Assembly: GCF_002197985.1 (NCBI RefSeq)
Contig: NZ_NBYK01000007.1
Location: forward strand, 1 to 64,000
DNA length: 64,000 nucleotides
Reading direction: 5' to 3'
Source: Halopseudomonas aestusnigri
GTDB lineage: Bacteria > Pseudomonadota > Gammaproteobacteria > Pseudomonadales > Pseudomonadaceae
Shown here: piece after piece, positions 1 to 64,000 of the stretch
How positions within the stretch are numbered: the first letter of the stretch is position 1
Layout: every line of letters begins with the position of its first letter
Program-made: the position numbers and the translations under genes
Notes under the pieces: generated by a model
Database searches by the model: none
What the model was told of the DNA's origin: nothing
The model's input: the letters and a program-made list of their open reading frames with translations, nothing else

Positions 1-130
1 CCACGGCGATTTCGCAGAAGGGGTTCATCGACATCTTGACGTTGGCCAGGTCAACACCGGAGTTATCGGCCTTGACGCGAACCTTGACGTTGTAATCGAC
101 CACGCGCTTAACGGCAACGAGGATTTTCAT
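1..130 (-). CDS. etfB: Electron transfer flavoprotein beta subunit (5' part only)
   Basis: The first 43 codons of a gene that runs off the left edge. The translation begins [20 protein letters not shown] and contains the [11 protein letters not shown] segment, both typical of EtfB N-termini. EtfB pairs with EtfA, binds AMP, and helps carry electrons from acyl-CoA dehydrogenases to ETF:ubiquinone oxidoreductase, which fits the two acyl-CoA dehydrogenase genes that precede it on the same strand. A terminator separates it from that operon, so it probably has its own promoter in the 168 bp gap. A good ribosome-binding site (GGAGGAC) sits just before the ATG. Confidence 0.93.
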
Positions 131-251
131 GGACGTTAGTCCTCCACAAGTCTTGAGACGCCCGCGGGCGCATGACATTAAAAGGGCTGCATAGGATACC
201 GGGCAGAGTGAGCGCCCGAAAGTACAAATTGTCGCTTTGCTGGACAAAAAT

Positions 252-284
252 GCCGGGCTGGCGACCGATTGACGCCAGCCCGGC
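252..284 (-). terminator. Rho-independent terminator of the acyl-CoA dehydrogenase operon
   Basis: A perfect 12-bp stem (GCCGGGCTGGCG / CGCCAGCCCGGC) with a 9-nt loop. On the minus strand it is followed by ATTTTTG. It lies 15 bp past the stop of the acyl-CoA dehydrogenase gene at 299 and insulates the operon from etfB. Confidence 0.9.
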
Positions 285-298
285 TGTCCGGAAGGAAC

Positions 299-1432
299 TT
301 ACGCGACGCTCAGCTGAGCAGCATAGGCTTCCAGGTGGTGGTCGTCATCACCGAACTGGTGGCTGATCATGACCAGACGCTTGGCGTAGTGAGCACCGTT
401 GTACTCCCAGGTCATGGCGATGCCGCCATGCAGCTGGATGCACTGTTCGGCAACATAGCGGCCAGCGCGGTTGATGACGAACTTGGCGGCGGCCAGCTTG
501 GCGCTGCGCTCGGCGCTGTCTTCGTCGTCAGCCAGACAGGCTGCCAGGATTGCCATGGAGGTGGCGCGTTCCAGTTCGCTGATCATGTCGACCATGCGGT
601 GCTGCAGAACCTGGAACTTGCCGATCGGCACGCCGAACTGCTTGCGGGTCTTCAGGTAGTCCAGGGTCAGGTCGCAGGCGGTGCGCATGGCGCCGACCGC
701 TTCGGCACACAGGGCGGCGATGGCGCGGCCGCTCTGGTAGCGAATGGCGTCATAGGCATTGCCGGCTTCGCCCAGCAGCTCGCCCTTGACGTTATCGAGG
801 AACAGCTCGCATGCCTTGCGGCCATCAACGGTCGCGTAGACACGGCGGCTAACACCGGCTGCACTCGGGTCGATCACGAACAGGCTGATGCCCTGTTCGT
901 CGCGGTTGTTACCTGCGGTACGGGCAGAAACCAGGATCTTGCCGGCAGTCTGACCGCCGATCACCACGCCCTTGCGGCCGTTCAGGACCCACGCGCCGCC
1001 CTGCTCGGAAGCCGTGGTGGTGACGTTGGCCAGATCGTAGTGACTGTTCAGCTCGTCCAGCGCAACCGCAGCCTGCAGTTCGCCGGTGGCGATGCCGCCC
1101 AGCAGCTCTTCTTTCTGGGCGTCGCTGCCCAGCTGGCCGATCAGGCCACCGGCCAGAATGACCGATTCCATGTAGGGTTCCAGGCAGATGCCCTTGCCCA
1201 GCTGTTCCATGATCAGCATGGTCTCAACGCCGGTGCCGCCGAAACCGCCCAGCTCCTCGGAGAAGGGAATGGCGGTCAGGCCCAGCTCACCCAGCTGTTG
1301 CCAGAATGCAGTGCTGAAGCCGGCTTCGCTCTCGCTGAATGCCTTGCGGCTTTCAAAGTCGTAAACGTCGCGAACCAGGCGTTCTGCGGTTTCCTGCAGC
1401 ATCTGCTGCTCTTCAGTCAGTTTGAAATCCAC
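299..1432 (-). CDS. Acyl-CoA dehydrogenase, PimD-like (small-subunit type)
   Basis: A flavoprotein of 377 residues that would introduce the alpha-beta double bond in an acyl-CoA and pass electrons to ETF. The order is that of the family: N-terminal helical domain (about 6-118), middle beta domain, C-terminal helical domain. The opening MDFKLTEEQQMLQ and the FGGTGVET segment resemble proteins annotated as pimeloyl-CoA dehydrogenase small subunit (PimD of Rhodopseudomonas). The start is GTG with AGGAGG eight bases upstream. The gene lies 11 bp after the partner dehydrogenase, suggesting a heteromeric enzyme. Substrate is inferred only; dicarboxyl- or straight-chain acyl-CoA are both possible. 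Confidence 0.88.
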   Translation of the reverse strand: MDFKLTEEQQMLQETAERLVRDVYDFESRKAFSESEAGFSTAFWQQLGELGLTAIPFSEELGGFGGTGVETMLIMEQLGKGICLEPYMESVILAGGLIGQLGSDAQKEELLGGIATGELQAAVALDELNSHYDLANVTTTASEQGGAWVLNGRKGVVIGGQTAGKILVSARTAGNNRDEQGISLFVIDPSAAGVSRRVYATVDGRKACELFLDNVKGELLGEAGNAYDAIRYQSGRAIAALCAEAVGAMRTACDLTLDYLKTRKQFGVPIGKFQVLQHRMVDMISELERATSMAILAACLADDEDSAERSAKLAAAKFVINRAGRYVAEQCIQLHGGIAMTWEYNGAHYAKRLVMISHQFGDDDHHLEAYAAQLSVA

Positions 1433-1443
1433 GGTCAGCCTCC

Positions 1444-2640
1444 TCAGAGCTCAAGAATCATTTTCGAGACGATGTTCTTCTGGATCTCGTTGGATCCGCC
1501 GAAGATCGACAGTTTGCGCATATTGAAGTACTGCGACGCCGGGGAGGCAGCGTAGTCGTCGACCAGCATCTCGCCATCGAAGTCCAGGTCCAGCTCTTCC
1601 GGCAGGAAGGGCAGCGCGTACGGGCCCAGTGCCTTGCGCATCAGGTGCGTGATGGCCTGGCGGATTTCGGTGCCCTGTACTTTCAGGATGGAGCTTTCCG
1701 AGCCCGGTACGCCACCTTCGGAGGCGGCTGCGACGATGCGCAGGGTGCTCATTTCAGCGGCCATCAGTGACATTTCCACTTCTGCGATCTGGCTGCGGAA
1801 CAGGGCGTCTTCGATCAGCGGCTTGCCGTTCTTCTGCTGCTTGGAGGCGATGCGCTTGAGGTTGGTCAGCGCGGCCTTGGATGCGCCGATACCTGCCAGG
1901 CCGGTACGCTCGTGGGTCAGCAGGTACTTGGCGCAGGTCCAGCCCTTGTTCTCTTCGCCGACCAGGTTCTCAACCGGAACCTTGACGTCGTCAAAGAAGA
2001 CTTCGTTGACTTCGTGATCGCCGTCCAGGGTGATGATCGGACGAACGGTGATACCCGGGGTGGCCATGTCGATCAGCAGGAAGGAGATACCGCGCTGCTG
2101 CTGGGCTTCCGGATCGGTGCGCACCAGGCAGAAGATCCAGTTGGCGTGCTGGCCCAGAGTGGTCCAGGTCTTCTGACCGTTGACGATGTAGTAGTCGCCA
2201 TCGCGCACGGCGCGGGTCTTCAGCGATGCCAGGTCGGAACCGGCGCCCGGCTCGGAGTAACCCTGACACCACCAGTCGGTGCCGTCGAGGATACGCGGCA
2301 GGTACTTGGCTTTCTGCTCTTCGGTACCGAACTTGATGATTACCGGGGCAACCATGTTGACGCCGAACGGCACCAGACGCGGTGCGCCGAAGGCGGCGGA
2401 CTCTTCGTCAAAGATGTGCTTCTCGATCGGGCCCCAGGTGGTGCCGCCGTGCTCGACCGGCCAGCCCGGCGCGTACCAGCCACGCTTGGACAGAATTTTC
2501 TGCCAGCGCTCGTGGTCGGCCTTGTGCAGGTGCTTGCCCAGTTTGACCTTGGCAGCGATGTCGGCAGGCAGTTCCTGCTTGAGGAATTCACGCACTTCGT
2601 CGCGGAAGGCGAGCTGTTCGGGGGAGTAATGGATTTCCAT
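1444..2640 (-). CDS. Acyl-CoA dehydrogenase, PimC-like (large-subunit type)
   Basis: A protein of 398 residues, full length for an acyl-CoA dehydrogenase, resembling the PimC large subunit of pimeloyl-CoA dehydrogenase. The FAD/substrate signature CQGYSEPGAGSDLASLKT is present near residue 130, followed by the NGQKTWTT segment. The C-terminal FGGSNEIQKNIVSKMIL matches the family end. The two dehydrogenases in one operon differ strongly from each other, which is the pattern seen for paired PimC/PimD enzymes rather than for a recent duplication. It is cotranscribed with the downstream PimD-like gene and the upstream FadB-like gene (63 bp gap). Confidence 0.88.
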   Translation of the reverse strand: MEIHYSPEQLAFRDEVREFLKQELPADIAAKVKLGKHLHKADHERWQKILSKRGWYAPGWPVEHGGTTWGPIEKHIFDEESAAFGAPRLVPFGVNMVAPVIIKFGTEEQKAKYLPRILDGTDWWCQGYSEPGAGSDLASLKTRAVRDGDYYIVNGQKTWTTLGQHANWIFCLVRTDPEAQQQRGISFLLIDMATPGITVRPIITLDGDHEVNEVFFDDVKVPVENLVGEENKGWTCAKYLLTHERTGLAGIGASKAALTNLKRIASKQQKNGKPLIEDALFRSQIAEVEMSLMAAEMSTLRIVAAASEGGVPGSESSILKVQGTEIRQAITHLMRKALGPYALPFLPEELDLDFDGEMLVDDYAASPASQYFNMRKLSIFGGSNEIQKNIVSKMILEL

Positions 2641-2703
2641 TTTGTGTCCTCGTTGTAATACGGGTATCTGGCGACCGGTGTCGTCACCGGTCGCGCTGAT
2701 TCA

Positions 2704-4797
2704 TCACAGATCGGCGAACTTGCGCCCTTCCTTGGCCAGTTTTTCCAGCAGGGCGGCCGGTTTCCACCAGGCGCCGTGTTGCTCGTGAAACTCGCAGATG
2801 CGGGCGTATACGCGATCCAGACCGATCGAGTCAGCATAGAACATCGGGCCACCCTGGTGGGCCGGGAAGCCGTAGCCGTTCAGGTAGATGACGTCGATGT
2901 CGCTGGCGCGCTGGGCAATGCCTTCTTCCAGGATCTTGGCACCTTCGTTGATCAGCGCATAGATGGTGCGCTCGATGATGTACTCATCGCTCAGTTCGCG
3001 GCGCTCAATGCCCTGTTCTTTCGAGGCGGCTTCCATGATGGCCGGCAGCTCGGGGTTCGGCAGCGGAGTACGCGAGCCCTTCTCGTAGACGTAGAAGCCC
3101 TTGCCGGTTTTCTGACCCAGCAGGCCGGCTTCGGCCATCTTGTCGAGTACCGTCGGCAGCTTGAATTCGGCCGGCAGGGTTTGACGCTGACGGTTGCGAA
3201 TGGCCAGACCGATGTCCAGACCGGACAGATCGCGCATGGCGAACGGGCCCATGGCCAGACCGAACTTGCGCAGGGCGCCGTCGATCTGCTCCGGCGTGCC
3301 GCCTTCCTCCAGCAGGAACTCGGACTCGCGACCGTACTGGAACACCATGCGGTTACCGACGAAGCCGTCGCAAACCCCAACCGGGACAGAGACTTTCTTC
3401 AGTTTCTTGCCGATTGCCATGGCCGTAGCCAGTACTTCGAAGCTGGTCTTCTCGCCGCGTACCACTTCCAGCAGGCGCATGACGTTGGCCGGGCTGAAGA
3501 AGTGCAGGCCAACCACGTCTTGCGGGCGCTTGGTGAACTGGGCGATCTGGTTCAGATCCAGCGAGCTGGTGTTGGAAGCCAGAATGGCGCCCGGCTTGCA
3601 GTTGGCGTCCAGTGCTTCGAAGACTTTCTGCTTGACGCCCATGTCTTCAAAGACGGCTTCGACAACCACGTCGACGTCCGACAGGTCAGCGTAATCGGTT
3701 ACACCGCTGATCAGGCTCATGCGCTTTTCCAGCGCGTCCTGAGTCAGGCTGCCGCGCTTGACGCTCATGCCGTAGGTGTCGCGGGCGCGCTCCAGTGCCT
3801 TGTCGCGTGCTTCGCTGCTGATTTCCAGGATCTTGACCGGGATGCCGGCGTTGGCAAAGCAGATGGCGATGCCGACACCCATGGTGCCGCCGCCAATGAC
3901 CGCGGCGGACTTGATGTCGCGCACCGGTGTGTCTTTCGGCAGGTCGTTGATCTTAGAGGCCTGACGCTCGGAGAAGAAGGCGTGAACCAGGGCGGCGCGC
4001 TGCGGCGACACCAGACACTCGGCAAACAGTTCGCGCTCGCGCTTCAGACCTTCGGCCAGCGGCAGGGCGAAGGCAGCTTCAACGGCAGAGACGCAGCGCT
4101 GGGGCGAGAACAGGCCGGGCATCTTCTTCTCGATTTCGGCGCGCTTGGCAGCGACTGCTGCGGCGTTGTCGACGCCTTCCAGTTTGTCGGTACGCTCGCC
4201 GGTGCGGCGCGGGCCCTTGCCTTCGGCCAGCAACTTCTCGGCGAAAGCGATACCGGCAGCGGTAAGATCGCCTTCAACCAGTTCGTCGATCACGCCCAGG
4301 TCGTGCGCTTCCGCGGCACCGATCGGGTTGCCGCTGACGATCATGTCCAGTGCCTTGGCTACGCCAACCAGACGCGGCAGACGCTGGGTACCGCCGGCAC
4401 CCGGCAGCAGGCCGAGTTTGACTTCCGGCAGACCGACCTTGGCGCTCTTGACGGCGATGCGGTAATGGCAGCTGACGGCGACTTCCAGACCGCCGCCCAG
4501 CGCGGTGCCGTGGATGACCGCAACGCTCGGCTTGCTGCCCGCTTCGATACCGTTGACGACTTCAGGCAGGCTCGGCTCCTTCGGCGGCTTGCCGAATTCC
4601 TTGATGTCCGCGCCGGCCATGAAGGTCATGCCTTCACAGACCAGTACGATTGCCTTTACGTCCGGATCGGCTTCGGCGGCGTTGAAGCTCTGCTGCAGAC
4701 CTTCGCGCACGGCAATACCCAGCGCATTGACCGGTGGGTTGTTCACGGTGATGACCGCGATGGCGCCTTTGCGCTCCAGAGTGACCACGTCCGACAT
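2704..4797 (-). CDS. Bifunctional enoyl-CoA hydratase / 3-hydroxyacyl-CoA dehydrogenase, PimF/FadJ-like
   Basis: A 697-residue fusion that hydrates trans-2-enoyl-CoA and oxidises the product with NAD. Residues 1-190 are a crotonase domain with the oxyanion-hole segment ALGGGLEVAV. Near residue 300 the Rossmann motif GGGTMGVGIAICFANAG begins the NAD-binding domain, followed by NTSSLDLNQIA, HFFSPANVMRLLEVV and two C-terminal dehydrogenase domains. This layout matches the peroxisomal bifunctional type and PimF rather than FadB with its partner FadA. It is the first gene of the operon, starts at ATG behind GGAGGTC, and ends in two in-frame TGA codons. Two IclR-type palindromes lie upstream. Confidence 0.92.
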   Translation of the reverse strand: MSDVVTLERKGAIAVITVNNPPVNALGIAVREGLQQSFNAAEADPDVKAIVLVCEGMTFMAGADIKEFGKPPKEPSLPEVVNGIEAGSKPSVAVIHGTALGGGLEVAVSCHYRIAVKSAKVGLPEVKLGLLPGAGGTQRLPRLVGVAKALDMIVSGNPIGAAEAHDLGVIDELVEGDLTAAGIAFAEKLLAEGKGPRRTGERTDKLEGVDNAAAVAAKRAEIEKKMPGLFSPQRCVSAVEAAFALPLAEGLKRERELFAECLVSPQRAALVHAFFSERQASKINDLPKDTPVRDIKSAAVIGGGTMGVGIAICFANAGIPVKILEISSEARDKALERARDTYGMSVKRGSLTQDALEKRMSLISGVTDYADLSDVDVVVEAVFEDMGVKQKVFEALDANCKPGAILASNTSSLDLNQIAQFTKRPQDVVGLHFFSPANVMRLLEVVRGEKTSFEVLATAMAIGKKLKKVSVPVGVCDGFVGNRMVFQYGRESEFLLEEGGTPEQIDGALRKFGLAMGPFAMRDLSGLDIGLAIRNRQRQTLPAEFKLPTVLDKMAEAGLLGQKTGKGFYVYEKGSRTPLPNPELPAIMEAASKEQGIERRELSDEYIIERTIYALINEGAKILEEGIAQRASDIDVIYLNGYGFPAHQGGPMFYADSIGLDRVYARICEFHEQHGAWWKPAALLEKLAKEGRKFADL

Positions 4798-4827
4798 GCT
4801 TGACCTCCGTCAGGATTGGGGATGGCG

Positions 4828-4842
4828 TTTCACTAGGCGAAA
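4828..4842. promoter_or_regulatory. Candidate IclR-family operator, copy 1
   Basis: TTTCAC-TAG-GCGAAA, an imperfect copy of the 6-3-6 palindrome TTTCGC-N3-GCGAAA. It lies 31 bp upstream of the FadB-like start and is centred 28 bp from the second copy at 4856-4870. Assignment to the IclR protein encoded at 5172-5990 is inferred from motif recurrence and proximity. Confidence 0.6.
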
Positions 4843-4855
4843 TAGTGAAACCGCG

Positions 4856-4870
4856 TTTCGCTAGGCAAAA
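4856..4870. promoter_or_regulatory. Candidate IclR-family operator, copy 2
   Basis: TTTCGC-TAG-GCAAAA, one mismatch from a perfect 6-3-6 palindrome. It overlaps the proposed -10 box (4867-4872) of the acyl-CoA dehydrogenase operon, so binding would occlude RNA polymerase. Confidence 0.65.
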
Positions 4871-4895
4871 TACAAAAAATAAAACCGCTTGTCGA
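4867..4895 (-). promoter_or_regulatory. Candidate sigma-70 promoter of the FadB-like operon
   Basis: On the minus strand, -35 TCGACA (4890-4895) and -10 TATTTT (4867-4872) are separated by 17 bp. Transcription would start near 4860, inside the operator pair, 60 bp ahead of the ATG at 4797. Confidence 0.5.
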
Positions 4896-4932
4896 TGCCC
4901 CCGGTGGGGGAAATGGCGGTTTATTAGTTAAG

Positions 4933-4974
4933 GTGATGAATCCAGCGGTCGCTAGCGACCGCTGGATTCATCAC
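4933..4974. repeat. Perfect 42-bp palindrome
   Basis: Two 21-bp arms (the left starts GTGATGAATCCAGCGG, the right ends CCGCTGGATTCATCAC) meet without a loop at GCT/AGC. No mismatch is present. It lies in the 374-bp gap between the FadB-like operon and the regulator and directly abuts the heptamer array that starts at 4975. No T-tract follows either arm, so it is not a standard terminator; cruciform-forming site, protein-binding site or REP-like element are all possible. Confidence 0.85.
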
Positions 4975-5054
4975 AGCTGCAAGCTGCAAGCTGCAAGCTG
5001 CAAACTGCAAACTGCAAACTGCAAACTGCAAACTGCAAACTGCAAACTGCAAGC
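4975..5054. repeat. Tandem heptamer array (AAGCTGC x3, AAACTGC x7)
   Basis: Three perfect AAGCTGC units (4981-5001) are followed by seven perfect AAACTGC units (5002-5050), flanked by partial units. A facing array of the complementary unit is at 5141-5168, with a terminator hairpin between them. Reading frames across it are artefacts of the 7-bp period. Confidence 0.93.
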
Positions 5055-5108
5055 GAAAAGCTTCAAGCGAACCCCGAACCGGGAAAACGTTGTTTCAGGT
5101 GGGCACAA

Positions 5109-5137
5109 AAAACCCGGCTAACACAGGGCCGGGTTTT
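5109..5137. terminator. Bidirectional terminator between facing heptamer arrays
   Basis: A 10-bp stem AAAACCCGGC / GCCGGGTTTT with an A/T tract on both sides. On the minus strand it ends in TTTTTTG and would terminate the IclR gene, whose stop is at 5172. Confidence 0.85.
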
Positions 5138-5140
5138 CTT

Positions 5141-5168
5141 GCAGCTTGAAGCTTGCGGCTTGCCGCTG
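5141..5168. repeat. Facing heptamer array, right arm
   Basis: GCAGCTT, GAAGCTT, GCGGCTT and GCCGCTG in succession, the reverse complement of the AAGCYGC unit. It ends 3 bp from the stop of the IclR gene and forms an inverted pair with the array at 4975-5054. Confidence 0.8.
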
Positions 5169-5171
5169 GGG

Positions 5172-5990
5172 TTAAACCCCAAGCCGCTCGATATCCCGCG
5201 CCAGCATGGCGAGTTGGTGGGCGAGCTGGTTTTTGACCCGCTCTTCGGACACCAGGTAGGAGGGTGCGCCGCAGGTCAGGACCATCAGGCTGCCGTCCTG
5301 CAGGTGCAGGGGGACGCCGGCGGCGTTGACGTTGCGGTCCCAGTCGCCGAGCGACAGACAGAAGCCGTGCTGCTGATACTCGTCAAAGCTGCGTTGCAGG
5401 GAGGCCTGCAGTTCGGGCCAGGTATCCGGGTTGCGCGCCTGGATGGCATCGAGCAGGTGGCTGCGCTCGTCTTCCTTCATGGCTGCAAGGTAGGCCCGGC
5501 CGGCGGCGGTGGTGGCCAGCGGCAGGCGTTCACCCACATCCATGCGCAGCGAGGTGGATTCCGACGGGCGGCAGTTTTCGACGTAGATCATCGACAGACG
5601 ATCTCGGCAGGTCAGGCCGACCGAGGTATTGGTGTTGCGGGCGAATTCGTCGAGATAGGGCTTGGCGAGCTGGCGTACCCGCAGGTTGGACACATAGGCA
5701 TATCCCAGTGCCAGCACCCCGGAGTCGAGCTGGTATTTTTCCAGCTGGGTTGAGTAGCTCAAATAGCCGAGCTTGGTCAGGGTATAGGTCATGCGCGACA
5801 CGGTCGGCTTGGGCAGCCCGGTGATGCGGGCGATGTCCTGATTGCCCATGACCACCGAGCCCTGACTGAAGGCGCGTAACACGTCCAACCCACGAGAGAG
5901 TGCTTCGACGAACTTGCGATCCTTGGCAGGGGATTCCTTTACTGTTGCTTCCAACTCATCTTTCATTGGGTTGTATACCTTGTGGCCCAT
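5172..5990 (-). CDS. IclR-family transcriptional regulator
   Basis: A protein of 272 residues with an N-terminal winged helix (about 28-90, including GNQDIARITGLPKPTVSRMTYTL) and a C-terminal effector domain (about 100-265) of the IclR/PcaR/PobR type. It is encoded between the FadB-like operon and the acyl-CoA ligase and divergently from the latter, so it is the natural regulator of the locus. The first ATG (5990) has no visible ribosome-binding site; an internal ATG at 5966, with AAGG upstream, may be the true start, giving 264 residues. The ligand is unknown, presumably the acid or its CoA ester. Its gene ends beside a bidirectional terminator. Confidence 0.9.
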   Translation of the reverse strand: MGHKVYNPMKDELEATVKESPAKDRKFVEALSRGLDVLRAFSQGSVVMGNQDIARITGLPKPTVSRMTYTLTKLGYLSYSTQLEKYQLDSGVLALGYAYVSNLRVRQLAKPYLDEFARNTNTSVGLTCRDRLSMIYVENCRPSESTSLRMDVGERLPLATTAAGRAYLAAMKEDERSHLLDAIQARNPDTWPELQASLQRSFDEYQQHGFCLSLGDWDRNVNAAGVPLHLQDGSLMVLTCGAPSYLVSEERVKNQLAHQLAMLARDIERLGV

Positions 5991-6139
5991 CGGAGGGTGC
6001 GGCCGAATGTGATTTGATGCTTTCTTTTATTGTTATGGTCAGAGCGCGGAACGATATCACGATCAATGGTTCTGCACAGTGACACACTGACACTCTGTTG
6101 CTGTTTTGTTACCGGGGGCAATGCCGACTGTCTCGATCA

Positions 6140-6169
6140 TTGCACAGCCTGCCTCGAATAGAATAGCAT
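6140..6169 (+). promoter_or_regulatory. Candidate promoter of the acyl-CoA ligase gene
   Basis: -35 TTGCAC (6140-6145), 18-bp spacer, -10 TAGCAT (6164-6169). The start of transcription would fall near 6176, just ahead of the operator at 6185-6199. Confidence 0.4.
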
Positions 6170-6184
6170 CTTTTTGGTATTTCA

Positions 6185-6199
6185 TTTCGCAGTGCAAAA
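6185..6199. promoter_or_regulatory. Candidate IclR-family operator, copy 3
   Basis: TTTCGC-AGT-GCAAAA, one mismatch from a perfect 6-3-6 palindrome, 26 bp before the ligase ATG and downstream of the proposed promoter. The location fits repression. Confidence 0.62.
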
Positions 6200-6225
6200 C
6201 AATAGTTCAAAAACAAGAGGCTGAG

Positions 6226-7851
6226 ATGTCTACTCCTGAGCATTACGCCGTCAGCGCACAACTGGCAGAGCTGGGTCACACCACGATCTTCGATATTCTT
6301 GACCAATCCTGCCGTCGTTATGGCGACCAGCCTGCGTTCTCCTGCGGTGCCGACACTCTGACCTTTAACCAGCTTCGTGGCAGGGCCGATGCCTTTGCTC
6401 GCTACCTGCGTCAGCATGCCGGCCTGCAGCCGGGTGATCGACTGGCCATTCAGTTGCCCAACCTGCTGCAATACACCATTGCTATCTTCGGCGCGCTGCG
6501 CGCCGGCCTGGTGATCGTCAACACCAACCCCCAGTACACCCCCTACGAAACCCGCCACCAGTTCGCCGACTCCGGCGCCCGTGCGGTGGTAGTACTCGAC
6601 AAGTTGATCCCGCTGGTGCGCAAGATCCAGGACGAGACCGAGATCGAAACGCTGATCGTCACCAGTATGGATGACTTCAGCAACCCGCAGTACGACGCGA
6701 GTGCCGCCGATGAAGTGCGCTTTATGCAGGCGCTGCGTCTGGGTGACGAGCTGGCCCCGGTGACCATCGATCGTGAACTGGACGACCTGGCGCTGCTGCA
6801 GTACACCGGCGGTACTACCGGTGTCTCCAAGGGCGCAATGCTGACCCACCGCAATATTCTCTGTAACGTGCTGCAGGCAGTCAGCATCTTGAAGGAAGGC
6901 GACGTGACTTATGGCGGTGAGGTGCGGGTCTCGCCGTTGCCGCTGTACCATATCTTTGCCTTCACCGCGAACTGCATCGCCTCGGTCTTTACCGGTTTCC
7001 ATACCATCCTGATCACCAATCCGCGTGATCTCGATGGCATGATCGCCGACCTGAAACGCCATCCGTTCACCCTGCTGACCGGCATCAACTCGCTGTTTGT
7101 ATCGCTGATGAATCACCCGGACTTCGACAGTGTCGACTTCAGCCGGCTGAAGTGGGTCAACTCCGGAGGTGCGCCGCTGAACACCGAGATCGCCCGCCGC
7201 TGGCAGGAGCGCACCGGCAGTGTGGTGCGGGAAGGTTACGGCCTGACCGAAACCTCTCCTGTGGTGGTCGCTTCGACCTCGAAGACCCCTTACAAGGAAG
7301 GCTTTATCGGTCAGCCGGTAATCGATACCTGGGTCAAGACTGTAGATGACGACGGTAAGGAAACACCGCGTGGTGAGCCGGGCGAAGTGCTGATCAAGGG
7401 GCCGCAGGTGATGCAGGGCTACTGGCACCGTCCGGATGAGACGGCCGCAACCTTTACCGAAGACGGCTGGCTGAAGACCGGCGACGTTGGCCTGCTGGAC
7501 GAGGAGGGCTTCCTGAAGCTGGTGGACCGCAAGAAGGACATGATCCTGGTCTCCGGCTTCAACGTCTATCCCAACGATGTTGAAGACGCGGTCATGCGTC
7601 ATGCCGGCATTCGCGAGTGTGTTGCCGTTGGCGTGCCGGACGAACGGACCGGCGAGGCGATCAAGATATTTGTCAGCCTCAACGATGCGACTCTGGATGA
7701 AGCGGCCATCATCGCCCACTGCCGCGAGAATCTGACCGGCTACAAGATTCCCAAGCACGTCGAGATTCGCGACGACCTGCCCAAGTCGACTGTCGGCAAG
7801 CTGCTGCGTCGGGTGCTGCGCGACGAAGCGCGCGGTGAGGCCAAGGCGTGA
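6226..7851 (+). CDS. Acyl-CoA ligase (AMP-forming, FadD/PimA-like)
   Basis: Activates a carboxylic acid to its CoA thioester through an acyl-adenylate, the entry step for the neighbouring beta-oxidation genes. The 541-residue product shows the P-loop YTGGTTGVSKG at 193-203, the GYGLTETSP motif at 337-345, the TGDVG and DRKKDMILVSG segments of the hinge, and the C-terminal catalytic lysine (PKSTVGK, K525). The ATG at 6226 is preferred because AAGAGG lies seven bases upstream and the protein then aligns with family N-termini; a 40-codon extension upstream has no such support. It is coupled to the next gene by a GTGA overlap. Confidence 0.92.
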   Translation: MSTPEHYAVSAQLAELGHTTIFDILDQSCRRYGDQPAFSCGADTLTFNQLRGRADAFARYLRQHAGLQPGDRLAIQLPNLLQYTIAIFGALRAGLVIVNTNPQYTPYETRHQFADSGARAVVVLDKLIPLVRKIQDETEIETLIVTSMDDFSNPQYDASAADEVRFMQALRLGDELAPVTIDRELDDLALLQYTGGTTGVSKGAMLTHRNILCNVLQAVSILKEGDVTYGGEVRVSPLPLYHIFAFTANCIASVFTGFHTILITNPRDLDGMIADLKRHPFTLLTGINSLFVSLMNHPDFDSVDFSRLKWVNSGGAPLNTEIARRWQERTGSVVREGYGLTETSPVVVASTSKTPYKEGFIGQPVIDTWVKTVDDDGKETPRGEPGEVLIKGPQVMQGYWHRPDETAATFTEDGWLKTGDVGLLDEEGFLKLVDRKKDMILVSGFNVYPNDVEDAVMRHAGIRECVAVGVPDERTGEAIKIFVSLNDATLDEAAIIAHCRENLTGYKIPKHVEIRDDLPKSTVGKLLRRVLRDEARGEAKA

Positions 7852-8516
7852 GCGCGCCGCTGCAGTTGACCATTGCAGATGGCATTGCCGAAATCCGGTT
7901 GGACGACGGCAAGGTCAACGCGCTGTCGGAAAGCATGCTGGAACAGTTGCTCGCGGCCATTGCCAAGGCGGCGGAGGCGGACGCCGCGCTGTTGATCAGC
8001 GGCCGTCCCGGCGTGTTCAGCGGCGGTTATGACCGCAAGCTGATCGATGCCGGTGGGCCGGCCTGTGATGCCATGCGCGCAGCCGGTGACCGGCTAACGC
8101 TGGCGCTGCTCGACTATCCCGCGCCAGTGGTGATTGCTGCCACCGGTCATGCCATGGCCAAGGCGGCGTTTATGCTGCTGCTGGCTGATTACCGACTGGG
8201 CACTGAAGGCGATTACCGCGTCTCGCTGAATGAAGTGGCCATCGGCATGACCATGCCCGATGGCGCCATGTTGCAGGCGCGGGCACGGCTGTCGCCTCAG
8301 TGGCTCAACCGCTGTGTGTTGCAGGCCGAGGTGTTTGCCTCGGCCGGCGCGCTGGAAGTCGGTTTCTTTGATGAGCTGCAGCCGGCGGAGCAACTGCTTC
8401 AGCGTGCCCGTGCCAAGACCCGACAGCTGGCCGGGCTGAATCGCCGCGCCTACCGGGAGACCCGTGCGCTTCTGCATGCGCCGCTGCGTGAGGCGTTTGT
8501 CGGTCTGCAGGGGTAA
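7848..8516 (+). CDS. Short crotonase / enoyl-CoA hydratase family protein
   Basis: A 222-residue crotonase-fold protein, about 35 residues shorter than typical enoyl-CoA hydratases. The start GTG overlaps the ligase stop codon (GTGA), so the two are translationally coupled. Typical segments are IRLDDGKVNALS, GRPGVFSGGYD and the oxyanion region around ATGHAMAKAAFMLLLADYR. The usual catalytic glutamates are not obvious: the region that would carry them reads NEVAIGMTMPDGAM. It resembles a widespread Pseudomonas group annotated only as crotonase family. Hydration of an enoyl-CoA is likely, but another crotonase activity cannot be excluded. Confidence 0.85.
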   Translation: MSAPLQLTIADGIAEIRLDDGKVNALSESMLEQLLAAIAKAAEADAALLISGRPGVFSGGYDRKLIDAGGPACDAMRAAGDRLTLALLDYPAPVVIAATGHAMAKAAFMLLLADYRLGTEGDYRVSLNEVAIGMTMPDGAMLQARARLSPQWLNRCVLQAEVFASAGALEVGFFDELQPAEQLLQRARAKTRQLAGLNRRAYRETRALLHAPLREAFVGLQG

Positions 8517-8522
8517 CGGGAG

Positions 8523-8585
8523 GGCCGAGTTTCAACTCGGCCATAGCGGTGCTCGAAGCCTTGCAGGTCGAGCGGGAGCTCGACC
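8523..8585. repeat. REP-like double hairpin, copy 1
   Basis: Hairpin B (GGCCGAGTT-tc-AACTCGGCC, 8523-8542) and hairpin A (GGTCGAGC-GGGA-GCTCGACC, 8566-8585) separated by 23 bp. It fills the gap between convergent genes. The same pair in the opposite order occurs at 50730-50893, and hairpin A with a variant partner at 48240-48288. Confidence 0.88.
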
Positions 8586-8597
8586 TTTCCATTCTGT

Positions 8598-9425
8598 TTA
8601 TTCCTTGAAATACGCAACCTGGGTGGTGGTCAGCAGCAGCTGGCCGTCATCACTCCACAGGTGGGCGATCTGATCCGAATAATTGTTGTGCATGCGTGTC
8701 GCCCGGGCCTGGCCCAGCAGGTGGCGGTCGCCGGCGCGTGCCAGTTGATCGGTATCGGCGTGGAAGTAGTGGGTCAGCGACACTGTGCCGGCGGGAGTAA
8801 AGCGCTGACGGCGGTGGAAAATCCGTGGCGCAAATACGTCGCCCAGCGCGGTCAGTGACGCGAAATCCAGTGGCCGGGGAGGGTTGTCGCGGGTCCACAA
8901 CAGGGTTTCGCTGTGGGCGTCCTCGGGGTTGCCGTCGCCACGGCCAGGGTCAAACAAGCCTGAAACGTAGCGAAAATCATAGTTGCGAAACCAGTTGCGC
9001 TCGCCACGTTCCACCCGCGGCAGGCTGTCAGCGGCCGGTGCTGCAGGCATGTTGTGCTGCTGCTCTGACCAGGTCTCGCGGCGGGTGGCGAAGAACGCGG
9101 TACCGCTGGTGACAACTTCGCCGTTCTGTTTCTGCAGCAGCAGCCAGTGCTGGGTCGAGCGGTTAGTGCGCAGGGGGATGGTTTCCAGCTCGAAGTCGCC
9201 GAGTTGGACCGGGCCGGCAAAGTTGACGGTCAGCGAGATCGGCTCGCCGATACGTTCCGGGTGCTGTAAGGCGCCGTTGAGCAGGATGGCTGCGGTCACG
9301 CCGCCGAATGGCCCGACCATGTTCTGAAAACTGTCGTCGACGTTGCCCTTGAACAGGTTGGGGCCAGCCGCGGTCAGCGCAATGGCACGGTCAAAGGCAT
9401 GGTTGTGGGGGGGGGCTTCGGTCAT
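8598..9425 (-). CDS. Acyl-CoA thioesterase, TesB-like double hotdog
   Basis: A protein of 275 residues from the ATG at 9425; an upstream GTG-type extension is not supported. The N-terminal half contains NVDDSFQNMVGPFGGVTAAILLNGAL and the C-terminal half ends with a hotdog strand containing the segment HLLGQARATRMHNNYSDQ, matching the acyl-CoA thioesterase II superfamily. It hydrolyses acyl-CoA to free acid and CoA. It is convergent with the crotonase gene, and a REP-like element separates the two. Its place beside the catabolic locus suggests CoA release during overload, but it may be an independent gene. Confidence 0.8.
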   Translation of the reverse strand: MTEAPPHNHAFDRAIALTAAGPNLFKGNVDDSFQNMVGPFGGVTAAILLNGALQHPERIGEPISLTVNFAGPVQLGDFELETIPLRTNRSTQHWLLLQKQNGEVVTSGTAFFATRRETWSEQQHNMPAAPAADSLPRVERGERNWFRNYDFRYVSGLFDPGRGDGNPEDAHSETLLWTRDNPPRPLDFASLTALGDVFAPRIFHRRQRFTPAGTVSLTHYFHADTDQLARAGDRHLLGQARATRMHNNYSDQIAHLWSDDGQLLLTTTQVAYFKE

Positions 9426-9580
9426 TTGCGGGATTCCGTTACGGCGGGAGCGATTCAATATGACGGTCATAATAGGCTGCTGTTGAATGCGTAGACCAGC
9501 AAGCTTGATGCTGTGAATCCGGCGCTATCGACTGGGGAGAAGCGGGGCGGGAGCTGATTCGGTGCGGCTGTCTGCCAGCG

Positions 9581-9607
9581 TTGCGGCACCCGTTGCAGGT
9601 GCCGCAA
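9581..9607. terminator. Hairpin downstream of the YbhB-like gene
   Basis: A perfect 10-bp stem (TTGCGGCACC / GGTGCCGCAA) with a 7-nt loop, 9 bp past the stop of the gene at 9616. No T-run follows, so it may be an imperfect terminator or an mRNA 3'-stabilising hairpin. Confidence 0.5.
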
Positions 9608-9615
9608 CAGGGGAG

Positions 9616-10098
9616 TTAGCCGCGTTGATAGGTGCCAATCAGCCGGTTCATGGCCTTGGCGTGTGGCTCGATCTTCTCGAGCAGTTGCCACAGCGACAGT
9701 CCGGCTGGCAGATTCAGCTCGGCGTCCAGCGCGATAACCCAGAAATAGTACTTGTGCTGGCCATGACCTTCCGGCGGCAGCGGACCGTTGTAGCCGCTGT
9801 TGCCAAAGTTGTTCACGCCCTGGGTGTAGTCGGCGCAGCCTTCGGCGAGTTCGCTGACGCTCGCCGGAATGTTGTACAGCACCCAGTGCACAAAGCCGTA
9901 GGTGCCGTTGGCGGAAATCAGCGGGGCATCCGGATCGTGACAGATGACGGCAAAGGATTTGGTACCCGCTGGTGCGTTCTTCCAGCTTAGGGCGGGAGAC
10001 ACGTCAACGTCGTCGCCGGTGTGCCTGGCAGTGATGGCGCCGTTGTTGGCAAAGGCGCTGCTGGTCAGTTCCAGTTCATTGGAAAATGCGAATCCCAT
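9616..10098 (-). CDS. YbhB/YbcL family protein (PEBP fold)
   Basis: A protein of 160 residues with the signatures of bacterial phosphatidylethanolamine-binding-like proteins: CHDPDAP, VHWVLYNIP and GYNGPLPPEGHGQHKYYFW. The family binds small anionic ligands at a conserved pocket formed by the DPDAP and GHG segments; the cellular role in bacteria is not settled. No signal peptide is seen, so it should be cytoplasmic. The ATG at 10098 has a GGAGAAC site upstream. It stands alone between the thioesterase and a small membrane protein. Confidence 0.9.
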   Translation of the reverse strand: MGFAFSNELELTSSAFANNGAITARHTGDDVDVSPALSWKNAPAGTKSFAVICHDPDAPLISANGTYGFVHWVLYNIPASVSELAEGCADYTQGVNNFGNSGYNGPLPPEGHGQHKYYFWVIALDAELNLPAGLSLWQLLEKIEPHAKAMNRLIGTYQRG

Positions 10099-10171
10099 GG
10101 TGTTCTCCTCAGATTTTTTAGCCGAAAACTACCGAAATACTACTATGCACCGGTCTGCCGACAAGCGCGTG

Positions 10172-10471
10172 TCAATTGATCAGGGCGCTCAATAGCCAGA
10201 GCCCGAGCAGGACCCAGATGATCCCCAGTACGATCTTGCGGCGGATAAAGGCCCGCACGCCGGTGTAGATCAAAAACAGGCCAAGAATCACCGCGGCGAT
10301 GCTCAACAGGTTGCTGTTGACGCCCAGGGCGCGGGAAAAGCCGTTGATGAAATCGGAGCTGGCATTGCTCAGCATGGTAAACAGCCAGATCAGGCTGTCG
10401 ATAACAACGCGGACGACGCTGCCGATGGCGGAACCGAGCCATTCAAAGGGGCTGCTGGAGTTGAGCTGCAT
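10172..10471 (-). CDS. Small membrane protein of unknown function
   Basis: A predicted 99-residue protein with three hydrophobic stretches: VVRVVIDSLIWLFTML, LLSIAAVILGLFLIYTG and IVLGIIWVLLGLWLLSALI. I do not recognise the family. The ATG at 10471 is chosen because codons further upstream lie in the heptamer repeat at 10511-10545 and would encode repeat-derived residues. No strong ribosome-binding site is visible. It is flanked by a repeat pair upstream and the PEBP gene downstream. Confidence 0.6.
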   Translation of the reverse strand: MQLNSSSPFEWLGSAIGSVVRVVIDSLIWLFTMLSNASSDFINGFSRALGVNSNLLSIAAVILGLFLIYTGVRAFIRRKIVLGIIWVLLGLWLLSALIN

Positions 10472-10510
10472 GCAAGGGGTCGCTGACAGGGAATGAGGGG
10501 TAGAAGCTAT

Positions 10511-10622
10511 CAGCTTCAAGCCGCAAGCTTCAAGCCGCAAGCTAAAACCCAAACCAGGACGAGGCAGGGGTTCTCAGCTTGTAGCTTGTAGCTTGTAGCT
10601 TGTAGCTTGTAGCTTGTAGCTC
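10511..10622. repeat. Inverted pair of heptamer arrays, locus 2
   Basis: The left array (10511-10545) reads CAGCTTC, AAGCCGC, AAGCTTC, AAGCCGC, AAGCTAA. The right array (10575-10622) is six GTAGCTT-type units, five of them perfect. They face each other across about 29 bp. The right end is 11 bp from the thiolase stop codon. Confidence 0.9.
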
Positions 10623-10632
10623 CGCGAGCGCG

Positions 10633-11832
10633 TTAAACGCGCTCGATCACCGCCGCCACACCCTGGCCCAGGCCGATACACAGGCTGACCAGTGCGTAAC
10701 GCTTGCCGGTGCGCTCCAGTTGGCGCAGGGCGGTCAGGGTCAGGCGCGCGCCGGAGGCGCCGAGCGGGTGGCCGACTGCGATGGCGCCGCCGTTCGGGTT
10801 CAGGCGCGGGTCATCGAAGGCGATACCCAGCTGCTTGGCACAGCCGAGGACCTGGGAGGCGAAGGCCTCGTTGATCTCGATCACGTCCATGTCATCCAGT
10901 GTCAGGCCCGCGCGGCTCAGTGCCTTCTTGCAGGCTTCGACCGGGCCCAGGCCCATGACGCGCGGAGCGACACCGGACACGGCGCCGGCCAGGATGCGGG
11001 CGCGCGGCTTGACGCCGTACTTCTGACCAATGGCTTCGCTGCCGATGATCAGCGCAGCAGCGCCGTCGTTGACGCCAGACGCGTTGCCTGCGGTAACCAC
11101 GCCGCCTTCAAACAGCGGGCGCAGACCGGACAGGGCAGCCAGATCGCTGCTCGGGCGCGGATGTTCGTCCTGATCAATCACCTTCGCCGGCTTCTTGCGG
11201 CCCTGGGAAACTTCGACCGGGTGTATCTCTTCGGCGAAGAAACCGTCAGCGCGAGCCTTCTCGTACAGCGCCTGGCTGCGAGCGGCGTAGGTATCGGCTT
11301 CCTCACGGCTGATGCCCAGATCGGCAGCGACGTTGTCGGCGGTCTGCGGCATGGTGTCATCGCCGTACTGCTTCTCGACCTTGGGGTTCGGGAAGCGCGC
11401 GCCGATGGTGCTGTCGAAGGCGCGGAAGTCGCGGCTGTAGGCGCTTTCGCTCTTGGCGATAACGAATGGCGCGCGGCTCATGCTTTCAACACCACCGGCT
11501 ACGAACAGCTCACCTTCACCGGACTTGACCGCACGGGCGGCGTCGAGAATGGCCGCGAGGCCGGAACCGCACAGGCGGTTGACGGTGACGCCGGCGACTT
11601 CCTGTGGCAGACCGGCCAGCAGACCGGCATGGCGGGCGACGTTGCGCGCGTCTTCACCGGCCTGGTTGGTATTGCCCATGACCACGTCTTCGTAGTCCTG
11701 ACCCTCGAAGGGGTTGCGGGTGACTACGGCACGAATGACTTCGGCCAGCAGGTCATCGGGACGCACGCTGGCCAGGGCGCCGGCGTGGCGGCCGAAAGGC
11801 GAACGGAGGCCATCATAGATATAGGCAGTCAT
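10633..11832 (-). CDS. Acetyl-CoA acyltransferase (thiolase), PcaF/PaaJ-like
   Basis: Cleaves 3-ketoacyl-CoA with CoA to release acetyl-CoA. The 399-residue sequence has the nucleophile C88 in VNRLCGSGL, the histidine in GGAIAVGHPLGASG and the second cysteine in SLCIGLGQGVA. The CIGxGQG ending is closer to beta-ketoadipyl-CoA thiolases (PcaF/PaaJ) than to the CIGGGMG of FadA, which would suit a dicarboxyl-CoA intermediate. It starts 4 bp after the dehydrogenase gene with AGGAG upstream, so the two form an operon behind IclR operator copy 4. Confidence 0.9.
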   Translation of the reverse strand: MTAYIYDGLRSPFGRHAGALASVRPDDLLAEVIRAVVTRNPFEGQDYEDVVMGNTNQAGEDARNVARHAGLLAGLPQEVAGVTVNRLCGSGLAAILDAARAVKSGEGELFVAGGVESMSRAPFVIAKSESAYSRDFRAFDSTIGARFPNPKVEKQYGDDTMPQTADNVAADLGISREEADTYAARSQALYEKARADGFFAEEIHPVEVSQGRKKPAKVIDQDEHPRPSSDLAALSGLRPLFEGGVVTAGNASGVNDGAAALIIGSEAIGQKYGVKPRARILAGAVSGVAPRVMGLGPVEACKKALSRAGLTLDDMDVIEINEAFASQVLGCAKQLGIAFDDPRLNPNGGAIAVGHPLGASGARLTLTALRQLERTGKRYALVSLCIGLGQGVAAVIERV

Positions 11833-11836
11833 GCTC

Positions 11837-13351
11837 TTACTCCTGGAAATCGGGTGTGGTCAAAGGCAGTTCCAGCTGTACGCGACGACGCAGCCAGGGG
11901 CTGGGGCGGTAGCGCGGCTCGCCATAGTTGGTCTGCAGGTTGTTGAGGACGGCAAGAATGTTGGCTGCGCCGTAATGCTCACCGAAGGCCAGCGGGCCCT
12001 TGGGATAGCCCAGCGCCAGTTGAATGGCGCGGTCCAGCGTTTGCGGGGTGGTAATGCCCTTCTGCACGATTTCGCAGCCCAGATTGACCACGCTGGCGAT
12101 CAGGCGCTGGATGACAAAGCCGGGAGAGTCGTTGATCACCTCGACGGGTACACCATCGGCGCTGAGGGCCTGGCGCGCCTGGGCGACAACATCGGCACTG
12201 GCGGCGGGCTGGCGCATCAGCGTGCGGCGTTTTTCCCAGTTGGCAAAGCTGTCGAGTGCCAGCGTGCGTTCAGCCGGCAGACCCAGTTGGGTCAGCGCGG
12301 TGCTGCAGTCATCGCCCAGCGGGGTGACCAGGCAGATGGCGTCGTCCGACGGCTTACTGCCGGTTTCCAGGGTGGCGCCTGCCTTGGTCAATACGTCTGC
12401 GACCTGATTGCGCAGCGCGTCATCATCGGTTTCCAGCCAGAAAGGACGAGTGATCAGCACGGTCTCGGGCTGCGGCTCGGACGGCTCGATCTTCTGGCCG
12501 TCTTCGTAACGGTAGAAGCCCTGACCGGTCTTGCGACCCAGCAGGCCGGCGGCAACACGCTGGGCTGCAATAAAGGATGGGGTGTAACGCGGGTCGTGAT
12601 AGAACTGCTCGTAGACCGATTCCATCACCGCGTGGGAAACGTCCAGACCGGTCAGATCAAACAGCTCGAACGGCCCCATGCGAAAGCCCGGGCCGTCACG
12701 CAGGATGCGGTCAATCTGCTGCACGCTGGCAACGCCTTCGCTGAGCATGCGCAGGGCCTCGGTACCGAAGGCACGGCCGGCGTGGTTGACCAGGAAGCCG
12801 GGGGTGTCCGGGGTGATCGCCGGGAAGTGACCGGCCTGTTCGGCCAGCGCTACCAGAGACTGAATGTGACGCTCGTCGGTGCGCTCGCCGCGCACGACCT
12901 CGACGATCTTCATCAGCGGCACCGGATTGAAGAAGTGGAAGCCGGCTACCCTCTCAGGATGCTTGGCCGTGCTGGCGATGCGGGTGACCGACAGCGAGGA
13001 GGTGTTGGTTGCCAGCACGCAGTCTGTGCTGACAATGGCTTCCAGGTCAGCGAACAGCTTCTGTTTGACTTCCAGCAGCTCGACAATGGCCTCGATTACC
13101 AGGTCGCAGTCGGCCAGATCGGTCAGCTTGGCAGCCGGCTGCATGCGCGCGACGGTCGCTTCCAGCTCGGCTTCGGTCATCTTGCCCTTGGCCTGGGCGC
13201 GCTGCAGCAGGTTGCGGTTGAAGGCCAGTGCATCGTCGATGGCCTCTGCACGGGTATCGAACAGCAGAACCTGCTGACCACTGCTGGCGAACAGCTGGGC
13301 GATACCACGCCCCATGGCTCCGGCGCCGATGACGCCAATCCGCTTGAACAT
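11837..13351 (-). CDS. 3-hydroxyacyl-CoA dehydrogenase, PaaH-like
   Basis: An NAD-dependent dehydrogenase of 504 residues, the long type with two C-terminal 3HCDH domains as in PaaH. The Rossmann motif GVIGAGAMGRGIAQLF begins at residue 6; NTSSLSVTRIA and HFFNPVPLMKIVEVV follow; a second dehydrogenase domain occupies about 410-490. The ATG at 13351 has AGGAGGC upstream and is preferred over an in-frame extension through the operator. A 3-hydroxyadipyl-CoA-like substrate is plausible given the thiolase partner. A promoter and a perfect palindrome precede it. Confidence 0.9.
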   Translation of the reverse strand: MFKRIGVIGAGAMGRGIAQLFASSGQQVLLFDTRAEAIDDALAFNRNLLQRAQAKGKMTEAELEATVARMQPAAKLTDLADCDLVIEAIVELLEVKQKLFADLEAIVSTDCVLATNTSSLSVTRIASTAKHPERVAGFHFFNPVPLMKIVEVVRGERTDERHIQSLVALAEQAGHFPAITPDTPGFLVNHAGRAFGTEALRMLSEGVASVQQIDRILRDGPGFRMGPFELFDLTGLDVSHAVMESVYEQFYHDPRYTPSFIAAQRVAAGLLGRKTGQGFYRYEDGQKIEPSEPQPETVLITRPFWLETDDDALRNQVADVLTKAGATLETGSKPSDDAICLVTPLGDDCSTALTQLGLPAERTLALDSFANWEKRRTLMRQPAASADVVAQARQALSADGVPVEVINDSPGFVIQRLIASVVNLGCEIVQKGITTPQTLDRAIQLALGYPKGPLAFGEHYGAANILAVLNNLQTNYGEPRYRPSPWLRRRVQLELPLTTPDFQE

Positions 13352-13376
13352 GCTTTGCCTCCTGAAGTACGCTCTG

Positions 13377-13391
13377 TTTCGCATGGCGAAA
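13377..13391. promoter_or_regulatory. Candidate IclR-family operator, copy 4 (perfect)
   Basis: TTTCGC-ATG-GCGAAA, a perfect 6-3-6 palindrome that extends to GTTTCGC...GCGAAAC. It lies between the proposed transcription start and the ATG of the 3-hydroxyacyl-CoA dehydrogenase gene, a position that fits repression. Confidence 0.68.
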
Positions 13392-13415
13392 CGGTATTTC
13401 GTTTAAAGTGCTGCG

Positions 13416-13444
13416 AGATTAAATCCTGCGCTGTAGGAGTGCAA
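13416..13444 (-). promoter_or_regulatory. Promoter of the dehydrogenase-thiolase operon
   Basis: On the minus strand, -35 TTGCAC (13439-13444), 17-bp spacer, -10 TAATCT (13416-13421). Transcription would start near 13409, about 18 bp before the operator. Confidence 0.6.
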
Positions 13445-13587
13445 GTTTGGCGACAGTCTGGCGGCGCTTGTGCGTGGCATACTTGCGCTCTTCAAACTGG
13501 CCGTCATTGCGTGCCGGGCAGGCTCGCCCGTCGCGCTCTCCCGCTGGCCAGCCAGATCGAGTGTAGTGAATAAAAGGTGTCGCACCC

Positions 13588-14016
13588 GTGAATCAAGATG
13601 AACGTCAGGCCATTGCCCGTACCGTTACCGGCTTCTTTCAGGAGCTTGGTGCCCAGCTGGAAGAGTACTCGGAGGGGCGCGCTGTTGTCGGCCTGACCCT
13701 GACCGAAAAGCACATGAACAACGCCAGCTCGTTGCACGGTGGGGTGACCGCCAGTCTGCTTGATATCGCCATGGGGCTGTGCGGCACCTGGGCGGCATCG
13801 CCGCAGGAGCGTCGGGTTGCCATTACCCTGTCGCTCAATACCAACTTCACTTCAACCGCTCCGGTCGGCACCCATGTGCGTGCCGTTGCCACCTGTCGCA
13901 ACGCGGGGCACAAGATTTTCATGGCCAGCTGTGACCTGCTGGACCAGAACGACAGGCTGATCGGCTTTGGCGAAGGTGTATTCAAGAAGGGCGCTTACCG
14001 CAAGGATCTGCCGTGA
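13588..14016 (+). CDS. PaaI-type thioesterase (hotdog)
   Basis: A 142-residue single hotdog-domain protein with the family segment ASSLHGGVTASLLDIAMG (HGG motif) and NTNFTSTAPVGTHVRA. It should hydrolyse acyl- or aryl-CoA thioesters. The start is GTG with AAAGG ten bases upstream. It is divergent from the dehydrogenase-thiolase operon across 236 bp and shares a GTGA overlap with the following membrane-protein gene, so the two are co-translated. Whether it belongs to the IclR regulon is unclear. Confidence 0.87.
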   Translation: MNQDERQAIARTVTGFFQELGAQLEEYSEGRAVVGLTLTEKHMNNASSLHGGVTASLLDIAMGLCGTWAASPQERRVAITLSLNTNFTSTAPVGTHVRAVATCRNAGHKIFMASCDLLDQNDRLIGFGEGVFKKGAYRKDLP

Positions 14017-15356
14017 GTGCGGCGCTGCTGCCGCTTGGCGTTGCTCTTGAGCTGGCGGGGCTGCTCAGTCACCAGCACTGGTTGAGCTGGCTTGCTGCTG
14101 GCGCCTTTGCTGTCTATTTCCTGCGCTTTTTCACCCGCCTGAACCCCTATCCGCGCTGGCTCGGGATCGGCACGCTGGCAGTGCTGGTGGCGGCCATCGT
14201 GCTGGCACGTCCAGGTGCCGAGCTCTGGCCAAAGCTGGCCAGTTCGGTGGCTTACTACACCAGCTTTCTGGGTGCGCTGGGGTTGATGCAGTTGCTGGCG
14301 CAGCGTCTGCCGCAGTTGCGCGAGCTGCACAAGGCGCTGCTGTCCGGCTCCAAGGTCGTGCTGTATCCGCGCTACGTGCTGGCTGCCGGCAGCATTGGCT
14401 CGATTCTCAATTTCGGCATGATGAATCTGCTCTGTGGCACCCTGAGTGAGCATCTCAAGCGTTATTCGCTGAGCGAGGAGCAGCGCCGTGCCGGTCTGCG
14501 CAGCGTCATGGTGACGACGTTGCGAGGGTTTGCTCTGGTGCCGCTGCTGGCGCCAACCAGCGTGACCATCGCCATCATCTCGCGGGAAATGCCCGAGCAG
14601 TCCTGGAGCACCATGGTGCCTTACGGCGCGGTTGCTGCGCTGATGATGATCGTGGTCGGCTGGCGCAGGGAAACCCGCGGACTGCTGGCGCTGCGCGACA
14701 ATATTGGCGACAGCAGCAAGGCTGATGGCATGCCGCAGTTGTTGGTTGGCAGTCTGCTGGGGCTTGGTGCCATCGGCCTGCTGGCTTCCGTGACAACACT
14801 CAGCGCGTCGCAGGCGGCGATGGTGCTGGTGCCGGCTGGTGTCATCAGCTACCTGCTGTGGCGCGAACGCAAGCCTGCGCAGGTGCTGCAGGAAGTGACC
14901 GACAATATGGTCAGCATGCACAACGAGATGTTCATCTTTGGCTGCGCCGCGTTGCTGGGCGGAGTGCTGGGCGCGGTAGCACCGCTTGAGCAGATTGCGG
15001 CGTGGCTTGCGCAGGAACCCAAGTACAACGTGCTGCTGGCGATCGGCAGCCTGTTCAGTACCATCATTTTGGCAGTGCTGGGGCTAGCGCCCATTGTGTC
15101 GCTGTCGCTGACGGCGGGCCTGCTGGCGCAGCTGTCGCTGCTGGGCGTGCCGATCATGACGCCGGCTGTGGGTCTGATGTGTGGCTTCTCTCTGGCGATG
15201 ATCTTCTCGCCCTTCGGTCCCTCGACCCTGATTCTGTCGCGCTACAGTGGCGAGTCACCCTACCGGGTCGCCTTTGGCTGGAATGGGCGCTTTGTCGCCA
15301 GTGTTCTGCCGTTGCTGTTGTTGCTGATTTTCGTTACCTACTGGTTGCAGAGCTGA
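14013..15356 (+). CDS. Polytopic membrane protein, transporter-like, unknown substrate
   Basis: A 447-residue protein with about 11-12 hydrophobic segments. The start GTG overlaps the thioesterase stop, and only 1 bp separates its stop from mutM. A long loop with [15 protein letters not shown] lies between segments, and two related halves are suggested by the repeated pattern of G/S-rich hairpins ([25 protein letters not shown]), reminiscent of ion-transporter (IT) superfamily folds. I cannot name the substrate. A gene of unknown function also precedes mutM in other Pseudomonas. Confidence 0.72.
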
Positions 15357-15357
15357 C

Positions 15358-16170
15358 ATGCCTGAATTACCTGAAGTTGAAACAACCCGTCGCGGGATTG
15401 CACCTCACCTGGAAGGGCGCAGGGTGACGCGTCTTGTCGTGCGTGACCGCCGTCTGCGCTGGCCGATTCCGGAGGATCTGGCGATCCAGATCGAAGGGCA
15501 GTTGTTCGAATGTATAGATCGTCGCGCCAAGTACCTGCTGATGCGGATTGGTGGCGGCACCCTGATCGGCCATTTGGGTATGTCGGGCAGCCTGCGCCTG
15601 GTGCCGGCGGGTACGCCGGCGGGCAAGCATGATCATGTCGATATCGAGCTGGATTCAGGCATGGTGCTGCGCTACACCGATCCGCGTCGTTTCGGCGCAC
15701 TGCTCTGGGCCCGAGCGGACGAGCCGCATGCACTGCTCGGCAAGCTGGGGCCGGAGCCGCTGTCTGACGCCTTTGATGGTGAGCGCCTGTATCAGTTGTC
15801 ACGGGGCAAGAGTATGGCCATCAAGCCGTTTATCATGGATAACGCGGTGGTAGTCGGGGTCGGCAATATCTATGCGACCGAAGCGTTGTTTGCTGCCGGT
15901 ATCGATCCGCGTCGCGAAGCCGGACGTGTCAGTCGTCAGCGTTACCAGCAACTGGCCGAGGAAATAAAGCGCATTCTCGCCAAAGCCATCGAGCAGGGTG
16001 GAACGACCCTGCGTGACTTCGTAGGTGGTGATGGCCAGCCGGGCTATTTCAAGCAGGAGCTGTTTGCCTATGGCCGCCGCGGCGAGCTGTGCAAGCAGTG
16101 CGGTACTACGTTGTCGGAATGTCGCCTTGGCCAGCGCAGTACGGTGTTCTGCCGACACTGCCAGCGATAG
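15358..16170 (+). CDS. mutM: Formamidopyrimidine-DNA glycosylase
   Basis: Removes oxidised purines such as 8-oxoguanine and nicks the abasic site (beta,delta-elimination). The 270-residue protein begins [14 protein letters not shown] with the catalytic P2-E3 pair, has the conserved lysine in RRAKYLLM, the NIYATEALF helix-two-turn-helix region, and ends with a zinc finger whose cysteines are CKQC and CRHC. Full length for the family. It follows the membrane-protein gene by 1 bp and is probably cotranscribed. Confidence 0.97.
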
Positions 16171-16323
16171 CGCTGTCCGGCGTGGCGGCCTGGTTCGCAA
16201 ATTTTGTCTGGCACGTTCCGTAATGCCGGGATTGTGCCTACAATGAGGGCGATGCCGTGAGTCCGCAGGAGTTCGGGCCGGCCACCAGATCAATGCCTTT
16301 CGGGCCACAACCAGGGATTAATT

Positions 16324-16656
16324 ATGCGCCTGTTACGTCATTCCACCGCACTTGTTGCCGGTCTGCTTATGAGCGCCAGCGTCATGGCGGCCGATTCCTA
16401 CAACGATTACCAGCAGGACAAGCCTGGCTACTTCGCCATGATGGGTGACCTGATCATTGCCCGTCCGCTGCTGCTGGGCGTGACGGTCGTCGGGGCCGGC
16501 GCCTTTCTGGTCAGCTTGCCGTTCAGTGCCATGGGTGGAAATGTTTCGGAAGCCGGTCATGAACTGGTTATCCGCCCGGCGGAAGAAACCTTTGTTCGCT
16601 GCCTGGGCTGCACCCGTGCCGGCTACGGTCGCCAGCAGCAGGAAGAGATTCGCTGA
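16324..16656 (+). CDS. Small exported/membrane protein of unknown function
   Basis: A protein of 110 residues. An N-terminal signal sequence (about 1-22, ending SASVMA-AD) precedes a short polar stretch, one hydrophobic helix (LLLGVTVVGAGAFLVSLPF) and a charged C-terminus with two cysteines in RCLGCTRAGYG. Similar short proteins are found beside mutM in Pseudomonas, but I know no function. The ATG follows GGGATTAATT, a modest ribosome-binding site. It could be the first gene of a unit with the Na/phosphate carrier, 63 bp away. Confidence 0.72.
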   Translation: MRLLRHSTALVAGLLMSASVMAADSYNDYQQDKPGYFAMMGDLIIARPLLLGVTVVGAGAFLVSLPFSAMGGNVSEAGHELVIRPAEETFVRCLGCTRAGYGRQQQEEIR

Positions 16657-16719
16657 AATTGATTGACGCGCCAGGAGTATCGACGTTGGCGCTGATATCC
16701 CCCTGTCGGGGAGCTGCTG

Positions 16720-18549
16720 ATGGCTGATGCGCTCAATGCCGGTCGGCTGCTTCGCTCGCGATTGGCGACGCTGCGCCCGCTTGGCATGGCCTTCGGGCTG
16801 GTGCTGGTTGTCCTGCTGTTTCTCAAGCAGCAGTCGATGGCCCAGCTCTTCGCCGGTGTTGCCCTGTTTCTGCTCGGCATGCGCTATCTGGAAGACGGCT
16901 TCAGGGCCTTTACCGGCGGCGCTCTGGAGCGCTGGCTGGCTGCCAGTACCGATCGTCTCTGGAAAAGTCTCGCTTTTGGTACGGTCAGTACCGCGCTGGT
17001 GCAGTCCAGTTCGCTTATTACCCTGCTTTGCATTGCCTTTCTCAGCGCCGGGCTGATCAGTCTGACGGCGGGGATTGGTATCGTCTTCGGTGCCAATCTG
17101 GGGACCACTACGGGTGCGTGGCTGATTGCCCTGGTAGGTTTGAAAGTCGATCTGGCCCAGGTTGGCATGCCGCTGCTGGTACTCGGCGTGCTGTTCGAGC
17201 GCAATAGTGCGGCGCGCTGGCGCGGCACCGGCCAGGTGCTGTTGGGTATTGGTCTGCTGTTTCTCGGTATCGATCTGATGAAGGCCGGATTCGACGGGAT
17301 GCAGCAGCTGTTCGATCTCTCCGCGTATCGTGTCCAGGGCTGGCAGGGGGTGCTGCTGTATGCGCTGCTGGGGGTTTTGGCGACGGTGCTGATGCAGTCC
17401 AGTCACGCGACCCTGATGATTACCCTGGCGGCACTGGCCAGCGGTCAGCTGGATTACAGCAATGCCCTGGCGATGGCTGTTGGTGCGAATCTGGGGACTA
17501 CGGTAACCGCGCTGATTGCCGCTGTTGGCGCCAATAACGCCGGACGTCAGCTGGCGGCGGCGCATATCCTGTTCAATCTGCTGACCGCCGCGGTAGCGCT
17601 GTCCATTCTGCCGCTGCTGGCCCAGCTGGTGGACACGCTGTCGGCCTGGCTGGGTATCATGGAGACGGCCTTTACCCTCAAGCTGGCGCTATTCCATACC
17701 CTGTTCAATTTGCTGGGGCTGGTGCTGATGCTGCCCTGGGTGCCGCTGCTGGTGCGCGTGCTGGTCCGCTTGCTGCCGCCGCCAGCTGAGCCGGTCAACG
17801 ACGAGCTTGCGGAGCGTCCGCGTTCCCGCGCGCTGTATCTGGACGGCGCTGCCCGACTGCATGCCGATACTGCGGTCAGGGTGTTGCAGCAGGAGCTTGG
17901 GCACCTGGCCGCGACCAGCCGGCAGGTCATTGCGTCGGCGCTGTATCTGCCGAGCGAGTTTCGCCAGGACATGACCCGCGAACCGGCGCTGGGTGAGGTG
18001 CTTTCGGTGCCGCCACTGGCCGAGCGAGAGGACGCCGATGCGCTCTATCATCAGCACATCAAGGGTATTTACGCTGATATTGTCGACTTTATCGGGCATC
18101 TGGATTGCGAATTGCTGCCTGAGCAGCAACAGGCGTTGATGGATGTGAATCTGGCAGCACGGGATCTGGTTGATGCGGTGAAGGCGGCCAAGCACCTGCA
18201 AACCAATCTGCGCAAGCATGTTGAGAGTCCGCGGCCGGCTCTGCGTGAGGGCTACCGGTTGCTGCGGGAGCAGGGGCGATTACTGCTTGGCAGTCAGGCA
18301 CGGCAAGAGTCGGACTCGCTGTCGGGGGCTGCCGACCAGCAGCAGTCGGCGGACTACCTGGATCAGGAGCAGTTGTTCCGCAGTCAGTTTGAGCAGCGTC
18401 TCCAGCAGCAGTTGCGCTCTGGCGAGCTGGACGGCTGGCAGGCGACCAGTCTGATCAACGACCTGCATTACCTGCTGGAGATCAGCAGCAATCTGCGCGC
18501 CGCGCACGACATGATCTACACCCGTGCGGCATTGACCGCCGCTGCCTGA
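16720..18549 (+). CDS. Na/phosphate cotransporter family protein with C-terminal PhoU domain
   Basis: A 609-residue protein. The membrane half (about 20-350) contains the paired signatures of the Na/Pi family: VQSSSLITLLCIAF with GANLGTTTGAW in the first repeat, and MQSSHATLMITLAAL with GANLGTTVTALIAA in the second. The C-terminal half (about 370-600) is helical and PhoU-like. The protein probably moves phosphate with Na, or exports it, across the inner membrane. The ATG has GGGGAG upstream. A strong bidirectional terminator follows. Confidence 0.92.
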   Translation: MADALNAGRLLRSRLATLRPLGMAFGLVLVVLLFLKQQSMAQLFAGVALFLLGMRYLEDGFRAFTGGALERWLAASTDRLWKSLAFGTVSTALVQSSSLITLLCIAFLSAGLISLTAGIGIVFGANLGTTTGAWLIALVGLKVDLAQVGMPLLVLGVLFERNSAARWRGTGQVLLGIGLLFLGIDLMKAGFDGMQQLFDLSAYRVQGWQGVLLYALLGVLATVLMQSSHATLMITLAALASGQLDYSNALAMAVGANLGTTVTALIAAVGANNAGRQLAAAHILFNLLTAAVALSILPLLAQLVDTLSAWLGIMETAFTLKLALFHTLFNLLGLVLMLPWVPLLVRVLVRLLPPPAEPVNDELAERPRSRALYLDGAARLHADTAVRVLQQELGHLAATSRQVIASALYLPSEFRQDMTREPALGEVLSVPPLAEREDADALYHQHIKGIYADIVDFIGHLDCELLPEQQQALMDVNLAARDLVDAVKAAKHLQTNLRKHVESPRPALREGYRLLREQGRLLLGSQARQESDSLSGAADQQQSADYLDQEQLFRSQFEQRLQQQLRSGELDGWQATSLINDLHYLLEISSNLRAAHDMIYTRAALTAAA

Positions 18550-18611
18550 GCTGCAGCGCCGGACGTTCGGCGGCCGTTTTCAGTGGCTACATTCCAGGCA
18601 TGGCAGGCATA

Positions 18612-18646
18612 AAAAAACGCCTGATGCACTGCATCAGGCGTTTTTT
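18612..18646. terminator. Bidirectional terminator
   Basis: A 16-bp arm pair AAAAAACGCCTGATGC / GCATCAGGCGTTTTTT with a 3-nt loop, placed between convergent genes. It serves both the Na/phosphate carrier (plus) and the EF-G gene (minus). Confidence 0.96.
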
Positions 18647-18669
18647 GTTACTACCGAGTAACGCGAGCC

Positions 18670-20757
18670 TTAGTTCTTGGCTGCGCGCTTCTCTTTTTCC
18701 TTCGCGATCACGGCTTCGGCAACGTTGGCCGGGCACGGTGAGTAGTGCGAGAACTCCATGGAGAACTGGCCGCGACCGGAGGTCATGGTACGCAGGGTGC
18801 TGATGTAGCCGAACATTTCTGCCAGCGGTACATCAGCCTTGATGCGGACGCCAGTTACACCGGCTTCCTGGCCTGCGATCATGCCGCGACGACGGTTCAG
18901 GTCGCCGATAACGTCACCAACGTGGTCTTCAGGAGTGAACACGTCAACCTTCATGATCGGCTCCAGCATCTGCGGGCCGGCCTTCGGCATGGACTGACGG
19001 AACGCACCCTTGGCCGCGATTTCGAACGCGATGGCCGAGGAGTCAACGGCGTGGTAGCCACCGTCGGTCAGTTCGAAGGCAACGTCCAGAACCGGGAAGC
19101 CAGCCAGCGGGCCAGTGCCCATCAGAGAGGCGAAGCCCTTCTCGATGGCCGGGAAGTATTCCTTCGGAACGTTACCGCCAACAACGCTGGACTTGAAGGT
19201 GAAGCCGGAGTTCGGCTCGCCGGGACGGATGACGTAGTCGATCTTACCGTACTGACCGGAACCACCAGACTGCTTCTTGTGGGTGTAGCTGTCGGCGATT
19301 TCGCGAGTGATGGTTTCGCGGTAGGCAACCTGCGGCTGACCAACAACCAGTTCAACGCCGTAGGTACGCTTGAGGATGTCGACCTTGATGTCCAGGTGCA
19401 GCTCGCCCATGCCCTTGAGGATGGTTTCGCCGGAATCCGGATCGGTTTCAACGCGGAAGGTCGGATCTTCTGCAACCATCTTGCCGATCGCGATACCCAT
19501 TTTCTCGGTGGAGCCCTTGTCTTTCGGCTCAACGGAGATGGAAATTACCGGCTCGGGGAAGACCATCGCTTCCAGGGTGCACTCGTTGTTCGGGTCGCAC
19601 AGGGTGTGACCGGTCTGAACGTTCTTCATGCCGACGATGGCGATGATGTCACCGGCCTGGGCGCTGGTCAGTTCGTTACGCTCGTTAGCCTGCATTTCTA
19701 CCATGCGGCCGACGCGCTCGGTCTTGCCGGTGAAGGAGTTCAGGATGGTGTCACCCTTGGCCAGCTTACCGGAGTAGATGCGGCAGAAGGTCAGGGCGCC
19801 GAAACGGTCGTCCATGATCTTGAACGCCAGTGCGCGGAAGGGCTCGTCCGGAGACACGATGGCGAACTTGCCGGTCGGGTTGCCTTCTTCGTCGGTCAGC
19901 GGCTGCGGGTTGACCTCAGTCGGGGACGGCAGGTAATCAACAACGGCGTCGAGAACCAGCTGCATGCCCTTGTTCTTGAACGCGGAGCCGCAGTAGGTCG
20001 GGAAGAACGCCAGATCGCGGGTACCCAGGCGGATGCAGCGCTTGATGTCGTCGATGGCCGGCTCTTCGCCTTCCATGTAGGCCATCATCAGGTCGTCGTC
20101 CATTTCCACGGCAGTTTCGATCAGTTGCTCGCGGTACATTTCGACGTCGTCGACCATGTCGGCCGGGACTTCCTGGATGCTGTAGTTTTCCGGAATGCCG
20201 GTGTCGTCCCAGACGTAAGCCTGGCGGGTCAGCAGGTCAACCACGCCAGTGAAGGTGTCTTCGCGGCCGATCGGCAGGGTCATGATCAGCGGCTTGGCGC
20301 CCAGTACGTTCTTGACCTGCTCGGTTACGCGCAGGAAGTCGGCACCGATACGGTCCAGCTTGTTGACGAAGATCAGACGGGATACTTTGGAGTCGTTCGC
20401 GTAGCGCCAGTTGGTTTCGGACTGGGGCTCAACGCCGCCGGAACCACAGAATACGCCGATACCGCCGTCGAGAACCTTCAGCGAGCGATACACTTCTACG
20501 GTGAAGTCAACGTGGCCGGGGGTGTCGATGACGTTGAAGCGGTGGCCTTTCCAGAAGCAGCTGACAGCAGCGGACTGAATGGTAATCCCGCGCTCGGCTT
20601 CCTGTTCCATGAAGTCGGTGGTGGACTCGCCCTCGTGTACTTCACCCAGCTTGTGGATACGGCCGGTGAGTTTGAGGATACGTTCGGTAGTGGTGGTCTT
20701 ACCGGCATCAACGTGGGCGAAGATACCAATATTGCGGTAAAGGGATAGATCAGTCAT
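18670..20757 (-). CDS. fusA2: Elongation factor G, second-type paralogue
   Basis: A GTPase of 695 residues acting on the ribosome in translocation or recycling. G1 AHVDAGKT is at 14-21, G3 DTPGH at 78-82, G4 NKLD at 132-135; domains II-V follow to the C-terminus ([16 protein letters not shown]). It stands alone, not in an rpsL-rpsG-fusA-tuf operon, and the effector region reads [20 protein letters not shown], as in the second EF-G (FusA2/FusB) of Pseudomonas and other gamma-proteobacteria. The ATG at 20757 is preferred because the family N-terminus starts there. A TATAGT box at 20795-20800 on the minus strand is a possible -10. Confidence 0.92.
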
Positions 20758-21027
20758 GGCACTCTCTGATAGCCGGGTTTGAAAATAGGGCGACACTATA
20801 CAGGATTCTTGGGCGATACGCTCTGCTTTTGCGATGAAAAGCACAGCGAGCCCCGGCAGCGCTCTGCAACGCACCGTGGAAGGTCTCGCCAGAGCCGGTC
20901 GGACGCGCAAGGGAGCTGCGCAGGTGTGACAGGTAACCTCTGACGGGGTGGAGCAGTGAGACCCGCGTGCAGCTTAGCAGTATCAACGCTGGCCGTAATG
21001 TCTTTTCGTCGTCCGCTAATCAGCCTC

Positions 21028-22752
21028 TTAGGGGGCAACAGGCTGCGCAGGGGTAGCCGGTCGGACTTCGGCGCTGCCAATACCGCGCGGATCGCTGGCG
21101 GCGCTGACGCTGTTGTCAGCCTTGTTCCATGACACCGCATGCATGTTGCCGTAGTCCCGGCCAACCGGCTCGATGCGGTGGCCCATGGCTTCGAGCGCCT
21201 TGCGCTGCTGCGCATTGAAGGCGCTGTCTTCGACCTGAATGTGGTCAGGCAGATATTGATGGTGGAAGCGCGGACGGCTGACCCAGCGCTCGACCGGCTC
21301 GCCGTGCATTGCTTCCAGTGCGCCAAGCGCCACCATGGTAATGATGCGGCTGCCGCCCGGGGTGCCGAGCAGTGCCAGTTGGCGGTCGTTCTCCAGCATG
21401 GTCGGGGTCATGCTCGACAGCGGGCGCTTGCCCGGAGCGATGGCGTTGGCCTCGCTGCCGGCCAGCCCGTAGGCGTTGCTGCCGCTGGGGTCGGCGGCAA
21501 AATCGTCCATCTCGTTGTTAAGCAGCACGCCGGTGCCGGGCGGGGTAAAGGCCGCGCCAAACGGCAGGTTGATGCTCAGGGTGGCCGATACCGCATTGCC
21601 ATCGGCGTCCATCAGCGAGAAATGGGTAGTGTTGGTGCCTTCATGGAAGTCACGCAGCGGGCCCAGGGCGCTACTCGGTGTGGCGCGCTCGGGGTCGATA
21701 TCCCGGGCCATGGCCACGGCGTAGGCCTTGGAGGTCAGTTCGGCAACCGGGACCGGGACGAAGTCGTTGTCGCCGAGCAGCATGGCGCGGTCGCGGTAGG
21801 TGCGGCGCATCAGCTCGACCAACTGGTGGGTCTGCTGGATCGAGCCATTGGCGCTGGCCGGCAGGGCGGGCAATGCCTGCAGAATGCCCGCCAGGGCAAT
21901 GCCGCCGGCCGACGGCAGCGGCGCGCTGATGACCTGATAGCCGCCGCTGACAAAGCGGATCGGACTGCGCTCAATGACGCGGTAGTTATCCAGATCCTGC
22001 TGCTGCCAGACGCCGCCGGCGGCCTGCACGCCGCTCAGCAGTCGTTCGGCAACCGGGCCGCGGTAGAAGCCGTCGCGGCCGTTGCTGGCAATCGCCCGCA
22101 GAGTGGCGGCCAGTTCCGGCTGGGTGATCAGGGTGCCGACCTCGGGCGCCTGGTTGTTGCGCAGAAACAGTCGTGCGGTCTCGGTGTCGCGCTGCATGGC
22201 GTCCAGTCGATACCCGACCAGGGTGCGGTAATGCTCGCTGCTGGTGAAACCCTGTTCGGCGGCGTCGATGGCCGGGGCAAGCGACTGGGCCAGCGGCAAC
22301 CGACCATAGTGGCTGGCCAGGTGCACCAGCGCGGCCGGGATGCCCGGAATGCCGGCGGCGAGCGGGCCGTTGATGGCCGGGTCGCGCTGAACTTCGCCGT
22401 TGGCGTCGCGGTAAAGGTCGCGACCCGCCTTGCCCGGTGCGGTCTCGCGGGCGTCGATGAAGCGGTAGGGCTGGTCGGGGTTGCCGGGTTGGCGCAGCAG
22501 GAAGAAGCCGCCGCCACCGATACCGGAGCTGTAGGGCTCGACCACCGCCAGCGTGGCGGCGACGGCGACGGCCGCATCAAAGGCGTTGCCGCCGTCGGCC
22601 ATGATTTGCAGGCCCGCCTCGGTGGCGATCGGGTGGGCGCTGGCAACGGCGTTGCGGCCGGGGCCGTCGGCGGCCAGCAGCGGCGCAGCGAGCGCCAGCA
22701 GGGCGGTCAGGCCGAGCAGGCGGGGGAGTTGTCGCACGCTGAGACCGAGCAT
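21028..22752 (-). CDS. ggt: Gamma-glutamyltransferase
   Basis: A periplasmic enzyme that hydrolyses or transfers the gamma-glutamyl group of glutathione. The 574-residue precursor has a signal peptide (about 1-27, ending PLLAADG). Autocleavage is expected before T375 in GTNTTHFSLMD, giving large and small subunits; the small subunit carries NNEMDDFA and the GKRPLSSMTPT oxyanion segment. The ATG at 22752 lies 2 bp after the ferredoxin stop, so the three genes coaD, fdx and ggt form one unit. An in-frame extension into fdx is not a real N-terminus. Confidence 0.94.
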   Translation of the reverse strand: MLGLSVRQLPRLLGLTALLALAAPLLAADGPGRNAVASAHPIATEAGLQIMADGGNAFDAAVAVAATLAVVEPYSSGIGGGGFFLLRQPGNPDQPYRFIDARETAPGKAGRDLYRDANGEVQRDPAINGPLAAGIPGIPAALVHLASHYGRLPLAQSLAPAIDAAEQGFTSSEHYRTLVGYRLDAMQRDTETARLFLRNNQAPEVGTLITQPELAATLRAIASNGRDGFYRGPVAERLLSGVQAAGGVWQQQDLDNYRVIERSPIRFVSGGYQVISAPLPSAGGIALAGILQALPALPASANGSIQQTHQLVELMRRTYRDRAMLLGDNDFVPVPVAELTSKAYAVAMARDIDPERATPSSALGPLRDFHEGTNTTHFSLMDADGNAVSATLSINLPFGAAFTPPGTGVLLNNEMDDFAADPSGSNAYGLAGSEANAIAPGKRPLSSMTPTMLENDRQLALLGTPGGSRIITMVALGALEAMHGEPVERWVSRPRFHHQYLPDHIQVEDSAFNAQQRKALEAMGHRIEPVGRDYGNMHAVSWNKADNSVSAASDPRGIGSAEVRPATPAQPVAP

Positions 22753-22754
22753 GG

Positions 22755-23562
<808 letters not shown>

Positions 23563-23626
23563 TCAACAACCAGCGAAAACCCAGATGCAGAGCGGCGGCA
23601 CCCATCAGGCACCGCCGCTTTGCCGG

Positions 23627-25216
23627 TTAGCCCAGGTCGCTTGCCAGCTGGCTGGCCAGGCGGGCTGCAAGGCCGTAGACCGACAGCTGCGGGTTGGCGC
23701 CGATACTGGTCGGGAACAGTGAACCGTCGATGATCGACAGGTTTTCCAGCTGATGATGGCGGCCCTGGCTGTTGACCACCGCCCGCGTCGGGTCCTCGCC
23801 CATGGCGCAGCCACCCATGACGTGGGCGCTGGCCAGGCGCACGTCGTGCAGGCGGTAGCTCAGGCCGGCAACTTGCTCCTGATAGTCCGCCCAACTGGTG
23901 CTCAGCCGGCCGTGGGCGTGGCTCGGCATCACCGCCCTGGCGCCCGCGGCAAACTGGATTTCGCCCATGCTGAGGAAGGCGCGGCGAACGCCATCCCAGA
24001 GGTAGTCGGTAACGGGGTAGTCGAGCAGCGGATCGCCATTGTCGCGCAGTGCCACGCTGCCGCCCTGGCTCTGCTCGTGGAAACCGTCACGCAGCAGTGC
24101 CAGCAGGATATTGCTCTGCGGCAATGAGGCCATGTGGTGCAGATGCTGCAAGCCGAAACCGCCCATCAGGGTCGAGGTCATGCTGGGCTGCATGGGAGGC
24201 ACTTCGAGCTTGTAGCCGACCGGGCCGGTGGTGCCCTGATCCCACTGGAAATGATCCGAGTAGATTGACTGTGGCGCGCCGTAATAGCCGTGGATATCGC
24301 GGTCGTACTGGGCCAGCGTCAGGTTGACCGGGTGCAGGAAGGTGCGTTTGCCGACCCGCTGGTGCGGGTCCGGCGCTTTCGAGCGCAGCAGCAGCGCCGG
24401 GTTGTTGATGCCGCCACCGGACAGCACGATATGATGGCCACGCAGGCGCAGGCGTTGCCCGCTCGGTTGGCTCAGGGTGGCGTCCATCGCCCGGCACTCC
24501 ACTTCGCTGACACGATCACCCTCGAAGACCAGGCGCTCGGCACGGGCGCTGTGTACCAGCACCGCGCCCTTCTCCAGCGCTGCGGGCAGGGTGGTGACCA
24601 GCATCGACTGCTTGGCATTGGTTGGGCAGCCGGTGCCACAGTAGCCAAGGTTCCAGCAACCGCGCACGTTGCGCGGAATCACTTTCCAGTGGTAGCCGAG
24701 TTTCTCGCAACCCAGGCGAATCACATCGTTGTTGGCATTCGGTGGCACTGCCCAGGGGGCAATGCCGAGGCGTTCTTCCATGCGGGCAAACCAGGGCGCC
24801 ATGCTGGCGCTGTCGAGGCCCTTGACGTCGTGCGCCTCAGCCCAGTGGGCCAGCGTCTGGTCCGGAGTGCGGAAGCTGCTGGTCCAGTTCACCGTGGTGG
24901 TGCCGCCTACGGTGCGGCCCTGCAGAATACCGATCCCGGCATCGGCGGTGGCCCGGGCGGCGCCTTCCTGATACAGCTCGGCGTAGGCCTTGGCTTCGTC
25001 ATTTTTGAAGTCGCTGGAGGTTTTCAGCGAGCCTTCCTCCACCAGCAGCACACGCAGGCCGGCGTTGGCCAGAATTTCCGCGCTGGTGCCGCCGCCGGCG
25101 CCGGTGCCGATGATCACGACGTCGGCTTCAAGGGTGGTTTCCTGGGCGAGGGCGCTGGCGTCGATGACCTGCCAGCCGCGCTCAATTCCCTGCAAAAACA
25201 GATCGGGTACGGGCAT
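23627..25216 (-). CDS. laoA: Long-chain alcohol dehydrogenase, GMC family (LaoA)
   Basis: An FAD-dependent oxidoreductase of 529 residues. The dinucleotide-binding motif VVIIGTGAGGGTSAEILANAG starts near residue 34; NPALLLRSK and the C-terminal LSIIDGSLFPTSIGANPQLS are family segments. With laoB, laoC and divergent laoR it matches LaoABCR of P. aeruginosa (PA0364-PA0367), which oxidises long-chain alcohols arising from alkyl sulfates and alkanes. The CPTNAKQSM segment (a GxGCPTNAK motif) is typical of the cholesterol-oxidase-like GMC branch. Gene order and spacing (21 bp to laoB) support an operon. Confidence 0.88.
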   Translation of the reverse strand: MPVPDLFLQGIERGWQVIDASALAQETTLEADVVIIGTGAGGGTSAEILANAGLRVLLVEEGSLKTSSDFKNDEAKAYAELYQEGAARATADAGIGILQGRTVGGTTTVNWTSSFRTPDQTLAHWAEAHDVKGLDSASMAPWFARMEERLGIAPWAVPPNANNDVIRLGCEKLGYHWKVIPRNVRGCWNLGYCGTGCPTNAKQSMLVTTLPAALEKGAVLVHSARAERLVFEGDRVSEVECRAMDATLSQPSGQRLRLRGHHIVLSGGGINNPALLLRSKAPDPHQRVGKRTFLHPVNLTLAQYDRDIHGYYGAPQSIYSDHFQWDQGTTGPVGYKLEVPPMQPSMTSTLMGGFGLQHLHHMASLPQSNILLALLRDGFHEQSQGGSVALRDNGDPLLDYPVTDYLWDGVRRAFLSMGEIQFAAGARAVMPSHAHGRLSTSWADYQEQVAGLSYRLHDVRLASAHVMGGCAMGEDPTRAVVNSQGRHHQLENLSIIDGSLFPTSIGANPQLSVYGLAARLASQLASDLG

Positions 25217-25237
25217 GGTAATTCCCTGCAGTCGAAG

Positions 25238-25777
25238 TCAGATAATGGGCGGGCCGGGGTAGCCAACGGCAGCCCAGGACTGGGGTGTGGCGTACCAGGC
25301 CATGTGCAGCAGTTGCAGCAGGCTTTTGTGCCCCTTGCGCAGCAGCTCGAAGCGGCTGTCACGCCAGCGCAGCAGGAAGGCCTCGAGCTGGTCCGGGCTG
25401 GCCGTGGCCAGGTCGCCCCAGATGCCGGTCAGCGGGCCACGGGTCAGCGGCATCGAGAGCATGCCCAGCAGGTTCAGCACCTCGCTCTGAACAAACGGCG
25501 AGCTGTAGTGCAGGGAGCGGTCAAGCTGGGCGATGGCCAGTTGGATGGCATTGCTGTTTTCGCTAAAGGCCGGGTGCGGGCCGACTGCGGCGGGAAACAG
25601 CGCTGCCAGCAGGGGCAGGTCGGATTCGCGCAGCACCGCCATGCTGCCGGCAGGGCCGGAGGAACTGCAGCCGCTCAGGGTGGCGGTCAGGCCTGCGGTG
25701 CCAAGCATCAGGCTGGCGCCGAGACCGAGCTTGAGCAGGCTGCGCCGGTCGAGATTGGGAGAGGTCGTGTCTGACAT
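25238..25777 (-). CDS. laoB: LaoB, Tat-exported small partner of the alcohol dehydrogenase
   Basis: A protein of 179 residues from the ATG at 25777. The N-terminus has a twin-arginine signal (LDRRSLLKLG) followed by a hydrophobic stretch and LSGCSSS, which also resembles a lipobox (C37). The rest is helical with no catalytic motif I recognise, as for subunit 3 of gluconate dehydrogenase-like complexes. It lies between laoC and laoA. Since LaoA has no signal of its own, LaoB may escort it through Tat; that is inference. Confidence 0.82.
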   Translation of the reverse strand: MSDTTSPNLDRRSLLKLGLGASLMLGTAGLTATLSGCSSSGPAGSMAVLRESDLPLLAALFPAAVGPHPAFSENSNAIQLAIAQLDRSLHYSSPFVQSEVLNLLGMLSMPLTRGPLTGIWGDLATASPDQLEAFLLRWRDSRFELLRKGHKSLLQLLHMAWYATPQSWAAVGYPGPPII

Positions 25778-25835
25778 GTTCTGTCTTCTTGTTGTTGCCG
25801 GCAGGGCGGGCCTGCCGGATTTCATCGGCGCCGTG

Positions 25836-27278
25836 TCAGCGCAGGAACAGTTTGTACACCAGTTTCAGCAGTGCGCCACCGTAGGGAGGATAGATGGGTT
25901 TGGCGCCGTTGTAGCGCTGCTTGATGTACACGCCCTTGGCCTTGCTCATGGTGAGAAAACCCTCGTGGCCATGGTAGTGGCCCATGCCGGAAGCGCCAAT
26001 GCCGCCGAACGGCATGTCATCCTGGGCAACGTGCAGCAGCGCATCGTTGATGCACATGCCGCCGGCGTGGGTCTGCTCCATCAGCCGTCGCTGCTCGGCC
26101 TTGTCGTAGCCGAAGTAGTAGAGCGCCAGCGGGCGCGGGCGCTCGGCGATATAGTCGAGCGCGGCGTCCAGGCTGTCGTACGGCAGGATCGGCAGCAGCG
26201 GCCCGAAAATCTCGTCCTGCATGACCTTCATGTCGTCGCTGACGTCGAGCAGCAGGGTGGGGGCGATGATGCGGGTGTCGCCGAGGTCTTCGTTGGCCGG
26301 GTTGACCGGCAGGATACGTGCACCTTTCTCGGCCGCATCGCTCAGGTAGCCCTGCAGGCGCTGATACTGGCGCGGGTTGATGATCTGGGTGAAGTCGGCG
26401 TTATCGCGCAGGCTCGGGTACATCTGCGCAAACTGCCTGAACAGCGCCTGGGTAAACTCCTCCACCCGGTTGCGCGGGCAAAGAACATAGTCCGGCGCGA
26501 CGCAGGTCTGACCGGCATTGACGCCCTTGCCAAAGGCGATGCGCTCGGCCGCGTCGTTCAGCGGTACGTCGGCGGAGATGATCGCCGGCGATTTGCCGCC
26601 CAGTTCCAGGGTGACCGGTGTCAGGTTATCGGCGGCCGCGCGCATCACGTGGCGCCCGATGCTGGTGGCACCGGTGAACAGCAGATGATCGAACGGCAGT
26701 TTCGAGAAGGCAACGCCAACATCGGCTTCGCCCGTGACGACGGCGACCTGCTCTTCGGGGAATATCTCGCTGAGCAATTGCTCCAGCACCTCTGCAGTGC
26801 GGGGGCTGGATTCGCTCATCTTGATCATCGCCCGGTTGCCGGCCGACAGGGCGGTGACCAGCGGGCCGATGGCCAGAAACAGCGGATAGTTCCACGGCAC
26901 AATGATGCCAACCACGCCAACCGGCTGGTATACCACCTCGGCTTTGGCCGGCTGAAAGGCCAGGCCGACCTTGCGCCGGGAGGGCTTCATCCAGCGCTTC
27001 ACATGCTTGCAGGCGTAGTGGATGCCTTCCAGCGAGGGCATGATCTCGGCCAGGCGGGTTTCGTCTGCCGAGCGGCGACCGAAGTCTTCGCTGATGGCGG
27101 TGATGAGCGTTTGCTGATGTTTCAGGATGGCCTGTTTGAGTGCTTTCAGGTGCCGGATACGGTCGTCGGCCGAGGGCATGGGCGCCTTGCGGAAGGCCGC
27201 GCGCTGTGACTCGAATAATGCCTGCATGCGGCTGATGGACTGCTGTTGCTCTTGCAGATAAGCAATATCGGCTACCAT
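25836..27278 (-). CDS. laoC: Long-chain aldehyde dehydrogenase (LaoC; coniferyl-aldehyde dehydrogenase-like)
   Basis: An NAD(P)-dependent aldehyde dehydrogenase of 480 residues that would convert the aldehyde made by LaoA into a fatty acid. The general base E225 is in LELGGKSP and the nucleophile C259 in NAGQTCVAPD. The C-terminal MSKAKGVYIKQRYN and hydrophobic end are like the membrane-associated coniferyl/fatty aldehyde group. The ATG at 27278 is preceded by GGGAGG, better than an upstream in-frame start. First gene of the lao operon, with a 95-nt leader. Confidence 0.9.
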   Translation of the reverse strand: MVADIAYLQEQQQSISRMQALFESQRAAFRKAPMPSADDRIRHLKALKQAILKHQQTLITAISEDFGRRSADETRLAEIMPSLEGIHYACKHVKRWMKPSRRKVGLAFQPAKAEVVYQPVGVVGIIVPWNYPLFLAIGPLVTALSAGNRAMIKMSESSPRTAEVLEQLLSEIFPEEQVAVVTGEADVGVAFSKLPFDHLLFTGATSIGRHVMRAAADNLTPVTLELGGKSPAIISADVPLNDAAERIAFGKGVNAGQTCVAPDYVLCPRNRVEEFTQALFRQFAQMYPSLRDNADFTQIINPRQYQRLQGYLSDAAEKGARILPVNPANEDLGDTRIIAPTLLLDVSDDMKVMQDEIFGPLLPILPYDSLDAALDYIAERPRPLALYYFGYDKAEQRRLMEQTHAGGMCINDALLHVAQDDMPFGGIGASGMGHYHGHEGFLTMSKAKGVYIKQRYNGAKPIYPPYGGALLKLVYKLFLR

Positions 27279-27377
27279 GGGGCCTCCCGTGGGCTGACCT
27301 GTGGTTTTCACCACTGTTGTTGTTTTTCGGCTGCCGGTTGAACTCTAGTGCCCGCCAGCCAGGGGTATGGGATGCAA

Positions 27378-27406
27378 GTTTTAGAGTAATTGCTCTAAAG
27401 TGTCAA
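27378..27406 (-). promoter_or_regulatory. lao promoter with embedded LaoR-type operator
   Basis: On the minus strand, -35 TTGACA (27401-27406) and -10 TAAAAC (27378-27383) are separated by 17 bp. The inverted repeat TTTAGAG-N6-CTCTAAA (27380-27399) fills the spacer and overlaps the -10, a standard arrangement for TetR-type repression. It lies 37 bp before the laoR ATG and probably also autoregulates it. Confidence 0.75.
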
Positions 27407-27436
27407 ATATTCAGCAAGCGAAGCCGATCTACTGCC

Positions 27437-28087
27437 ATGAAAACCCGCGACCGTATTCTTGAAGCCAGTCTGCAGCTGTTCAACGAGCAGGGCGAGCGCG
27501 CTGTCACCACCAACCACATCGCCGCTCATCTGGGGATGTCGCCGGGCAATCTCTATTACCACTTCCGCAACAAGCAGCAGATCATCGCCGAGCTGTTTGA
27601 TCACTACGAGCGCGAGCTGGAAGACAGTCTGGCGCTGCCGACCGACCGCGGGCTGGATCTGGATGACAAGGCACGTTACGTCGAGAGTCTGAGTGAGTCG
27701 CTGTGGCGCTACCGTTTCCTGCAGCGCGACCTTGAGCACCTGCTGGCCAGCGATGCGCAGGTGGCCGAGCGTTACCGCCTGTTCTCGCGGCGGGCACTGC
27801 AGGCGGTTGAGGGGATATTTCAGGGCACCATCGACGCCGGCATTCTCGACGCCCGCTACGCCAACGCCGAGGTGCTGGCACTCAACAGCTGGCTGCTGAT
27901 GAACAGCTGGACCAACTTTCTCTGCACTACCGTTTTGACTGATCCACAGGCTCAGTTGACCCCGCAGATGCAGCGCCGTGCGGTCTATCAGGTGCTGGCG
28001 CAGGAACTTGGGTTGTTGAGTGACGCGGCGCGGCCGCGGGTTGAGGCGATGCTGCGCGAGTATTACGCCGAGCTGCCTGAGGCCTGA
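27437..28087 (+). CDS. laoR: TetR-family repressor LaoR
   Basis: A protein of 216 residues from the ATG at 27437. The N-terminal helix-turn-helix (about 8-50) includes RILEASLQLFNEQGERAV and AAHLGMSPGNLYYHFRNK; the rest is the ligand-binding helical domain. It is divergent from laoCBA and corresponds to LaoR, which represses the lao operon until a long-chain acyl inducer is present. Its last 25 bp overlap, tail to tail, the end of the hydrolase gene at 28063. Confidence 0.9.
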   Translation: MKTRDRILEASLQLFNEQGERAVTTNHIAAHLGMSPGNLYYHFRNKQQIIAELFDHYERELEDSLALPTDRGLDLDDKARYVESLSESLWRYRFLQRDLEHLLASDAQVAERYRLFSRRALQAVEGIFQGTIDAGILDARYANAEVLALNSWLLMNSWTNFLCTTVLTDPQAQLTPQMQRRAVYQVLAQELGLLSDAARPRVEAMLREYYAELPEA

Positions 28088-29064
28088 AGCTGCAGCGCCA
28101 GCCAGCCGGGAATGCGCCGCTCAAGGTAGTAGCGTGGGCGCCACGGCAAGCCTTCGATAAAGCCGACGTGACCGCCGCCCTGATGCAGCTCGAACTCGGT
28201 GCGAGGCCCCAGCTCGCTCAGCTGCGGCAGGCTGCGTGGGTAGACAAAGGGGTCGTTGGCGGCCTGAATCAGCAGGCAAGGCACCTGGATCGAGCCGAGA
28301 AAATAGCGGCTGCTGCAGCGCCGGTAGTAGTCCTCGGCACTGGCAAAGCCATGCAGCGGGGCGGTCACCCGGCCGTCGAAATCCCAGAAGGTATCCATCC
28401 CGTCGAGTGAACCCAGCGCATCCAGCCGTGCGTGCTCGCTGTGCCAGCCCTGGTGGCTGAACAGCCGCTTCTTATTGCTGACGTAGGCCAGCATGTCGCG
28501 CATGAAGCGGCTCTGGTAGACGCGGGAAAAGCCGACGCTGATGCGGTCGGCGCATTCATCCAGACGAAACGGCACCGACACCGCGACCGCAGCCTGCAGC
28601 GGGCATTCATGCGCGCACTCACCCAGATACTTCAGCAGCACGTTGCCACCGAGGGAGAAGCCGGCGGCAGCGAGTGTGCGGCCGGGGTAGCGCAACAACA
28701 CATGATTGACGACTTCGGCCAGGTCGTCGCTGGCGCCTGAGTGGTAGGCGCGGGCGCTGTGGTTGGGCTCACCCGAGCAGCCGCGCCAGTTGACCGCGAC
28801 GCTGCGCCAGCCGAGTTTGGCCAGCTGCTGTTGCTGGCCGAGGATGTACAGCGAGCTGGAGCTGCCGGTCAGCCCGTGCAGCAGAATCACGCAGGGTTGC
28901 CCGGCGTGATCCGGGCCGAACCAGTCCAGATCGAGAAAATCGCCGTCCGCCAGCGTCAGCCGTTCGCGCTTACGCTCGAGCCTCGGCGGGCGTCGCAGCA
29001 ACGGGCCAAACAGGGTCTGCAGATGACCGCCGGGCAGCCAGCGCGACGGTCGGAAGCTGCTCAA
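28063..29064 (-). CDS. YheT-family alpha/beta hydrolase
   Basis: A 333-residue hydrolase of the YheT family (widely conserved, esterase-like, substrate unknown). Family segments are RPSRWLPGGHLQTLFGPL at the N-terminus, ILLHGLTGSSSS, the nucleophile elbow GFSLGGNVLLKYLGE, and the histidine near GGGHVGFIEG. I place the start at a TTG (29064) that overlaps the rsmD stop (TTGA), since the family begins just before that first segment; a GTG at 29079 is the alternative. Longer in-frame extensions lie inside rsmD. Confidence 0.85.
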   Translation of the reverse strand: MSSFRPSRWLPGGHLQTLFGPLLRRPPRLERKRERLTLADGDFLDLDWFGPDHAGQPCVILLHGLTGSSSSLYILGQQQQLAKLGWRSVAVNWRGCSGEPNHSARAYHSGASDDLAEVVNHVLLRYPGRTLAAAGFSLGGNVLLKYLGECAHECPLQAAVAVSVPFRLDECADRISVGFSRVYQSRFMRDMLAYVSNKKRLFSHQGWHSEHARLDALGSLDGMDTFWDFDGRVTAPLHGFASAEDYYRRCSSRYFLGSIQVPCLLIQAANDPFVYPRSLPQLSELGPRTEFELHQGGGHVGFIEGLPWRPRYYLERRIPGWLALQLQASGSSA

Positions 29065-29642
29065 GCCTGCCGATGCCACAGGCTGTACCAGACCTGGCCG
29101 GCGCGCTTTTCGCGGTGCAGCTGCCAGTTGCCCGGCAGCGCCAGCTGACTTGGTGGCTGTTCGCTTTCGATGTAGATCTGCGCGTCGTCGGCCAGCCACT
29201 GGTTGGCTTCCAGTGCCGCGCAGGCCGGCTCCAGCAGTTCCTGACGGAACGGCGGGTCGAGAAACACCAGATCAAAGCGCCTTGGTGGCGTGCCGGCCAG
29301 CAGTGACAGGCCGTCCTGCTGGATTACCTCGGCACGGTCGCAGTTCAGCGTTTGCAGATGGCCGCGCAGGGTGTGTACCACGTCGCGGCTGAGGTCGCCG
29401 GCCAGTGCGCTGGCGGCGCCGCGCGACAGAGCCTCCAGGGTCAGCGCGCCGCTGCCGGTGAATGGATCAAGGCAATGGGCGCCGGGTACGTCGCTGCTCA
29501 GCCAGTTGAACAGTGTTTCGCGCACCCGGTCCGGGGTCGGACGCAGGCCCGGCTGTTCGGTAAAGGTGAAGCGGCGGCTGCGCCACTCGCCAGCGATGAT
29601 GCGCAGCTGGCTGACTCTGGCCTTGGCCTGGTTGGACTTCAT
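29061..29642 (-). CDS. rsmD: 16S rRNA (guanine(966)-N(2))-methyltransferase
   Basis: Methylates G966 of 16S rRNA with S-adenosylmethionine. The protein of 193 residues contains the FTGSGALTLEALSRGA SAM-binding segment and the catalytic DPPF motif in LVFLDPPFRQELL. The start overlaps the stop of the M16-like gene (ATGA). Confidence 0.95.
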   Translation of the reverse strand: MKSNQAKARVSQLRIIAGEWRSRRFTFTEQPGLRPTPDRVRETLFNWLSSDVPGAHCLDPFTGSGALTLEALSRGAASALAGDLSRDVVHTLRGHLQTLNCDRAEVIQQDGLSLLAGTPPRRFDLVFLDPPFRQELLEPACAALEANQWLADDAQIYIESEQPPSQLALPGNWQLHREKRAGQVWYSLWHRQA

Positions 29643-31183
29643 GCACTGGGCTCCTGCTCTGCCGCCGCGCTCGGCTGGTCGGCATTGTCTTCGGGTTCTG
29701 CGGGTGGTTGCGGCGGCCCTACGGTGATCACTACGCGCTCGCTGGCGGGCAGATGCCGGGCAAAGGCCTCACGAATGTCCGTTGCGGTCAGCGCCTGAAC
29801 ACGGTCGAGGAACAGCTGCATGTGGTTGAGTGGCAGGTCGTAGAAGCCGATGGCTGCCAGTTGCGCGACGATCGCCGAATTGCTCGCGGTGCTGAGCGGG
29901 AACTCGCCGAGCAGTTGCTGCTTGGCGCGGTTCACTTCGGCATCGGTCGGACCTTCGCTGATAAAGCGGTCAAGGGTCTGGTTGACCACCTCCAGCGCCT
30001 GTTCGGCCTGATCGCTGCGGGTCTGCAGCGAGATCACGAACGGGCCGGGGGCCTGCATCGCGCTGAAGTTACTGCCGACGCTGTAGGACAGCCCGCGTTT
30101 TTCGCGCACTTCCTCGACCAGTCGCGAGCCAAAGCCGCTGCCACCGAGGATCTGGTTGCCGAGGTACAGCGCGGCGTAGTCCGGATCGGTTCTGCTCATG
30201 CCCTGCTGGGCCACCAGCACATGGGTCTGGCTGCTGGCAAAGTCGATGTGCTGGCTGCTGGCTGCGATTTTTTCCGCTGGTGGCGTTGGCTCGGCAGCAG
30301 GTCCTTGCGGCATGGCATCGGCCAGGTGCTGAGCCAGTTGCTCGGCCCGGGCGCGGTCGATATCGCCGACCAATGCGATCACCGCGTTGCCGGCGCTGTA
30401 GTAGGTCTGCTGGAAGCGCTGCAGATCGTACCGACTGATGGCCTTTAGGCTGTCTTCGGTTCCATCTGGCGGGATGCCGTAGGGGTGATCCGGGTACAGC
30501 GTGCTCCACAGCGCCTCGCTGGCCTGGCTGCCGGGGCGCTGGCGAGCGTAGCGCAGGCCGGCCAGCAGTTGCTCGCGGATGCGCTCCAGCGATGCCTCGG
30601 GGAAACTGGGTTTGGACAGGATCTGCGCAAACAGGGTCAGTGCCGGATCCAGCTTGTCGGCGGCGGTCAGGGTGCGCAGGCTGATCAGGCCCATGTCGCG
30701 GTGCGAGCTGTTGCCGAACTGCGCACCGAGGCGCTCGAAGCCGGCAGCAATATCACCGGCATCCAGGCTGCCGGTACCCTCGTTGAGCATGGCGTTGGTG
30801 AACATGGCCAGCCCGGGCAGCTCACCGTCGCGGCTGGCGCCAGCGGCGTAGAGCAGTTGAATGTCGAGCATCGGCAGCTCGCCGGCGTGCATGAAGTACA
30901 CCGGCGTTCCCTGACGGGTTTGCCAGTGCTGCAGGTCCAGCCCGCGGCGGGCGGGCGGGGTGTCCAGATCGAGCTCTTCCAGCGAACTCAGCGCCGGCAG
31001 TGGCGAGCCGAAGACCTCGGTGGCGGTATCGGCCGGGCCGTCGTCAGGTGCCTGGGCAACGGCGGGGGTATCAGGTGCAGGCTGGCTGTCAGGCGCACGC
31101 TCCATCAGCAGAAACAGCATGCCACCCAGGGCGACCAGGGCGATCAGCCAGCGCAGCACGGAAAAGGGTTTGCTCTGGCTCAT
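29639..31183 (-). CDS. M16-family peptidase-like protein, inactive subunit
   Basis: A protein of 514 residues with an N-terminal membrane anchor (about 9-27) and an alanine/proline-rich linker, then two M16 domains. The HxxEH zinc motif is absent: the equivalent position reads LPGLAMFTNAMLNEGTG. The second domain retains the R/Y pocket segment EVREKRGLSYSVGSNFSA near residue 360. It is coupled by a 4-bp ATGA overlap to the active M16 gene, so the products probably form an active/inactive heterodimer in the periplasm, as known for other M16B pairs. Confidence 0.9.
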   Translation of the reverse strand: MSQSKPFSVLRWLIALVALGGMLFLLMERAPDSQPAPDTPAVAQAPDDGPADTATEVFGSPLPALSSLEELDLDTPPARRGLDLQHWQTRQGTPVYFMHAGELPMLDIQLLYAAGASRDGELPGLAMFTNAMLNEGTGSLDAGDIAAGFERLGAQFGNSSHRDMGLISLRTLTAADKLDPALTLFAQILSKPSFPEASLERIREQLLAGLRYARQRPGSQASEALWSTLYPDHPYGIPPDGTEDSLKAISRYDLQRFQQTYYSAGNAVIALVGDIDRARAEQLAQHLADAMPQGPAAEPTPPAEKIAASSQHIDFASSQTHVLVAQQGMSRTDPDYAALYLGNQILGGSGFGSRLVEEVREKRGLSYSVGSNFSAMQAPGPFVISLQTRSDQAEQALEVVNQTLDRFISEGPTDAEVNRAKQQLLGEFPLSTASNSAIVAQLAAIGFYDLPLNHMQLFLDRVQALTATDIREAFARHLPASERVVITVGPPQPPAEPEDNADQPSAAAEQEPSA

Positions 31184-32529
31184 GGCTGCTGCTCCTCACG
31201 GGCGTTCGGCAGGTTGTAGCTGCGGGTCAGACGTTCGCGGACCAGATAACGGCGGGCGACCTCGCTGACCTGCTCGGGGGTAACCGCTTGCAACGCTTCG
31301 ATATCGTTGTCGACCAGCTGCCACGGCAGGCCGACGGTGACCAGTTCGCCGATGCGGTTGGCCTGCTGCATGATGTTGTCCTGGGCGTAGACCAGTCCGG
31401 CCACCACCTGGGCCTGCACACGGGCCAGCTCCTCGGCGCTCGGCGGGGCTTGCTTGATTGCGTCAATCTCTTTCCAGATGGCGGCTTCCAGCGTGGGCAG
31501 GTCGATGTCGCGCGCCTCGTTGGGAATGCCGCTGAAAACGAACAGGCTGTCGCCGCGGGTAAAGGCGTCGTAGCCGGTGCCAACCGAGGTGGCGATGGCG
31601 TCGCCGCGCTCCAGGTGGCTTGGCAGGCGGGCGCTGTAGCCGCCGTCCAGCACGGCGTCGAGCAGACGCAGAGCGTGGGCTTCCCATGGCTCGCTGACGG
31701 TATTGAGCGAGGGCACATTGAAACCGAGCAGCAGGCTCGGCAGCTGCAGATCCAGATGCTGGGTCAGGCTGCGCTCGCCAATGACCGGCAGCTCCAGCGG
31801 CTTGCGTACCACCGGCAGCGGGCCGGCCGGCACCGCGCCGAAGTAGCGCTCGACCAGCGGCTTGACGGTTTCCGGGTAGACGTCGCCAACAATCACCAAT
31901 GTGGCGTTGCCCGGCACGTAGTGGCTCTTGTACCAGGCGCGCAGGTCTTCGATCTGCATGCGGTCGAGGTCGTGCATCCAGCCGATCACTGGCTGGGCAT
32001 AGGGGCTGGCGGTGTAGGCCTGGGCGAGGAAGCGCTCGTAGGCGACGCCGTTCGGGTTGTCGTCTACCCGCATGCGACGTTCTTCCTTGATGACCTCGAT
32101 CTCCTTCAGGAACTCGTCTTCCGGCAGGGTCAGCAGGTGCATGCGCTCGGCCTCCATCTCCAGTGCCACCGGCAGCTGATCGCGGCTGAGCATCTGGTAA
32201 TAGGCGGTGTAGTCGCGGTTGGTCATGGCATTTTCGCTGGCACCAAGACTGCTCAGCAGGCGCGAGGCCTGGCCGGGTTCAAGGTGTTCGCTGCCCTTGA
32301 ACATCATGTGTTCCAGCGCATGGGACAGGCCGGTCTGCCCCGGTGGCTCGTCAACCCCGCCGACCTTGTACCAGACCTGCGAGACCACCACCGGCGCACG
32401 GTGATCCTCGCGGATGATGACGTTCAGCCCATTGTCGAGTGTGTAGCTATGGGTCGGTTGCCGGCTGTCGGCCATGGCCGTCGGCGTCAGCAGTGGAAGC
32501 AGCAGCAGGAGAGTACGCAAGCGCAACAT
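31180..32529 (-). CDS. M16-family zinc peptidase, catalytic subunit
   Basis: A protein of 449 residues with a signal peptide (about 1-20) and the inverted zinc motif HxxEH in TGLSHALEHMMFKGS near residue 65, plus the downstream glutamate in EIEVIKEERRMRVD. It degrades peptides, presumably in the periplasm, with the inactive partner encoded downstream. First gene of the M16-M16-rsmD-yheT unit and divergent from ftsY. Confidence 0.93.
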   Translation of the reverse strand: MLRLRTLLLLLPLLTPTAMADSRQPTHSYTLDNGLNVIIREDHRAPVVVSQVWYKVGGVDEPPGQTGLSHALEHMMFKGSEHLEPGQASRLLSSLGASENAMTNRDYTAYYQMLSRDQLPVALEMEAERMHLLTLPEDEFLKEIEVIKEERRMRVDDNPNGVAYERFLAQAYTASPYAQPVIGWMHDLDRMQIEDLRAWYKSHYVPGNATLVIVGDVYPETVKPLVERYFGAVPAGPLPVVRKPLELPVIGERSLTQHLDLQLPSLLLGFNVPSLNTVSEPWEAHALRLLDAVLDGGYSARLPSHLERGDAIATSVGTGYDAFTRGDSLFVFSGIPNEARDIDLPTLEAAIWKEIDAIKQAPPSAEELARVQAQVVAGLVYAQDNIMQQANRIGELVTVGLPWQLVDNDIEALQAVTPEQVSEVARRYLVRERLTRSYNLPNAREEQQP

Positions 32530-32689
32530 GCAGGTGTCCTGTTATACAGCGCGGTAATCGTGAGACCCTGCGCGCAGACCGGCGTACCGCCTGCCGCTGG
32601 GTCATACCGCCGTTGGCGGAAGTGGGGTAGGATAACCCAACCTTCAATATGGCGAAGCATTCGCCGTCGAACTCAGATAGTGACTCTTC

Positions 32690-33883
32690 ATGTTTGGTTC
32701 CAAAGACAAACCGCAAAACCCCGATGCCAAGACCTCCGCCAAGCCTGAAAAGAAAGGGCTGTTTGGCTGGGCACGCCGCCGGGAAGAGCCGGCGCCCGCT
32801 GAGCCGCAGGCCGATGCACCAGCCCCGCTCACTGGCGACCTGAATACCGTTGAGGGCCGCGAAGCCGCGGCCCGTGAGGCGGCTGCCTCGCTGTTTTCCG
32901 AGCTGGGCCAGAAGGCGCCGGTCGAGCAAACCCCGGAACCGGTCGCCGAGCCGGAGGCCAAGGGCTTCTTCGCACGCATGCGTCAGGGCCTGTCCAAGAC
33001 CAGCGTCAACCTCGGCGAAGGCATGGCCAACCTGTTCCTCGGCGAAAAGGAAATAGACGACGAACTGCTCGAAGACATGGAAACCCGGCTGCTGATGGCT
33101 GACGTCGGCATTGAAGCCACCACTATGATCATGGAAACCCTGCAGCAGCGCGTGACCCGCCGTCAGGTGTCCAGTCGCAAGGCGCTTTACCGTGCCCTGC
33201 AGGATGAGTTGGAAGCGCTGCTGGCGCATGTCGCCAAGCCGCTGGAAATCGACAGCAGCAAGAAGCCCTACGTGATTCTGGTGGTCGGTGTGAACGGCGT
33301 CGGCAAGACCACCACCATCGGCAAGCTGGCCAAGCGGCTGCAGGGCGAAGGCAAGCAGGTCATGCTGGCCGCAGGCGACACCTTCCGTGCCGCAGCGGTC
33401 GAGCAGCTGCAGGTCTGGGGTGAGCGCAACCAGATTGGCGTGATTGCCCAGCACACCGGTGCGGATTCTGCCTCGGTGATCTTTGACGGCCTGCAGGCCG
33501 CCAAGGCCCGTGGCGCTGACGTGCTGATCGCCGACACCGCTGGCCGCCTGCACAACAAGGACCACCTGATGGACGAGCTGGCCAAGGTCAAGCGCGTCAT
33601 GGCCAAGCTGGACCCCGACGCGCCCCATGAAGTGATGCTGGTGCTCGACGCCGGTACCGGCCAGAACGCCATTTCCCAGACCAAGCTGTTCGACCAGGCG
33701 GTTGGCCTGACCGGTCTGACCCTGACCAAGCTGGACGGTACCGCCAAGGGCGGGGTGATCTTCGCGCTGGCCAAGCAGTTCGGTCTGCCGATCCGCTTTA
33801 TCGGTGTGGGCGAGCAGATCGACGACCTCCGCCCCTTCACCGCGCCGGATTTTGTTGCCGCGTTGTTTGGACAGAAGCCATAA
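32690..33883 (+). CDS. ftsY: Signal recognition particle receptor FtsY
   Basis: A GTPase of 397 residues that docks the signal recognition particle on the membrane. An acidic, proline/alanine-rich A domain (about 1-100) precedes the NG domain: [18 protein letters not shown] near 199, DTAGR, and [10 protein letters not shown]. First gene of ftsY-ftsE-ftsX, its stop codon directly abutting the ftsE ATG. Confidence 0.97.
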
Positions 33884-34549
33884 ATGATTCGCTTCGAGCA
33901 GGTCAGCAAGCGCTATCCCAACGGGCATCAGGGGCTGGATAACCTCAGCTTCCATATCCGGACCGGCGAGATGGTGTTTATTACCGGCCACTCCGGCGCG
34001 GGCAAGAGCACCCTGCTCAAGCTGATCATGTGCATGGAGCGCCCCAGCAGCGGCGCCGTGCACGTTGGCGGTCAGAACCTGCGTGACCTCGGCAGTGACG
34101 ACATTCCCTATCTGCGTCGGCAGATCGGCGTGGTGTTTCAGAATCACCAGTTGCTGTTCGACCGCACCGTATTCGACAACGTCGCCCTGCCGCTGATTAT
34201 CAACGGCACCCCGGCTGACGAAGTAGGGCGCCGGGTGCGCGCCGCGCTCGACAAGGTCGGCCTGCTGAGCAAGGAAAACAGCTACCCGATCGCGCTGTCT
34301 GGCGGCGAGCAGCAGCGGGTCGGTATCGCCCGTGCGGTGGTGCACAAGCCGGCGTTGCTGCTGGCGGACGAGCCGACTGGTAACCTCGATCCCGAGCTGT
34401 CGGCGGAAATCATGGCGCTGTTTGAAGACTTCAACCGGGTTGGCGTGACCGTGATCATCGCCAGCCACGACCTGCCGCTGATTGCTCGCCTGCATCACCG
34501 CACCCTGACGCTGGATCAAGGCCGTCTGCTGGCCGATGGAGAGTCCTGA
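33884..34549 (+). CDS. ftsE: Cell division ATP-binding protein FtsE
   Basis: The ABC ATPase of 221 residues that pairs with FtsX to activate septal peptidoglycan hydrolases. Walker A is GHSGAGKST, the ABC signature LSGGEQQRVGIARA, Walker B LLLADEPTGNLD, and the switch histidine is in IASHDLPLI. Start and stop overlap or abut the adjacent genes. Confidence 0.97.
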   Translation: MIRFEQVSKRYPNGHQGLDNLSFHIRTGEMVFITGHSGAGKSTLLKLIMCMERPSSGAVHVGGQNLRDLGSDDIPYLRRQIGVVFQNHQLLFDRTVFDNVALPLIINGTPADEVGRRVRAALDKVGLLSKENSYPIALSGGEQQRVGIARAVVHKPALLLADEPTGNLDPELSAEIMALFEDFNRVGVTVIIASHDLPLIARLHHRTLTLDQGRLLADGES

Positions 34550-35544
34550 TGAGCGCCAAGCAACCCCAGCCAGGCCGCCGCAAGACACCCAGCGGGGCGG
34601 CGCGCTCCCAGCGCGACTGGCGTCACCCGCTGCGCAGCTGGTTCGGCAGCCACCGTGACAGTGCCCGTCAGGCGCTGGTGCGGGTGCGTCACTATCCGTT
34701 CAGCAGCGCCATGACGGTGCTGGTAATGACCATCGCCCTGGCGCTGCCGATGGGCCTGTCGGTACTGATCGGCCAGGTCAAGCAACTGGGGGTGAACTGG
34801 CAGGAGGCGGCGCAGATCTCCGTGTATCTGGCCGATGACGTCAGCGCCGAGAAACAGCAGAGCCTGACCGAGCAGATACGCCAGCTGGCGGGTGTGGCGC
34901 AGGCGCAGCTGCTCGACAAGGATCTGGCGCTGGCCGAGTTCCAGCAGCACGCCGGCATGGGTGATGCCCTGCTGCAGCTCGACTACAATCCGCTGCCGAG
35001 CGTGATTGTGGTCACGCCACTGAGTATCGATGGCGGCGCTTCGGCGCTGGAGCCACTGCGTGATCGCCTGGTCGCCATTGACGGCGTTGAACAGGTGCAG
35101 ATTGATCTGCTCTGGGTTGAGCGGCTGGCGGCGATTCTGGCGATGTTCGAACGTTTTGCCGGCGGCCTTGGCGTCTTGCTGATCATCGCCCTGCTGCTGG
35201 TTATGGCCAACACCATCCGGCTGGCCATCGAAAGCCGCCGTGAAGAGATTCTGGTGATCAAGCTGGTGGGCGGCACCGATGCCTTCGTCCGTCGCCCATT
35301 CCTCTATATCGGTGTGCTTTATGGCCTGCTCGCCGGGGTGCTGGCCTGGGTGCTGCTGGCGCTGGGTCTGGCCTGGCTGAATGTCACCGTCGAGCGGGTT
35401 GCCGCGTTGTACCAAAGCGAGTTCGCCCTGTTCGGCATGCCCTTTACCGATGGGCTGGCGCTGGTGTTCGGTTCCATGGTGCTCGGGCTGGCCGGTGCCT
35501 GGCTGGCGGTTGGGCAGCACGTGCGGGCGATTGAGCCGCAATAA
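34549..35544 (+). CDS. ftsX: Cell division protein FtsX
   Basis: An inner-membrane protein of 331 residues. A charged N-terminal tail (1-55) is followed by a first transmembrane helix near 60-75, a periplasmic domain, and three further helices in the C-terminal half typical of the FtsX permease fold. It couples ATP hydrolysis by FtsE to amidase activators. The start overlaps the ftsE stop by one base (TGATG). Confidence 0.95.
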   Translation: MSAKQPQPGRRKTPSGAARSQRDWRHPLRSWFGSHRDSARQALVRVRHYPFSSAMTVLVMTIALALPMGLSVLIGQVKQLGVNWQEAAQISVYLADDVSAEKQQSLTEQIRQLAGVAQAQLLDKDLALAEFQQHAGMGDALLQLDYNPLPSVIVVTPLSIDGGASALEPLRDRLVAIDGVEQVQIDLLWVERLAAILAMFERFAGGLGVLLIIALLLVMANTIRLAIESRREEILVIKLVGGTDAFVRRPFLYIGVLYGLLAGVLAWVLLALGLAWLNVTVERVAALYQSEFALFGMPFTDGLALVFGSMVLGLAGAWLAVGQHVRAIEPQ

Positions 35545-35546
35545 GG

Positions 35547-35702
35547 CAGCCGCAAGCGACAAGCCGCAAGCTTCAAGCGCAACCCGCGAGGCGTCTAGTG
35601 GCGCGTTTACCCGTCGAGTGCGGCGCGGCAGTAAACGCCGGGATAAGCCGTTCACCGGCCGCCCGCCGGAAACATCCTGGTTGGGCTTGCCGCTTGCCGC
35701 CA
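35547..35702. repeat. Inverted pair of heptamer arrays, locus 3
   Basis: Left arm 35547-35581 (CAGCCGC, AAGCGAC, AAGCCGC, AAGCTTC, AAGCGCA), starting 2 bp after the ftsX stop. Right arm 35683-35702 (GGGCTT, GCCGCTT, GCCGCCA). Between them is an imperfect hairpin GCGTTTAC (35603-35610) / GTAAACGC (35631-35638). The units are degenerate compared with loci 1 and 2. Confidence 0.75.
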
Positions 35703-35721
35703 CGCTGAACTTTAGGTTACG

Positions 35722-35750
35722 TTCACAGTCCTATTTTGCGGTGATACACT
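35722..35750 (+). promoter_or_regulatory. rpoH promoter
   Basis: -35 TTCACA (35722-35727), 17-bp spacer, -10 TACACT (35745-35750), with TGA just before the -10 as an extended element. Transcription would start near 35757, 22 bp ahead of the ATG. Confidence 0.75.
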
Positions 35751-35778
35751 CAGTCGTCTTTATTTGGGGAGTTCGAAC

Positions 35779-36642
35779 ATGAGCACTGCATTGCAGCCTG
35801 TTCATACCTTGGCTCCGGGAGCCAATCTCGAAGCCTACATTCAAAGCGTCAGCGCCATTCCGATTCTCAGTGCGGAAGAGGAGCGGGTGCTGGCTGATCG
35901 CCTGTACTACCACGAAGACCTGGAAGCTGCGCGTCAGCTGGTCATGTCTCACCTGCGTTTTGTCGTGCACATCGCCCGCAGCTATTCCGGTTACGGTCTG
36001 GCGCAGGCCGATCTGGTGCAGGAAGGCAACGTTGGCCTGATGAAGGCGGTCAAGCGTTTCAATCCGGAGATGGGCGTGCGCCTGGTCTCCTTCGCGGTGC
36101 ACTGGATTCGCGCCGAGATTCACGAGTTCATCCTGCGCAACTGGCGGATCGTCAAGGTCGCAACCACCAAGGCCCAGCGCAAGCTGTTCTTCAACCTGCG
36201 CAGCGCCAAGAAGAAGCTGGCTTGGCTGTCGCAGAACGAAGTCGAGGCGGTTGCTGCCGACCTGGGTGTTGCCGAGCGTGAAGTCCGCGAGATGGAAAGC
36301 CGTCTGTACGGTCAGGACCTTGGCTTCGACGGCGCGCAGGACGATGACGACGATGCGGCCTACGCACCGGTGCATTATCTGGAAGACAAGCGCTATGACC
36401 CGGCTACCCAGCTGGAGTCGGCCGACTGGTCCGACAGTGCCAGCGCCAGCCTGCTGACCGGTCTGGAGGCGCTGGACGAGCGCAGCCGCGACATTCTCTA
36501 CCAGCGCTGGCTGGCCGAAGAGAAGGCCACGCTGCACGAGCTGGCAGCCAAGTATCAGGTCTCTGCCGAGCGTATTCGTCAGCTCGAAAAGAACGCCATG
36601 AACAAGCTGAAGAAGAACCTCGAAGCCGAGGTTGAAGTCTGA
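35779..36642 (+). CDS. rpoH: RNA polymerase sigma factor RpoH (sigma-32)
   Basis: The heat-shock sigma factor, 287 residues. Region 2 includes [20 protein letters not shown] and [20 protein letters not shown], the RpoH box region [10 protein letters not shown] is present, and region 4 ends with the helix-turn-helix [28 protein letters not shown]. The ATG at 35779 has GGGGAG upstream. It follows ftsX at a distance with its own promoter; a terminator follows. Confidence 0.97.
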
Positions 36643-36661
36643 CGCTTGCAGCACTGATCGC

Positions 36662-36689
36662 AAAGGGGCATCCGCAGGATGCCCTTTTT
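36662..36689 (+). terminator. Terminator of rpoH
   Basis: Stem AAAGGGGCATCC / GGATGCCC with a 3-nt loop (GCA), followed by TTTTTG, 20 bp past the rpoH stop. Confidence 0.93.
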
Positions 36690-36742
36690 GTTGGTGTCGC
36701 AGGTACCCCGGTTTAGGTTTCTCGTGCTGTACCGAGCCGTAG

Positions 36743-36779
36743 GGCCACGGCATGCCGTGGCCGCTGACACCGCCAGCGG
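36743..36779. repeat. Perfect 20-bp palindrome with adjacent hairpin
   Basis: A loopless 20-bp palindrome with arms GGCCACGGCA / TGCCGTGGCC (36743-36762) overlaps a second hairpin CCGCTG / CAGCGG (36761-36779). It lies 50 bp before the gene at 36830. Operator, cruciform site or REP remnant are possible; I see no second copy in the window. Confidence 0.7.
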
Positions 36780-36829
36780 CGAGAAAAGCACATTTTTTCC
36801 GTTTCCATAACAAGATCAAGGAGTATTGC

Positions 36830-37441
36830 ATGACGCGCCGTCAGGGTGTGCGATTGGCCACACTGTTCACCGTGGTGATTCTCGCCTTCTATGCCTTCGG
36901 TTACTGGCAGTCGCGGCCGGCCGCGCCGGAGCCGATGGCGTGGTACGGACAATATCAGGACACCCTGCTCAAGCCCCTGCAGGCCCAGCGCCTGACCCTG
37001 GCAGACGCCGGCGCGGCGCTGGGCCACGGCACTCTGTGGATGATCAGCGCTGAAGGCAAGCCGCTGCTGGTCAGCCGCCATACCATGGAGAGTGACGATC
37101 TGAGCTGGCGCGTGCAGGCGGTCATCGGTCTGACGCCGGAGCAGACCGAGAGTCTGGTGCAGGCACAGGCCTGGCAGCCGGAGTTGCCCGATCAGCCGAT
37201 CAGTTCGGCGGTGGGTGATGCCCTGAAAGACCGTCAGGTCGTGCGCCTGAGCCTGATCCCCAACGAGCCGATGTCACTGGCGCAGGTGCAGGGCACCTTC
37301 GGCAATCCGGATCTGCGTCTGCCGGTCAGCGAGGGCGAAGCCTGGGTGTATCCGAAGGAGGGGGCGGTGGTTGCCGTTGGTGAAGAGCAGGCGCATTCGA
37401 TCATGTTTGGGTTGCGCGACGCGTTGCCGGCGGAGCAGTAA
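36830..37441 (+). CDS. Hypothetical membrane-anchored protein
   Basis: A protein of 203 residues with one N-terminal transmembrane helix (about 8-25) and a predicted periplasmic domain of about 170 residues without a motif I recognise. The ATG at 36830 has AAGGAG upstream; an in-frame extension lacks one. It corresponds in position to an uncharacterised gene between rpoH and mtgA in P. aeruginosa. It converges with mtgA, 10 bp away. Confidence 0.75.
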   Translation: MTRRQGVRLATLFTVVILAFYAFGYWQSRPAAPEPMAWYGQYQDTLLKPLQAQRLTLADAGAALGHGTLWMISAEGKPLLVSRHTMESDDLSWRVQAVIGLTPEQTESLVQAQAWQPELPDQPISSAVGDALKDRQVVRLSLIPNEPMSLAQVQGTFGNPDLRLPVSEGEAWVYPKEGAVVAVGEEQAHSIMFGLRDALPAEQ

Positions 37442-37451
37442 GCCGCCGGGC

Positions 37452-38204
37452 TCAGATATCCAGTCGATTGCGCCAATACCGCACTGTCAGCCAGTCCGGC
37501 AACGGCTTGCCTGCTTCCATTCGATCCAGATAGTGGCGCCCGCCCAACTGTCTGCTCTGGCGCTGAATCCAGTTGGCGCGGCGCAGGGCGTGGGGTGGCG
37601 GGCTGGCCGCGTCCCAGTTGAGCGGGCTGGGCAGCACCGCGGCCAGTTGCGCAGCCTGCTGGCTGGACAGATAGCTGGCGCCGATTCCAAAGTGGTGGCG
37701 TGACGCGGCCTCGACGCCGTAGACGCCCTTGTCCCACTCGGCGATGTTCAGGTACATCTCCAGAATCCGCTGCTTCGGCCAGAGCAGCTCGATACCGGCG
37801 GTAAACCAGACCTCCAGCCCCTTGCGCAGATAGCTGCGGCCCGACCAGAGGAACAGGTTCTTCGCTACCTGCTGGCTGATGGTGCTGGCGCCGCGCAGAT
37901 TGCCGCCCTGCATGTTATGTTCGACGGCGGCGCGAATGGCCTTGAGGTCAAAGCCGTAGTGGTCGGCAAAATGCTGATCTTCGGCAGCGATTACCGCCAT
38001 TTTCATGCTGTCGGGGATCTGCGCGTAGGGCCGCCACTGGTACTGGCGGCGGTAGTCGGCGTCGTCACGCTGGCTGATCCAGCGCTCGACCATCAGCATC
38101 GAGCCGGGCGCAGGCGCCCAGCGCAGCACCAGTACGGGCAGCAGGCTGAGCAGGGCGACAATCAGGAGCCACTTGGCGGTCTTGCGCAATATGAGTTTGA
38201 ACAT
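37452..38204 (-). CDS. mtgA: Monofunctional biosynthetic peptidoglycan transglycosylase
   Basis: Polymerises lipid II glycan strands at the inner membrane. The 250-residue protein has an N-terminal transmembrane helix (about 11-28), the catalytic glutamate E75 in AVIAAEDQHFADHYG, and the GT51 segments RGASTISQQVAKNLFLW and YLNIAEWDKGVYGVEAASRH. The ATG at 38204 is chosen over a 27-codon upstream extension because the family starts there. Confidence 0.95.
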   Translation of the reverse strand: MFKLILRKTAKWLLIVALLSLLPVLVLRWAPAPGSMLMVERWISQRDDADYRRQYQWRPYAQIPDSMKMAVIAAEDQHFADHYGFDLKAIRAAVEHNMQGGNLRGASTISQQVAKNLFLWSGRSYLRKGLEVWFTAGIELLWPKQRILEMYLNIAEWDKGVYGVEAASRHHFGIGASYLSSQQAAQLAAVLPSPLNWDAASPPPHALRRANWIQRQSRQLGGRHYLDRMEAGKPLPDWLTVRYWRNRLDI

Positions 38205-38254
38205 GGGAATCCGGCCAGTGAGTTGGTCCGGAGTATAAACCGAGGGGGCAAAGC

Positions 38255-38629
38255 ATGGCCAAATGGCTGCTGTTACTGGCATCACTGAGTGGTTTCACCG
38301 GCGTAGCACTGGGCGCATTTGCTGCCCACGGGCTGCGCGGCAAACTGTCCGAGAACATGCTGAATGTATTTCAGACCGGCGTGAGCTATCAGCTGTGGCA
38401 CACCATGGCGCTGATCGGGGTGGCGCTGCTGCTGCTGCGCAGCCCGGACAGCACTTTGCTCAAAGCCACCGGTGTGCTCTTTGCGCTGGGTATCGTGCTG
38501 TTTTCCGGCAGCCTCTATCTGCTGACGCTCAGCGGCATCGGCAAGCTCGGCATGATTACTCCGCTCGGCGGCGTGCTCTGGCTGGTGGCCTGGCTGTGTC
38601 TGGGGCTCGCCGTCTGGCGCACGCTCTGA
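38255..38629 (+). CDS. DUF423 membrane protein (YgdD family)
   Basis: A 124-residue protein with four predicted transmembrane helices. The opening SLSGFTGVALGAFAAHGLRGKLS is the DUF423 signature. Function unknown. It is divergent from mtgA across 50 bp. Confidence 0.9.
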   Translation: MAKWLLLLASLSGFTGVALGAFAAHGLRGKLSENMLNVFQTGVSYQLWHTMALIGVALLLLRSPDSTLLKATGVLFALGIVLFSGSLYLLTLSGIGKLGMITPLGGVLWLVAWLCLGLAVWRTL

Positions 38630-38651
38630 TCCGCCGTGGTCAGCGGGTGGC

Positions 38652-38695
38652 AAAGGGCGTTATCATAGCGCCCTTGTCGCCGGTCAACATTGACC
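38652..38695. other. Hairpins between the DUF423 gene and thiS
   Basis: AAGGGCG / CGCCCTT (38652-38674) with a 9-nt loop could terminate the DUF423 transcript, though only CTTGTC follows. A second inverted repeat, CGGTCAA-CA-TTGACCG (38680-38695), lies 46 bp before thiS and could be an operator. I see no TPP riboswitch elements here. Confidence 0.45.
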
Positions 38696-38741
38696 GCGCT
38701 GAGCTGCCCTATTATCTCCATCCGTCGTTGCCGAGCCGCCC

Positions 38742-38942
38742 ATGCAGATTCATTTGAACGGTGAGCCCTATCACCTCGACCAGCCGCTGACCCTGACTGA
38801 GCTGATCGCCCGCCTGGGGCTGACCGGCAAGCGTCTGGCGGTTGAGCTGAACCTCGATATCGTGCCGCGCAGTCAGCACGCCGAAACCCGTCTGGCCGAA
38901 GGGGATCGGGTGGAGATCGTGCATGCCATCGGTGGCGGCTAA
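38742..38942 (+). CDS. thiS: Sulfur carrier protein ThiS
   Basis: A 66-residue ubiquitin-fold protein that carries sulfur as a C-terminal thiocarboxylate for thiazole synthesis. It starts [20 protein letters not shown] and ends in the obligatory Gly-Gly. Followed by thiG with which it acts. Confidence 0.96.
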
Positions 38943-38967
38943 CCCAATCCCTTCGCTGGAGAACCTG

Positions 38968-39759
38968 ATGACTGATATGACCCAGGACGCGCTGGAAATC
39001 GCCGGCGTTCGCTACCGTTCCCGTCTGCTGGTCGGCACCGGCAAGTACAAGGATCTGGACGAGACCGGCCGCGCCATCGAAGCCTCGGGCGCCGAGATCG
39101 TGACCGTTGCCATTCGCCGTACCAATATCGGCCAGAACCCGGACGAGCCCAACCTGCTGGACGTGGTGCCGCCGGATCGCTACACCATCCTGCCGAACAC
39201 CGCCGGTTGCTACACCGCAGAAGAAGCCGTGCGTACCTGCCGTCTGGCCCGTGAACTGCTGGACGGGCACAAGCTGGTCAAGCTGGAAGTACTGGCCGAC
39301 CAGAAGACCCTGTTCCCGAACGTGGTGGAAACCCTCAAGGCGGCCGAGGTGCTGATCAAGGACGGCTTCGACGTCATGGTCTACACCAGCGATGATCCGA
39401 TCATCGCCCGCGAGCTGGCGGCCATGGGTTGCGTTGCGGTGATGCCGCTGGCCGGTCTGATCGGCTCCGGCATGGGCATCTGCAACCCCTGGAACCTGCG
39501 CATCATTCTGGAAGAAGCCACCGTGCCGGTGCTGGTGGATGCCGGGGTTGGTACCGCCTCCGACGCGACCATCGCGATGGAGCTGGGCTGCGCCGGTGTG
39601 CTGATGAACAGTGCCATTGCCCATGCCGATCACCCGGTGCTGATGGCCCAGGCGATGCACCACGCCGTTGTGGCTGGTCGCGCTGCCTATCTGGCTGGCC
39701 GCATGCCGCGCAAGTTGTACGCCTCGGCCTCGTCGCCGCTGGACGGCACCCTGCGCTGA
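38968..39759 (+). CDS. thiG: Thiazole synthase
   Basis: Builds the thiazole phosphate of thiamine from deoxyxylulose phosphate, dehydroglycine and ThiS thiocarboxylate. The 263-residue protein has the conserved lysine K105 in LVKLEVLAD that forms the imine with the sugar phosphate, and [11 protein letters not shown] and [10 protein letters not shown] segments. The ATG at 38968 follows a CTGGAG site; 25 bp separate it from thiS. Confidence 0.96.
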
Positions 39760-39825
39760 GCAGGCTATCCTTTTGTCAGGCGCCCTGCGGGGCGCTGTCT
39801 CATCCGAATCATTACCGAGTTGCCC

Positions 39826-40557
39826 ATGTCTGATACTCCCGAACTGCCCGAAAGCGCAGACACCCCGAACCCCGAGAGCCCACCGCGCCGCGCCATTCGC
39901 AGTTTCGTCATGCGTGCCGGCCGCATGACCGAAGGTCAGCAGAAGGGGATTGATCAGGGCTGGCCGCGTTTCGGCCTGAGCCTGGATCAGGGCATGCTCG
40001 ATCTGGACGCCCTGTTTGGTCGCAGTGCGCCGCGTACGCTGGAGATCGGCTTCGGCATGGGCCACTCGCTGCTGGAGATGGCAGCGGCTGCGCCCCAGCA
40101 GGATTTTATCGGCATTGAAGTACACCGCCCGGGTGTGGGGGCGCTGCTCAATGGTCTGCTGACCAGCGGCCTGAGCAACGTACGGGTATTTGACTGCGAT
40201 GCGATCGAAGTGCTCAACCGCTGCATTCCGGACGGCAGCCTGGATCGGCTGCTGCTGTTCTTCCCGGACCCGTGGCACAAGAAGAAGCATAACAAGCGCC
40301 GCATTGTGCAGCCGGCCTTTGCCGAGCAGGTGCGCCGCAAGCTGAAAGTTGGTGGCGTGTTCCACATGGCCACCGACTGGGAGCACTACGCCGAGCACAT
40401 GCTTGAGGTGATGAGCGCCGCGCCGGGGTATCGCAACCAGGCAGGTGACGCCGGTTACGTGCCGCGCCCGCAAGAGCGCCCGGTGACCAAGTTCGAGCGC
40501 CGTGGCGAGCGCCTGGGGCACGGCGTCTGGGATCTCAAGTTCGAGCGGGTCGAGTGA
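39826..40557 (+). CDS. trmB: tRNA (guanine-N7-)-methyltransferase
   Basis: Methylates G46 in the variable loop of tRNAs. The 243-residue protein shows [16 protein letters not shown] (SAM-binding), the [15 protein letters not shown] catalytic motif, and the C-terminal [17 protein letters not shown] substrate-binding motif. The ATG at 39826 is preferred over an upstream TTG. It converges with the EAL gene. Confidence 0.96.
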
Positions 40558-40562
40558 GCCGC

Positions 40563-42443
40563 TCAGGCTGATTGCCGCAGGTACCGCTGCTCAAACTCCA
40601 GTCTTTCCACCGGTTTGCCATGCAGATAACCCTGGGCGATGTCGCAGCCCTCTGCGGCAAGCCAGCGGTGCTGCTCCTCCGTTTCCACGCCCTCGGCAAT
40701 GATCTCCAGGTGCAGGGCCTTGGCCAGGGCGATGATGGCCCGCAAAATGGCATTGCCCGGGCACTCTGTGGGCTGAATGCTGCGAATAAAGCTCTGATCG
40801 ATCTTGACGATATCCAGGGGCAGGTGTTGCAGGTAGCTCAGGGAAGAATGGCCGGTACCGAAGTCGTCCAGTGCAATGCTGACGCCGGCTGCCCGTAATT
40901 GCAGAATTTCGGCCATCGCCTCGCTGGACCCTTCAAGGTCGACCGACTCAGTCACCTCGACTTCCATCAATTGCGCGGGTATGTCGTATTTGCCGAGCAA
41001 TGCAAGAATCTCCTTTGCCAGGCCTGTGACGCGCAGGCTGAGCACGGACAGGTTGATCGAGAGTTTCAGATTGAAGCCCGCCCGGACCCAGGCGGCCTGC
41101 TGGATCGCGGCCTGTTCCATTACAAAGCGGTCGAGCAGCCCTGACAGACCGGCCTGTTCGGCCAGCGGAACAAATTCCGCCGGACTGATGTCGCCAAACT
41201 GCGGTTGCCGCCAGCGCAGCAACACTTCTGCCCCGGTCAGGTGTCGGTCAACCAGTGAAAACTGGGGCTGAAACACCAGTCGCAGGTCGCGTTTGCTTTC
41301 CAGTGCCAGCCGCAGTGCCTGGGTCAGGCCGGTCTGGCGCTCCAGTTCAGTGCGCATGTTGTCGTCAAAGCAGGTGACCTGATTGCGTCCGCGGTACTTG
41401 GATCGATACATGGCGATTTCGGCGTTTTGCAGCAGCAGGCGGGACTCGGCCCCGTTCTGTGGTGACCAGACCACGCCAATGCTGGCGGTCAGCAGCAACA
41501 CGTAGTGCTCGATCTGCAGCGGCGCCGCTGCCGTGCTGAGCAGCTGTCTGGCGTGCTGAATAATCTCGTTTGCCGACGCCGAGGGCATCATGACGACAAA
41601 TTGGTCGCCCGCCACACGCACGAGCATATCCTGCGGGGTCAGTGAGTCAGACAGACGCCGTGCGATGGCCACCAGCACTGCGTCGCCGATTTTGTGTCCC
41701 AGCGTATCGTTGATGTGGCGGAAGTTGTCGAGATCCAGTGAAATCAGGGCAAAGGAGCCGCCTTGCTGTTTAATTTCCTGCAGCTTGCGTTCAATGGTTT
41801 CGGTCAGTTGCAGTCGATTTCCCAGGCCGGTCAGATCGTCGGTCAGTGCCCTCCTGCGCCAGCGCTCGGCACGTACGACGCTCTGGTTGATACCCAGTTC
41901 CATCCAGCCTGCCAGCAGTGCGCCAATCATGTTCAGTACCAGCAAGGGCAAGACGGCATCCCTCAGAGCCAGGGTGCGCTGTGGTTCCGGGAATAGCATG
42001 ATAGTCCCCAGTGACAGCTGCAGCAGGGCACCGAACACCAGAAAGCGCCAGGACGGCCCCCAGCTCAGGCGCGCCTCGAACTGCCGCCAGGCCAGACCGA
42101 TCAGCGGCGCCATGAGCAGCGTCAGACAGCCGATATAGGCGCCTGCTCCGCCAATCAGCAGACGTGCTGGCAGGGTGATCATGAGGGCCGCCAGCGCTCC
42201 GCGCCAGCCTGCCAGCAGGGCGGCAAAGCCCATCAGCAACACCCGTGCATCGAGCAGCACACCGTCGCCCACATCGACCGCCGAGAGCATGACAAACAGG
42301 CTGCCCAGCCCCATCAAGGCGCCCAGAGCCCACTGTTCGTGACGCGGGCTGCGCAGGCGCTTCCACAGGTAGTGATGGTAGAACAGCACAATCGCGGCAA
42401 AGGTGAGCAGGCCAAATAAAACGACCAGGAAAAAATCCAGCAT
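40563..42443 (-). CDS. 5TMR-GGDEF-EAL membrane protein, c-di-GMP phosphodiesterase candidate
   Basis: A 626-residue protein. Five or six transmembrane helices (about 5-195), resembling the 5TMR-LYT sensor, precede a GGDEF domain (about 205-360) whose signature is AGDQF instead of GGDEF, so it should not make c-di-GMP. The EAL domain (about 375-620) has EVLLRW in place of EALLRW, while DDFGTG, VKIDQSFI and EGVET, which supply metal-binding and catalytic residues, are intact. A phosphodiesterase is therefore likely, with the GGDEF domain as a possible GTP or regulatory module. Not in an operon. Confidence 0.88.
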   Translation of the reverse strand: MLDFFLVVLFGLLTFAAIVLFYHHYLWKRLRSPRHEQWALGALMGLGSLFVMLSAVDVGDGVLLDARVLLMGFAALLAGWRGALAALMITLPARLLIGGAGAYIGCLTLLMAPLIGLAWRQFEARLSWGPSWRFLVFGALLQLSLGTIMLFPEPQRTLALRDAVLPLLVLNMIGALLAGWMELGINQSVVRAERWRRRALTDDLTGLGNRLQLTETIERKLQEIKQQGGSFALISLDLDNFRHINDTLGHKIGDAVLVAIARRLSDSLTPQDMLVRVAGDQFVVMMPSASANEIIQHARQLLSTAAAPLQIEHYVLLLTASIGVVWSPQNGAESRLLLQNAEIAMYRSKYRGRNQVTCFDDNMRTELERQTGLTQALRLALESKRDLRLVFQPQFSLVDRHLTGAEVLLRWRQPQFGDISPAEFVPLAEQAGLSGLLDRFVMEQAAIQQAAWVRAGFNLKLSINLSVLSLRVTGLAKEILALLGKYDIPAQLMEVEVTESVDLEGSSEAMAEILQLRAAGVSIALDDFGTGHSSLSYLQHLPLDIVKIDQSFIRSIQPTECPGNAILRAIIALAKALHLEIIAEGVETEEQHRWLAAEGCDIAQGYLHGKPVERLEFEQRYLRQSA

Positions 42444-42660
42444 GGGGCATCCTGCATTCAGTAATCACCATCAGTATCGGACACTCTGCACGATCCTGCA
42501 GGTGCTACTGCCCCTTTGCTGGCGAAGAGTGCCGGTCTGGCCAGAGCAGACAGGTGTAATCGGCTTGTTGGCGGGGCCTGGACGTGGGTAAAGTGTGCGC
42601 CTTCCAGCGTTGGCAAGGCACTGCCGATGGCCGGATCAACGGAGGTTTCCAGCTGGACGA

Positions 42661-43533
42661 ATGATTATGGGATTACTGCTTACCCTGCGCCCGCCGTTTC
42701 TGTTGCTGGCACTGGTCACCGTGGCCCTGGGCGCGGCGCTGACCCCGCCGGCGTTGCTGCTCGAGAGTGACTGGCTGCTGGTGTTGCTGGGCGCGCTGGC
42801 GGCACATGGCGCAGTCAATGTGCTGAACGAGTACGCCGACTTTCGCAGCGGCCTGGATCTGCACACCGAGCGCACGCCCTTCAGTGGCGGCAGTGGCTAC
42901 CTGCCGGCGCACCCGCACGCTGCGTCGGCCGCCCTTGCGCTGGGCCTGACGCTGTTGCTGCTGACCGGGCTGATCGGCCTGTGGCTGAGCTGGCGTACCG
43001 GCCCCGGCCTGTTGCCGGTCGGCATCGCCGGCGTGCTGCTGGTGGCCGGTTATAGCCCGTGGATTACCCGCAATCGCTGGCTCAGTCTGCTGGCGCCGGG
43101 TACCGGCTTCGGTCTGCTGATGCTGCTCGGCAGCCAGCGCGTACTGGCCGGTGAATACACGGCCGCCGGGCTGGCGGCCGGCGTGGTCTTGTGGGCGCTG
43201 ATCAATAACCTGTTACTGCTCAACCAGCTTCCCGATTGCGACGCCGACCGCCGCGTCGGCCGCGACAATCTGGCGCTGCGGTACGGGCCGGCGCTGGCCC
43301 GCCGGGTCTATGCGGCCAACTGGTTGCTGGCCTTGCTGGTGCTGCTGCTGGCCGTGCTGGCGGGCTGGTTGCCGGTTGCCAGTCTGCTGGCCTTGCCGGC
43401 TTTCGCGCTGGGTCTGCATAGCCTGTGGCTCGGTCGTCCGGATGGCGACCTGTTGCTGGCTCTGCGCAGCAATGTGCTGCAAAGCCTGCTGGTACCGGGG
43501 CTGATGGCGCTGGGTATTTGCCTGGCGCGCTGA
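42661..43533 (+). CDS. UbiA-family prenyltransferase
   Basis: A membrane protein of 290 residues with about eight or nine helices. The first polyprenyl-diphosphate motif is NVLNEYADFRSGLD (residues about 57-70) and the second DCDADRRVGRD (about 195). These match MenA/UbiA-type transferases that attach an isoprenoid tail to an aromatic or quinone precursor. No menaquinone or ubiquinone gene is near, so the acceptor is unknown. The ATG at 42661 is chosen; another in-frame ATG is at 42667. The gene converges with the phosphate-binding protein. Confidence 0.82.
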   Translation: MIMGLLLTLRPPFLLLALVTVALGAALTPPALLLESDWLLVLLGALAAHGAVNVLNEYADFRSGLDLHTERTPFSGGSGYLPAHPHAASAALALGLTLLLLTGLIGLWLSWRTGPGLLPVGIAGVLLVAGYSPWITRNRWLSLLAPGTGFGLLMLLGSQRVLAGEYTAAGLAAGVVLWALINNLLLLNQLPDCDADRRVGRDNLALRYGPALARRVYAANWLLALLVLLLAVLAGWLPVASLLALPAFALGLHSLWLGRPDGDLLLALRSNVLQSLLVPGLMALGICLAR

Positions 43534-43559
43534 GTTGACGGCGGCTCTCTGCCGCTTTA

Positions 43560-44879
43560 TTACCGTCGCACCCACACCTCAACCCGCCCATTACGACGCG
43601 CGCCACTTTCCCCGCCGGCTGAACCGACCGGCATGTAGTGTCCGTAACCGACATACCCCTGTACCCGAGTGCCCATTTCCCGCAGCGCCTTGGCGGCAGA
43701 TAGCGCGCGCAGCTCGGAGATCATCTGCGCCCGCAGTTCGTGACTCTGCTGGTCGGCAAAACCGATCAGCATCAGGTCGCGACCGGTCTTGCCGGTGCCC
43801 TCCAGATACTGCTGTACGCGTTGCAGGTCACGCCGGGCCTTGTTATCCAGCTGGGTGCGTCCCTCGGCAAAGCGGAAGTTGACCGACAGGCGCTGGTAAT
43901 TTTCGGTCAGGCGCCTGAAGGTATCGGGCACGCTGGCATCCGGCGGCAGGTCGACGGCAAAGGGGGTCTGCGAAAAGAAGCCTGATTCGGCCACAATCGC
44001 CTGTCCCGTCGGGCTCTGAACGTACTCGATAAACTGCCTTGCCAGTGGCTCGCCGGTGTCTCCTGCCGTGTACAGATACAGCCGGCGGGCCAGTGGATAA
44101 TCTTCGGTGGCGACCGACAGCGCGCTGGGTCTCAGCGCCGGGGCGTTGCCGTCGGCAATCGCCAGCAGCTTGCTGTTGCCCGCCGAGGCGAAGCCGGCAA
44201 AGCCGATACCGGACGGGTCGTTGCTCACGTCGTTCGACAGCTGGTCGTTCGACTCGTAACGCTGCGCGCTCGGCGTCAGGTTGTAGCGTCCGGCCAGCAC
44301 CAGCTCCTTGAAGGTATCCCAGGTGCCGGATTGCTCGTCACGGGCATAGATCCGAATTGGTCGATCCGGGCCGCCAACCTCGGACCAGTTGCTGATTTCG
44401 CCAGCGAAGACGCGCGCCAGCGTATCGATATTGAGCTGCTCGACCGGGTTGGAGGGGTGTACCAGAATCGCCAGGCCATCAATTGCAATTACATGCTCGC
44501 TGTCCGGGCTGGTCATGTCGGCTCGCGAGGTCATGGCCTCGCGCTCGCTGCCCTTGACTCGACGTGATGCGGCCCAGATATCGGCGTGATCCGCCGCCAG
44601 TGCGCTGAAGCCAGTGCTCGTGCCATGCGCCGCGACCAGCACTGTCATCGGCTTGCCGTTGTAGCTGGTGGCAAGCACCGTTTCGTTGGCTGTCCCGGTC
44701 GGTCTGGCCGTCACCGGGTTACCGGTCAGTTGCTGCAGAAAACCGGTCATCAGCATCGGCGCAAGCGTAGCGCCGATGGTATTGGAGCCGTGGATCTCCA
44801 GTACATGGGCGCTGGCCAGGCCGGGTAGCAGGGCGAACGAAAGCCACAGGTGGCGCAGATAGCGGCGAACTGAATGCAT
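43560..44879 (-). CDS. Phosphate-binding (PstS-like) protein fused to OmpA-like domain
   Basis: A protein of 439 residues with a signal peptide (about 1-24, LLPGLASA). Residues 25-300 are a periplasmic phosphate-binding fold: HGSNTIGATLAPML, RVKGSEREAMT, RDEQSGTWDTFKELVL and DPSGIGFAGF. Residues 315-439 are OmpA-like: NFRFAEGRTQLDN, LIGFADQQ, and the RRNGRVEVWV end. The second domain normally binds peptidoglycan, so the protein may tether a phosphate binder to the cell wall. No pst permease genes are adjacent. A possible Pho box precedes it. Confidence 0.88.
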   Translation of the reverse strand: MHSVRRYLRHLWLSFALLPGLASAHVLEIHGSNTIGATLAPMLMTGFLQQLTGNPVTARPTGTANETVLATSYNGKPMTVLVAAHGTSTGFSALAADHADIWAASRRVKGSEREAMTSRADMTSPDSEHVIAIDGLAILVHPSNPVEQLNIDTLARVFAGEISNWSEVGGPDRPIRIYARDEQSGTWDTFKELVLAGRYNLTPSAQRYESNDQLSNDVSNDPSGIGFAGFASAGNSKLLAIADGNAPALRPSALSVATEDYPLARRLYLYTAGDTGEPLARQFIEYVQSPTGQAIVAESGFFSQTPFAVDLPPDASVPDTFRRLTENYQRLSVNFRFAEGRTQLDNKARRDLQRVQQYLEGTGKTGRDLMLIGFADQQSHELRAQMISELRALSAAKALREMGTRVQGYVGYGHYMPVGSAGGESGARRNGRVEVWVRR

Positions 44880-44947
44880 GAGGGTCCTCGTTTCAACGGG
44901 CAGCGTGTGAGTCGGCTGCCAGAGTGCGACAAGGAAATAACATTCAG

Positions 44948-44965
44948 GTTACAGCCGGATGACGG
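44948..44965 (-). promoter_or_regulatory. Candidate Pho box
   Basis: On the minus strand the sequence reads CCGTCAT-CCGG-CTGTAAC, two 7-mers spaced by 4 bp, each one base off the CTGTCAT/CTGTCAC Pho-box half. It lies 69 bp before the start of the phosphate-binding/OmpA gene. Confidence 0.5.
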
Positions 44966-45051
44966 TTGGCTGTCGGGTTGCCAGGGTGCAGAGCCGATCA
45001 CACTGTAGCGATGCCGCGTTACGGCTGAACGCTGCGCTGGCAGGCTAAAAA

Positions 45052-46308
45052 GTGGCAATCCGCCACTCTTTCCGTGCCCTTACCCCATCCATGGAACATA
45101 ATAAGAAGGAACCCGATGACGACGTGCAATCGATGGATGTAACACCCGTATACGATCCCGGTACCCTGATCATGCTGACCAGCTTGCTGATGGCTGTGAT
45201 GGGTATCGTTCTGCTGCTGATGGGTCGCGCCAGCACTCCTGCTATTGCGGGGTATCGTCACTGGGCGGCCGGCTCGCTGCTGGCCATGTTCTCCGGGCTG
45301 CTGATCAGTTTGCGTGGTGAGGCCCTCGACTGGCTTACCTATACGATCCCGAATACCGCCGCCATGCTGGCCTATACCCTGTACTGGATCGGCAGCGCCC
45401 GCTACTTCGGTCAGCAGCCGAGACTCAAGGGTTGGGTGGTGCTGTTTGTTGTTGCCTGGATCGGCCAGGCCTACTTTACCCACGTCGAGGACAGCCTGCG
45501 TGGGCGTTACCTGAGTCTGACCGGCTATGTGTTTGCCGCCAGCCTGATGCATGCCATCGTGTTTGCAATGGCGATCTTCCAGCGCCGCAGCGATCACCGG
45601 CAGTATCTGCTGGGTGTCACGTTCACCGGTTTCTGGGTCTGCTTCTCCACCCTGGTATTTGGTGCGCGCTGGGTACATGCGGTGTTCCAGCCGCAGGACG
45701 GCCAGGGCATGCTGGATACCTCCTGGATGCAGGCGCTGTATCTCGGTACCTTCACCTTCGGACTGGTGATCGTCAATATCGGTTTTTTGCTACTCGTGTC
45801 CGAGCGTATCCGCAGCAATTTTGAAGACCTTGCCATGGTCGATACGTTGACTGGCGTGCGCAGCCGCCGCGCAGTGGCCAATGCCGCCAGTGACCTGTTC
45901 CGGCGCAGCAGGCGGAGCGGAGAGCCTTTTTCAGTCCTTTCGCTCGATCTGGACCACTTCAAGGCGATTAACGACCAGTTCGGTCATCAGGCCGGTGATC
46001 GCGTCTTACAGGTCTTCTGTCGGCATGTGGAAGATGCCCTGCGCCAGTCTGATGTGTTCGGCAGGGTAGGGGGCGAGGAGTTCATCGTTCTGCTGCCGGC
46101 AACAACCATGGCTCAGGCCGGTGAGCTGTCCGAACGGCTGCGCCTGGCCGCCCTGATCAGCGAGCCGGGCTTACCCGGTGTGACCGTCAGCATTGGCTAT
46201 ACCGACTGGCGCCCGACAGATGCCGGCGTTGATGACACCTTCAAGCGTGCTGATCGCGCTCTGTATGCGGCGAAGGATGCGGGGCGCAATCGGGCGATGC
46301 ACTGCTAG
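45052..46308 (+). CDS. Membrane diguanylate cyclase (GGDEF)
   Basis: A protein of up to 418 residues with about six or seven hydrophobic segments (about 40-255), then a GGDEF domain with DLDHFKAINDQFGH and an intact GGEEF signature. An RQSD sequence five residues before GGEEF is an inhibitory c-di-GMP site, so product inhibition is expected. It should synthesise c-di-GMP at the inner membrane. The start is uncertain: GTG at 45052 (AGG upstream), ATG at 45091, GTG at 45124 and ATG at 45133 are all in frame before the first helix. Confidence 0.88.
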   Translation: MAIRHSFRALTPSMEHNKKEPDDDVQSMDVTPVYDPGTLIMLTSLLMAVMGIVLLLMGRASTPAIAGYRHWAAGSLLAMFSGLLISLRGEALDWLTYTIPNTAAMLAYTLYWIGSARYFGQQPRLKGWVVLFVVAWIGQAYFTHVEDSLRGRYLSLTGYVFAASLMHAIVFAMAIFQRRSDHRQYLLGVTFTGFWVCFSTLVFGARWVHAVFQPQDGQGMLDTSWMQALYLGTFTFGLVIVNIGFLLLVSERIRSNFEDLAMVDTLTGVRSRRAVANAASDLFRRSRRSGEPFSVLSLDLDHFKAINDQFGHQAGDRVLQVFCRHVEDALRQSDVFGRVGGEEFIVLLPATTMAQAGELSERLRLAALISEPGLPGVTVSIGYTDWRPTDAGVDDTFKRADRALYAAKDAGRNRAMHC

Positions 46309-46504
46309 AACCTGCGTGCAGGGCCCCGGGGCTGAACTCTGAGTTCGCCTTTGTCCGGGAGTTGGCGGTATGTCCGGTTGTTGTTTGGACAATCCGCATG
46401 ATCGTGAGGATAACTATTGCTTTGTTTGCCAGCCGCAAGTTATCCGCACGCGCGTGAGGTTTGCTGCTCCCTGCCATCCATACCGCCAATACCCTCACAT
46501 ACGC

Positions 46505-46529
46505 CACGGTAACTCAACTGGTTACCGTG
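46505..46529. promoter_or_regulatory. Inverted repeat upstream of enoyl-CoA hydratase
   Basis: CACGGTAAC-N7-GTTACCGTG, a perfect 9-bp inverted repeat in the 271-bp gap between the diguanylate cyclase and the hydratase, 50 bp before the hydratase ATG. It looks like an operator, but its regulator is not in the window as far as I can tell. Confidence 0.6.
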
Positions 46530-46579
46530 ACTGGCCGGTTCTACACTGGGCGGCATTTGACCAAACAGGAAGAGCCCCA

Positions 46580-47440
46580 ATGACTTACGAGACCCTCGAT
46601 TACCAGGTGGAGGACGGTGTCCTCACGTTGACGCTGAACCGTCCTGACCGCATGAACGCTTTCAACGGCCTGATGCGTCGTGAGCTGATTGCGGCCTTTG
46701 ATGCGGCGGATGCCGATGATGCGGTGCGTGTGGTGATCATGACTGGCGCCGGCCGTGCGTTCTGTGCCGGTGCGGATCTGGAGAAGGGCGGTGATACCTT
46801 CAACCGTCACAAGCGTCAGGATCAGCCCGAGGGTGATGACCTGCGTGATGGCGGCGGTACTGTCTCGCTGCGTATCTACGAGTGCATCAAGCCGGTCATC
46901 GTTGCCTTCAACGGCGCGGCTGTCGGCGTCGGTGTCACCATGAGCCTGCCTGCTGACATTCGCATGGCCTCGACCAATGCCAAGTTCGGTTTCGTGTTTG
47001 CCCGTCGCGGCATCACCATGGAAGCCTGCTCCAGCTGGTTCCTGCCGCGCCTCGTTGGCCCGATGCAGGCCGCCGAGTGGGTCTATACCGGCCGTGTCTT
47101 CAGCGCCGAAGAAGCGCTCAAGGGCGGTCTGCTGCGCAGCGTCCACGAGCCGGACGAGCTGCTGCCGGCGGCGCGTGAGCTGGCCCGTGAGATTGCCGAC
47201 AACACCTCGGCCATGTCCGCCGCGCTGAACCGTCAGCTGCTGTGGCGCATGATGGCGGCGGATCATCCGATGGAAGCGCATATCATCGACTCGCGCGCGA
47301 TTGCCTTTATGGGTGAGTCCGAGGACGCGAAAGAGGGCGTCAGCTCCTTCCTGGAGAAGCGCGCGCCGGAGTTCAAGCTGCGTCCGAGCACGGACAAGCC
47401 AGCGTTCTTCCCGTGGTGGGAAGAGCGCAAGTTCCGCTGA
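46580..47440 (+). CDS. Enoyl-CoA hydratase/isomerase family protein
   Basis: A 286-residue crotonase family protein. Segments include TLNRPDRMNAFNGLM, GRAFCAGADLEKG (oxyanion), GAAVGVGVTMSLPADIRMAS and a C-terminal extension ending PAFFPWWEERKFR. It hydrates or isomerises an acyl-CoA; exact substrate unknown. The ATG at 46580 has CAGGAAGAG upstream. It is preceded by an operator-like repeat and followed by a structured intergenic element before gloA. Confidence 0.9.
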   Translation: MTYETLDYQVEDGVLTLTLNRPDRMNAFNGLMRRELIAAFDAADADDAVRVVIMTGAGRAFCAGADLEKGGDTFNRHKRQDQPEGDDLRDGGGTVSLRIYECIKPVIVAFNGAAVGVGVTMSLPADIRMASTNAKFGFVFARRGITMEACSSWFLPRLVGPMQAAEWVYTGRVFSAEEALKGGLLRSVHEPDELLPAARELAREIADNTSAMSAALNRQLLWRMMAADHPMEAHIIDSRAIAFMGESEDAKEGVSSFLEKRAPEFKLRPSTDKPAFFPWWEERKFR

Positions 47441-47469
47441 GAAGCTGGCTGCGTTGGCATTACTGCGTT

Positions 47470-47586
47470 AAAACCGCTCGAAGCCTGCTCATTTACTGTT
47501 CGTAAACTGCGCACCTTCTCCCGGTTTTGCCTTGTACTGCCGGCCTCGCCGACGCTTCTCACCATTTGTGAAAGCAGAAGCGTCGG
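47470..47586. repeat. Nested double-hairpin element
   Basis: First structure: AAAACCG (47470-47476), GAAG, TTTAC (47492-47496), then GTAAA (47502-47506), CTTC, CGGTTTT (47522-47528), all concentric about 47499. Second: CCGACGCTTCT (47549-47559) and AGAAGCGTCGG (47576-47586) around TCAC/GTGA. No open reading frame of substance crosses it. Candidates are a structured RNA or a REP/MITE-type element. Confidence 0.65.
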
Positions 47587-47612
47587 TTGGCGTAATGCTG
47601 ACCGGATACGAC

Positions 47613-47638
47613 GCCCGCGCACGTTCTGTGTGCGGGCC
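47613..47638 (+). terminator. Hairpin, possible terminator before gloA
   Basis: GCCCGCGCAC / GTGTGCGGGC with a 5-nt loop (one wobble pair), followed by CTTTCAG. It is 48 bp before the gloA ATG. The weak T-run makes it a marginal terminator. Confidence 0.5.
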
Positions 47639-47685
47639 TTTCAGTGTTAGGCTTTGGCTTTTTCTACCCAATGGGAGCTGTTGCC

Positions 47686-48216
47686 ATGAGTCGTCACTTT
47701 GAATCTGCCCCGGGCCTGTGCGAGAACCGCGATCCGGCTACCGAGGGCTTTGTCTTCAACCAGACCATGCTGCGCATCAAGGACCCGAAAGCGACGCTGG
47801 ATTTCTATACCCGCGTGATGGGCATGACGCTGGTGAAGAAGTTGGATTTTCCGGCCGGCAAGTTCAGCCTGTATTTCCTGGCCGCCGTCGACAGTAACGC
47901 CTTGGACAGCTGGTCTGACGATCCGGTCGAGCGCACCCACCAGACCTTCGGCCGTCCGGCCATGCTGGAGCTGACCCACAACTGGGGCACCGAAGATGAT
48001 CCGGAGTTCAGCTATCACAACGGTAACGAAGACCCGCGCGGCTTCGGCCATATCGGTTTTGCGGTGCCGGACCTGGAAGCGGCCTGCGCGCGCTTTGAGG
48101 AACTGGGTGTGTCCTTCGTGAAGCGTCCGCAGGACGGCAAGATGCACAACATCGCCTTTATCCGTGATCCGGATGGGTATTGGATTGAGATCTTTGCGCC
48201 GGGTGGGATGGCGTAA
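47686..48216 (+). CDS. gloA: Glyoxalase I (lactoylglutathione lyase), long type
   Basis: Converts the hemithioacetal of methylglyoxal and glutathione to S-lactoylglutathione. The 176-residue protein belongs to the longer, eukaryote-like class: [33 protein letters not shown], the [11 protein letters not shown] metal-histidine segment and [12 protein letters not shown] metal-glutamate segment. The ATG at 47686 has GGGAG upstream. Confidence 0.94.
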
Positions 48217-48239
48217 TAGAGCGGTTCACGCCTGACGCT

Positions 48240-48288
48240 GGTCGAGCGGGAGCTCGACCTTCCCGGGAGGCCGGCTTCCAAGCCGGCC
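48240..48288. repeat. REP-like double hairpin, copy 2 (variant)
   Basis: Hairpin A (GGTCGAGC-GGGA-GCTCGACC, 48240-48259) is followed 9 bp later by GGCCGGCTT-CC-AAGCCGGCC (48269-48288), a variant of hairpin B. It lies in the gap between gloA and the DUF922 gene, which converge. Confidence 0.85.
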
Positions 48289-48366
48289 TGCGGTGCCGGG
48301 GTACGGCGTGTTGGCAAAGCCCCGGCTCGATCTATCCGTGTTGCCGAGTGGACAAGCCTGCGAGTG

Positions 48367-48915
48367 TCAGGGGAAGTGCGCGCCTTCCAGCGTCCCCTGC
48401 TGGGTGCGCTTGTCGTATTCGCGGTCGTCGACGGCGAGCTGTTCCAGCAGGCGGCGGCCGGCCGCGTTGGCGGCCTGCTGCAGTTGCTCGCAGGTGGCTG
48501 CGGGCGGCAGGTTTAGAATCGCCTGCTCGATCTGTCTGGCAGCGTTCATTGCCAACTCCACATGGCCATCCTGATGCAGCTGCAGGGCAAGCAGGTAGCT
48601 GTCCCATTGCTGCTGCACGCTTGTGGCGCGCTGCGGGTCGGGCTGCAGCCGCGGTAGGTAGGCCGTCACTGTGACGTCTGTGGTCGCTTCGGTGATGCGG
48701 CACTGACCGGGCGTGGACTCCCAGCGGAAGTTCCAATTGACCCGGTTGGCGCTGTGCTGGCGGTTGCGGTTCAGGCTGGCGCGAATGGTGTCGACCGTGG
48801 CGCCACTGACATCAAAACTCTCCACCCGGCTCTGCAGTCGGGGCTCGGCACTGCTCGGGCCTGCTGATATCAGCAATGGGCCGAGCAGCAGCGGTAACAG
48901 CCACCTGCGGCGCAT
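48367..48915 (-). CDS. DUF922 periplasmic protein
   Basis: A protein of 182 residues with a signal peptide (about 1-23). It has the DUF922 pattern: an N-terminal beta region, the H-x-x-x-H segment LQLHQDGHVEL (H114, H118), and the end segment EYDKRTQQGTLEGAHF. Members usually have HExGH and are proposed metallopeptidases; here the glutamate is Q115, so activity may be lost or altered. The ATG overlaps the thioesterase stop by one base (TGATG). Confidence 0.82.
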   Translation of the reverse strand: MRRRWLLPLLLGPLLISAGPSSAEPRLQSRVESFDVSGATVDTIRASLNRNRQHSANRVNWNFRWESTPGQCRITEATTDVTVTAYLPRLQPDPQRATSVQQQWDSYLLALQLHQDGHVELAMNAARQIEQAILNLPPAATCEQLQQAANAAGRRLLEQLAVDDREYDKRTQQGTLEGAHFP

Positions 48916-49352
48916 CAGATCGGGTCCATCAGCCGCTCAAGGGCGGCGCGGCAGCGGTTGGGGATCGGGAAGGCGGTATTGCTGGCGCGGTCGACGAATA
49001 CGTGGACGAAGCGACCCGCCGCGCAGGCTTCTTCACGGTCCTGCTTGAATACGGCCAGTTCGTAATGCACCGAGCTGCTGCCCAGACGCGCGACCTTGAC
49101 GCCAATCTCGATGGCGTCAGGAAAGGCGATGGGCGCGAAGTAATCGCAGTTGGAGCTGACCACAAAGGCGACCTGATCACCGTTGTGGATGTCCAGCCCG
49201 CCTTCGGCGATCAGCCAGCTGTTCACCGCGCTGTCGAAGTAGCTGTAGTAGGTCACGTTGTTGATGTGACCGTAGATGTCGTTGTCGTGCCAGCGGGTGG
49301 TGATGGCGTGCAGGTAGGGGTAATCGCTGCGCGTGGGCTTGCTCGTACTCAT
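48915..49352 (-). CDS. Acyl-CoA thioesterase, YbgC-like hotdog protein
   Basis: A protein of 145 residues with the 4-hydroxybenzoyl-CoA thioesterase signature HDNDIYGHINNVTYYSYFDSA, where the aspartate is the catalytic acid. It should release free acid from an acyl-CoA. The ATG at 49352 is preferred to an upstream extension that reads through the next gene's region. It is 16 bp after the alcohol dehydrogenase gene, and the three genes adh, thioesterase and DUF922 form an operon. Confidence 0.88.
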   Translation of the reverse strand: MSTSKPTRSDYPYLHAITTRWHDNDIYGHINNVTYYSYFDSAVNSWLIAEGGLDIHNGDQVAFVVSSNCDYFAPIAFPDAIEIGVKVARLGSSSVHYELAVFKQDREEACAAGRFVHVFVDRASNTAFPIPNRCRAALERLMDPI

Positions 49353-49368
49353 GAATGCTCCGCTTGGC

Positions 49369-50532
49369 TCAGTAAGCCTGGTTGTAGATGGCCAGCGCGT
49401 CCGCTTCGGTGACCTCGCGTGGGTTGTTGACCAGCAGACGCTGCTGCAGCATGGCGTCCCTGGCCAGCATTTCCAGTGCGTCCTTCGGTACGCCAGCGTC
49501 GCGCAGGCGGCTCGGCAGGCCACAGCGCGGGCTTAGCTCAGCCAACGCGCTGATCATCTGCGAGGTCAGGCTGTCGGCGTCACCGGCAACCAGGCCGGGG
49601 CCGACGATCAGCGGTGCCAGTTCGGCATACAGCGGCGCGGCAGCCGGGGCGTTGAATTCGACCACCGTTGGCAGTACCAGCGCGTTCGACAGGCCGTGGG
49701 GAATGTGGAAGTGACCGCCGAGCGGGTAGGCCAGCGCGTGGACCGCGGCAACCGGCGCGTTGGCGAAGGCCTGGCCGGCGAGCAGGGCGCCGAGCAGCAT
49801 GGCCTGGCGGGCTTCGCGGTTGCCGCCGTCCTGCACCACCGCATCCAGATTGGCGGCCAGCAGGCGCAGGGCCTCGCGGGCGAGCATGTCGGACAGCGGG
49901 TTCTTCTTCAGCTTGCTGGTGTAGGCCTCGATGGCGTGCACCATGGCGTCGATGCCGGTAGCGGCGGTGACGTGGGCGGGCAGCCCCAGGGTCAGGTCGG
50001 CGTCCAGCAGGGCCAGATCCGGCAACAGAATCGGTGACACCACGCCCATCTTGGTGGTGGCGCCGGTGGTGATGATCGCAATCTGGGTGACTTCCGAGCC
50101 GGTGCCGGCGGTGGTCGGCACCTGAATTAGCGGCAGGCGCTGGCCGCGGGCATTGCCGACGCCGTAGATGTCCTGCAGGGTCTGCGTGCAGCCCGGGTGC
50201 GCGAGCAGGGCAACCAGTTTGGCCACATCCATCGAGCTGCCGCCGCCAAAGCCGATGATCAGCTCGGCCTGCATGGCCTTGGCTTGCTCGACGGCTGCCA
50301 GTACCACGGACTCCGGCGGGTCTGCCTCGACCTGATCGAATACCTCAACGGCAATGCCGGCGCTGCTCAGATTAGGCAGTACGCCGTCCAGCAGACCAAT
50401 CTTGGTAATGCCGGGGTCGGTGACAATCACTACGCGGTGGGCGTCGCGGACCTTGCACAGCTCGCCGAGCTGGCTGGCGGAACCGGATTCGCAGAGGATC
50501 TGCGCAGTGGTGGCAAAGCTGAAGGGATTCAT
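49369..50532 (-). CDS. Iron-containing alcohol dehydrogenase
   Basis: A type III alcohol dehydrogenase of 387 residues. The nucleotide-binding segment GGGSSMDVAKLVALL lies near residue 95, and the metal-binding histidines are in HALAYPLGGHFHIPHG around 262-277. The family reduces or oxidises short alcohols and aldehydes; the substrate here is unknown. It is the first gene of a likely operon with the thioesterase and the DUF922 gene. Confidence 0.9.
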   Translation of the reverse strand: MNPFSFATTAQILCESGSASQLGELCKVRDAHRVVIVTDPGITKIGLLDGVLPNLSSAGIAVEVFDQVEADPPESVVLAAVEQAKAMQAELIIGFGGGSSMDVAKLVALLAHPGCTQTLQDIYGVGNARGQRLPLIQVPTTAGTGSEVTQIAIITTGATTKMGVVSPILLPDLALLDADLTLGLPAHVTAATGIDAMVHAIEAYTSKLKKNPLSDMLAREALRLLAANLDAVVQDGGNREARQAMLLGALLAGQAFANAPVAAVHALAYPLGGHFHIPHGLSNALVLPTVVEFNAPAAAPLYAELAPLIVGPGLVAGDADSLTSQMISALAELSPRCGLPSRLRDAGVPKDALEMLARDAMLQQRLLVNNPREVTEADALAIYNQAY

Positions 50533-50905
50533 CGGGCCTCCGGGTTGGGTGCGGGTTCGATCTGCTGCGTGCCCGTGGGCCGCGGTTGATGTGTGGTCGT
50601 CGCCGGCTGTTTGCCGACTGGCGAGATCGAAATCAGTTTCCAGACTGAGTCAATTCTGCTGACTGTACGTTCATGCGGCAAGGGCTATTGATGTTAGCGA
50701 TGGTAATTCACAGCGCGGCGAGGTGGGAGGGTCGAGCTTCTGCTCGACCATGGAGATTGCTGCGTGCGCGTGGCCGAGTTGGAACTCGGCCTTCCCGGCG
50801 AGCACGCAGGGATGGTTGTGGGGTTCGGGAGGGTCGAGCTCCCGCTCGACCAGCGAAGGTGCTGCATGCGCGTGGCGGCGTTGGAACTCGGCCTTCCTAG
50901 GCAGC
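50533..50905. other. 373-bp gap between the alcohol dehydrogenase and hemW
   Basis: The left part (50533-50700) should hold the promoter of the alcohol dehydrogenase; I see no clear -35/-10 pair. The right part is filled by two tandem REP-like double hairpins at 50730-50893. No gene or RNA gene is recognisable. Confidence 0.7.
50730..50893. repeat. REP-like double hairpins, copies 3 and 4 in tandem
   Basis: Copy 3: hairpin A (GGTCGAGC-TTCT-GCTCGACC, 50730-50749) and hairpin B (GGCCGAGTT-GG-AACTCGGCC, 50772-50791), 22 bp apart. Copy 4: hairpin A at 50832-50851, and a degenerate hairpin B at 50874-50893. The period is 102 bp. The two spacers (22 bp each) are related: both end TGCxTGCGCGT. Confidence 0.88.
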
Positions 50906-52144
50906 CTAGAGGAACATTTCCAGCAGGTCGTTGAGGAACAGCCGGCCGCGTTCGGTCGGGCGTAGCTGCTGGTGCCAGGGCTCGAGCAGGCCCTTGGCCT
51001 CGGCTTGATTGAGCGTATCGGCGATCTGCTCCAGTGACTGGCCGGTGCGCTCGGCGTACCAGGCGCTGGGCACGCCATCGACCAGCCGCAGGGCGTTCAT
51101 CAGAAAGTCGAACGGCAGCTCGTCTGCGTCCAGCGTCTTGCTGCCGGCCAGATAGGCTTTGTCCGGATTCAGGTAGTCCTTGGGCAGGCGGGTCTTCCAG
51201 TAGCGCTGCACCTTGCCATTGGCGTCGGTCAGCTTGCCATGCGCGCCGGCGCCCAGGCCGAGAAAGTCGCCGTACTGCCAGTAGTTCAGGTTATGGCGGG
51301 CACGGCGGCCATTTCTGGCATAGGCGGAAATCTCGTACTGGGCGTAGCCACCGGCGGCCAGACGCTGCAGCCCGGCCTCCTGAATCGACCAGAGAATGTC
51401 TTCCTCGGGCAGCGTGGGCGGGCGCGAGTAAAACACCGTGTTGGGTTCCAGCGTCAGCTGATACCAGGACAGGTGCTCCGGTGCGAGCGCCATCGCCTGA
51501 TCCAGATCGGCCATCGCCTGGGCGTGCTCCTGATTCGGCAGGCCATGCATCAGGTCTAGGTTCAGGTTGTCGAAGCCGGCGCGACGCGCCATGTCGACGG
51601 CGCCGAGGGCTTCACGGTCATCATGGATGCGGCCCAGCGCCTTCAGATGTTCGGCGTTGAAACTCTGGATGCCGATCGACAGCCGGTTGATGCCGGCCAG
51701 CCGGTAGTCTCTGAACTTGGCTTGCTCGAAGGTGCCGGGGTTGGCTTCGAGGGTGATTTCTATATCGTCTGCGAACGGCACGCGCTGATTCAGCGCCTGC
51801 AGGAAGCGATCCAGCGCGGCGGCCGAGAACAGACTCGGCGTACCGCCACCGAAGAAGATCGAGGTCAGCGGGCGAGCGGGCAGGCCTTCGAGCGCGCGCA
51901 GATCCTGCTCCAGATCCTCGATCAGGGCATCGACGTACTCATTCTCGGGCAGGGCATCGTGAGTGGTGTGCGAATTGAAGTCGCAGTAGGGGCACTTCCT
52001 TACGCACCAGGGGATGTGGACATATGCCGCCAGGGGCGGCGGCTGCAAGCCACAAGACGGGGGCGTTGCTCCCTCAAGCTGCAAGCGGTCCGTGCCGGCG
52101 TTTGGGTTTGCTTGCCGCTTGCCGCTTGCCGCTTGTGGCTTCAC
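50906..52144 (-). CDS. hemW: Heme chaperone HemW (radical SAM)
   Basis: Transfers heme to client proteins; formerly annotated as oxygen-independent coproporphyrinogen oxidase. From the GTG at 52144 (overlapping the rdgB stop as GTGA) it has 412 residues; the radical-SAM cluster CVRKCPYC is at C47, C51 and C54, about 25-30 residues later than usual. The extra N-terminus is encoded by the heptamer repeat at 52047-52141. A downstream start at TTG (52084 or 52048) would give a more normal length of 380-392 residues. The HemW-type segments GGGTPSL, IGIQSFN and DLMHGLPNQ are present. Confidence 0.9.
52047..52141. repeat. Inverted pair of heptamer arrays, locus 4
   Basis: Left arm AAGCCAC, AAGACGG (52047-52060) and AAGCTGC (52076-52082); right arm GCCGCTT x3 and GTGGCTT (52114-52141). 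It lies at the rdgB-hemW junction, inside the reading frame of hemW if the GTG at 52144 is used. Confidence 0.8.
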
Positions 52145-52749
52145 AGGCCCAGCCTGGCTTTCAGCAAGGCCATTGCCCGGGCGCGGTGGCTGAGCTGGTT
52201 CTTCTCTTGCGGACTGAGTTCGGCGCTGGAGCAGTCGCGCTCCGGCACCCAGAACAGCGGATCGTAGCCAAAACCGTGCTCGCCGCTGGGCGCATGCAGG
52301 ATGCGGCCTTGCCAGGCGCCTTCACAGATGACGGGAATAGGGTCTTCGGCGTGGCGCAGCAGGGCCAGCGCGCAGATGAACTGGGCGCCGCGCTCGGCGT
52401 CCGGTACGTCCTTCAATGCGTCAAGCAGCTTGGCGTTGTTGGCGGCATCACCGCCACCGCCTGCGTAGCGGGCAGAGTAGATGCCGGGTGCGCCGCCAAG
52501 GGCGTCGACTGCGAGTCCGGAGTCGTCGGCCAGCGCCGGCAGGCCCGAGATGCGGGCGGCGTGACGCGCCTTGATCAGGGCGTTTTCGACGAAGGTCAGG
52601 CCGGTTTCCTCGGCTTCGATATCGGTGAAGTCGCTTTGCGGGCGGACGGTGATGCTGTCACCCAGCATGGCCTGGAGTTCAGCGAGCTTGCCCTTGTTGT
52701 TGCTGGCGAGCACCAACTCACTGAAGGGCAGGGCTGTTTTATTGGTCAT
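52141..52749 (-). CDS. rdgB: XTP/dITP diphosphatase (RdgB/HAM1)
   Basis: Removes non-canonical purine nucleoside triphosphates such as dITP and XTP. The protein of 202 residues has [14 protein letters not shown], the [23 protein letters not shown] active-site segment and GYDPLFWVP. Its start overlaps the preceding gene by 11 bp and its stop overlaps the putative hemW start. Confidence 0.95.
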
Positions 52750-53170
52750 CGGGGAAGAATTCCTGCTGGAAGCTCAGGCTGTGCACCATGGCGCCTGCTT
52801 CGGCCTGGATATCGACCTTGAACAGCAAAATGCCGCGCTGGGTAGAGGTGTAGTTGGCGACAAAGTAGATGGCGTCGCCTTCCTGAATGCGGTTGAAGTC
52901 GAGCGCGACAGGCTGGCCGATCAGGCTGCGCACTTCGCCCTTGAGGATAGCGTCGACCGCGCTGCCGTCCGGCCGCTGCACGGCGACGTTGATCACGCCG
53001 TGGGTCGGGCCGCGCTTGAGGCCGGCGTTGGCGGCGATATCGGGCTGCAACAGGGTGCTGTTGAATACGTTGTGGTAGACCACCAGATCACCGAAGCGAG
53101 TGGGCTCGGGGCCGGCGAACACGTTGAGGCTGAGCATCATCAGGCTCAGCAGGCAGAGACGACGAAACAT
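52739..53170 (-). CDS. DUF4426 exported protein
   Basis: A protein of 143 residues with a signal peptide (about 1-18, ending LSLNVFA-G). The body [20 protein letters not shown] and [11 protein letters not shown] belongs to DUF4426, found between metW and rdgB in pseudomonads. Function unknown. The ATG at 53170 has GGAGAAC upstream; the 3' end overlaps rdgB by 11 bp. Confidence 0.85.
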
Positions 53171-53192
53171 GGCAGTTCTCCTCGAAATTGGA

Positions 53193-53789
53193 CTAGCGAC
53201 TGACCCGGTAGATCGCGACTTCACCCAGCATGTTGGGCCACAGGCCGCTCAACCAGCTGCTCTGGTGGGTCTGGTCGACTACCAGGCGGTTCAGCACCTT
53301 GATGTTGCGCTCCCGGCACAGCTGCTCGAAGTCCTTGAAAGTGCAGAAGTGGATGTTCGGGGTGTTGTACCAAGTGTAGGGCATGAACTCGGATACCGGC
53401 ATGCGGCCCTTGGTGCCCAGATACCAGCGGCAGCGCCAATGGGCAAAATTGGGGAAGGTCAGGATGCCTTCGTGACCGATGCGCAGCATGTCTTCCAGTA
53501 CCCGGTCGGGGTAGTGCATGGCCTGCAGCGACTGGGTCATGACCACGGTGTCGAAGCTGTTGTCCTCGAAGTTGTCGAGGCTTTCGTCGAGGTTCTGCTC
53601 CATCACGTTGACGCCGTGACGGATACAGCTGCTGATCTTGTCAGGGTCGATTTCCAGTCCGTAGCCCTGCACCTGCTTGTGATCGCGCAGGTGGCGCAGC
53701 AACTGGCCTTCGCCGCAGCCCAGGTCGAGTACCCGGCTGCCCGGGCGAATCCATTGCTGGATGATCTCCAGATCGGCGCGCAGGCTCAT
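53193..53789 (-). CDS. metW: MetW, methionine biosynthesis methyltransferase-like protein
   Basis: A protein of 198 residues resembling a SAM-dependent methyltransferase ([36 protein letters not shown]). In pseudomonads MetW acts with MetX in homoserine acylation. The start overlaps the metX stop (ATGA), so translation is coupled. Confidence 0.94.
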
Positions 53790-54928
53790 TGGTTCACCTC
53801 GATGCGGTTCATGTAGCCACTCAGGGCCTCGATATAGCGGGGAATCGGCAGCAGGAAGGCGTCGTGGCCCTGCGCGGCTTCGATCTCCAGATAGCTGACG
53901 TCCTTGCGGGCGGCGAGCAGGCCGTCGACCAGCTCGCGCGAGCGTGCCGGCGAGAAGCGCCAGTCGGTAGTGAACGACATCACCAGGCAGCGAGCCTGGA
54001 CCACCGCCAGTGTTCGCGCCAGATCACCGCCGTTGGCCGCGGCCGGGTCAAAGTAGTCCAGCGCCTTGGTCATCAGCAGGTAGGTATTGGCGTCGAAGCG
54101 GCCGGAGAACTCCTGACCCTGATAGCGCAGGTAGCTTTCCACCTCGAACTCGACGCTGGTGAGGTCGTAGTTGAGCTGATCGGAGCGCAGATCGCGGCCG
54201 AACTTGGCGCCCATCGAGTCGTCCGACAGGTAGGTAATGTGGCCGACCATGCGCGCCAGCATCAGGCCGCGCTTGGGGATTACGCCAAAGGCGGCGTAGT
54301 CGCCGTTGTGGAAGTCCGGATCGGTAATGATCGCCTGCCGGGCCACCTCGTTGAAGGCGATGTTCTGTGCCGACAGCTTGGGCGCGGTGGCAATGGCCAC
54401 GCAGTGACGCACGCGCTCCGGGTAGCTGATCGCCCACTGCAGCGCCTGCATGCCGCCAAGGCTGCCGCCCACCACCGCAGCCCACTGCTGAATGCCCAGC
54501 ACGTCCGCCAGCCGCGCCTGACTGTGGACCCAGTCTTCAACGGTCAGTACCGGGAAGCTGGCGCCGTAGCTCTTGCCGGTTTCCGGGTTGATGCTGGACG
54601 GGCCGGTGGAGCCGTGGCAGCCGCCGAGGTTGTTCAGGCTGACGACGAAGAAGCGCTTGGTGTCGATGGCCTTGCCGGGGCCGATGCAGTTATCCCACCA
54701 GCCCGGTTTGCGATCGTCGGCGCTGTGGTAGCCGGCGGCGTGGTGATGGCCGGACAGGGCGTGGCAAACCAGCACCGCATTGCTGGCGCTGGCGTTAAGT
54801 TCACCGTAGGTCTCGTAGACCAGCTCGTAGCTGTTCAGCGGCGTGCCGCAGGCCAGGGGTAGAGGCTCGGTGAAGGTCTGGCGCTGGGGGGTGACCAGGC
54901 CGACGGAGTCAGCAGGTAGTCTGGACAT
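53786..54928 (-). CDS. metX: Homoserine O-acyltransferase MetX (succinyl-type in Pseudomonas)
   Basis: Acylates L-homoserine in methionine synthesis. A protein of 380 residues, alpha/beta hydrolase fold, nucleophile S156 in [14 protein letters not shown], aspartate in TDWRFSP, and histidine in [10 protein letters not shown]. In Pseudomonas MetX proteins use succinyl-CoA; acyl preference cannot be read with certainty here. The ATG at 54928 is preferred to an upstream start. A promoter lies at 55022-55050. Confidence 0.93.
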
Positions 54929-55021
54929 CGGTAACCTGTTCCTGTGTCGCTTGGCCGGACTTCGCAAGGAGGCTTGCTCCGGGGTGCTGCAGGCAGGCGA
55001 AGGGCCAATAATAGAGGCGCC

Positions 55022-55050
55022 AGTCTAAAGAGGGCGTTGGTCCGGTGCAA
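55022..55050 (-). promoter_or_regulatory. metX promoter
   Basis: On the minus strand, -35 TTGCAC (55045-55050), 17-bp spacer, -10 TAGACT (55022-55027). The leader before metX would be about 88 nt; I see no SAM-riboswitch core in it. Confidence 0.6.
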
Positions 55051-55053
55051 CAT

Positions 55054-55344
55054 TCAGCAGCGGCTGATACCCAGATCCTCGGGCAGCTGCAGCGGTTGTT
55101 TGATCAGCAGGCGTTTTTGCCGGCTGGTCTGGCCGCTGAGCAGGCTGACCTGCTGGCGGCTGACCGCAAAGGCGTCGGCCAGAAAGCGCATCAGCGCGTC
55201 GTTGGCCTTGCCGTCAACGGGCGGTGCGCTGATGCGGATTTTCAGCCGTTCGCCATGCTGGCCGGCAAACTCGGCGCGCTTGGCGCCGGGCTGCAGATGG
55301 CAGTCGAGGATCAGATCCTTGCCTTGCCAGTGGTAGAACGGCAC
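55054..55344 (-). CDS. yggU: DUF167 family protein YggU
   Basis: A protein of 96 residues with the DUF167 pattern LQPGAKRAEFAG...HGERLKIRISAPPVDGKAN. Function unknown. It lies 5 bp after yggT, the usual arrangement. Confidence 0.93.
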   Translation of the reverse strand: MPFYHWQGKDLILDCHLQPGAKRAEFAGQHGERLKIRISAPPVDGKANDALMRFLADAFAVSRQQVSLLSGQTSRQKRLLIKQPLQLPEDLGISRC

Positions 55345-55349
55345 TGGCG

Positions 55350-55940
55350 TCAGAGTGCCAGCGTCAGGCCGCGGGGCATGCTGGCCGCGGCCGCCAGGTT
55401 CGCGATGACCAGCATGTCGAACAGCCGAATGGCGATAAAGGCAAAGATCGGTGACAGGTCCAGCCCGCCCAGTGCCGGCAGGATCTTGCGGATCGGTGCC
55501 AGCAGCGGCTCACACAACTGGTTGATCAGCGTTACCGCCGGGTTGTAGCTGCCCTGGGCGACCCACGACAGGATTACACTGATGATCAGCGCGAAGAAGA
55601 AGATCTTGGCGAACAGCGCGAGGATGCCAATGGCTGACCAGGCGACCAGCAGGATAATGTTCGGCAGCGCGTAGCCCATCAACTTGATGATCAGCACCAT
55701 CAGCACCAGCTGGATTGCCAGCGCCAGGACCAGCGAGGCGAAGTCCAGCCCGCCGTAACCGGGAATAATCCGGCGCAGCGGCATCAGCAGCGGCTTGGTG
55801 GCACGGACGATGAACTGCGAGATCGGGTTATAGAAGTGGGCGCGGACCAGCTGCAGCAGAAAGCGCAGCAGTACTACCAGCAGGTAGAGATTGCCGAGGG
55901 TTTGCAGCAGGTAAATGGCGGCCGTATTCAGGCTGTTCAT
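55350..55940 (-). CDS. yggT: YggT family membrane protein
   Basis: A protein of 196 residues with two YGGT repeats, each with two hydrophobic hairpins (LLVVLLRFLLQLVRAHF and FFFALIISVILSWVAQ) followed by LxxPxxR-type segments (PLLMPLRRIIPG and EPLLAPIRKILPA). Function not established. The ATG at 55940 is used; a TTG two codons upstream is in frame. It is cotranscribed with proC. Confidence 0.93.
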   Translation of the reverse strand: MNSLNTAAIYLLQTLGNLYLLVVLLRFLLQLVRAHFYNPISQFIVRATKPLLMPLRRIIPGYGGLDFASLVLALAIQLVLMVLIIKLMGYALPNIILLVAWSAIGILALFAKIFFFALIISVILSWVAQGSYNPAVTLINQLCEPLLAPIRKILPALGGLDLSPIFAFIAIRLFDMLVIANLAAAASMPRGLTLAL

Positions 55941-55953
55941 GGGCAATCAATCC

Positions 55954-56772
55954 TCAGGCAAGCTCGCGGGACATTTCGGCTGCGCGGTCGGCACAGGCCT
56001 GCATGGCGTCGTCGACCATCTTCGGCAACCCCTGGCTGCGGAAGGTTTCGATGGCGCGTTCGGTGGTGCCGTTGGGTGAGCAGACGCGACGGCGCAGCTC
56101 GGCAACGTCGACGTCGCTGTGCACCGCCATGTCGGCGGCACCCAGGCCGGTGAACAGGGCCAGACGTTCGGCGGTGTCGCGCGGCAGGCCAAGTTTTTCG
56201 CCGGCGTCGATCATCGCTTCCATCAGGTAGAAGAAGTAGGCCGGGCCACTGCCGGAGACCGCGGTGACGGCGTCGATCAGCTTTTCCTCATCCAGCCAGA
56301 CACTGATGCCGACCGCGTTGAGGATGCCTTCGGCCTGCTCACGCTGCTCGTCGCTGACGGCGGCGTTGGCATACAGGCCGCTGACGCCCTGGCCGCGCAG
56401 CGACGGCGTATTGGGCATGCAGCGCACGATGGCGGTACCGGCGCCGAGCCAGTTTTCCAGACTCTGGCAGGTGATGCCTGCAGCGATGGAAATGATCAGC
56501 TGGCCGGGCTTGCGGCTGCGCGGCAGAGCGCGGCAGACGTCCTGCATGACCTGCGGCTTGACCGCCAGCAGCAGGATGTCGCACTCGGCGGCCAGAATGG
56601 CGTTGTCGGTCGCGGTGCGGATATGAAACTGGCGCTCCAGGGCGGCGCATTGCTCGGCCTTGGTGTCGCTGGCAATCAGATTGGCCGGCTTGACGTTTTT
56701 CTGCAGCATGCCGCCGATCAGGCTGGTGGCCATGTTGCCGGCGCCGATGAATCCTATTACGGGTGCAGTCAT
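55954..56772 (-). CDS. proC: Pyrroline-5-carboxylate reductase
   Basis: The last step of proline synthesis, NAD(P)H dependent. The 272-residue protein has the Rossmann motif GFIGAGNMATSLIGGML, VKPQVM, CMPNTPSLRGQG and the VSGSGPAYFFYLMEAM substrate segment. The ATG at 56772 is preferred over one seven codons upstream. Confidence 0.96.
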   Translation of the reverse strand: MTAPVIGFIGAGNMATSLIGGMLQKNVKPANLIASDTKAEQCAALERQFHIRTATDNAILAAECDILLLAVKPQVMQDVCRALPRSRKPGQLIISIAAGITCQSLENWLGAGTAIVRCMPNTPSLRGQGVSGLYANAAVSDEQREQAEGILNAVGISVWLDEEKLIDAVTAVSGSGPAYFFYLMEAMIDAGEKLGLPRDTAERLALFTGLGAADMAVHSDVDVAELRRRVCSPNGTTERAIETFRSQGLPKMVDDAMQACADRAAEMSRELA

Positions 56773-56796
56773 GTGGGAAACCTCGTTCTGCATGCG

Positions 56797-57483
56797 TTAG
56801 GTGTTGGGGTACTGGCGCTGCCCGAACAGGGCGGTGCCGATACGCACTATGGTGGCGCCTTCCTGGACCGCTTCGGTCAGGTCATCGCTCATGCCCATCG
56901 ACAGGGTGTCCAGGTCCAGCGGCAGGCTTTGTGCAGCCTGGCGCAGCGCAGCCAGTGGCGCGCGGCGGGCTTCGCTGGTCTCGGCCGGGGCCGGAATGGC
57001 CATCAGCCCACGCAGCCGAATGCGCGGCAGCGCCGCGACCGCAGCAGCCAGCTCAGGCAGTTCGGCCAGCGATACGCCGGATTTGCTGTCTTCGGCGCTG
57101 ATATTTACCTGCAGGCAGACATTCAGCGGCGGCAGATGTTCCGGGCGCTGGTCAGAGAGGCGCTGGGCGATTTTCAGGCGATCGACGCTGTGTACCCAGT
57201 CGAAGTGCTCGGCGATGGGACGCGTCTTGTTCGATTGAATGGGGCCGATGAAGTGCCAGCGCAAGGGCAGATCACTCAGCTCGGCCATCTTGTCGAGGGC
57301 TTCCTGCAGGTAGTTTTCGCCGATATCCTGCAGCCCGGCGGCCCAGGCGTCGCGAATGGCGCTGGCGGGTCGGGTCTTGCTGACGGCCAGCAGGGTGATC
57401 GCTTCCGGAGGCCGTCCGGCCGCCTCTGCAGCCCGCCGGATGCGCTCACGAACGTTTGCAATATTCTCTGCTATCGTGGACAT
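56797..57483 (-). CDS. yggS: PLP homeostasis protein YggS/ProSC
   Basis: A 228-residue PLP-binding protein of the YBL036C family that buffers pyridoxal phosphate. The Schiff-base lysine is K36 in LLAVSKTRPA; HFIGPIQSNK and GMSDDLTEAVQEGATIVRIGTALFG are typical. It is the first gene of yggS-proC-yggT-yggU and divergent from pilT. Confidence 0.95.
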   Translation of the reverse strand: MSTIAENIANVRERIRRAAEAAGRPPEAITLLAVSKTRPASAIRDAWAAGLQDIGENYLQEALDKMAELSDLPLRWHFIGPIQSNKTRPIAEHFDWVHSVDRLKIAQRLSDQRPEHLPPLNVCLQVNISAEDSKSGVSLAELPELAAAVAALPRIRLRGLMAIPAPAETSEARRAPLAALRQAAQSLPLDLDTLSMGMSDDLTEAVQEGATIVRIGTALFGQRQYPNT

Positions 57484-57560
57484 TACGGACGTTAATACCT
57501 TGCCAATGGAATAGACACTGCGGGCATTCTACATGCATGCAGGTTGTTATGGGGAACCCT

Positions 57561-58595
57561 ATGGATATTACCGAGCTGTTAGCCTTCAGCGCTAAACAGG
57601 GCGCGTCGGACTTGCACCTGTCGGCAGGATTGCCGCCCATGATCCGTGTTGATGGCGACGTGCGCCGGATCAACGTACCGGCGATGGAGCACAAGCAGGT
57701 TCATGCGCTGATCTACGACATCATGAACGACAAGCAGCGCAAGGACTACGAGGAGTTCCTGGAGACCGACTTCTCCTTCGAGGTTCCCGGCGTAGCCCGG
57801 TTCCGGGTTAACGCGTTCAACCAGAATCGTGGCGCAGGCGCGGTGTTCCGGACCATTCCTTCCAAGGTGCTGACCATGGAAGACCTGGGCATGGGCGATG
57901 TGTTCAAGAAGATTTCCGATGTGCCGCGCGGGTTGGTGCTGGTGACCGGGCCAACCGGCTCGGGCAAGTCCACCAGTCTGGCGGCCATGCTCGACTACAT
58001 CAATTGCAACAAATACCAGCACATCCTGACCATTGAGGACCCGATCGAATTCGTTCACGAGTCGAAGAAGTGTCTGGTCAACCAGCGTGAAGTGCACCGT
58101 GACACGCTTGGCTTTGCCGAAGCATTGCGCTCGGCACTGCGGGAAGACCCGGATATCATTCTGGTCGGCGAGATGCGCGACCTGGAAACCATTCGCCTGG
58201 CGCTGACTGCGGCAGAAACCGGTCACCTGGTGTTCGGCACCCTGCATACCACCTCGGCGGCCAAGACCATCGACCGTATCGTCGACGTGTTCCCCGGTGA
58301 GGAAAAGGCCATGGTGCGCTCGATGCTGTCCGAGTCACTGCAGGCTGTAATCTCCCAGACGCTGCTGAAGAAGATCGGCGGCGGCCGGGTCGCCGCGCAC
58401 GAAATCATGATCGGCACACCGGCGATCCGGAACCTGATCCGTGAAGACAAGATTGCGCAGATGTACTCGGCGATCCAGACCGGCGGTAACCTCGGCATGC
58501 AGACCCTGGACATGTGTCTGAAGTCGCTGGTCGCCAAGGGCCTGGTCAGCAAGGAAAGCGCTCGTGAGAAAGCCAAGGTCGCCGACGGATTCTGA
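57561..58595 (+). CDS. pilT: Type IV pilus retraction ATPase PilT
   Basis: A hexameric ATPase that retracts type IV pili and drives twitching. The 344-residue protein has Walker A GPTGSGKS (130-137), the Asp and His boxes, and the AIRNLIRE motif near residue 288 required for retraction. The ATG at 57561 is preferred to longer upstream extensions. PilU follows after 61 bp. Confidence 0.97.
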   Translation: MDITELLAFSAKQGASDLHLSAGLPPMIRVDGDVRRINVPAMEHKQVHALIYDIMNDKQRKDYEEFLETDFSFEVPGVARFRVNAFNQNRGAGAVFRTIPSKVLTMEDLGMGDVFKKISDVPRGLVLVTGPTGSGKSTSLAAMLDYINCNKYQHILTIEDPIEFVHESKKCLVNQREVHRDTLGFAEALRSALREDPDIILVGEMRDLETIRLALTAAETGHLVFGTLHTTSAAKTIDRIVDVFPGEEKAMVRSMLSESLQAVISQTLLKKIGGGRVAAHEIMIGTPAIRNLIREDKIAQMYSAIQTGGNLGMQTLDMCLKSLVAKGLVSKESAREKAKVADGF

Positions 58596-58656
58596 GTTCA
58601 ACAAATAGTGCCGGCGGCGGTGTGCCTGCCGCCCTGAAGGAAAGTAGAGGCAACGC

Positions 58657-59811
58657 ATGGAGTTCGAGAAGCTGTTGCGGTTGATGGTCGAGAAGGGTGC
58701 GTCCGACCTGTTCATTACCGCCGGTGTACCACCGAGCATGAAGGTGAATGGCAAGATCCTGCCGGTTACCAAAACCCCGCTGTCGCCGGAGCAAACCCGC
58801 GAAACCGTGCTGGGCGTTATGACCGAAGCGCAGCGTCGCGAGTTCGCCGAGAAGCGCGAATGCAACTTCGCCATCAGTGCGCGCGGCATTGGCCGGTTCC
58901 GGGTCAGCTCGTTCTATCAGCGTAATCTGGTGGGCATGGTGTTGCGCCGTATCGAGGTCAACATCCCGACCATGGAAGAGCTGCGGCTGCCGGACGTGCT
59001 GAAACAGCTGGCCATGACCAAGCGCGGGTTGGTGATGTTCGTGGGTGCCACCGGTACCGGCAAGTCGACCTCGCTGGCCTCAATGATCGGCTACCGCAAC
59101 AAGCACTCCAGCGGGCACATCATCTCCATCGAAGATCCGATCGAATTCATTCACCAGCATCAGAACTGCATTGTTACCCAGCGCGAGGTCGGTATTGATA
59201 CCGACTCGTTCGAGGTGGCGCTGAAGAACACCTTGCGTCAGGCGCCGGACGTGATTCTGATCGGTGAGGTGCGGACCAAGGAAACCATGGACCACGCGGT
59301 GGCCTTTGCCGAAACCGGGCACCTGTGTCTGGCTACCCTGCACGCCAACAACGCCAACCAGGCGCTGGACCGCATCATTCACTTCTTCCCGACCGAGATG
59401 CATCAGCAGGTCTGGATGGACCTGTCACTGAATCTCAAGGCGATTGTTGCCCAGCAGCTGATTCCCACGCCCGATGGCAAGGGGCGCCGGGCAGCCATTG
59501 AAGTGCTGCTTAATACGCCGCTGGTCGCCGACTTGATTCGCAAGGGTGAGGTGCACGAGCTCAAGCCGTTAATGGCGCGTTCCAATGAGTTGGGCATGCA
59601 GACCTTCGATCAGGCGCTCTACAAACTCTACAGTGCCGGCGAAATCACCTACGAAGATGCCCTTTTGCACGCCGATTCGGCCAACGACCTGCGCCTGATG
59701 ATCAAACTGGGCTCTGAAACCGACGGTCAACATTTGATGCACGACCAGCAGAGCCACGGCCTGTCGCTGGAAGAAGAGGAAGAAGTCGCCTCGCGCACGC
59801 GGCGGTTCTGA
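58657..59811 (+). CDS. pilU: PilT-like ATPase PilU
   Basis: The PilT-dependent retraction ATPase. The 384-residue protein has Walker A GATGTGKSTS near residue 130 and ISIEDPIEFIHQHQ in the Asp-box region, with a longer, acidic C-terminus (SLEEEEEVASRT). It ends 19 bp from the siaD stop, tail to tail. Confidence 0.96.
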   Translation: MEFEKLLRLMVEKGASDLFITAGVPPSMKVNGKILPVTKTPLSPEQTRETVLGVMTEAQRREFAEKRECNFAISARGIGRFRVSSFYQRNLVGMVLRRIEVNIPTMEELRLPDVLKQLAMTKRGLVMFVGATGTGKSTSLASMIGYRNKHSSGHIISIEDPIEFIHQHQNCIVTQREVGIDTDSFEVALKNTLRQAPDVILIGEVRTKETMDHAVAFAETGHLCLATLHANNANQALDRIIHFFPTEMHQQVWMDLSLNLKAIVAQQLIPTPDGKGRRAAIEVLLNTPLVADLIRKGEVHELKPLMARSNELGMQTFDQALYKLYSAGEITYEDALLHADSANDLRLMIKLGSETDGQHLMHDQQSHGLSLEEEEEVASRTRRF

Positions 59812-59817
59812 GTTGCT

Positions 59818-59843
59818 GACGGTCGGCTGACTAGCCGGCCGTC
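59818..59843. terminator. Hairpin between pilU and siaD
   Basis: GACGGTCGGCT / AGCCGGCCGTC with a 4-nt loop and one wobble pair, just after the pilU stop and overlapping the siaD stop. No T-run follows, so terminator function is tentative. Confidence 0.5.
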
Positions 59844-60625
59844 GCGGTATGCAGCTGGTTGCGCCCGCCGCGCTTGGCCTCCAGCAAGGCGTGATCGGCC
59901 TGGCTGATGGTGTCGGAATAGCTGTTATTCGGGCTGTGCTGCGCGATACCGATACTGACTGTCATGCCAACCGACTCGTCCTGCACCCGGATGGTCAGGC
60001 GCTCGACAGCGGACCTTACCCGCTCCATCACCAGGGTCGCCTCGGCGGTACCGGTTTCCGGCAGCAGAATCAGGAACTCTTCTCCCCCCCAGCGACCGCA
60101 CAGGTCGCTGTCCCGAATTTCGGCATCCAGCACCCGCGCCAGCTCAATCAGAGCGCCGTCGCCAACTTCGTGGCCATAACGATCATTGATGTTCTTGAAG
60201 TGGTCGACATCCAGCATGGCAATGCTGAACGGGCGCTGATAGCGGATGAAGCGCTCGGCTTCCTTCTTCAGGCGGTCTACCAGCAGGCGGCGATTACCCA
60301 GGCCGGTCAGTGCGTCGTGGGTGGAGGCTTCGCGCAGCGCCTCGTTCAGGTCGCGCATCATGTTCTGATAGCGGTCCGAGATGCGGGCCACCTTCTCCAG
60401 CTGACGCAATTGCTTGTTAAGGCGCTCGGTCAGCGACTGCTCGCGCTGCCGGGCCATGCTCTGGAATCCGTCGGAGATGTGACTGATGCGGTCGATTCGA
60501 CGGGCCAGATCCTGATGGGCCGACCACAGCTCGTTCAGCGGCGCATACAGAGGACTCTGCTGGAGCTCGGTTTGCTCCAGTAGCCGTGGAATCTGCGCTT
60601 CGAGGTCCTCTTTGTTTCCTTTCAT
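59831..60625 (-). CDS. siaD: Diguanylate cyclase SiaD
   Basis: Makes c-di-GMP when activated by SiaC, promoting aggregation. The 264-residue soluble protein has a helical N-terminal region (about 20-95, coiled-coil-like) and a GGDEF domain with DVDHFKNINDRYGHEVGD and GGEEF. An RDSD inhibitory site lies five residues before GGEEF. The ATG at 60625 is preferred to a longer extension through siaC. Last gene of siaABCD, 7 bp after siaC. Confidence 0.92.
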   Translation of the reverse strand: MKGNKEDLEAQIPRLLEQTELQQSPLYAPLNELWSAHQDLARRIDRISHISDGFQSMARQREQSLTERLNKQLRQLEKVARISDRYQNMMRDLNEALREASTHDALTGLGNRRLLVDRLKKEAERFIRYQRPFSIAMLDVDHFKNINDRYGHEVGDGALIELARVLDAEIRDSDLCGRWGGEEFLILLPETGTAEATLVMERVRSAVERLTIRVQDESVGMTVSIGIAQHSPNNSYSDTISQADHALLEAKRGGRNQLHTATAG

Positions 60626-60632
60626 GGCGTGC

Positions 60633-61010
60633 TCAGGGGTGACTGATGATGTTGAAGTTGAAGGTACAGTCTTCCTTGAATTCTTCTGCCAGCTCGGCGA
60701 CGCGCTCGTTCTGAGGGTCGTAGTACCAGTTGACCGCAACTTGCTTGCCGTCCTGATGGGCGGCTTCCAGCAGGTCGAAAACGTCCATCATGGCCTTCAC
60801 GCTGCTGGTGTTCAGGTACAGCAGACGCAGCTCAAGGCTCAGTGGAGCGCCTGCCTGATCGAGATAGGACTCGATCCAGTCGAACACCTGCTGAAACAGG
60901 TCAAAGGAATTTTCCGGATAGGAGTCGCCGGCCATATGCAGTTGGCCGGCGTTCCAGTCGCTGCGTACTTCCGGTGTAGATTGCGAGCTGGGGATGCTGA
61001 AATCGTTCAT
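60633..61010 (-). CDS. siaC: SiaC, phosphorylation-regulated partner of SiaD (DUF1987)
   Basis: A 125-residue protein. The regulatory threonine T68 sits in LLYLNTSSVKAMMD, at the same residue number as in P. aeruginosa SiaC. Unphosphorylated SiaC binds and activates SiaD; SiaB phosphorylates T68 and SiaA removes the phosphate. Confidence 0.93.
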   Translation of the reverse strand: MNDFSIPSSQSTPEVRSDWNAGQLHMAGDSYPENSFDLFQQVFDWIESYLDQAGAPLSLELRLLYLNTSSVKAMMDVFDLLEAAHQDGKQVAVNWYYDPQNERVAELAEEFKEDCTFNFNIISHP

Positions 61011-61032
61011 AGGTGCTTGGCTCTTGGTTCGG

Positions 61033-61575
61033 TCAGATCACGGCGCGCAGGCTGAAAAAGCTGCGACCGTTGGCGACGGGCTGCAGCGAGGCCTGCAGCG
61101 GGGCACTGGATTTGCGGGCAATGTCAATCAGGCCCAGGCCCGCGCCGGAGGGGCGCTCGGCGTCGCGTGGGCGACGCAGCTGCTCCTTGTAGGCTGCCTT
61201 CAGGCCGGCCTTGTCCAGCTCTGCCAGCCGGGCAATCGAACTGACCAGATTTTCCCCGTCGGCGCTTTCGATCAGGTTGCCTGCCGACACGATATACCGT
61301 CCGCCCTCATCCCGTGATACGACCACGGTGGCGCCAGCCTCCTGCTCGTTCCAGCCCTTGGCCCGGGTGTAATGGCTGATATTCTGGGTCATTTCGATGT
61401 AGACGGCAAAAACATCCATGGCAGCGGAAGTCGGTGCGCTATCGGCGGCCAGATAGTTACGCAATGCGTTGCCGATCTCTTCGATCAGGCTGCGCGAGAT
61501 GGGGCCGTTGAAGCACAGCAGGATCTGCTGGCTGTTGAATTGTTCGCGCATCGCGAACAGGTCGATATGGTCCAT
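61033..61575 (-). CDS. siaB: SiaB, SiaC kinase
   Basis: A 180-residue protein of the SiaB kinase family (DUF6272), a GHKL-like ATPase fold with SGAGLGLIDIARKS as the nucleotide-lid segment. It phosphorylates SiaC. The ATG at 61575 is chosen since the family starts there; upstream in-frame codons lie within siaA. Gap to siaC 22 bp. Confidence 0.9.
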   Translation of the reverse strand: MDHIDLFAMREQFNSQQILLCFNGPISRSLIEEIGNALRNYLAADSAPTSAAMDVFAVYIEMTQNISHYTRAKGWNEQEAGATVVVSRDEGGRYIVSAGNLIESADGENLVSSIARLAELDKAGLKAAYKEQLRRPRDAERPSGAGLGLIDIARKSSAPLQASLQPVANGRSFFSLRAVI

Positions 61576-61603
61576 TACAACTCCTGTGCGGTCGGGCGTT
61601 TGC

Positions 61604-63595
61604 TCAGTCAAATCGGAAGCACAGCATGGTGATGTCATCGCGCTGCGGATAGTCGCCCTGATAGGCGGCCAGTGTATCGCTGAAGGCGGCACTTTGCTCG
61701 TTCAGTGGCAGACTGGCATGGCGGCGCAGCATATCGGCGAATCGGCTGTTGCCGAAACCGAACCCGCGCTCGCCGCCGGCCTGGTCAAGGAAGCCATCGG
61801 TGCACAGATAAAAGGTGCGCCCGGGCTGCAATGCAATCTGCTGGTTATGGTAGTCGCCCTGTCGCTTGTCGCCGAGCGCACGGCGCGCTCCCGGCAAGTG
61901 AGAAACCGTACCACCGTCACAGTGATACAGCGCTATCTTCGCACCGGCGAAGGTGACCTGGCGTTGCTCCAGATCAACATAGGCAAGGCCGACGTCCATA
62001 TTGGTGGCAACCGACTTGGTCTCCGGCGAGTCGCTGAGCATGTGCCGGACGATCTGATCGGTACGGCGCAGGATCGCTGCCGGGTCGTGCATGCCGCAAT
62101 CGTTGATGGCCTGGTCCAGCGCTGCGTGCGCCAGCATGGTCATCAGTGCGCCGGGTACGCCGTGACCGGCGCAGTCGACGACACCGAACAGGCAGTGACT
62201 TTGCTCATTGCGGAAGATGTAGAAGTCGCCGCCGACCACGTCCCGCGGGCGCCAGAGCACGGCGTGATGTTCACCGAGCGCATTGACCAGTTCGCGGTTG
62301 GGCAGGATCGAGCGCTGGATCAGGCTGGCGTAATCGATCGAGTCCTCGATCTTCTTGCGTGCCGCATGCATCTGCTGGTTGACCTGCTCCAGATCACAGG
62401 TGCGCTCCTGAACCCGTTGTTCCAGTTCCTGGGTGTGACTGCGGACCTTGGCCGCCATGATGCCGAAAGCGTCGCTCAATTCGCCGATCTCGTCGTCGCG
62501 GCCGGCCGGCATGGCAACGTCGTAGTTGCCTGCAGCCATCGCCTGCGCGCCTCGCTTGAGCTGGCGCAGCGGGCCGAGCAGCAGGCGCTCGATAGCGACC
62601 GCAAAAATCAGCACCAGCAGGATCAGCAGGGCGGCCAGCCCGATCAGCAGCGGTGTCAGCCAGGCGCTGTCGATGACTTCGGCGGTAGTCAGGTCGATGG
62701 CGTTGACTACGTACCAGTTCAGCTCAGGGATATAGGTCAGGGCCAGCAGCTCGGTGGTGCCCTGCAGCTGTACCGGCAGGGTGCGGACTCCGCCCGGGTC
62801 GGTGGCGAGCTCGGCAATGGCCGCGGCAACCGCTGCACGGTCACGTTCGCTGACCAGACTGAGCAGATTGGCGCCGCTGCCCTTGTTGGCGTCGGCACCC
62901 GAGTTGAGGGCGATCAGGCTGCGATCGCTGTGCGCCTGGATGGCACCGTCGGCGTCGATGATCATCGGGGTGACGCCCGGATCATCGCTGGTGATGAAGT
63001 CGCGAATGAAGGTGGACAGATCCAGCCCGGATCCCGCCAGCGCCAGCACGCTGCCGTCGTCATCCTTGACCACCATGTTGAGCCAGACCTTGGTGGTGTC
63101 CAGCTCGGGGTTGGTGTCGACGTTGATGTTGTAGTTATCCGTGTTGCGCAGGGTGCTGAAGAACCAGCTGTCGGCGTCGGATTCGGGATTGAGGATATAG
63201 CGTGGCTCGGTACTGGGGGGCTGGTCGCCGCCGTTGAAGTAGTAACCGAGGTTATCCAGACGGCCGATAAAGTAGGCATGGTCGCGGAAGTCGGCTCGGT
63301 ACAGCTCCGCTTCACGGAAGAACAGATCAGCCTTGGCCGGATCATCCGGATCAAGCAGCCACTGACGGGTCACCGCAGAATTGGCGAAGCGCAACGACAG
63401 CGCCAGCTCGCGGCTGATCGGCGCGCTGATCTTTTCCCGGCTCAGCAGCGTCGCATTGCGCGCATAGGCCTCGCCGAAGTGTTCATGAATGCCGTTGAGT
63501 ACCGACCAGCCGATCAGGCCGGCAGGTACCAGTGCCAGCAGGCAGGCCAGCACCAGGGCCAGCAGTGATTTGCCACGCAAGCCGAATGCGGCCAT
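61604..63595 (-). CDS. siaA: SiaA, membrane PP2C-type phosphatase
   Basis: A protein of 663 residues. Two transmembrane helices (about 8-30 and 310-335) flank a periplasmic dCache-like sensor; a HAMP domain (about 335-390) and coiled coil precede a SpoIIE/PP2C domain (about 450-663) with VGGDFYIF and CAGHGVPGALMT metal-binding motifs. It dephosphorylates SiaC in response to an external signal, so it turns SiaD on. First gene of siaABCD. Confidence 0.93.
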   Translation of the reverse strand: MAAFGLRGKSLLALVLACLLALVPAGLIGWSVLNGIHEHFGEAYARNATLLSREKISAPISRELALSLRFANSAVTRQWLLDPDDPAKADLFFREAELYRADFRDHAYFIGRLDNLGYYFNGGDQPPSTEPRYILNPESDADSWFFSTLRNTDNYNINVDTNPELDTTKVWLNMVVKDDDGSVLALAGSGLDLSTFIRDFITSDDPGVTPMIIDADGAIQAHSDRSLIALNSGADANKGSGANLLSLVSERDRAAVAAAIAELATDPGGVRTLPVQLQGTTELLALTYIPELNWYVVNAIDLTTAEVIDSAWLTPLLIGLAALLILLVLIFAVAIERLLLGPLRQLKRGAQAMAAGNYDVAMPAGRDDEIGELSDAFGIMAAKVRSHTQELEQRVQERTCDLEQVNQQMHAARKKIEDSIDYASLIQRSILPNRELVNALGEHHAVLWRPRDVVGGDFYIFRNEQSHCLFGVVDCAGHGVPGALMTMLAHAALDQAINDCGMHDPAAILRRTDQIVRHMLSDSPETKSVATNMDVGLAYVDLEQRQVTFAGAKIALYHCDGGTVSHLPGARRALGDKRQGDYHNQQIALQPGRTFYLCTDGFLDQAGGERGFGFGNSRFADMLRRHASLPLNEQSAAFSDTLAAYQGDYPQRDDITMLCFRFD

Positions 63596-63656
63596 GCCAG
63601 GGCTCCTTCCAATCGCTTAGTGTTGTGTCATGCGCGGCGTTCGACCGGCTTTCGGG

Positions 63657-64000
63657 TCAATGGGTCTGATATACCAGCTTTCCGCCGTACAGTGTGTGGG
63701 TGACGGCCACCGGCGCACCTTTGCCGATGAACGGGCAGTTGGCCCCGCGGGACAGCCAGTTGCGGCCGATTTCGCAGGCCTGAGCCGGGTCGAACAGGGT
63801 GATGTCGGCAGCGCCACCCAGCGACAGCTGGCCGGCTGACAGTCCGAGCGCAGCGGCCGGTCCGGTGGTGACCCGGGACAGCGCTGCCGGCATTTCCAGC
63901 AGGCCGTCGGCCACCAGCGTCATGGTCAGCGGCAGAAGGATCTCGACGCTGCTGATGCCCGGTGCCGAGGCGGCAAAGGGCACCCGCTTGGCTTCGGCTT
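63657..64000 (-). CDS. Dihydroorotase-like protein PyrX/PyrC' (3' part)
   Basis: The C-terminal 114 residues of a gene that continues past the right edge. FAASAPGISSVEILLPLTMTLV and the segment GGAADITLFDPAQACEIGRNWLSRGANCPFIG match the dihydroorotase fold. In Pseudomonas this position, beside pyrB, is held by a non-catalytic dihydroorotase homologue that scaffolds aspartate transcarbamoylase. Whether active-site residues are retained cannot be judged from this part. Confidence 0.85.
   Translation of the reverse strand, partial: AEAKRVPFAASAPGISSVEILLPLTMTLVADGLLEMPAALSRVTTGPAAALGLSAGQLSLGGAADITLFDPAQACEIGRNWLSRGANCPFIGKGAPVAVTHTLYGGKLVYQTH

Follow-up and report, generated by a model that had tools for sequence, protein, structure and literature searches.

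Genes and predicted operators at the locus

The window, that is, the whole 64,000-nucleotide stretch of DNA analysed here from the marine bacterium Halopseudomonas aestusnigri, contains four copies of the palindrome TTTCGC-N3-GCGAAA, which lie close to three gene groups assigned to operons on the basis of spacing and strand. Gene designations such as pimF, had, tes2, TAXI and memb are informal names chosen for this analysis or taken over from general usage. The first operon (4797 to 299, minus strand) begins with a FadJ-like enoyl-CoA hydratase/3-hydroxyacyl-CoA dehydrogenase (2704-4797; Pfam and NCBIfam), which we label PimF, although no PimF model was matched. It is followed by two acyl-CoA dehydrogenases whose nearest NCBIfam models are PimC (1444-2640; 496.7 bits, cut-off 623.85) and PimD (299-1432; 386 bits, cut-off 652.7), so that both fall below the equivalog thresholds. 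The predicted promoter of this operon (4867-4895, minus strand) combines the -35 element TCGACA (4895-4890) and the -10 element TATTTT (4872-4867) at a spacing of 17 bp and is the sole sigma-70-like match returned by a promoter scan of positions 4700-6300, where 0.7 would be expected by chance. Operator 1 (4856-4870; 17-mer 4855-4871) overlaps the -10 hexamer on the minus strand. It is accompanied on the same strand by a third half-site, GTTTCAC (4845-4851), 3 bp beyond it and by operator 2 (4828-4842; 17-mer 4827-4843), 28 bp away.

The second operon (6226 to 8516, plus strand) encodes a FadD/PimA-like acyl-CoA ligase scoring below both cut-offs (6226-7851) and a crotonase/enoyl-CoA hydratase family protein (7848-8516; NF004858, 231 bits, cut-off 171). 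Its operator (6185-6199, plus strand) begins 15 bp past the -10 hexamer of a candidate promoter (6140-6169, plus strand; TTGCAC at 6140-6145, 18 bp, TAGCAT at 6164-6169), which was picked by eye from the alignment, is not reported by the scan of 4700-6300 and keeps its spacing in 26 of 27 loci.

The third operon (13351 to 10633, minus strand) consists of a PaaH-type 3-hydroxyacyl-CoA dehydrogenase (had, 11837-13351) and a 3-oxoadipyl-CoA thiolase (10633-11832; NF006001, 714.7 bits, cut-off 622). The start of had was set at 13351; the listed reading-frame start at 13384 lies inside the operator predicted to serve this operon (13377-13391, minus strand). A third half-site, ACGAAAT (13396-13402, minus strand), stands 3 bp before that operator, and the promoter scan found nothing between 13300 and 13650. 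The 13377 site lies between divergent genes, and therefore the plus-strand pair at 13588-15356, a PaaI-like hotdog thioesterase (13588-14016; Pfam and NCBIfam) and a 447-residue membrane protein (14013-15356), may be a further target. The earlier note had described three catabolic promoters; these correspond to the three inferred operons, with the divergent pair as a possible addition.

Between the sites lies the gene for an IclR-family regulator of 272 residues (5172-5990, minus strand), as had been claimed from the sequence. Both of its domains, the effector domain (IclR_C, 7.6e-26) and the helix-turn-helix domain (HTH_IclR, 8.9e-16), score above the Pfam gathering thresholds. The protein resembles PcaR/PcaU/PobR, its best NCBIfam match (TIGR02431), although 136.5 bits against a cut-off of 284.75 places it outside that subfamily as formally defined. 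Among solved chains, 5whm is the best match and the Pca-regulon regulator 8eju ranks sixth. Across 93 loci, a set in which a few genomes are represented twice, conservation is 92% for residues 24-85 (the helix-turn-helix) versus 77% for residues 98-272.

Rarity of the palindrome

At a tolerance of two mismatches, the four sites at 4828-4842, 4856-4870, 6185-6199 and 13377-13391 are the only matches in the window, in agreement with the earlier remark that nothing similar was noticed elsewhere in it. The 13377 site is perfect, as first described, and each of the other three carries one mismatch. Under a first-order Markov model, 0.18 sites with at most one mismatch and 3.1 with at most two would be expected in the window, versus the four observed in either case; at up to three mismatches, there are 27 matches versus 31.5 expected from shuffled sequences, all of those beyond the four having exactly three. 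The excess in the window is thus confined to near-perfect sites.

A scan of the whole 3.83-Mb genome asked whether the motif is scattered without regard to promoters. It returned 13 sites with at most one mismatch (5 for the reversed pattern), of which four lie within the 8.6 kb of the window locus, one lies upstream of a gene for a major facilitator superfamily (MFS) transporter (L004) and eight have no evident pathway link. Seven of these eight (L003, L005, L006 and L010-L013) fall inside mechanically called reading frames, which are no proof of a gene, and L002 is intergenic, beside a gene labelled by eye as a putative methyltransferase; all eight were treated as chance occurrences rather than regulon members. 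The strict 17-bp form is found at five places, three of them at the window locus. Another (C14:46991) is inside a reading frame, and exact sites also occur inside reading frames in some relatives (L198-L202). The fifth (C1:634993) is flanked by an AraC-type gene on one side and a DUF1302/DUF1329 pair on the other; similar sites exist in several relatives, and it is a possible further regulon member.

Conservation of the sites and co-occurrence with the regulator

Promoters were scored in 27 of 61 named loci (L014-L040), which bear the titles Halopseudomonas, Pseudomonas or uncultured and are here termed Halopseudomonas-type. For the remaining 34, sites with at most one mismatch were tabulated, and a few of these loci were read. 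For other genera, the main locus was taken from 32 of 72 regulator-bearing genomes (18 from genus g8, 2 from g14 and 12 from g15, here called Stutzerimonas), and the had locus of Stutzerimonas from 20 of the 48 genomes containing the membrane protein. The sites recur beyond the Halopseudomonas-type loci in all three of these genera, operator 1 of pimF being kept in orthologous promoters of four genera altogether.

With up to two mismatches allowed, the pimF site is present in 25 of 26 Halopseudomonas-type promoters and in 30 of 32 from other genera. The two remaining promoters of other genera have three mismatches, as does the exception L025, which is also the one locus unmatched by the search pattern that recovered the 17-bp promoter spacing in 25 of 26. 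At the same tolerance, all 27 Halopseudomonas-type loci carry the ligase operator some 40 bp ahead of the gene start; L026 and L030 have an additional site, closer to iclR, that is an equal or better match. At had, all 21 retained Halopseudomonas-type promoters carry the site; four of the original 25 matches (L025, L027, L029 and L035; 4-6 mismatches) were dropped because the best match there was judged to lie in pimF itself, in its 3-hydroxyacyl domain. In Stutzerimonas, at loci distant from the regulator gene, all 17 scored promoters of had show 0-2 mismatches, and the site is present in the remaining three of the 20 fetched loci as well (L214, L227 and L230). None of the 18 upstream regions of had in genus g8, where had follows the ligase gene in the same direction, contains it at two mismatches or fewer.

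The third half-site is conserved along with the palindrome. At pimF, it fits RTTYCRY at 7/7 positions in 56 of 58 promoters and at 6/7 in the other two, against a 7/7 background of 0.7% in the same pooled upstream sequences; at had, all seven positions of RYGRAAY are matched in 17 of 17 Stutzerimonas promoters and in 20 of 21 Halopseudomonas-type loci, the exception scoring 6/7. Operator 2 of pimF is restricted to the Halopseudomonas-type group: of its 14 defined positions, one of which was scored loosely as Y, 13-14 are matched in each of the 26 loci, versus at most 8 in all 32 loci from other genera.

Four sets of control upstream regions yielded no site at the same tolerance (0/91: tesB 19, pebp 25, thl 22 and acdL 25; the thl and acdL sets are mostly coding DNA). 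The regions upstream of tes2 (20/21) and iclR (26/27) do carry sites, and they were left out both as control and as evidence because they coincide with the had and ligase intergenic regions. Where a genome has no match to the regulator at E 1e-90, pimF-like genes with 48-50% identity have 4-5 mismatches in 8 of 8 upstream regions. Among 248 genomes of the family, the regulator is encoded in 109 and the pimF-like gene in 107, and the two co-occur; exact 17-mers number 4.70 per genome with the regulator versus 1.71 without it. Enrichment over the reversed control fails in genus g8 (3.05 versus 6.67 per genome), for which base composition is perhaps the explanation.

Transport genes associated with the operator

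The membrane protein at 14013-15356 is outside any Pfam or NCBIfam family: Pfam returned nothing up to E 5, a sequence search of the PDB nothing up to E 1, and NCBIfam a single match at chance level (E 1.4). Its structure model (pLDDT 86.9) gave 33 Foldseek matches at E<=0.001 (best 7.7e-06, TM 0.55, rmsd 7.1), nearly all to TRAP, DASS or other anion carriers, including those of sulfate, phosphate and arsenite, so that the model places it in the TRAP DctM/DASS ion-transporter class at the level of fold. The protein is encoded in 87 of 248 family genomes (E 1e-30), and all 87 encode the regulator. A site with 0-1 mismatch lies directly upstream of its gene in 3 of 20 Stutzerimonas loci (L214, L219 and L230), this number being small because the thioesterase gene usually intervenes. 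The membrane protein is a probable member of the regulon. That it represents a new permease for medium-chain dicarboxylates (adipate to azelate), with MFS, TRAP and OprD genes sharing the operator in different lineages, is a tentative proposal with slightly less than even odds.

The unlinked MFS gene has the operator upstream in 30 of 30 cases, in a form without the R/Y flanks of the 17-mer and, as judged by eye, seemingly between the promoter elements. The predicted regulon includes this gene and, in some genomes, TRAP or OprD genes.

Proposed mechanism and alternative explanations

From the observed positions of the sites, their conservation and their co-occurrence with the regulator gene, we infer that the palindrome is very probably recognised by a single regulator, which would govern both the import and the degradation of dicarboxylic acids. 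The IclR regulon suggested in the earlier note is thereby supported, since the motif fits an IclR operator class, is conserved at three promoters, is absent from the four control sets and tracks the regulator gene across 248 genomes. The best reading of the protein at 5172-5990 is a PcaR-like IclR repressor, the proposed sensor of the regulon. In the absence of inducer, it would occupy sites that overlap or closely follow the -10 element and so repress the three operons; pimF and had present three-box sites, in which a further half-site stands 3 bp from a converging pair. Its release would be triggered by a medium-chain dicarboxylate or the corresponding CoA ester. The CoA ligase, two acyl-CoA dehydrogenases, hydratase/dehydrogenase, PaaH-type dehydrogenase and 3-oxoadipyl-CoA thiolase would then jointly activate and beta-oxidise what are probably medium-chain dicarboxylic acids, although the acyl-CoA dehydrogenases and the ligase score below the pim cut-offs. 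As the same operator stands before uptake genes, import and catabolism are proposed to rise together. The assignment of the operator to this regulator, along with the joint model of repression and dicarboxylate control, is given a probability of about 0.82.

The same regulator and sites might instead operate mainly by activation, the protein being always bound and its ligand switching transcription on, as with PcaR/PcaU, which with PobR form the nearest named model. For neither the ligase gene nor had does the promoter scan return a sigma-70-like match, and operator position is no proof of repression, because Guo & Houghton 1999 report both activation and repression by PcaR acting at sites around -35 and -10. 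Blocking is nevertheless favoured by the location of pimF operator 2 and the ligase operator downstream of the predicted start and of the MFS operator apparently between promoter elements. AzeR, the nearest functional analogue, is moreover termed a repressor in an editorial (PMC7398563), and the data described in PMC10945470 and PMC7398563 are consistent with that role. Predominant activation is therefore considered unlikely.

Beta-oxidation genes are often under TetR-type control, and the PsrA-type pattern is GAAAC-N4-GTTTC. A different protein could thus recognise the motif, either a PsrA-like TetR regulator or the product of a TetR-like gene (labelled by eye) that adjoins iclR in Stutzerimonas loci. 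Not one exact copy of the PsrA-type pattern is present in the window. At E 1e-40, the TetR-like protein is missing from this genome and turns up in just 3 of the 37 genomes of the same genus, and it occurs in genomes lacking the IclR gene (g11, for example), while the motif follows the IclR gene across the 248 genomes. Despite the precedent of FadP-like TetR control of dicarboxylate genes in PMC12543098, TetR or PsrA control was rejected as very improbable. Chance palindromes, or a dispersed repeat or terminator element, have a negligible probability and were likewise rejected: the 13377 palindrome does score as terminator-like on the plus strand, but the scan reports none at the other three sites, the motif is rare in the genome, and positions and third box are conserved across genera.

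Relation to known systems

AzeR of Pseudomonas nitroreducens is likewise of IclR type and comes from a cluster required for growth on azelate, which is degraded in a manner resembling beta-oxidation; in Phycobacter, the azeR cluster includes a TRAP transporter, followed downstream by genes for a PaaI thioesterase and an acyl-CoA ligase (PMC10945470). The introduction of PMC10945470 describes AzeR regulatory targets as unknown, and the consulted parts of that paper and PMC7398563 give no operator or multi-locus regulon, unlike the present case. The PcaR/PcaU/PobR branch shares palindromic operators, with three-box operators of alternating boxes reported for PcaU, PobR and HmgR, and the Corynebacterium glutamicum PcaR site GTTCGC-N3-GCGAAC is close to the present motif, whereas the consensus sites of P. 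putida and A. baylyi differ (PMC8222616, in part). The targets here look like dicarboxylate beta-oxidation rather than protocatechuate use. The present sites fit the WTT-11-AAW class of the IclR family, WTTYCRYW3RYGRAAW, in the sections available of Suvorova & Gelfand 2021 (PMC8222616), where three-box and tandem sites are also described, the latter with 18-22 nt between centres versus 28 bp here. The regulator's orthologous group may already be catalogued there.

The pimFABCDE operon of Rhodopseudomonas palustris (Harrison & Harwood 2005) contains the same families of acyl-CoA dehydrogenase pair and ligase, but here the genes form three separate operons, include PaaH and 3-oxoadipyl-CoA thiolase and score below the pim cut-offs. 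Beta-proteobacterial dicarboxylate genes, compared by description (PMC12543098), also include an operon with a pair of acyl-CoA dehydrogenases for which the fitness defects are specific to dicarboxylates; the regulators shown for the beta-oxidation genes are of the LysR and TetR (FadP-like) types, and a PcaR-type IclR repressor affects glutarate use. Within the openly available literature surveyed, no description of this regulon in Halopseudomonas was found.

Medium-chain dicarboxylates (adipate-like) are plastic monomers and plant-derived compounds whose sensors and permeases are poorly known; according to PMC10945470, no azelate uptake proteins had been known in bacteria before that work. 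A defined operator with its resident regulator would yield a candidate sensor part, and the regulon would list the genes of one pathway that are split over the genome, together with a nameless candidate transporter family.

Catabolic operons and their probable substrate

The window genome lies near Halopseudomonas oceani, with regulators that are 99% identical. Gene assignments from Pfam and NCBIfam place an IclR-type regulator gene (5172-5990, minus strand) among three operons. Operon A (4797 to 299, minus strand) encodes a FadJ-like hydratase-dehydrogenase ('pimF') together with a pair of acyl-CoA dehydrogenases that come closest to PimC and PimD. Operon B (6226 to 8516, plus strand) encodes an acyl-CoA ligase and a crotonase. 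In operon C (13351 to 10633, minus strand), the gene for a PaaH-type 3-hydroxyacyl-CoA dehydrogenase ('had') is accompanied by one for a 3-oxoadipyl-CoA thiolase that scores over its curated cut-off. Because the PimC, PimD and PimA scores of the window genes fall under the equivalog cut-offs, the proposal that the substrate is probably a dicarboxylate rests on this thiolase combined with the transporters described below.

The interval between pimF and the regulator gene also carries a 42-bp perfect palindrome (4933-4974), perhaps a terminator hairpin or else a repeat element; in the Halopseudomonas-type loci L014-L019, its ends GTGATGAA/TTCATCAC are kept with a variable stem, often on both sides. 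Tandem 7-bp repeats occupy intergenic DNA beside the regulated genes, as CTGCAAG/CTGCAAA at 4978-5050 and, by eye, as CTTGTAG at 10500-10630.

A probable conserved operator at three promoters

A pattern search confirmed the TTTCGC-N3-GCGAAA palindromes of the earlier note at 4856-4870 and 4828-4842 (pimF operators 1 and 2), 6185-6199 (ligase) and 13377-13391 (had). That note had noticed no similar palindrome elsewhere in the window, and these are indeed the sole matches with at most two mismatches in 64 kb, and four sites with at most one mismatch were found against 0.18 expected. Genome-wide, 13 such one-mismatch sites compare with 5 for the reversed pattern. A sharper 17-bp form derived from the sites of relatives, RTTYYGC-N3-GCRRAAY, occurs exactly at five genomic places (reversed pattern, 0), three of which fall in this locus (4855, 6184 and 13376).

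Among the Halopseudomonas-type loci L014-L040, sites with at most two mismatches precede pimF in 25/26 loci (L025 has three mismatches), the ligase in 27/27, about 40 bp before its start, and had in all 21 retained promoters, a count that leaves out four matches judged to be the wrong paralogue. Upstream regions of control genes in the same loci contained no such site (tesB 0/19, pebp 0/25, thl 0/22, acdL 0/25). The site also precedes pimF in the other genera g8 (18/18, 2-3 mismatches), g14 (2/2, 2 mismatches) and g15, or Stutzerimonas (12/12, 1-2 mismatches). In g8, the ligase promoter has it in 17/17 cases (1-3 mismatches); had, co-oriented with the ligase and downstream of it, lacks a separate site at up to two mismatches (0/18). 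In genomes lacking any regulator match at E 1e-90, the upstream regions of eight pimF-like genes (48-50% identity) match the pattern with 4-5 mismatches at best. The strongest single test comes from 20 selected Stutzerimonas genomes, since there the motif is separated from its neighbourhood: the had/membrane-protein locus lies on a different contig from the regulator or at least ~200 kb away, and the operator is present with 0-2 mismatches in 17/17 had promoters scored, and the remaining three loci contain a site too.

The probable operator extends beyond the palindrome. At pimF, a third half-site, RTTYCRY, stands exactly 3 bp past it: of 58 promoters drawn from four genera, 56 match this box at 7/7 positions and two at 6/7 (background for 7/7, 0.7%). 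The mirror box RYGRAAY, 3 bp ahead of the had palindrome, matches 7/7 in 20/21 Halopseudomonas-type loci and in 17/17 Stutzerimonas promoters; the ligase box is degraded (4-6 of 7 positions in 44 promoters). Suvorova & Gelfand (PMC8222616) describe such alternating directions for IclR-family operators, including those of PcaU, PobR and HmgR. The second pimF palindrome, 28 bp downstream in Halopseudomonas-type loci (13-14/14 positions in 26/26) and not seen in 32 loci of other genera, differs from the tandem spacing of 18-22 nt given by those authors.

Co-occurrence of regulator and motif

The regulator (E 1e-90) is present in 109 of 248 family genomes and pimF at ≥67% identity in 107, with eight more having 48-50% matches only. 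The two sets differ by G018 and G028, in which the regulator's contig stops ~1.2 kb and ~0.14 kb past the gene, judging by the matching records L019 and L030. Genomes that have the regulator hold a mean of 4.70 exact 17-mers, those lacking it 1.71 (reversed control, 1.82 versus 1.19); the means are 5.18 versus 1.40 inside g15 and 8.00 versus 2.28 inside g14. The genomes are related and non-independent, so p-values are not to be taken at face value. This enrichment fails in g8, where the reversed control (6.67) exceeds the motif (3.05). Over 93 loci, the DNA-binding region is 92% conserved versus 77% for the effector domain. The probable IclR regulon of the earlier note is supported at the sequence level, with sites conserved at the pimF, ligase and had promoters and absent from controls, and a motif that tracks the regulator.

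Three genomes of the genus (G016, G020, G029) hold a second regulator copy elsewhere, 65-69% identical. Two close relatives have an extra operator by the regulator's own start (L026 9924, L030 6046), which suggests autoregulation there; in the window none is seen at the corresponding place.

Mode of control

The predicted pimF promoter comprises -35 TCGACA, a 17-bp spacer and -10 TATTTT; operator 1 overlaps the -10, and operator 2 lies past the expected transcription start. The candidate ligase promoter, with hexamers picked by eye, is TTGCAC, 17-18 bp, TAGCAT, followed by the operator 14-15 bp further in 26/27 loci; the promoter scan recognised none at had. The operator places relative to the pimF and ligase promoters suit a repressor and favour repression. 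Activation, though less likely, may occur instead, since a paper on PcaR reports, in its title, both modes from sites so placed. Under repression, the regulator would act from sites on or after the -10. The signal is probably a free dicarboxylate or a CoA ester.

Transporters under the probable operator

An unlinked MFS gene of the window genome (C1:608509) has a site 54 bp upstream. The gene was found in 30/37 genomes of the genus, with the site at 46-58 bp (1-2 mismatches) in 30/30 loci, here without the R/Y flanks of the 17-mer. Stutzerimonas and related genomes carry a homologous MFS gene with a site near the regulator (L042 and L047 by eye; L175 and L176 at 67-68% identity). In some close relatives, the site also precedes a TRAP system with an NMT1-like (TAXI-type) receptor (L031, L033, L034 and L192-L194; L193 confirmed by Pfam) or a DctP TRAP system (L196), and in g14 it precedes an OprD porin and MFS pair (L156, L157; L157 checked). 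An exact 17-mer at C1:634993 of the window genome (L105, L190) is flanked by an AraC-type gene on one side and a DUF1302/DUF1329 pair on the other (Pfam on L190 only); six more genomes in this genus have similar sites (L191, L195, L196, L197, L203, L204).

The gene at 14013-15356 is divergent from operon C and overlaps a thioesterase gene by 4 bp. Its product matches no named family in Pfam or NCBIfam. The structural model (pLDDT 86.9), built on an alignment of 18 sequences, resembles the membrane domains of TRAP systems and anion carriers such as VcINDY and NaDC3 at TM ~0.55, so the predicted TRAP/DASS likeness is one of fold level only. The protein occurs in 87/248 family genomes, including a fragment at a contig end (G032), and all 87 also carry the regulator. 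Another 22 genomes have the regulator but lack this protein, namely the 21 of g8 and G194.

Catabolic control by IclR regulators is already known, as are the motif class and three-box operators, and AzeR is described (PMC10945470, PMC7398563) as an IclR regulator for azelate in Pseudomonas nitroreducens. What is new here is a well-supported case of an IclR-type regulator with a predicted operator and a multi-locus regulon, the newest part of which is the unnamed protein with a modelled transporter fold.
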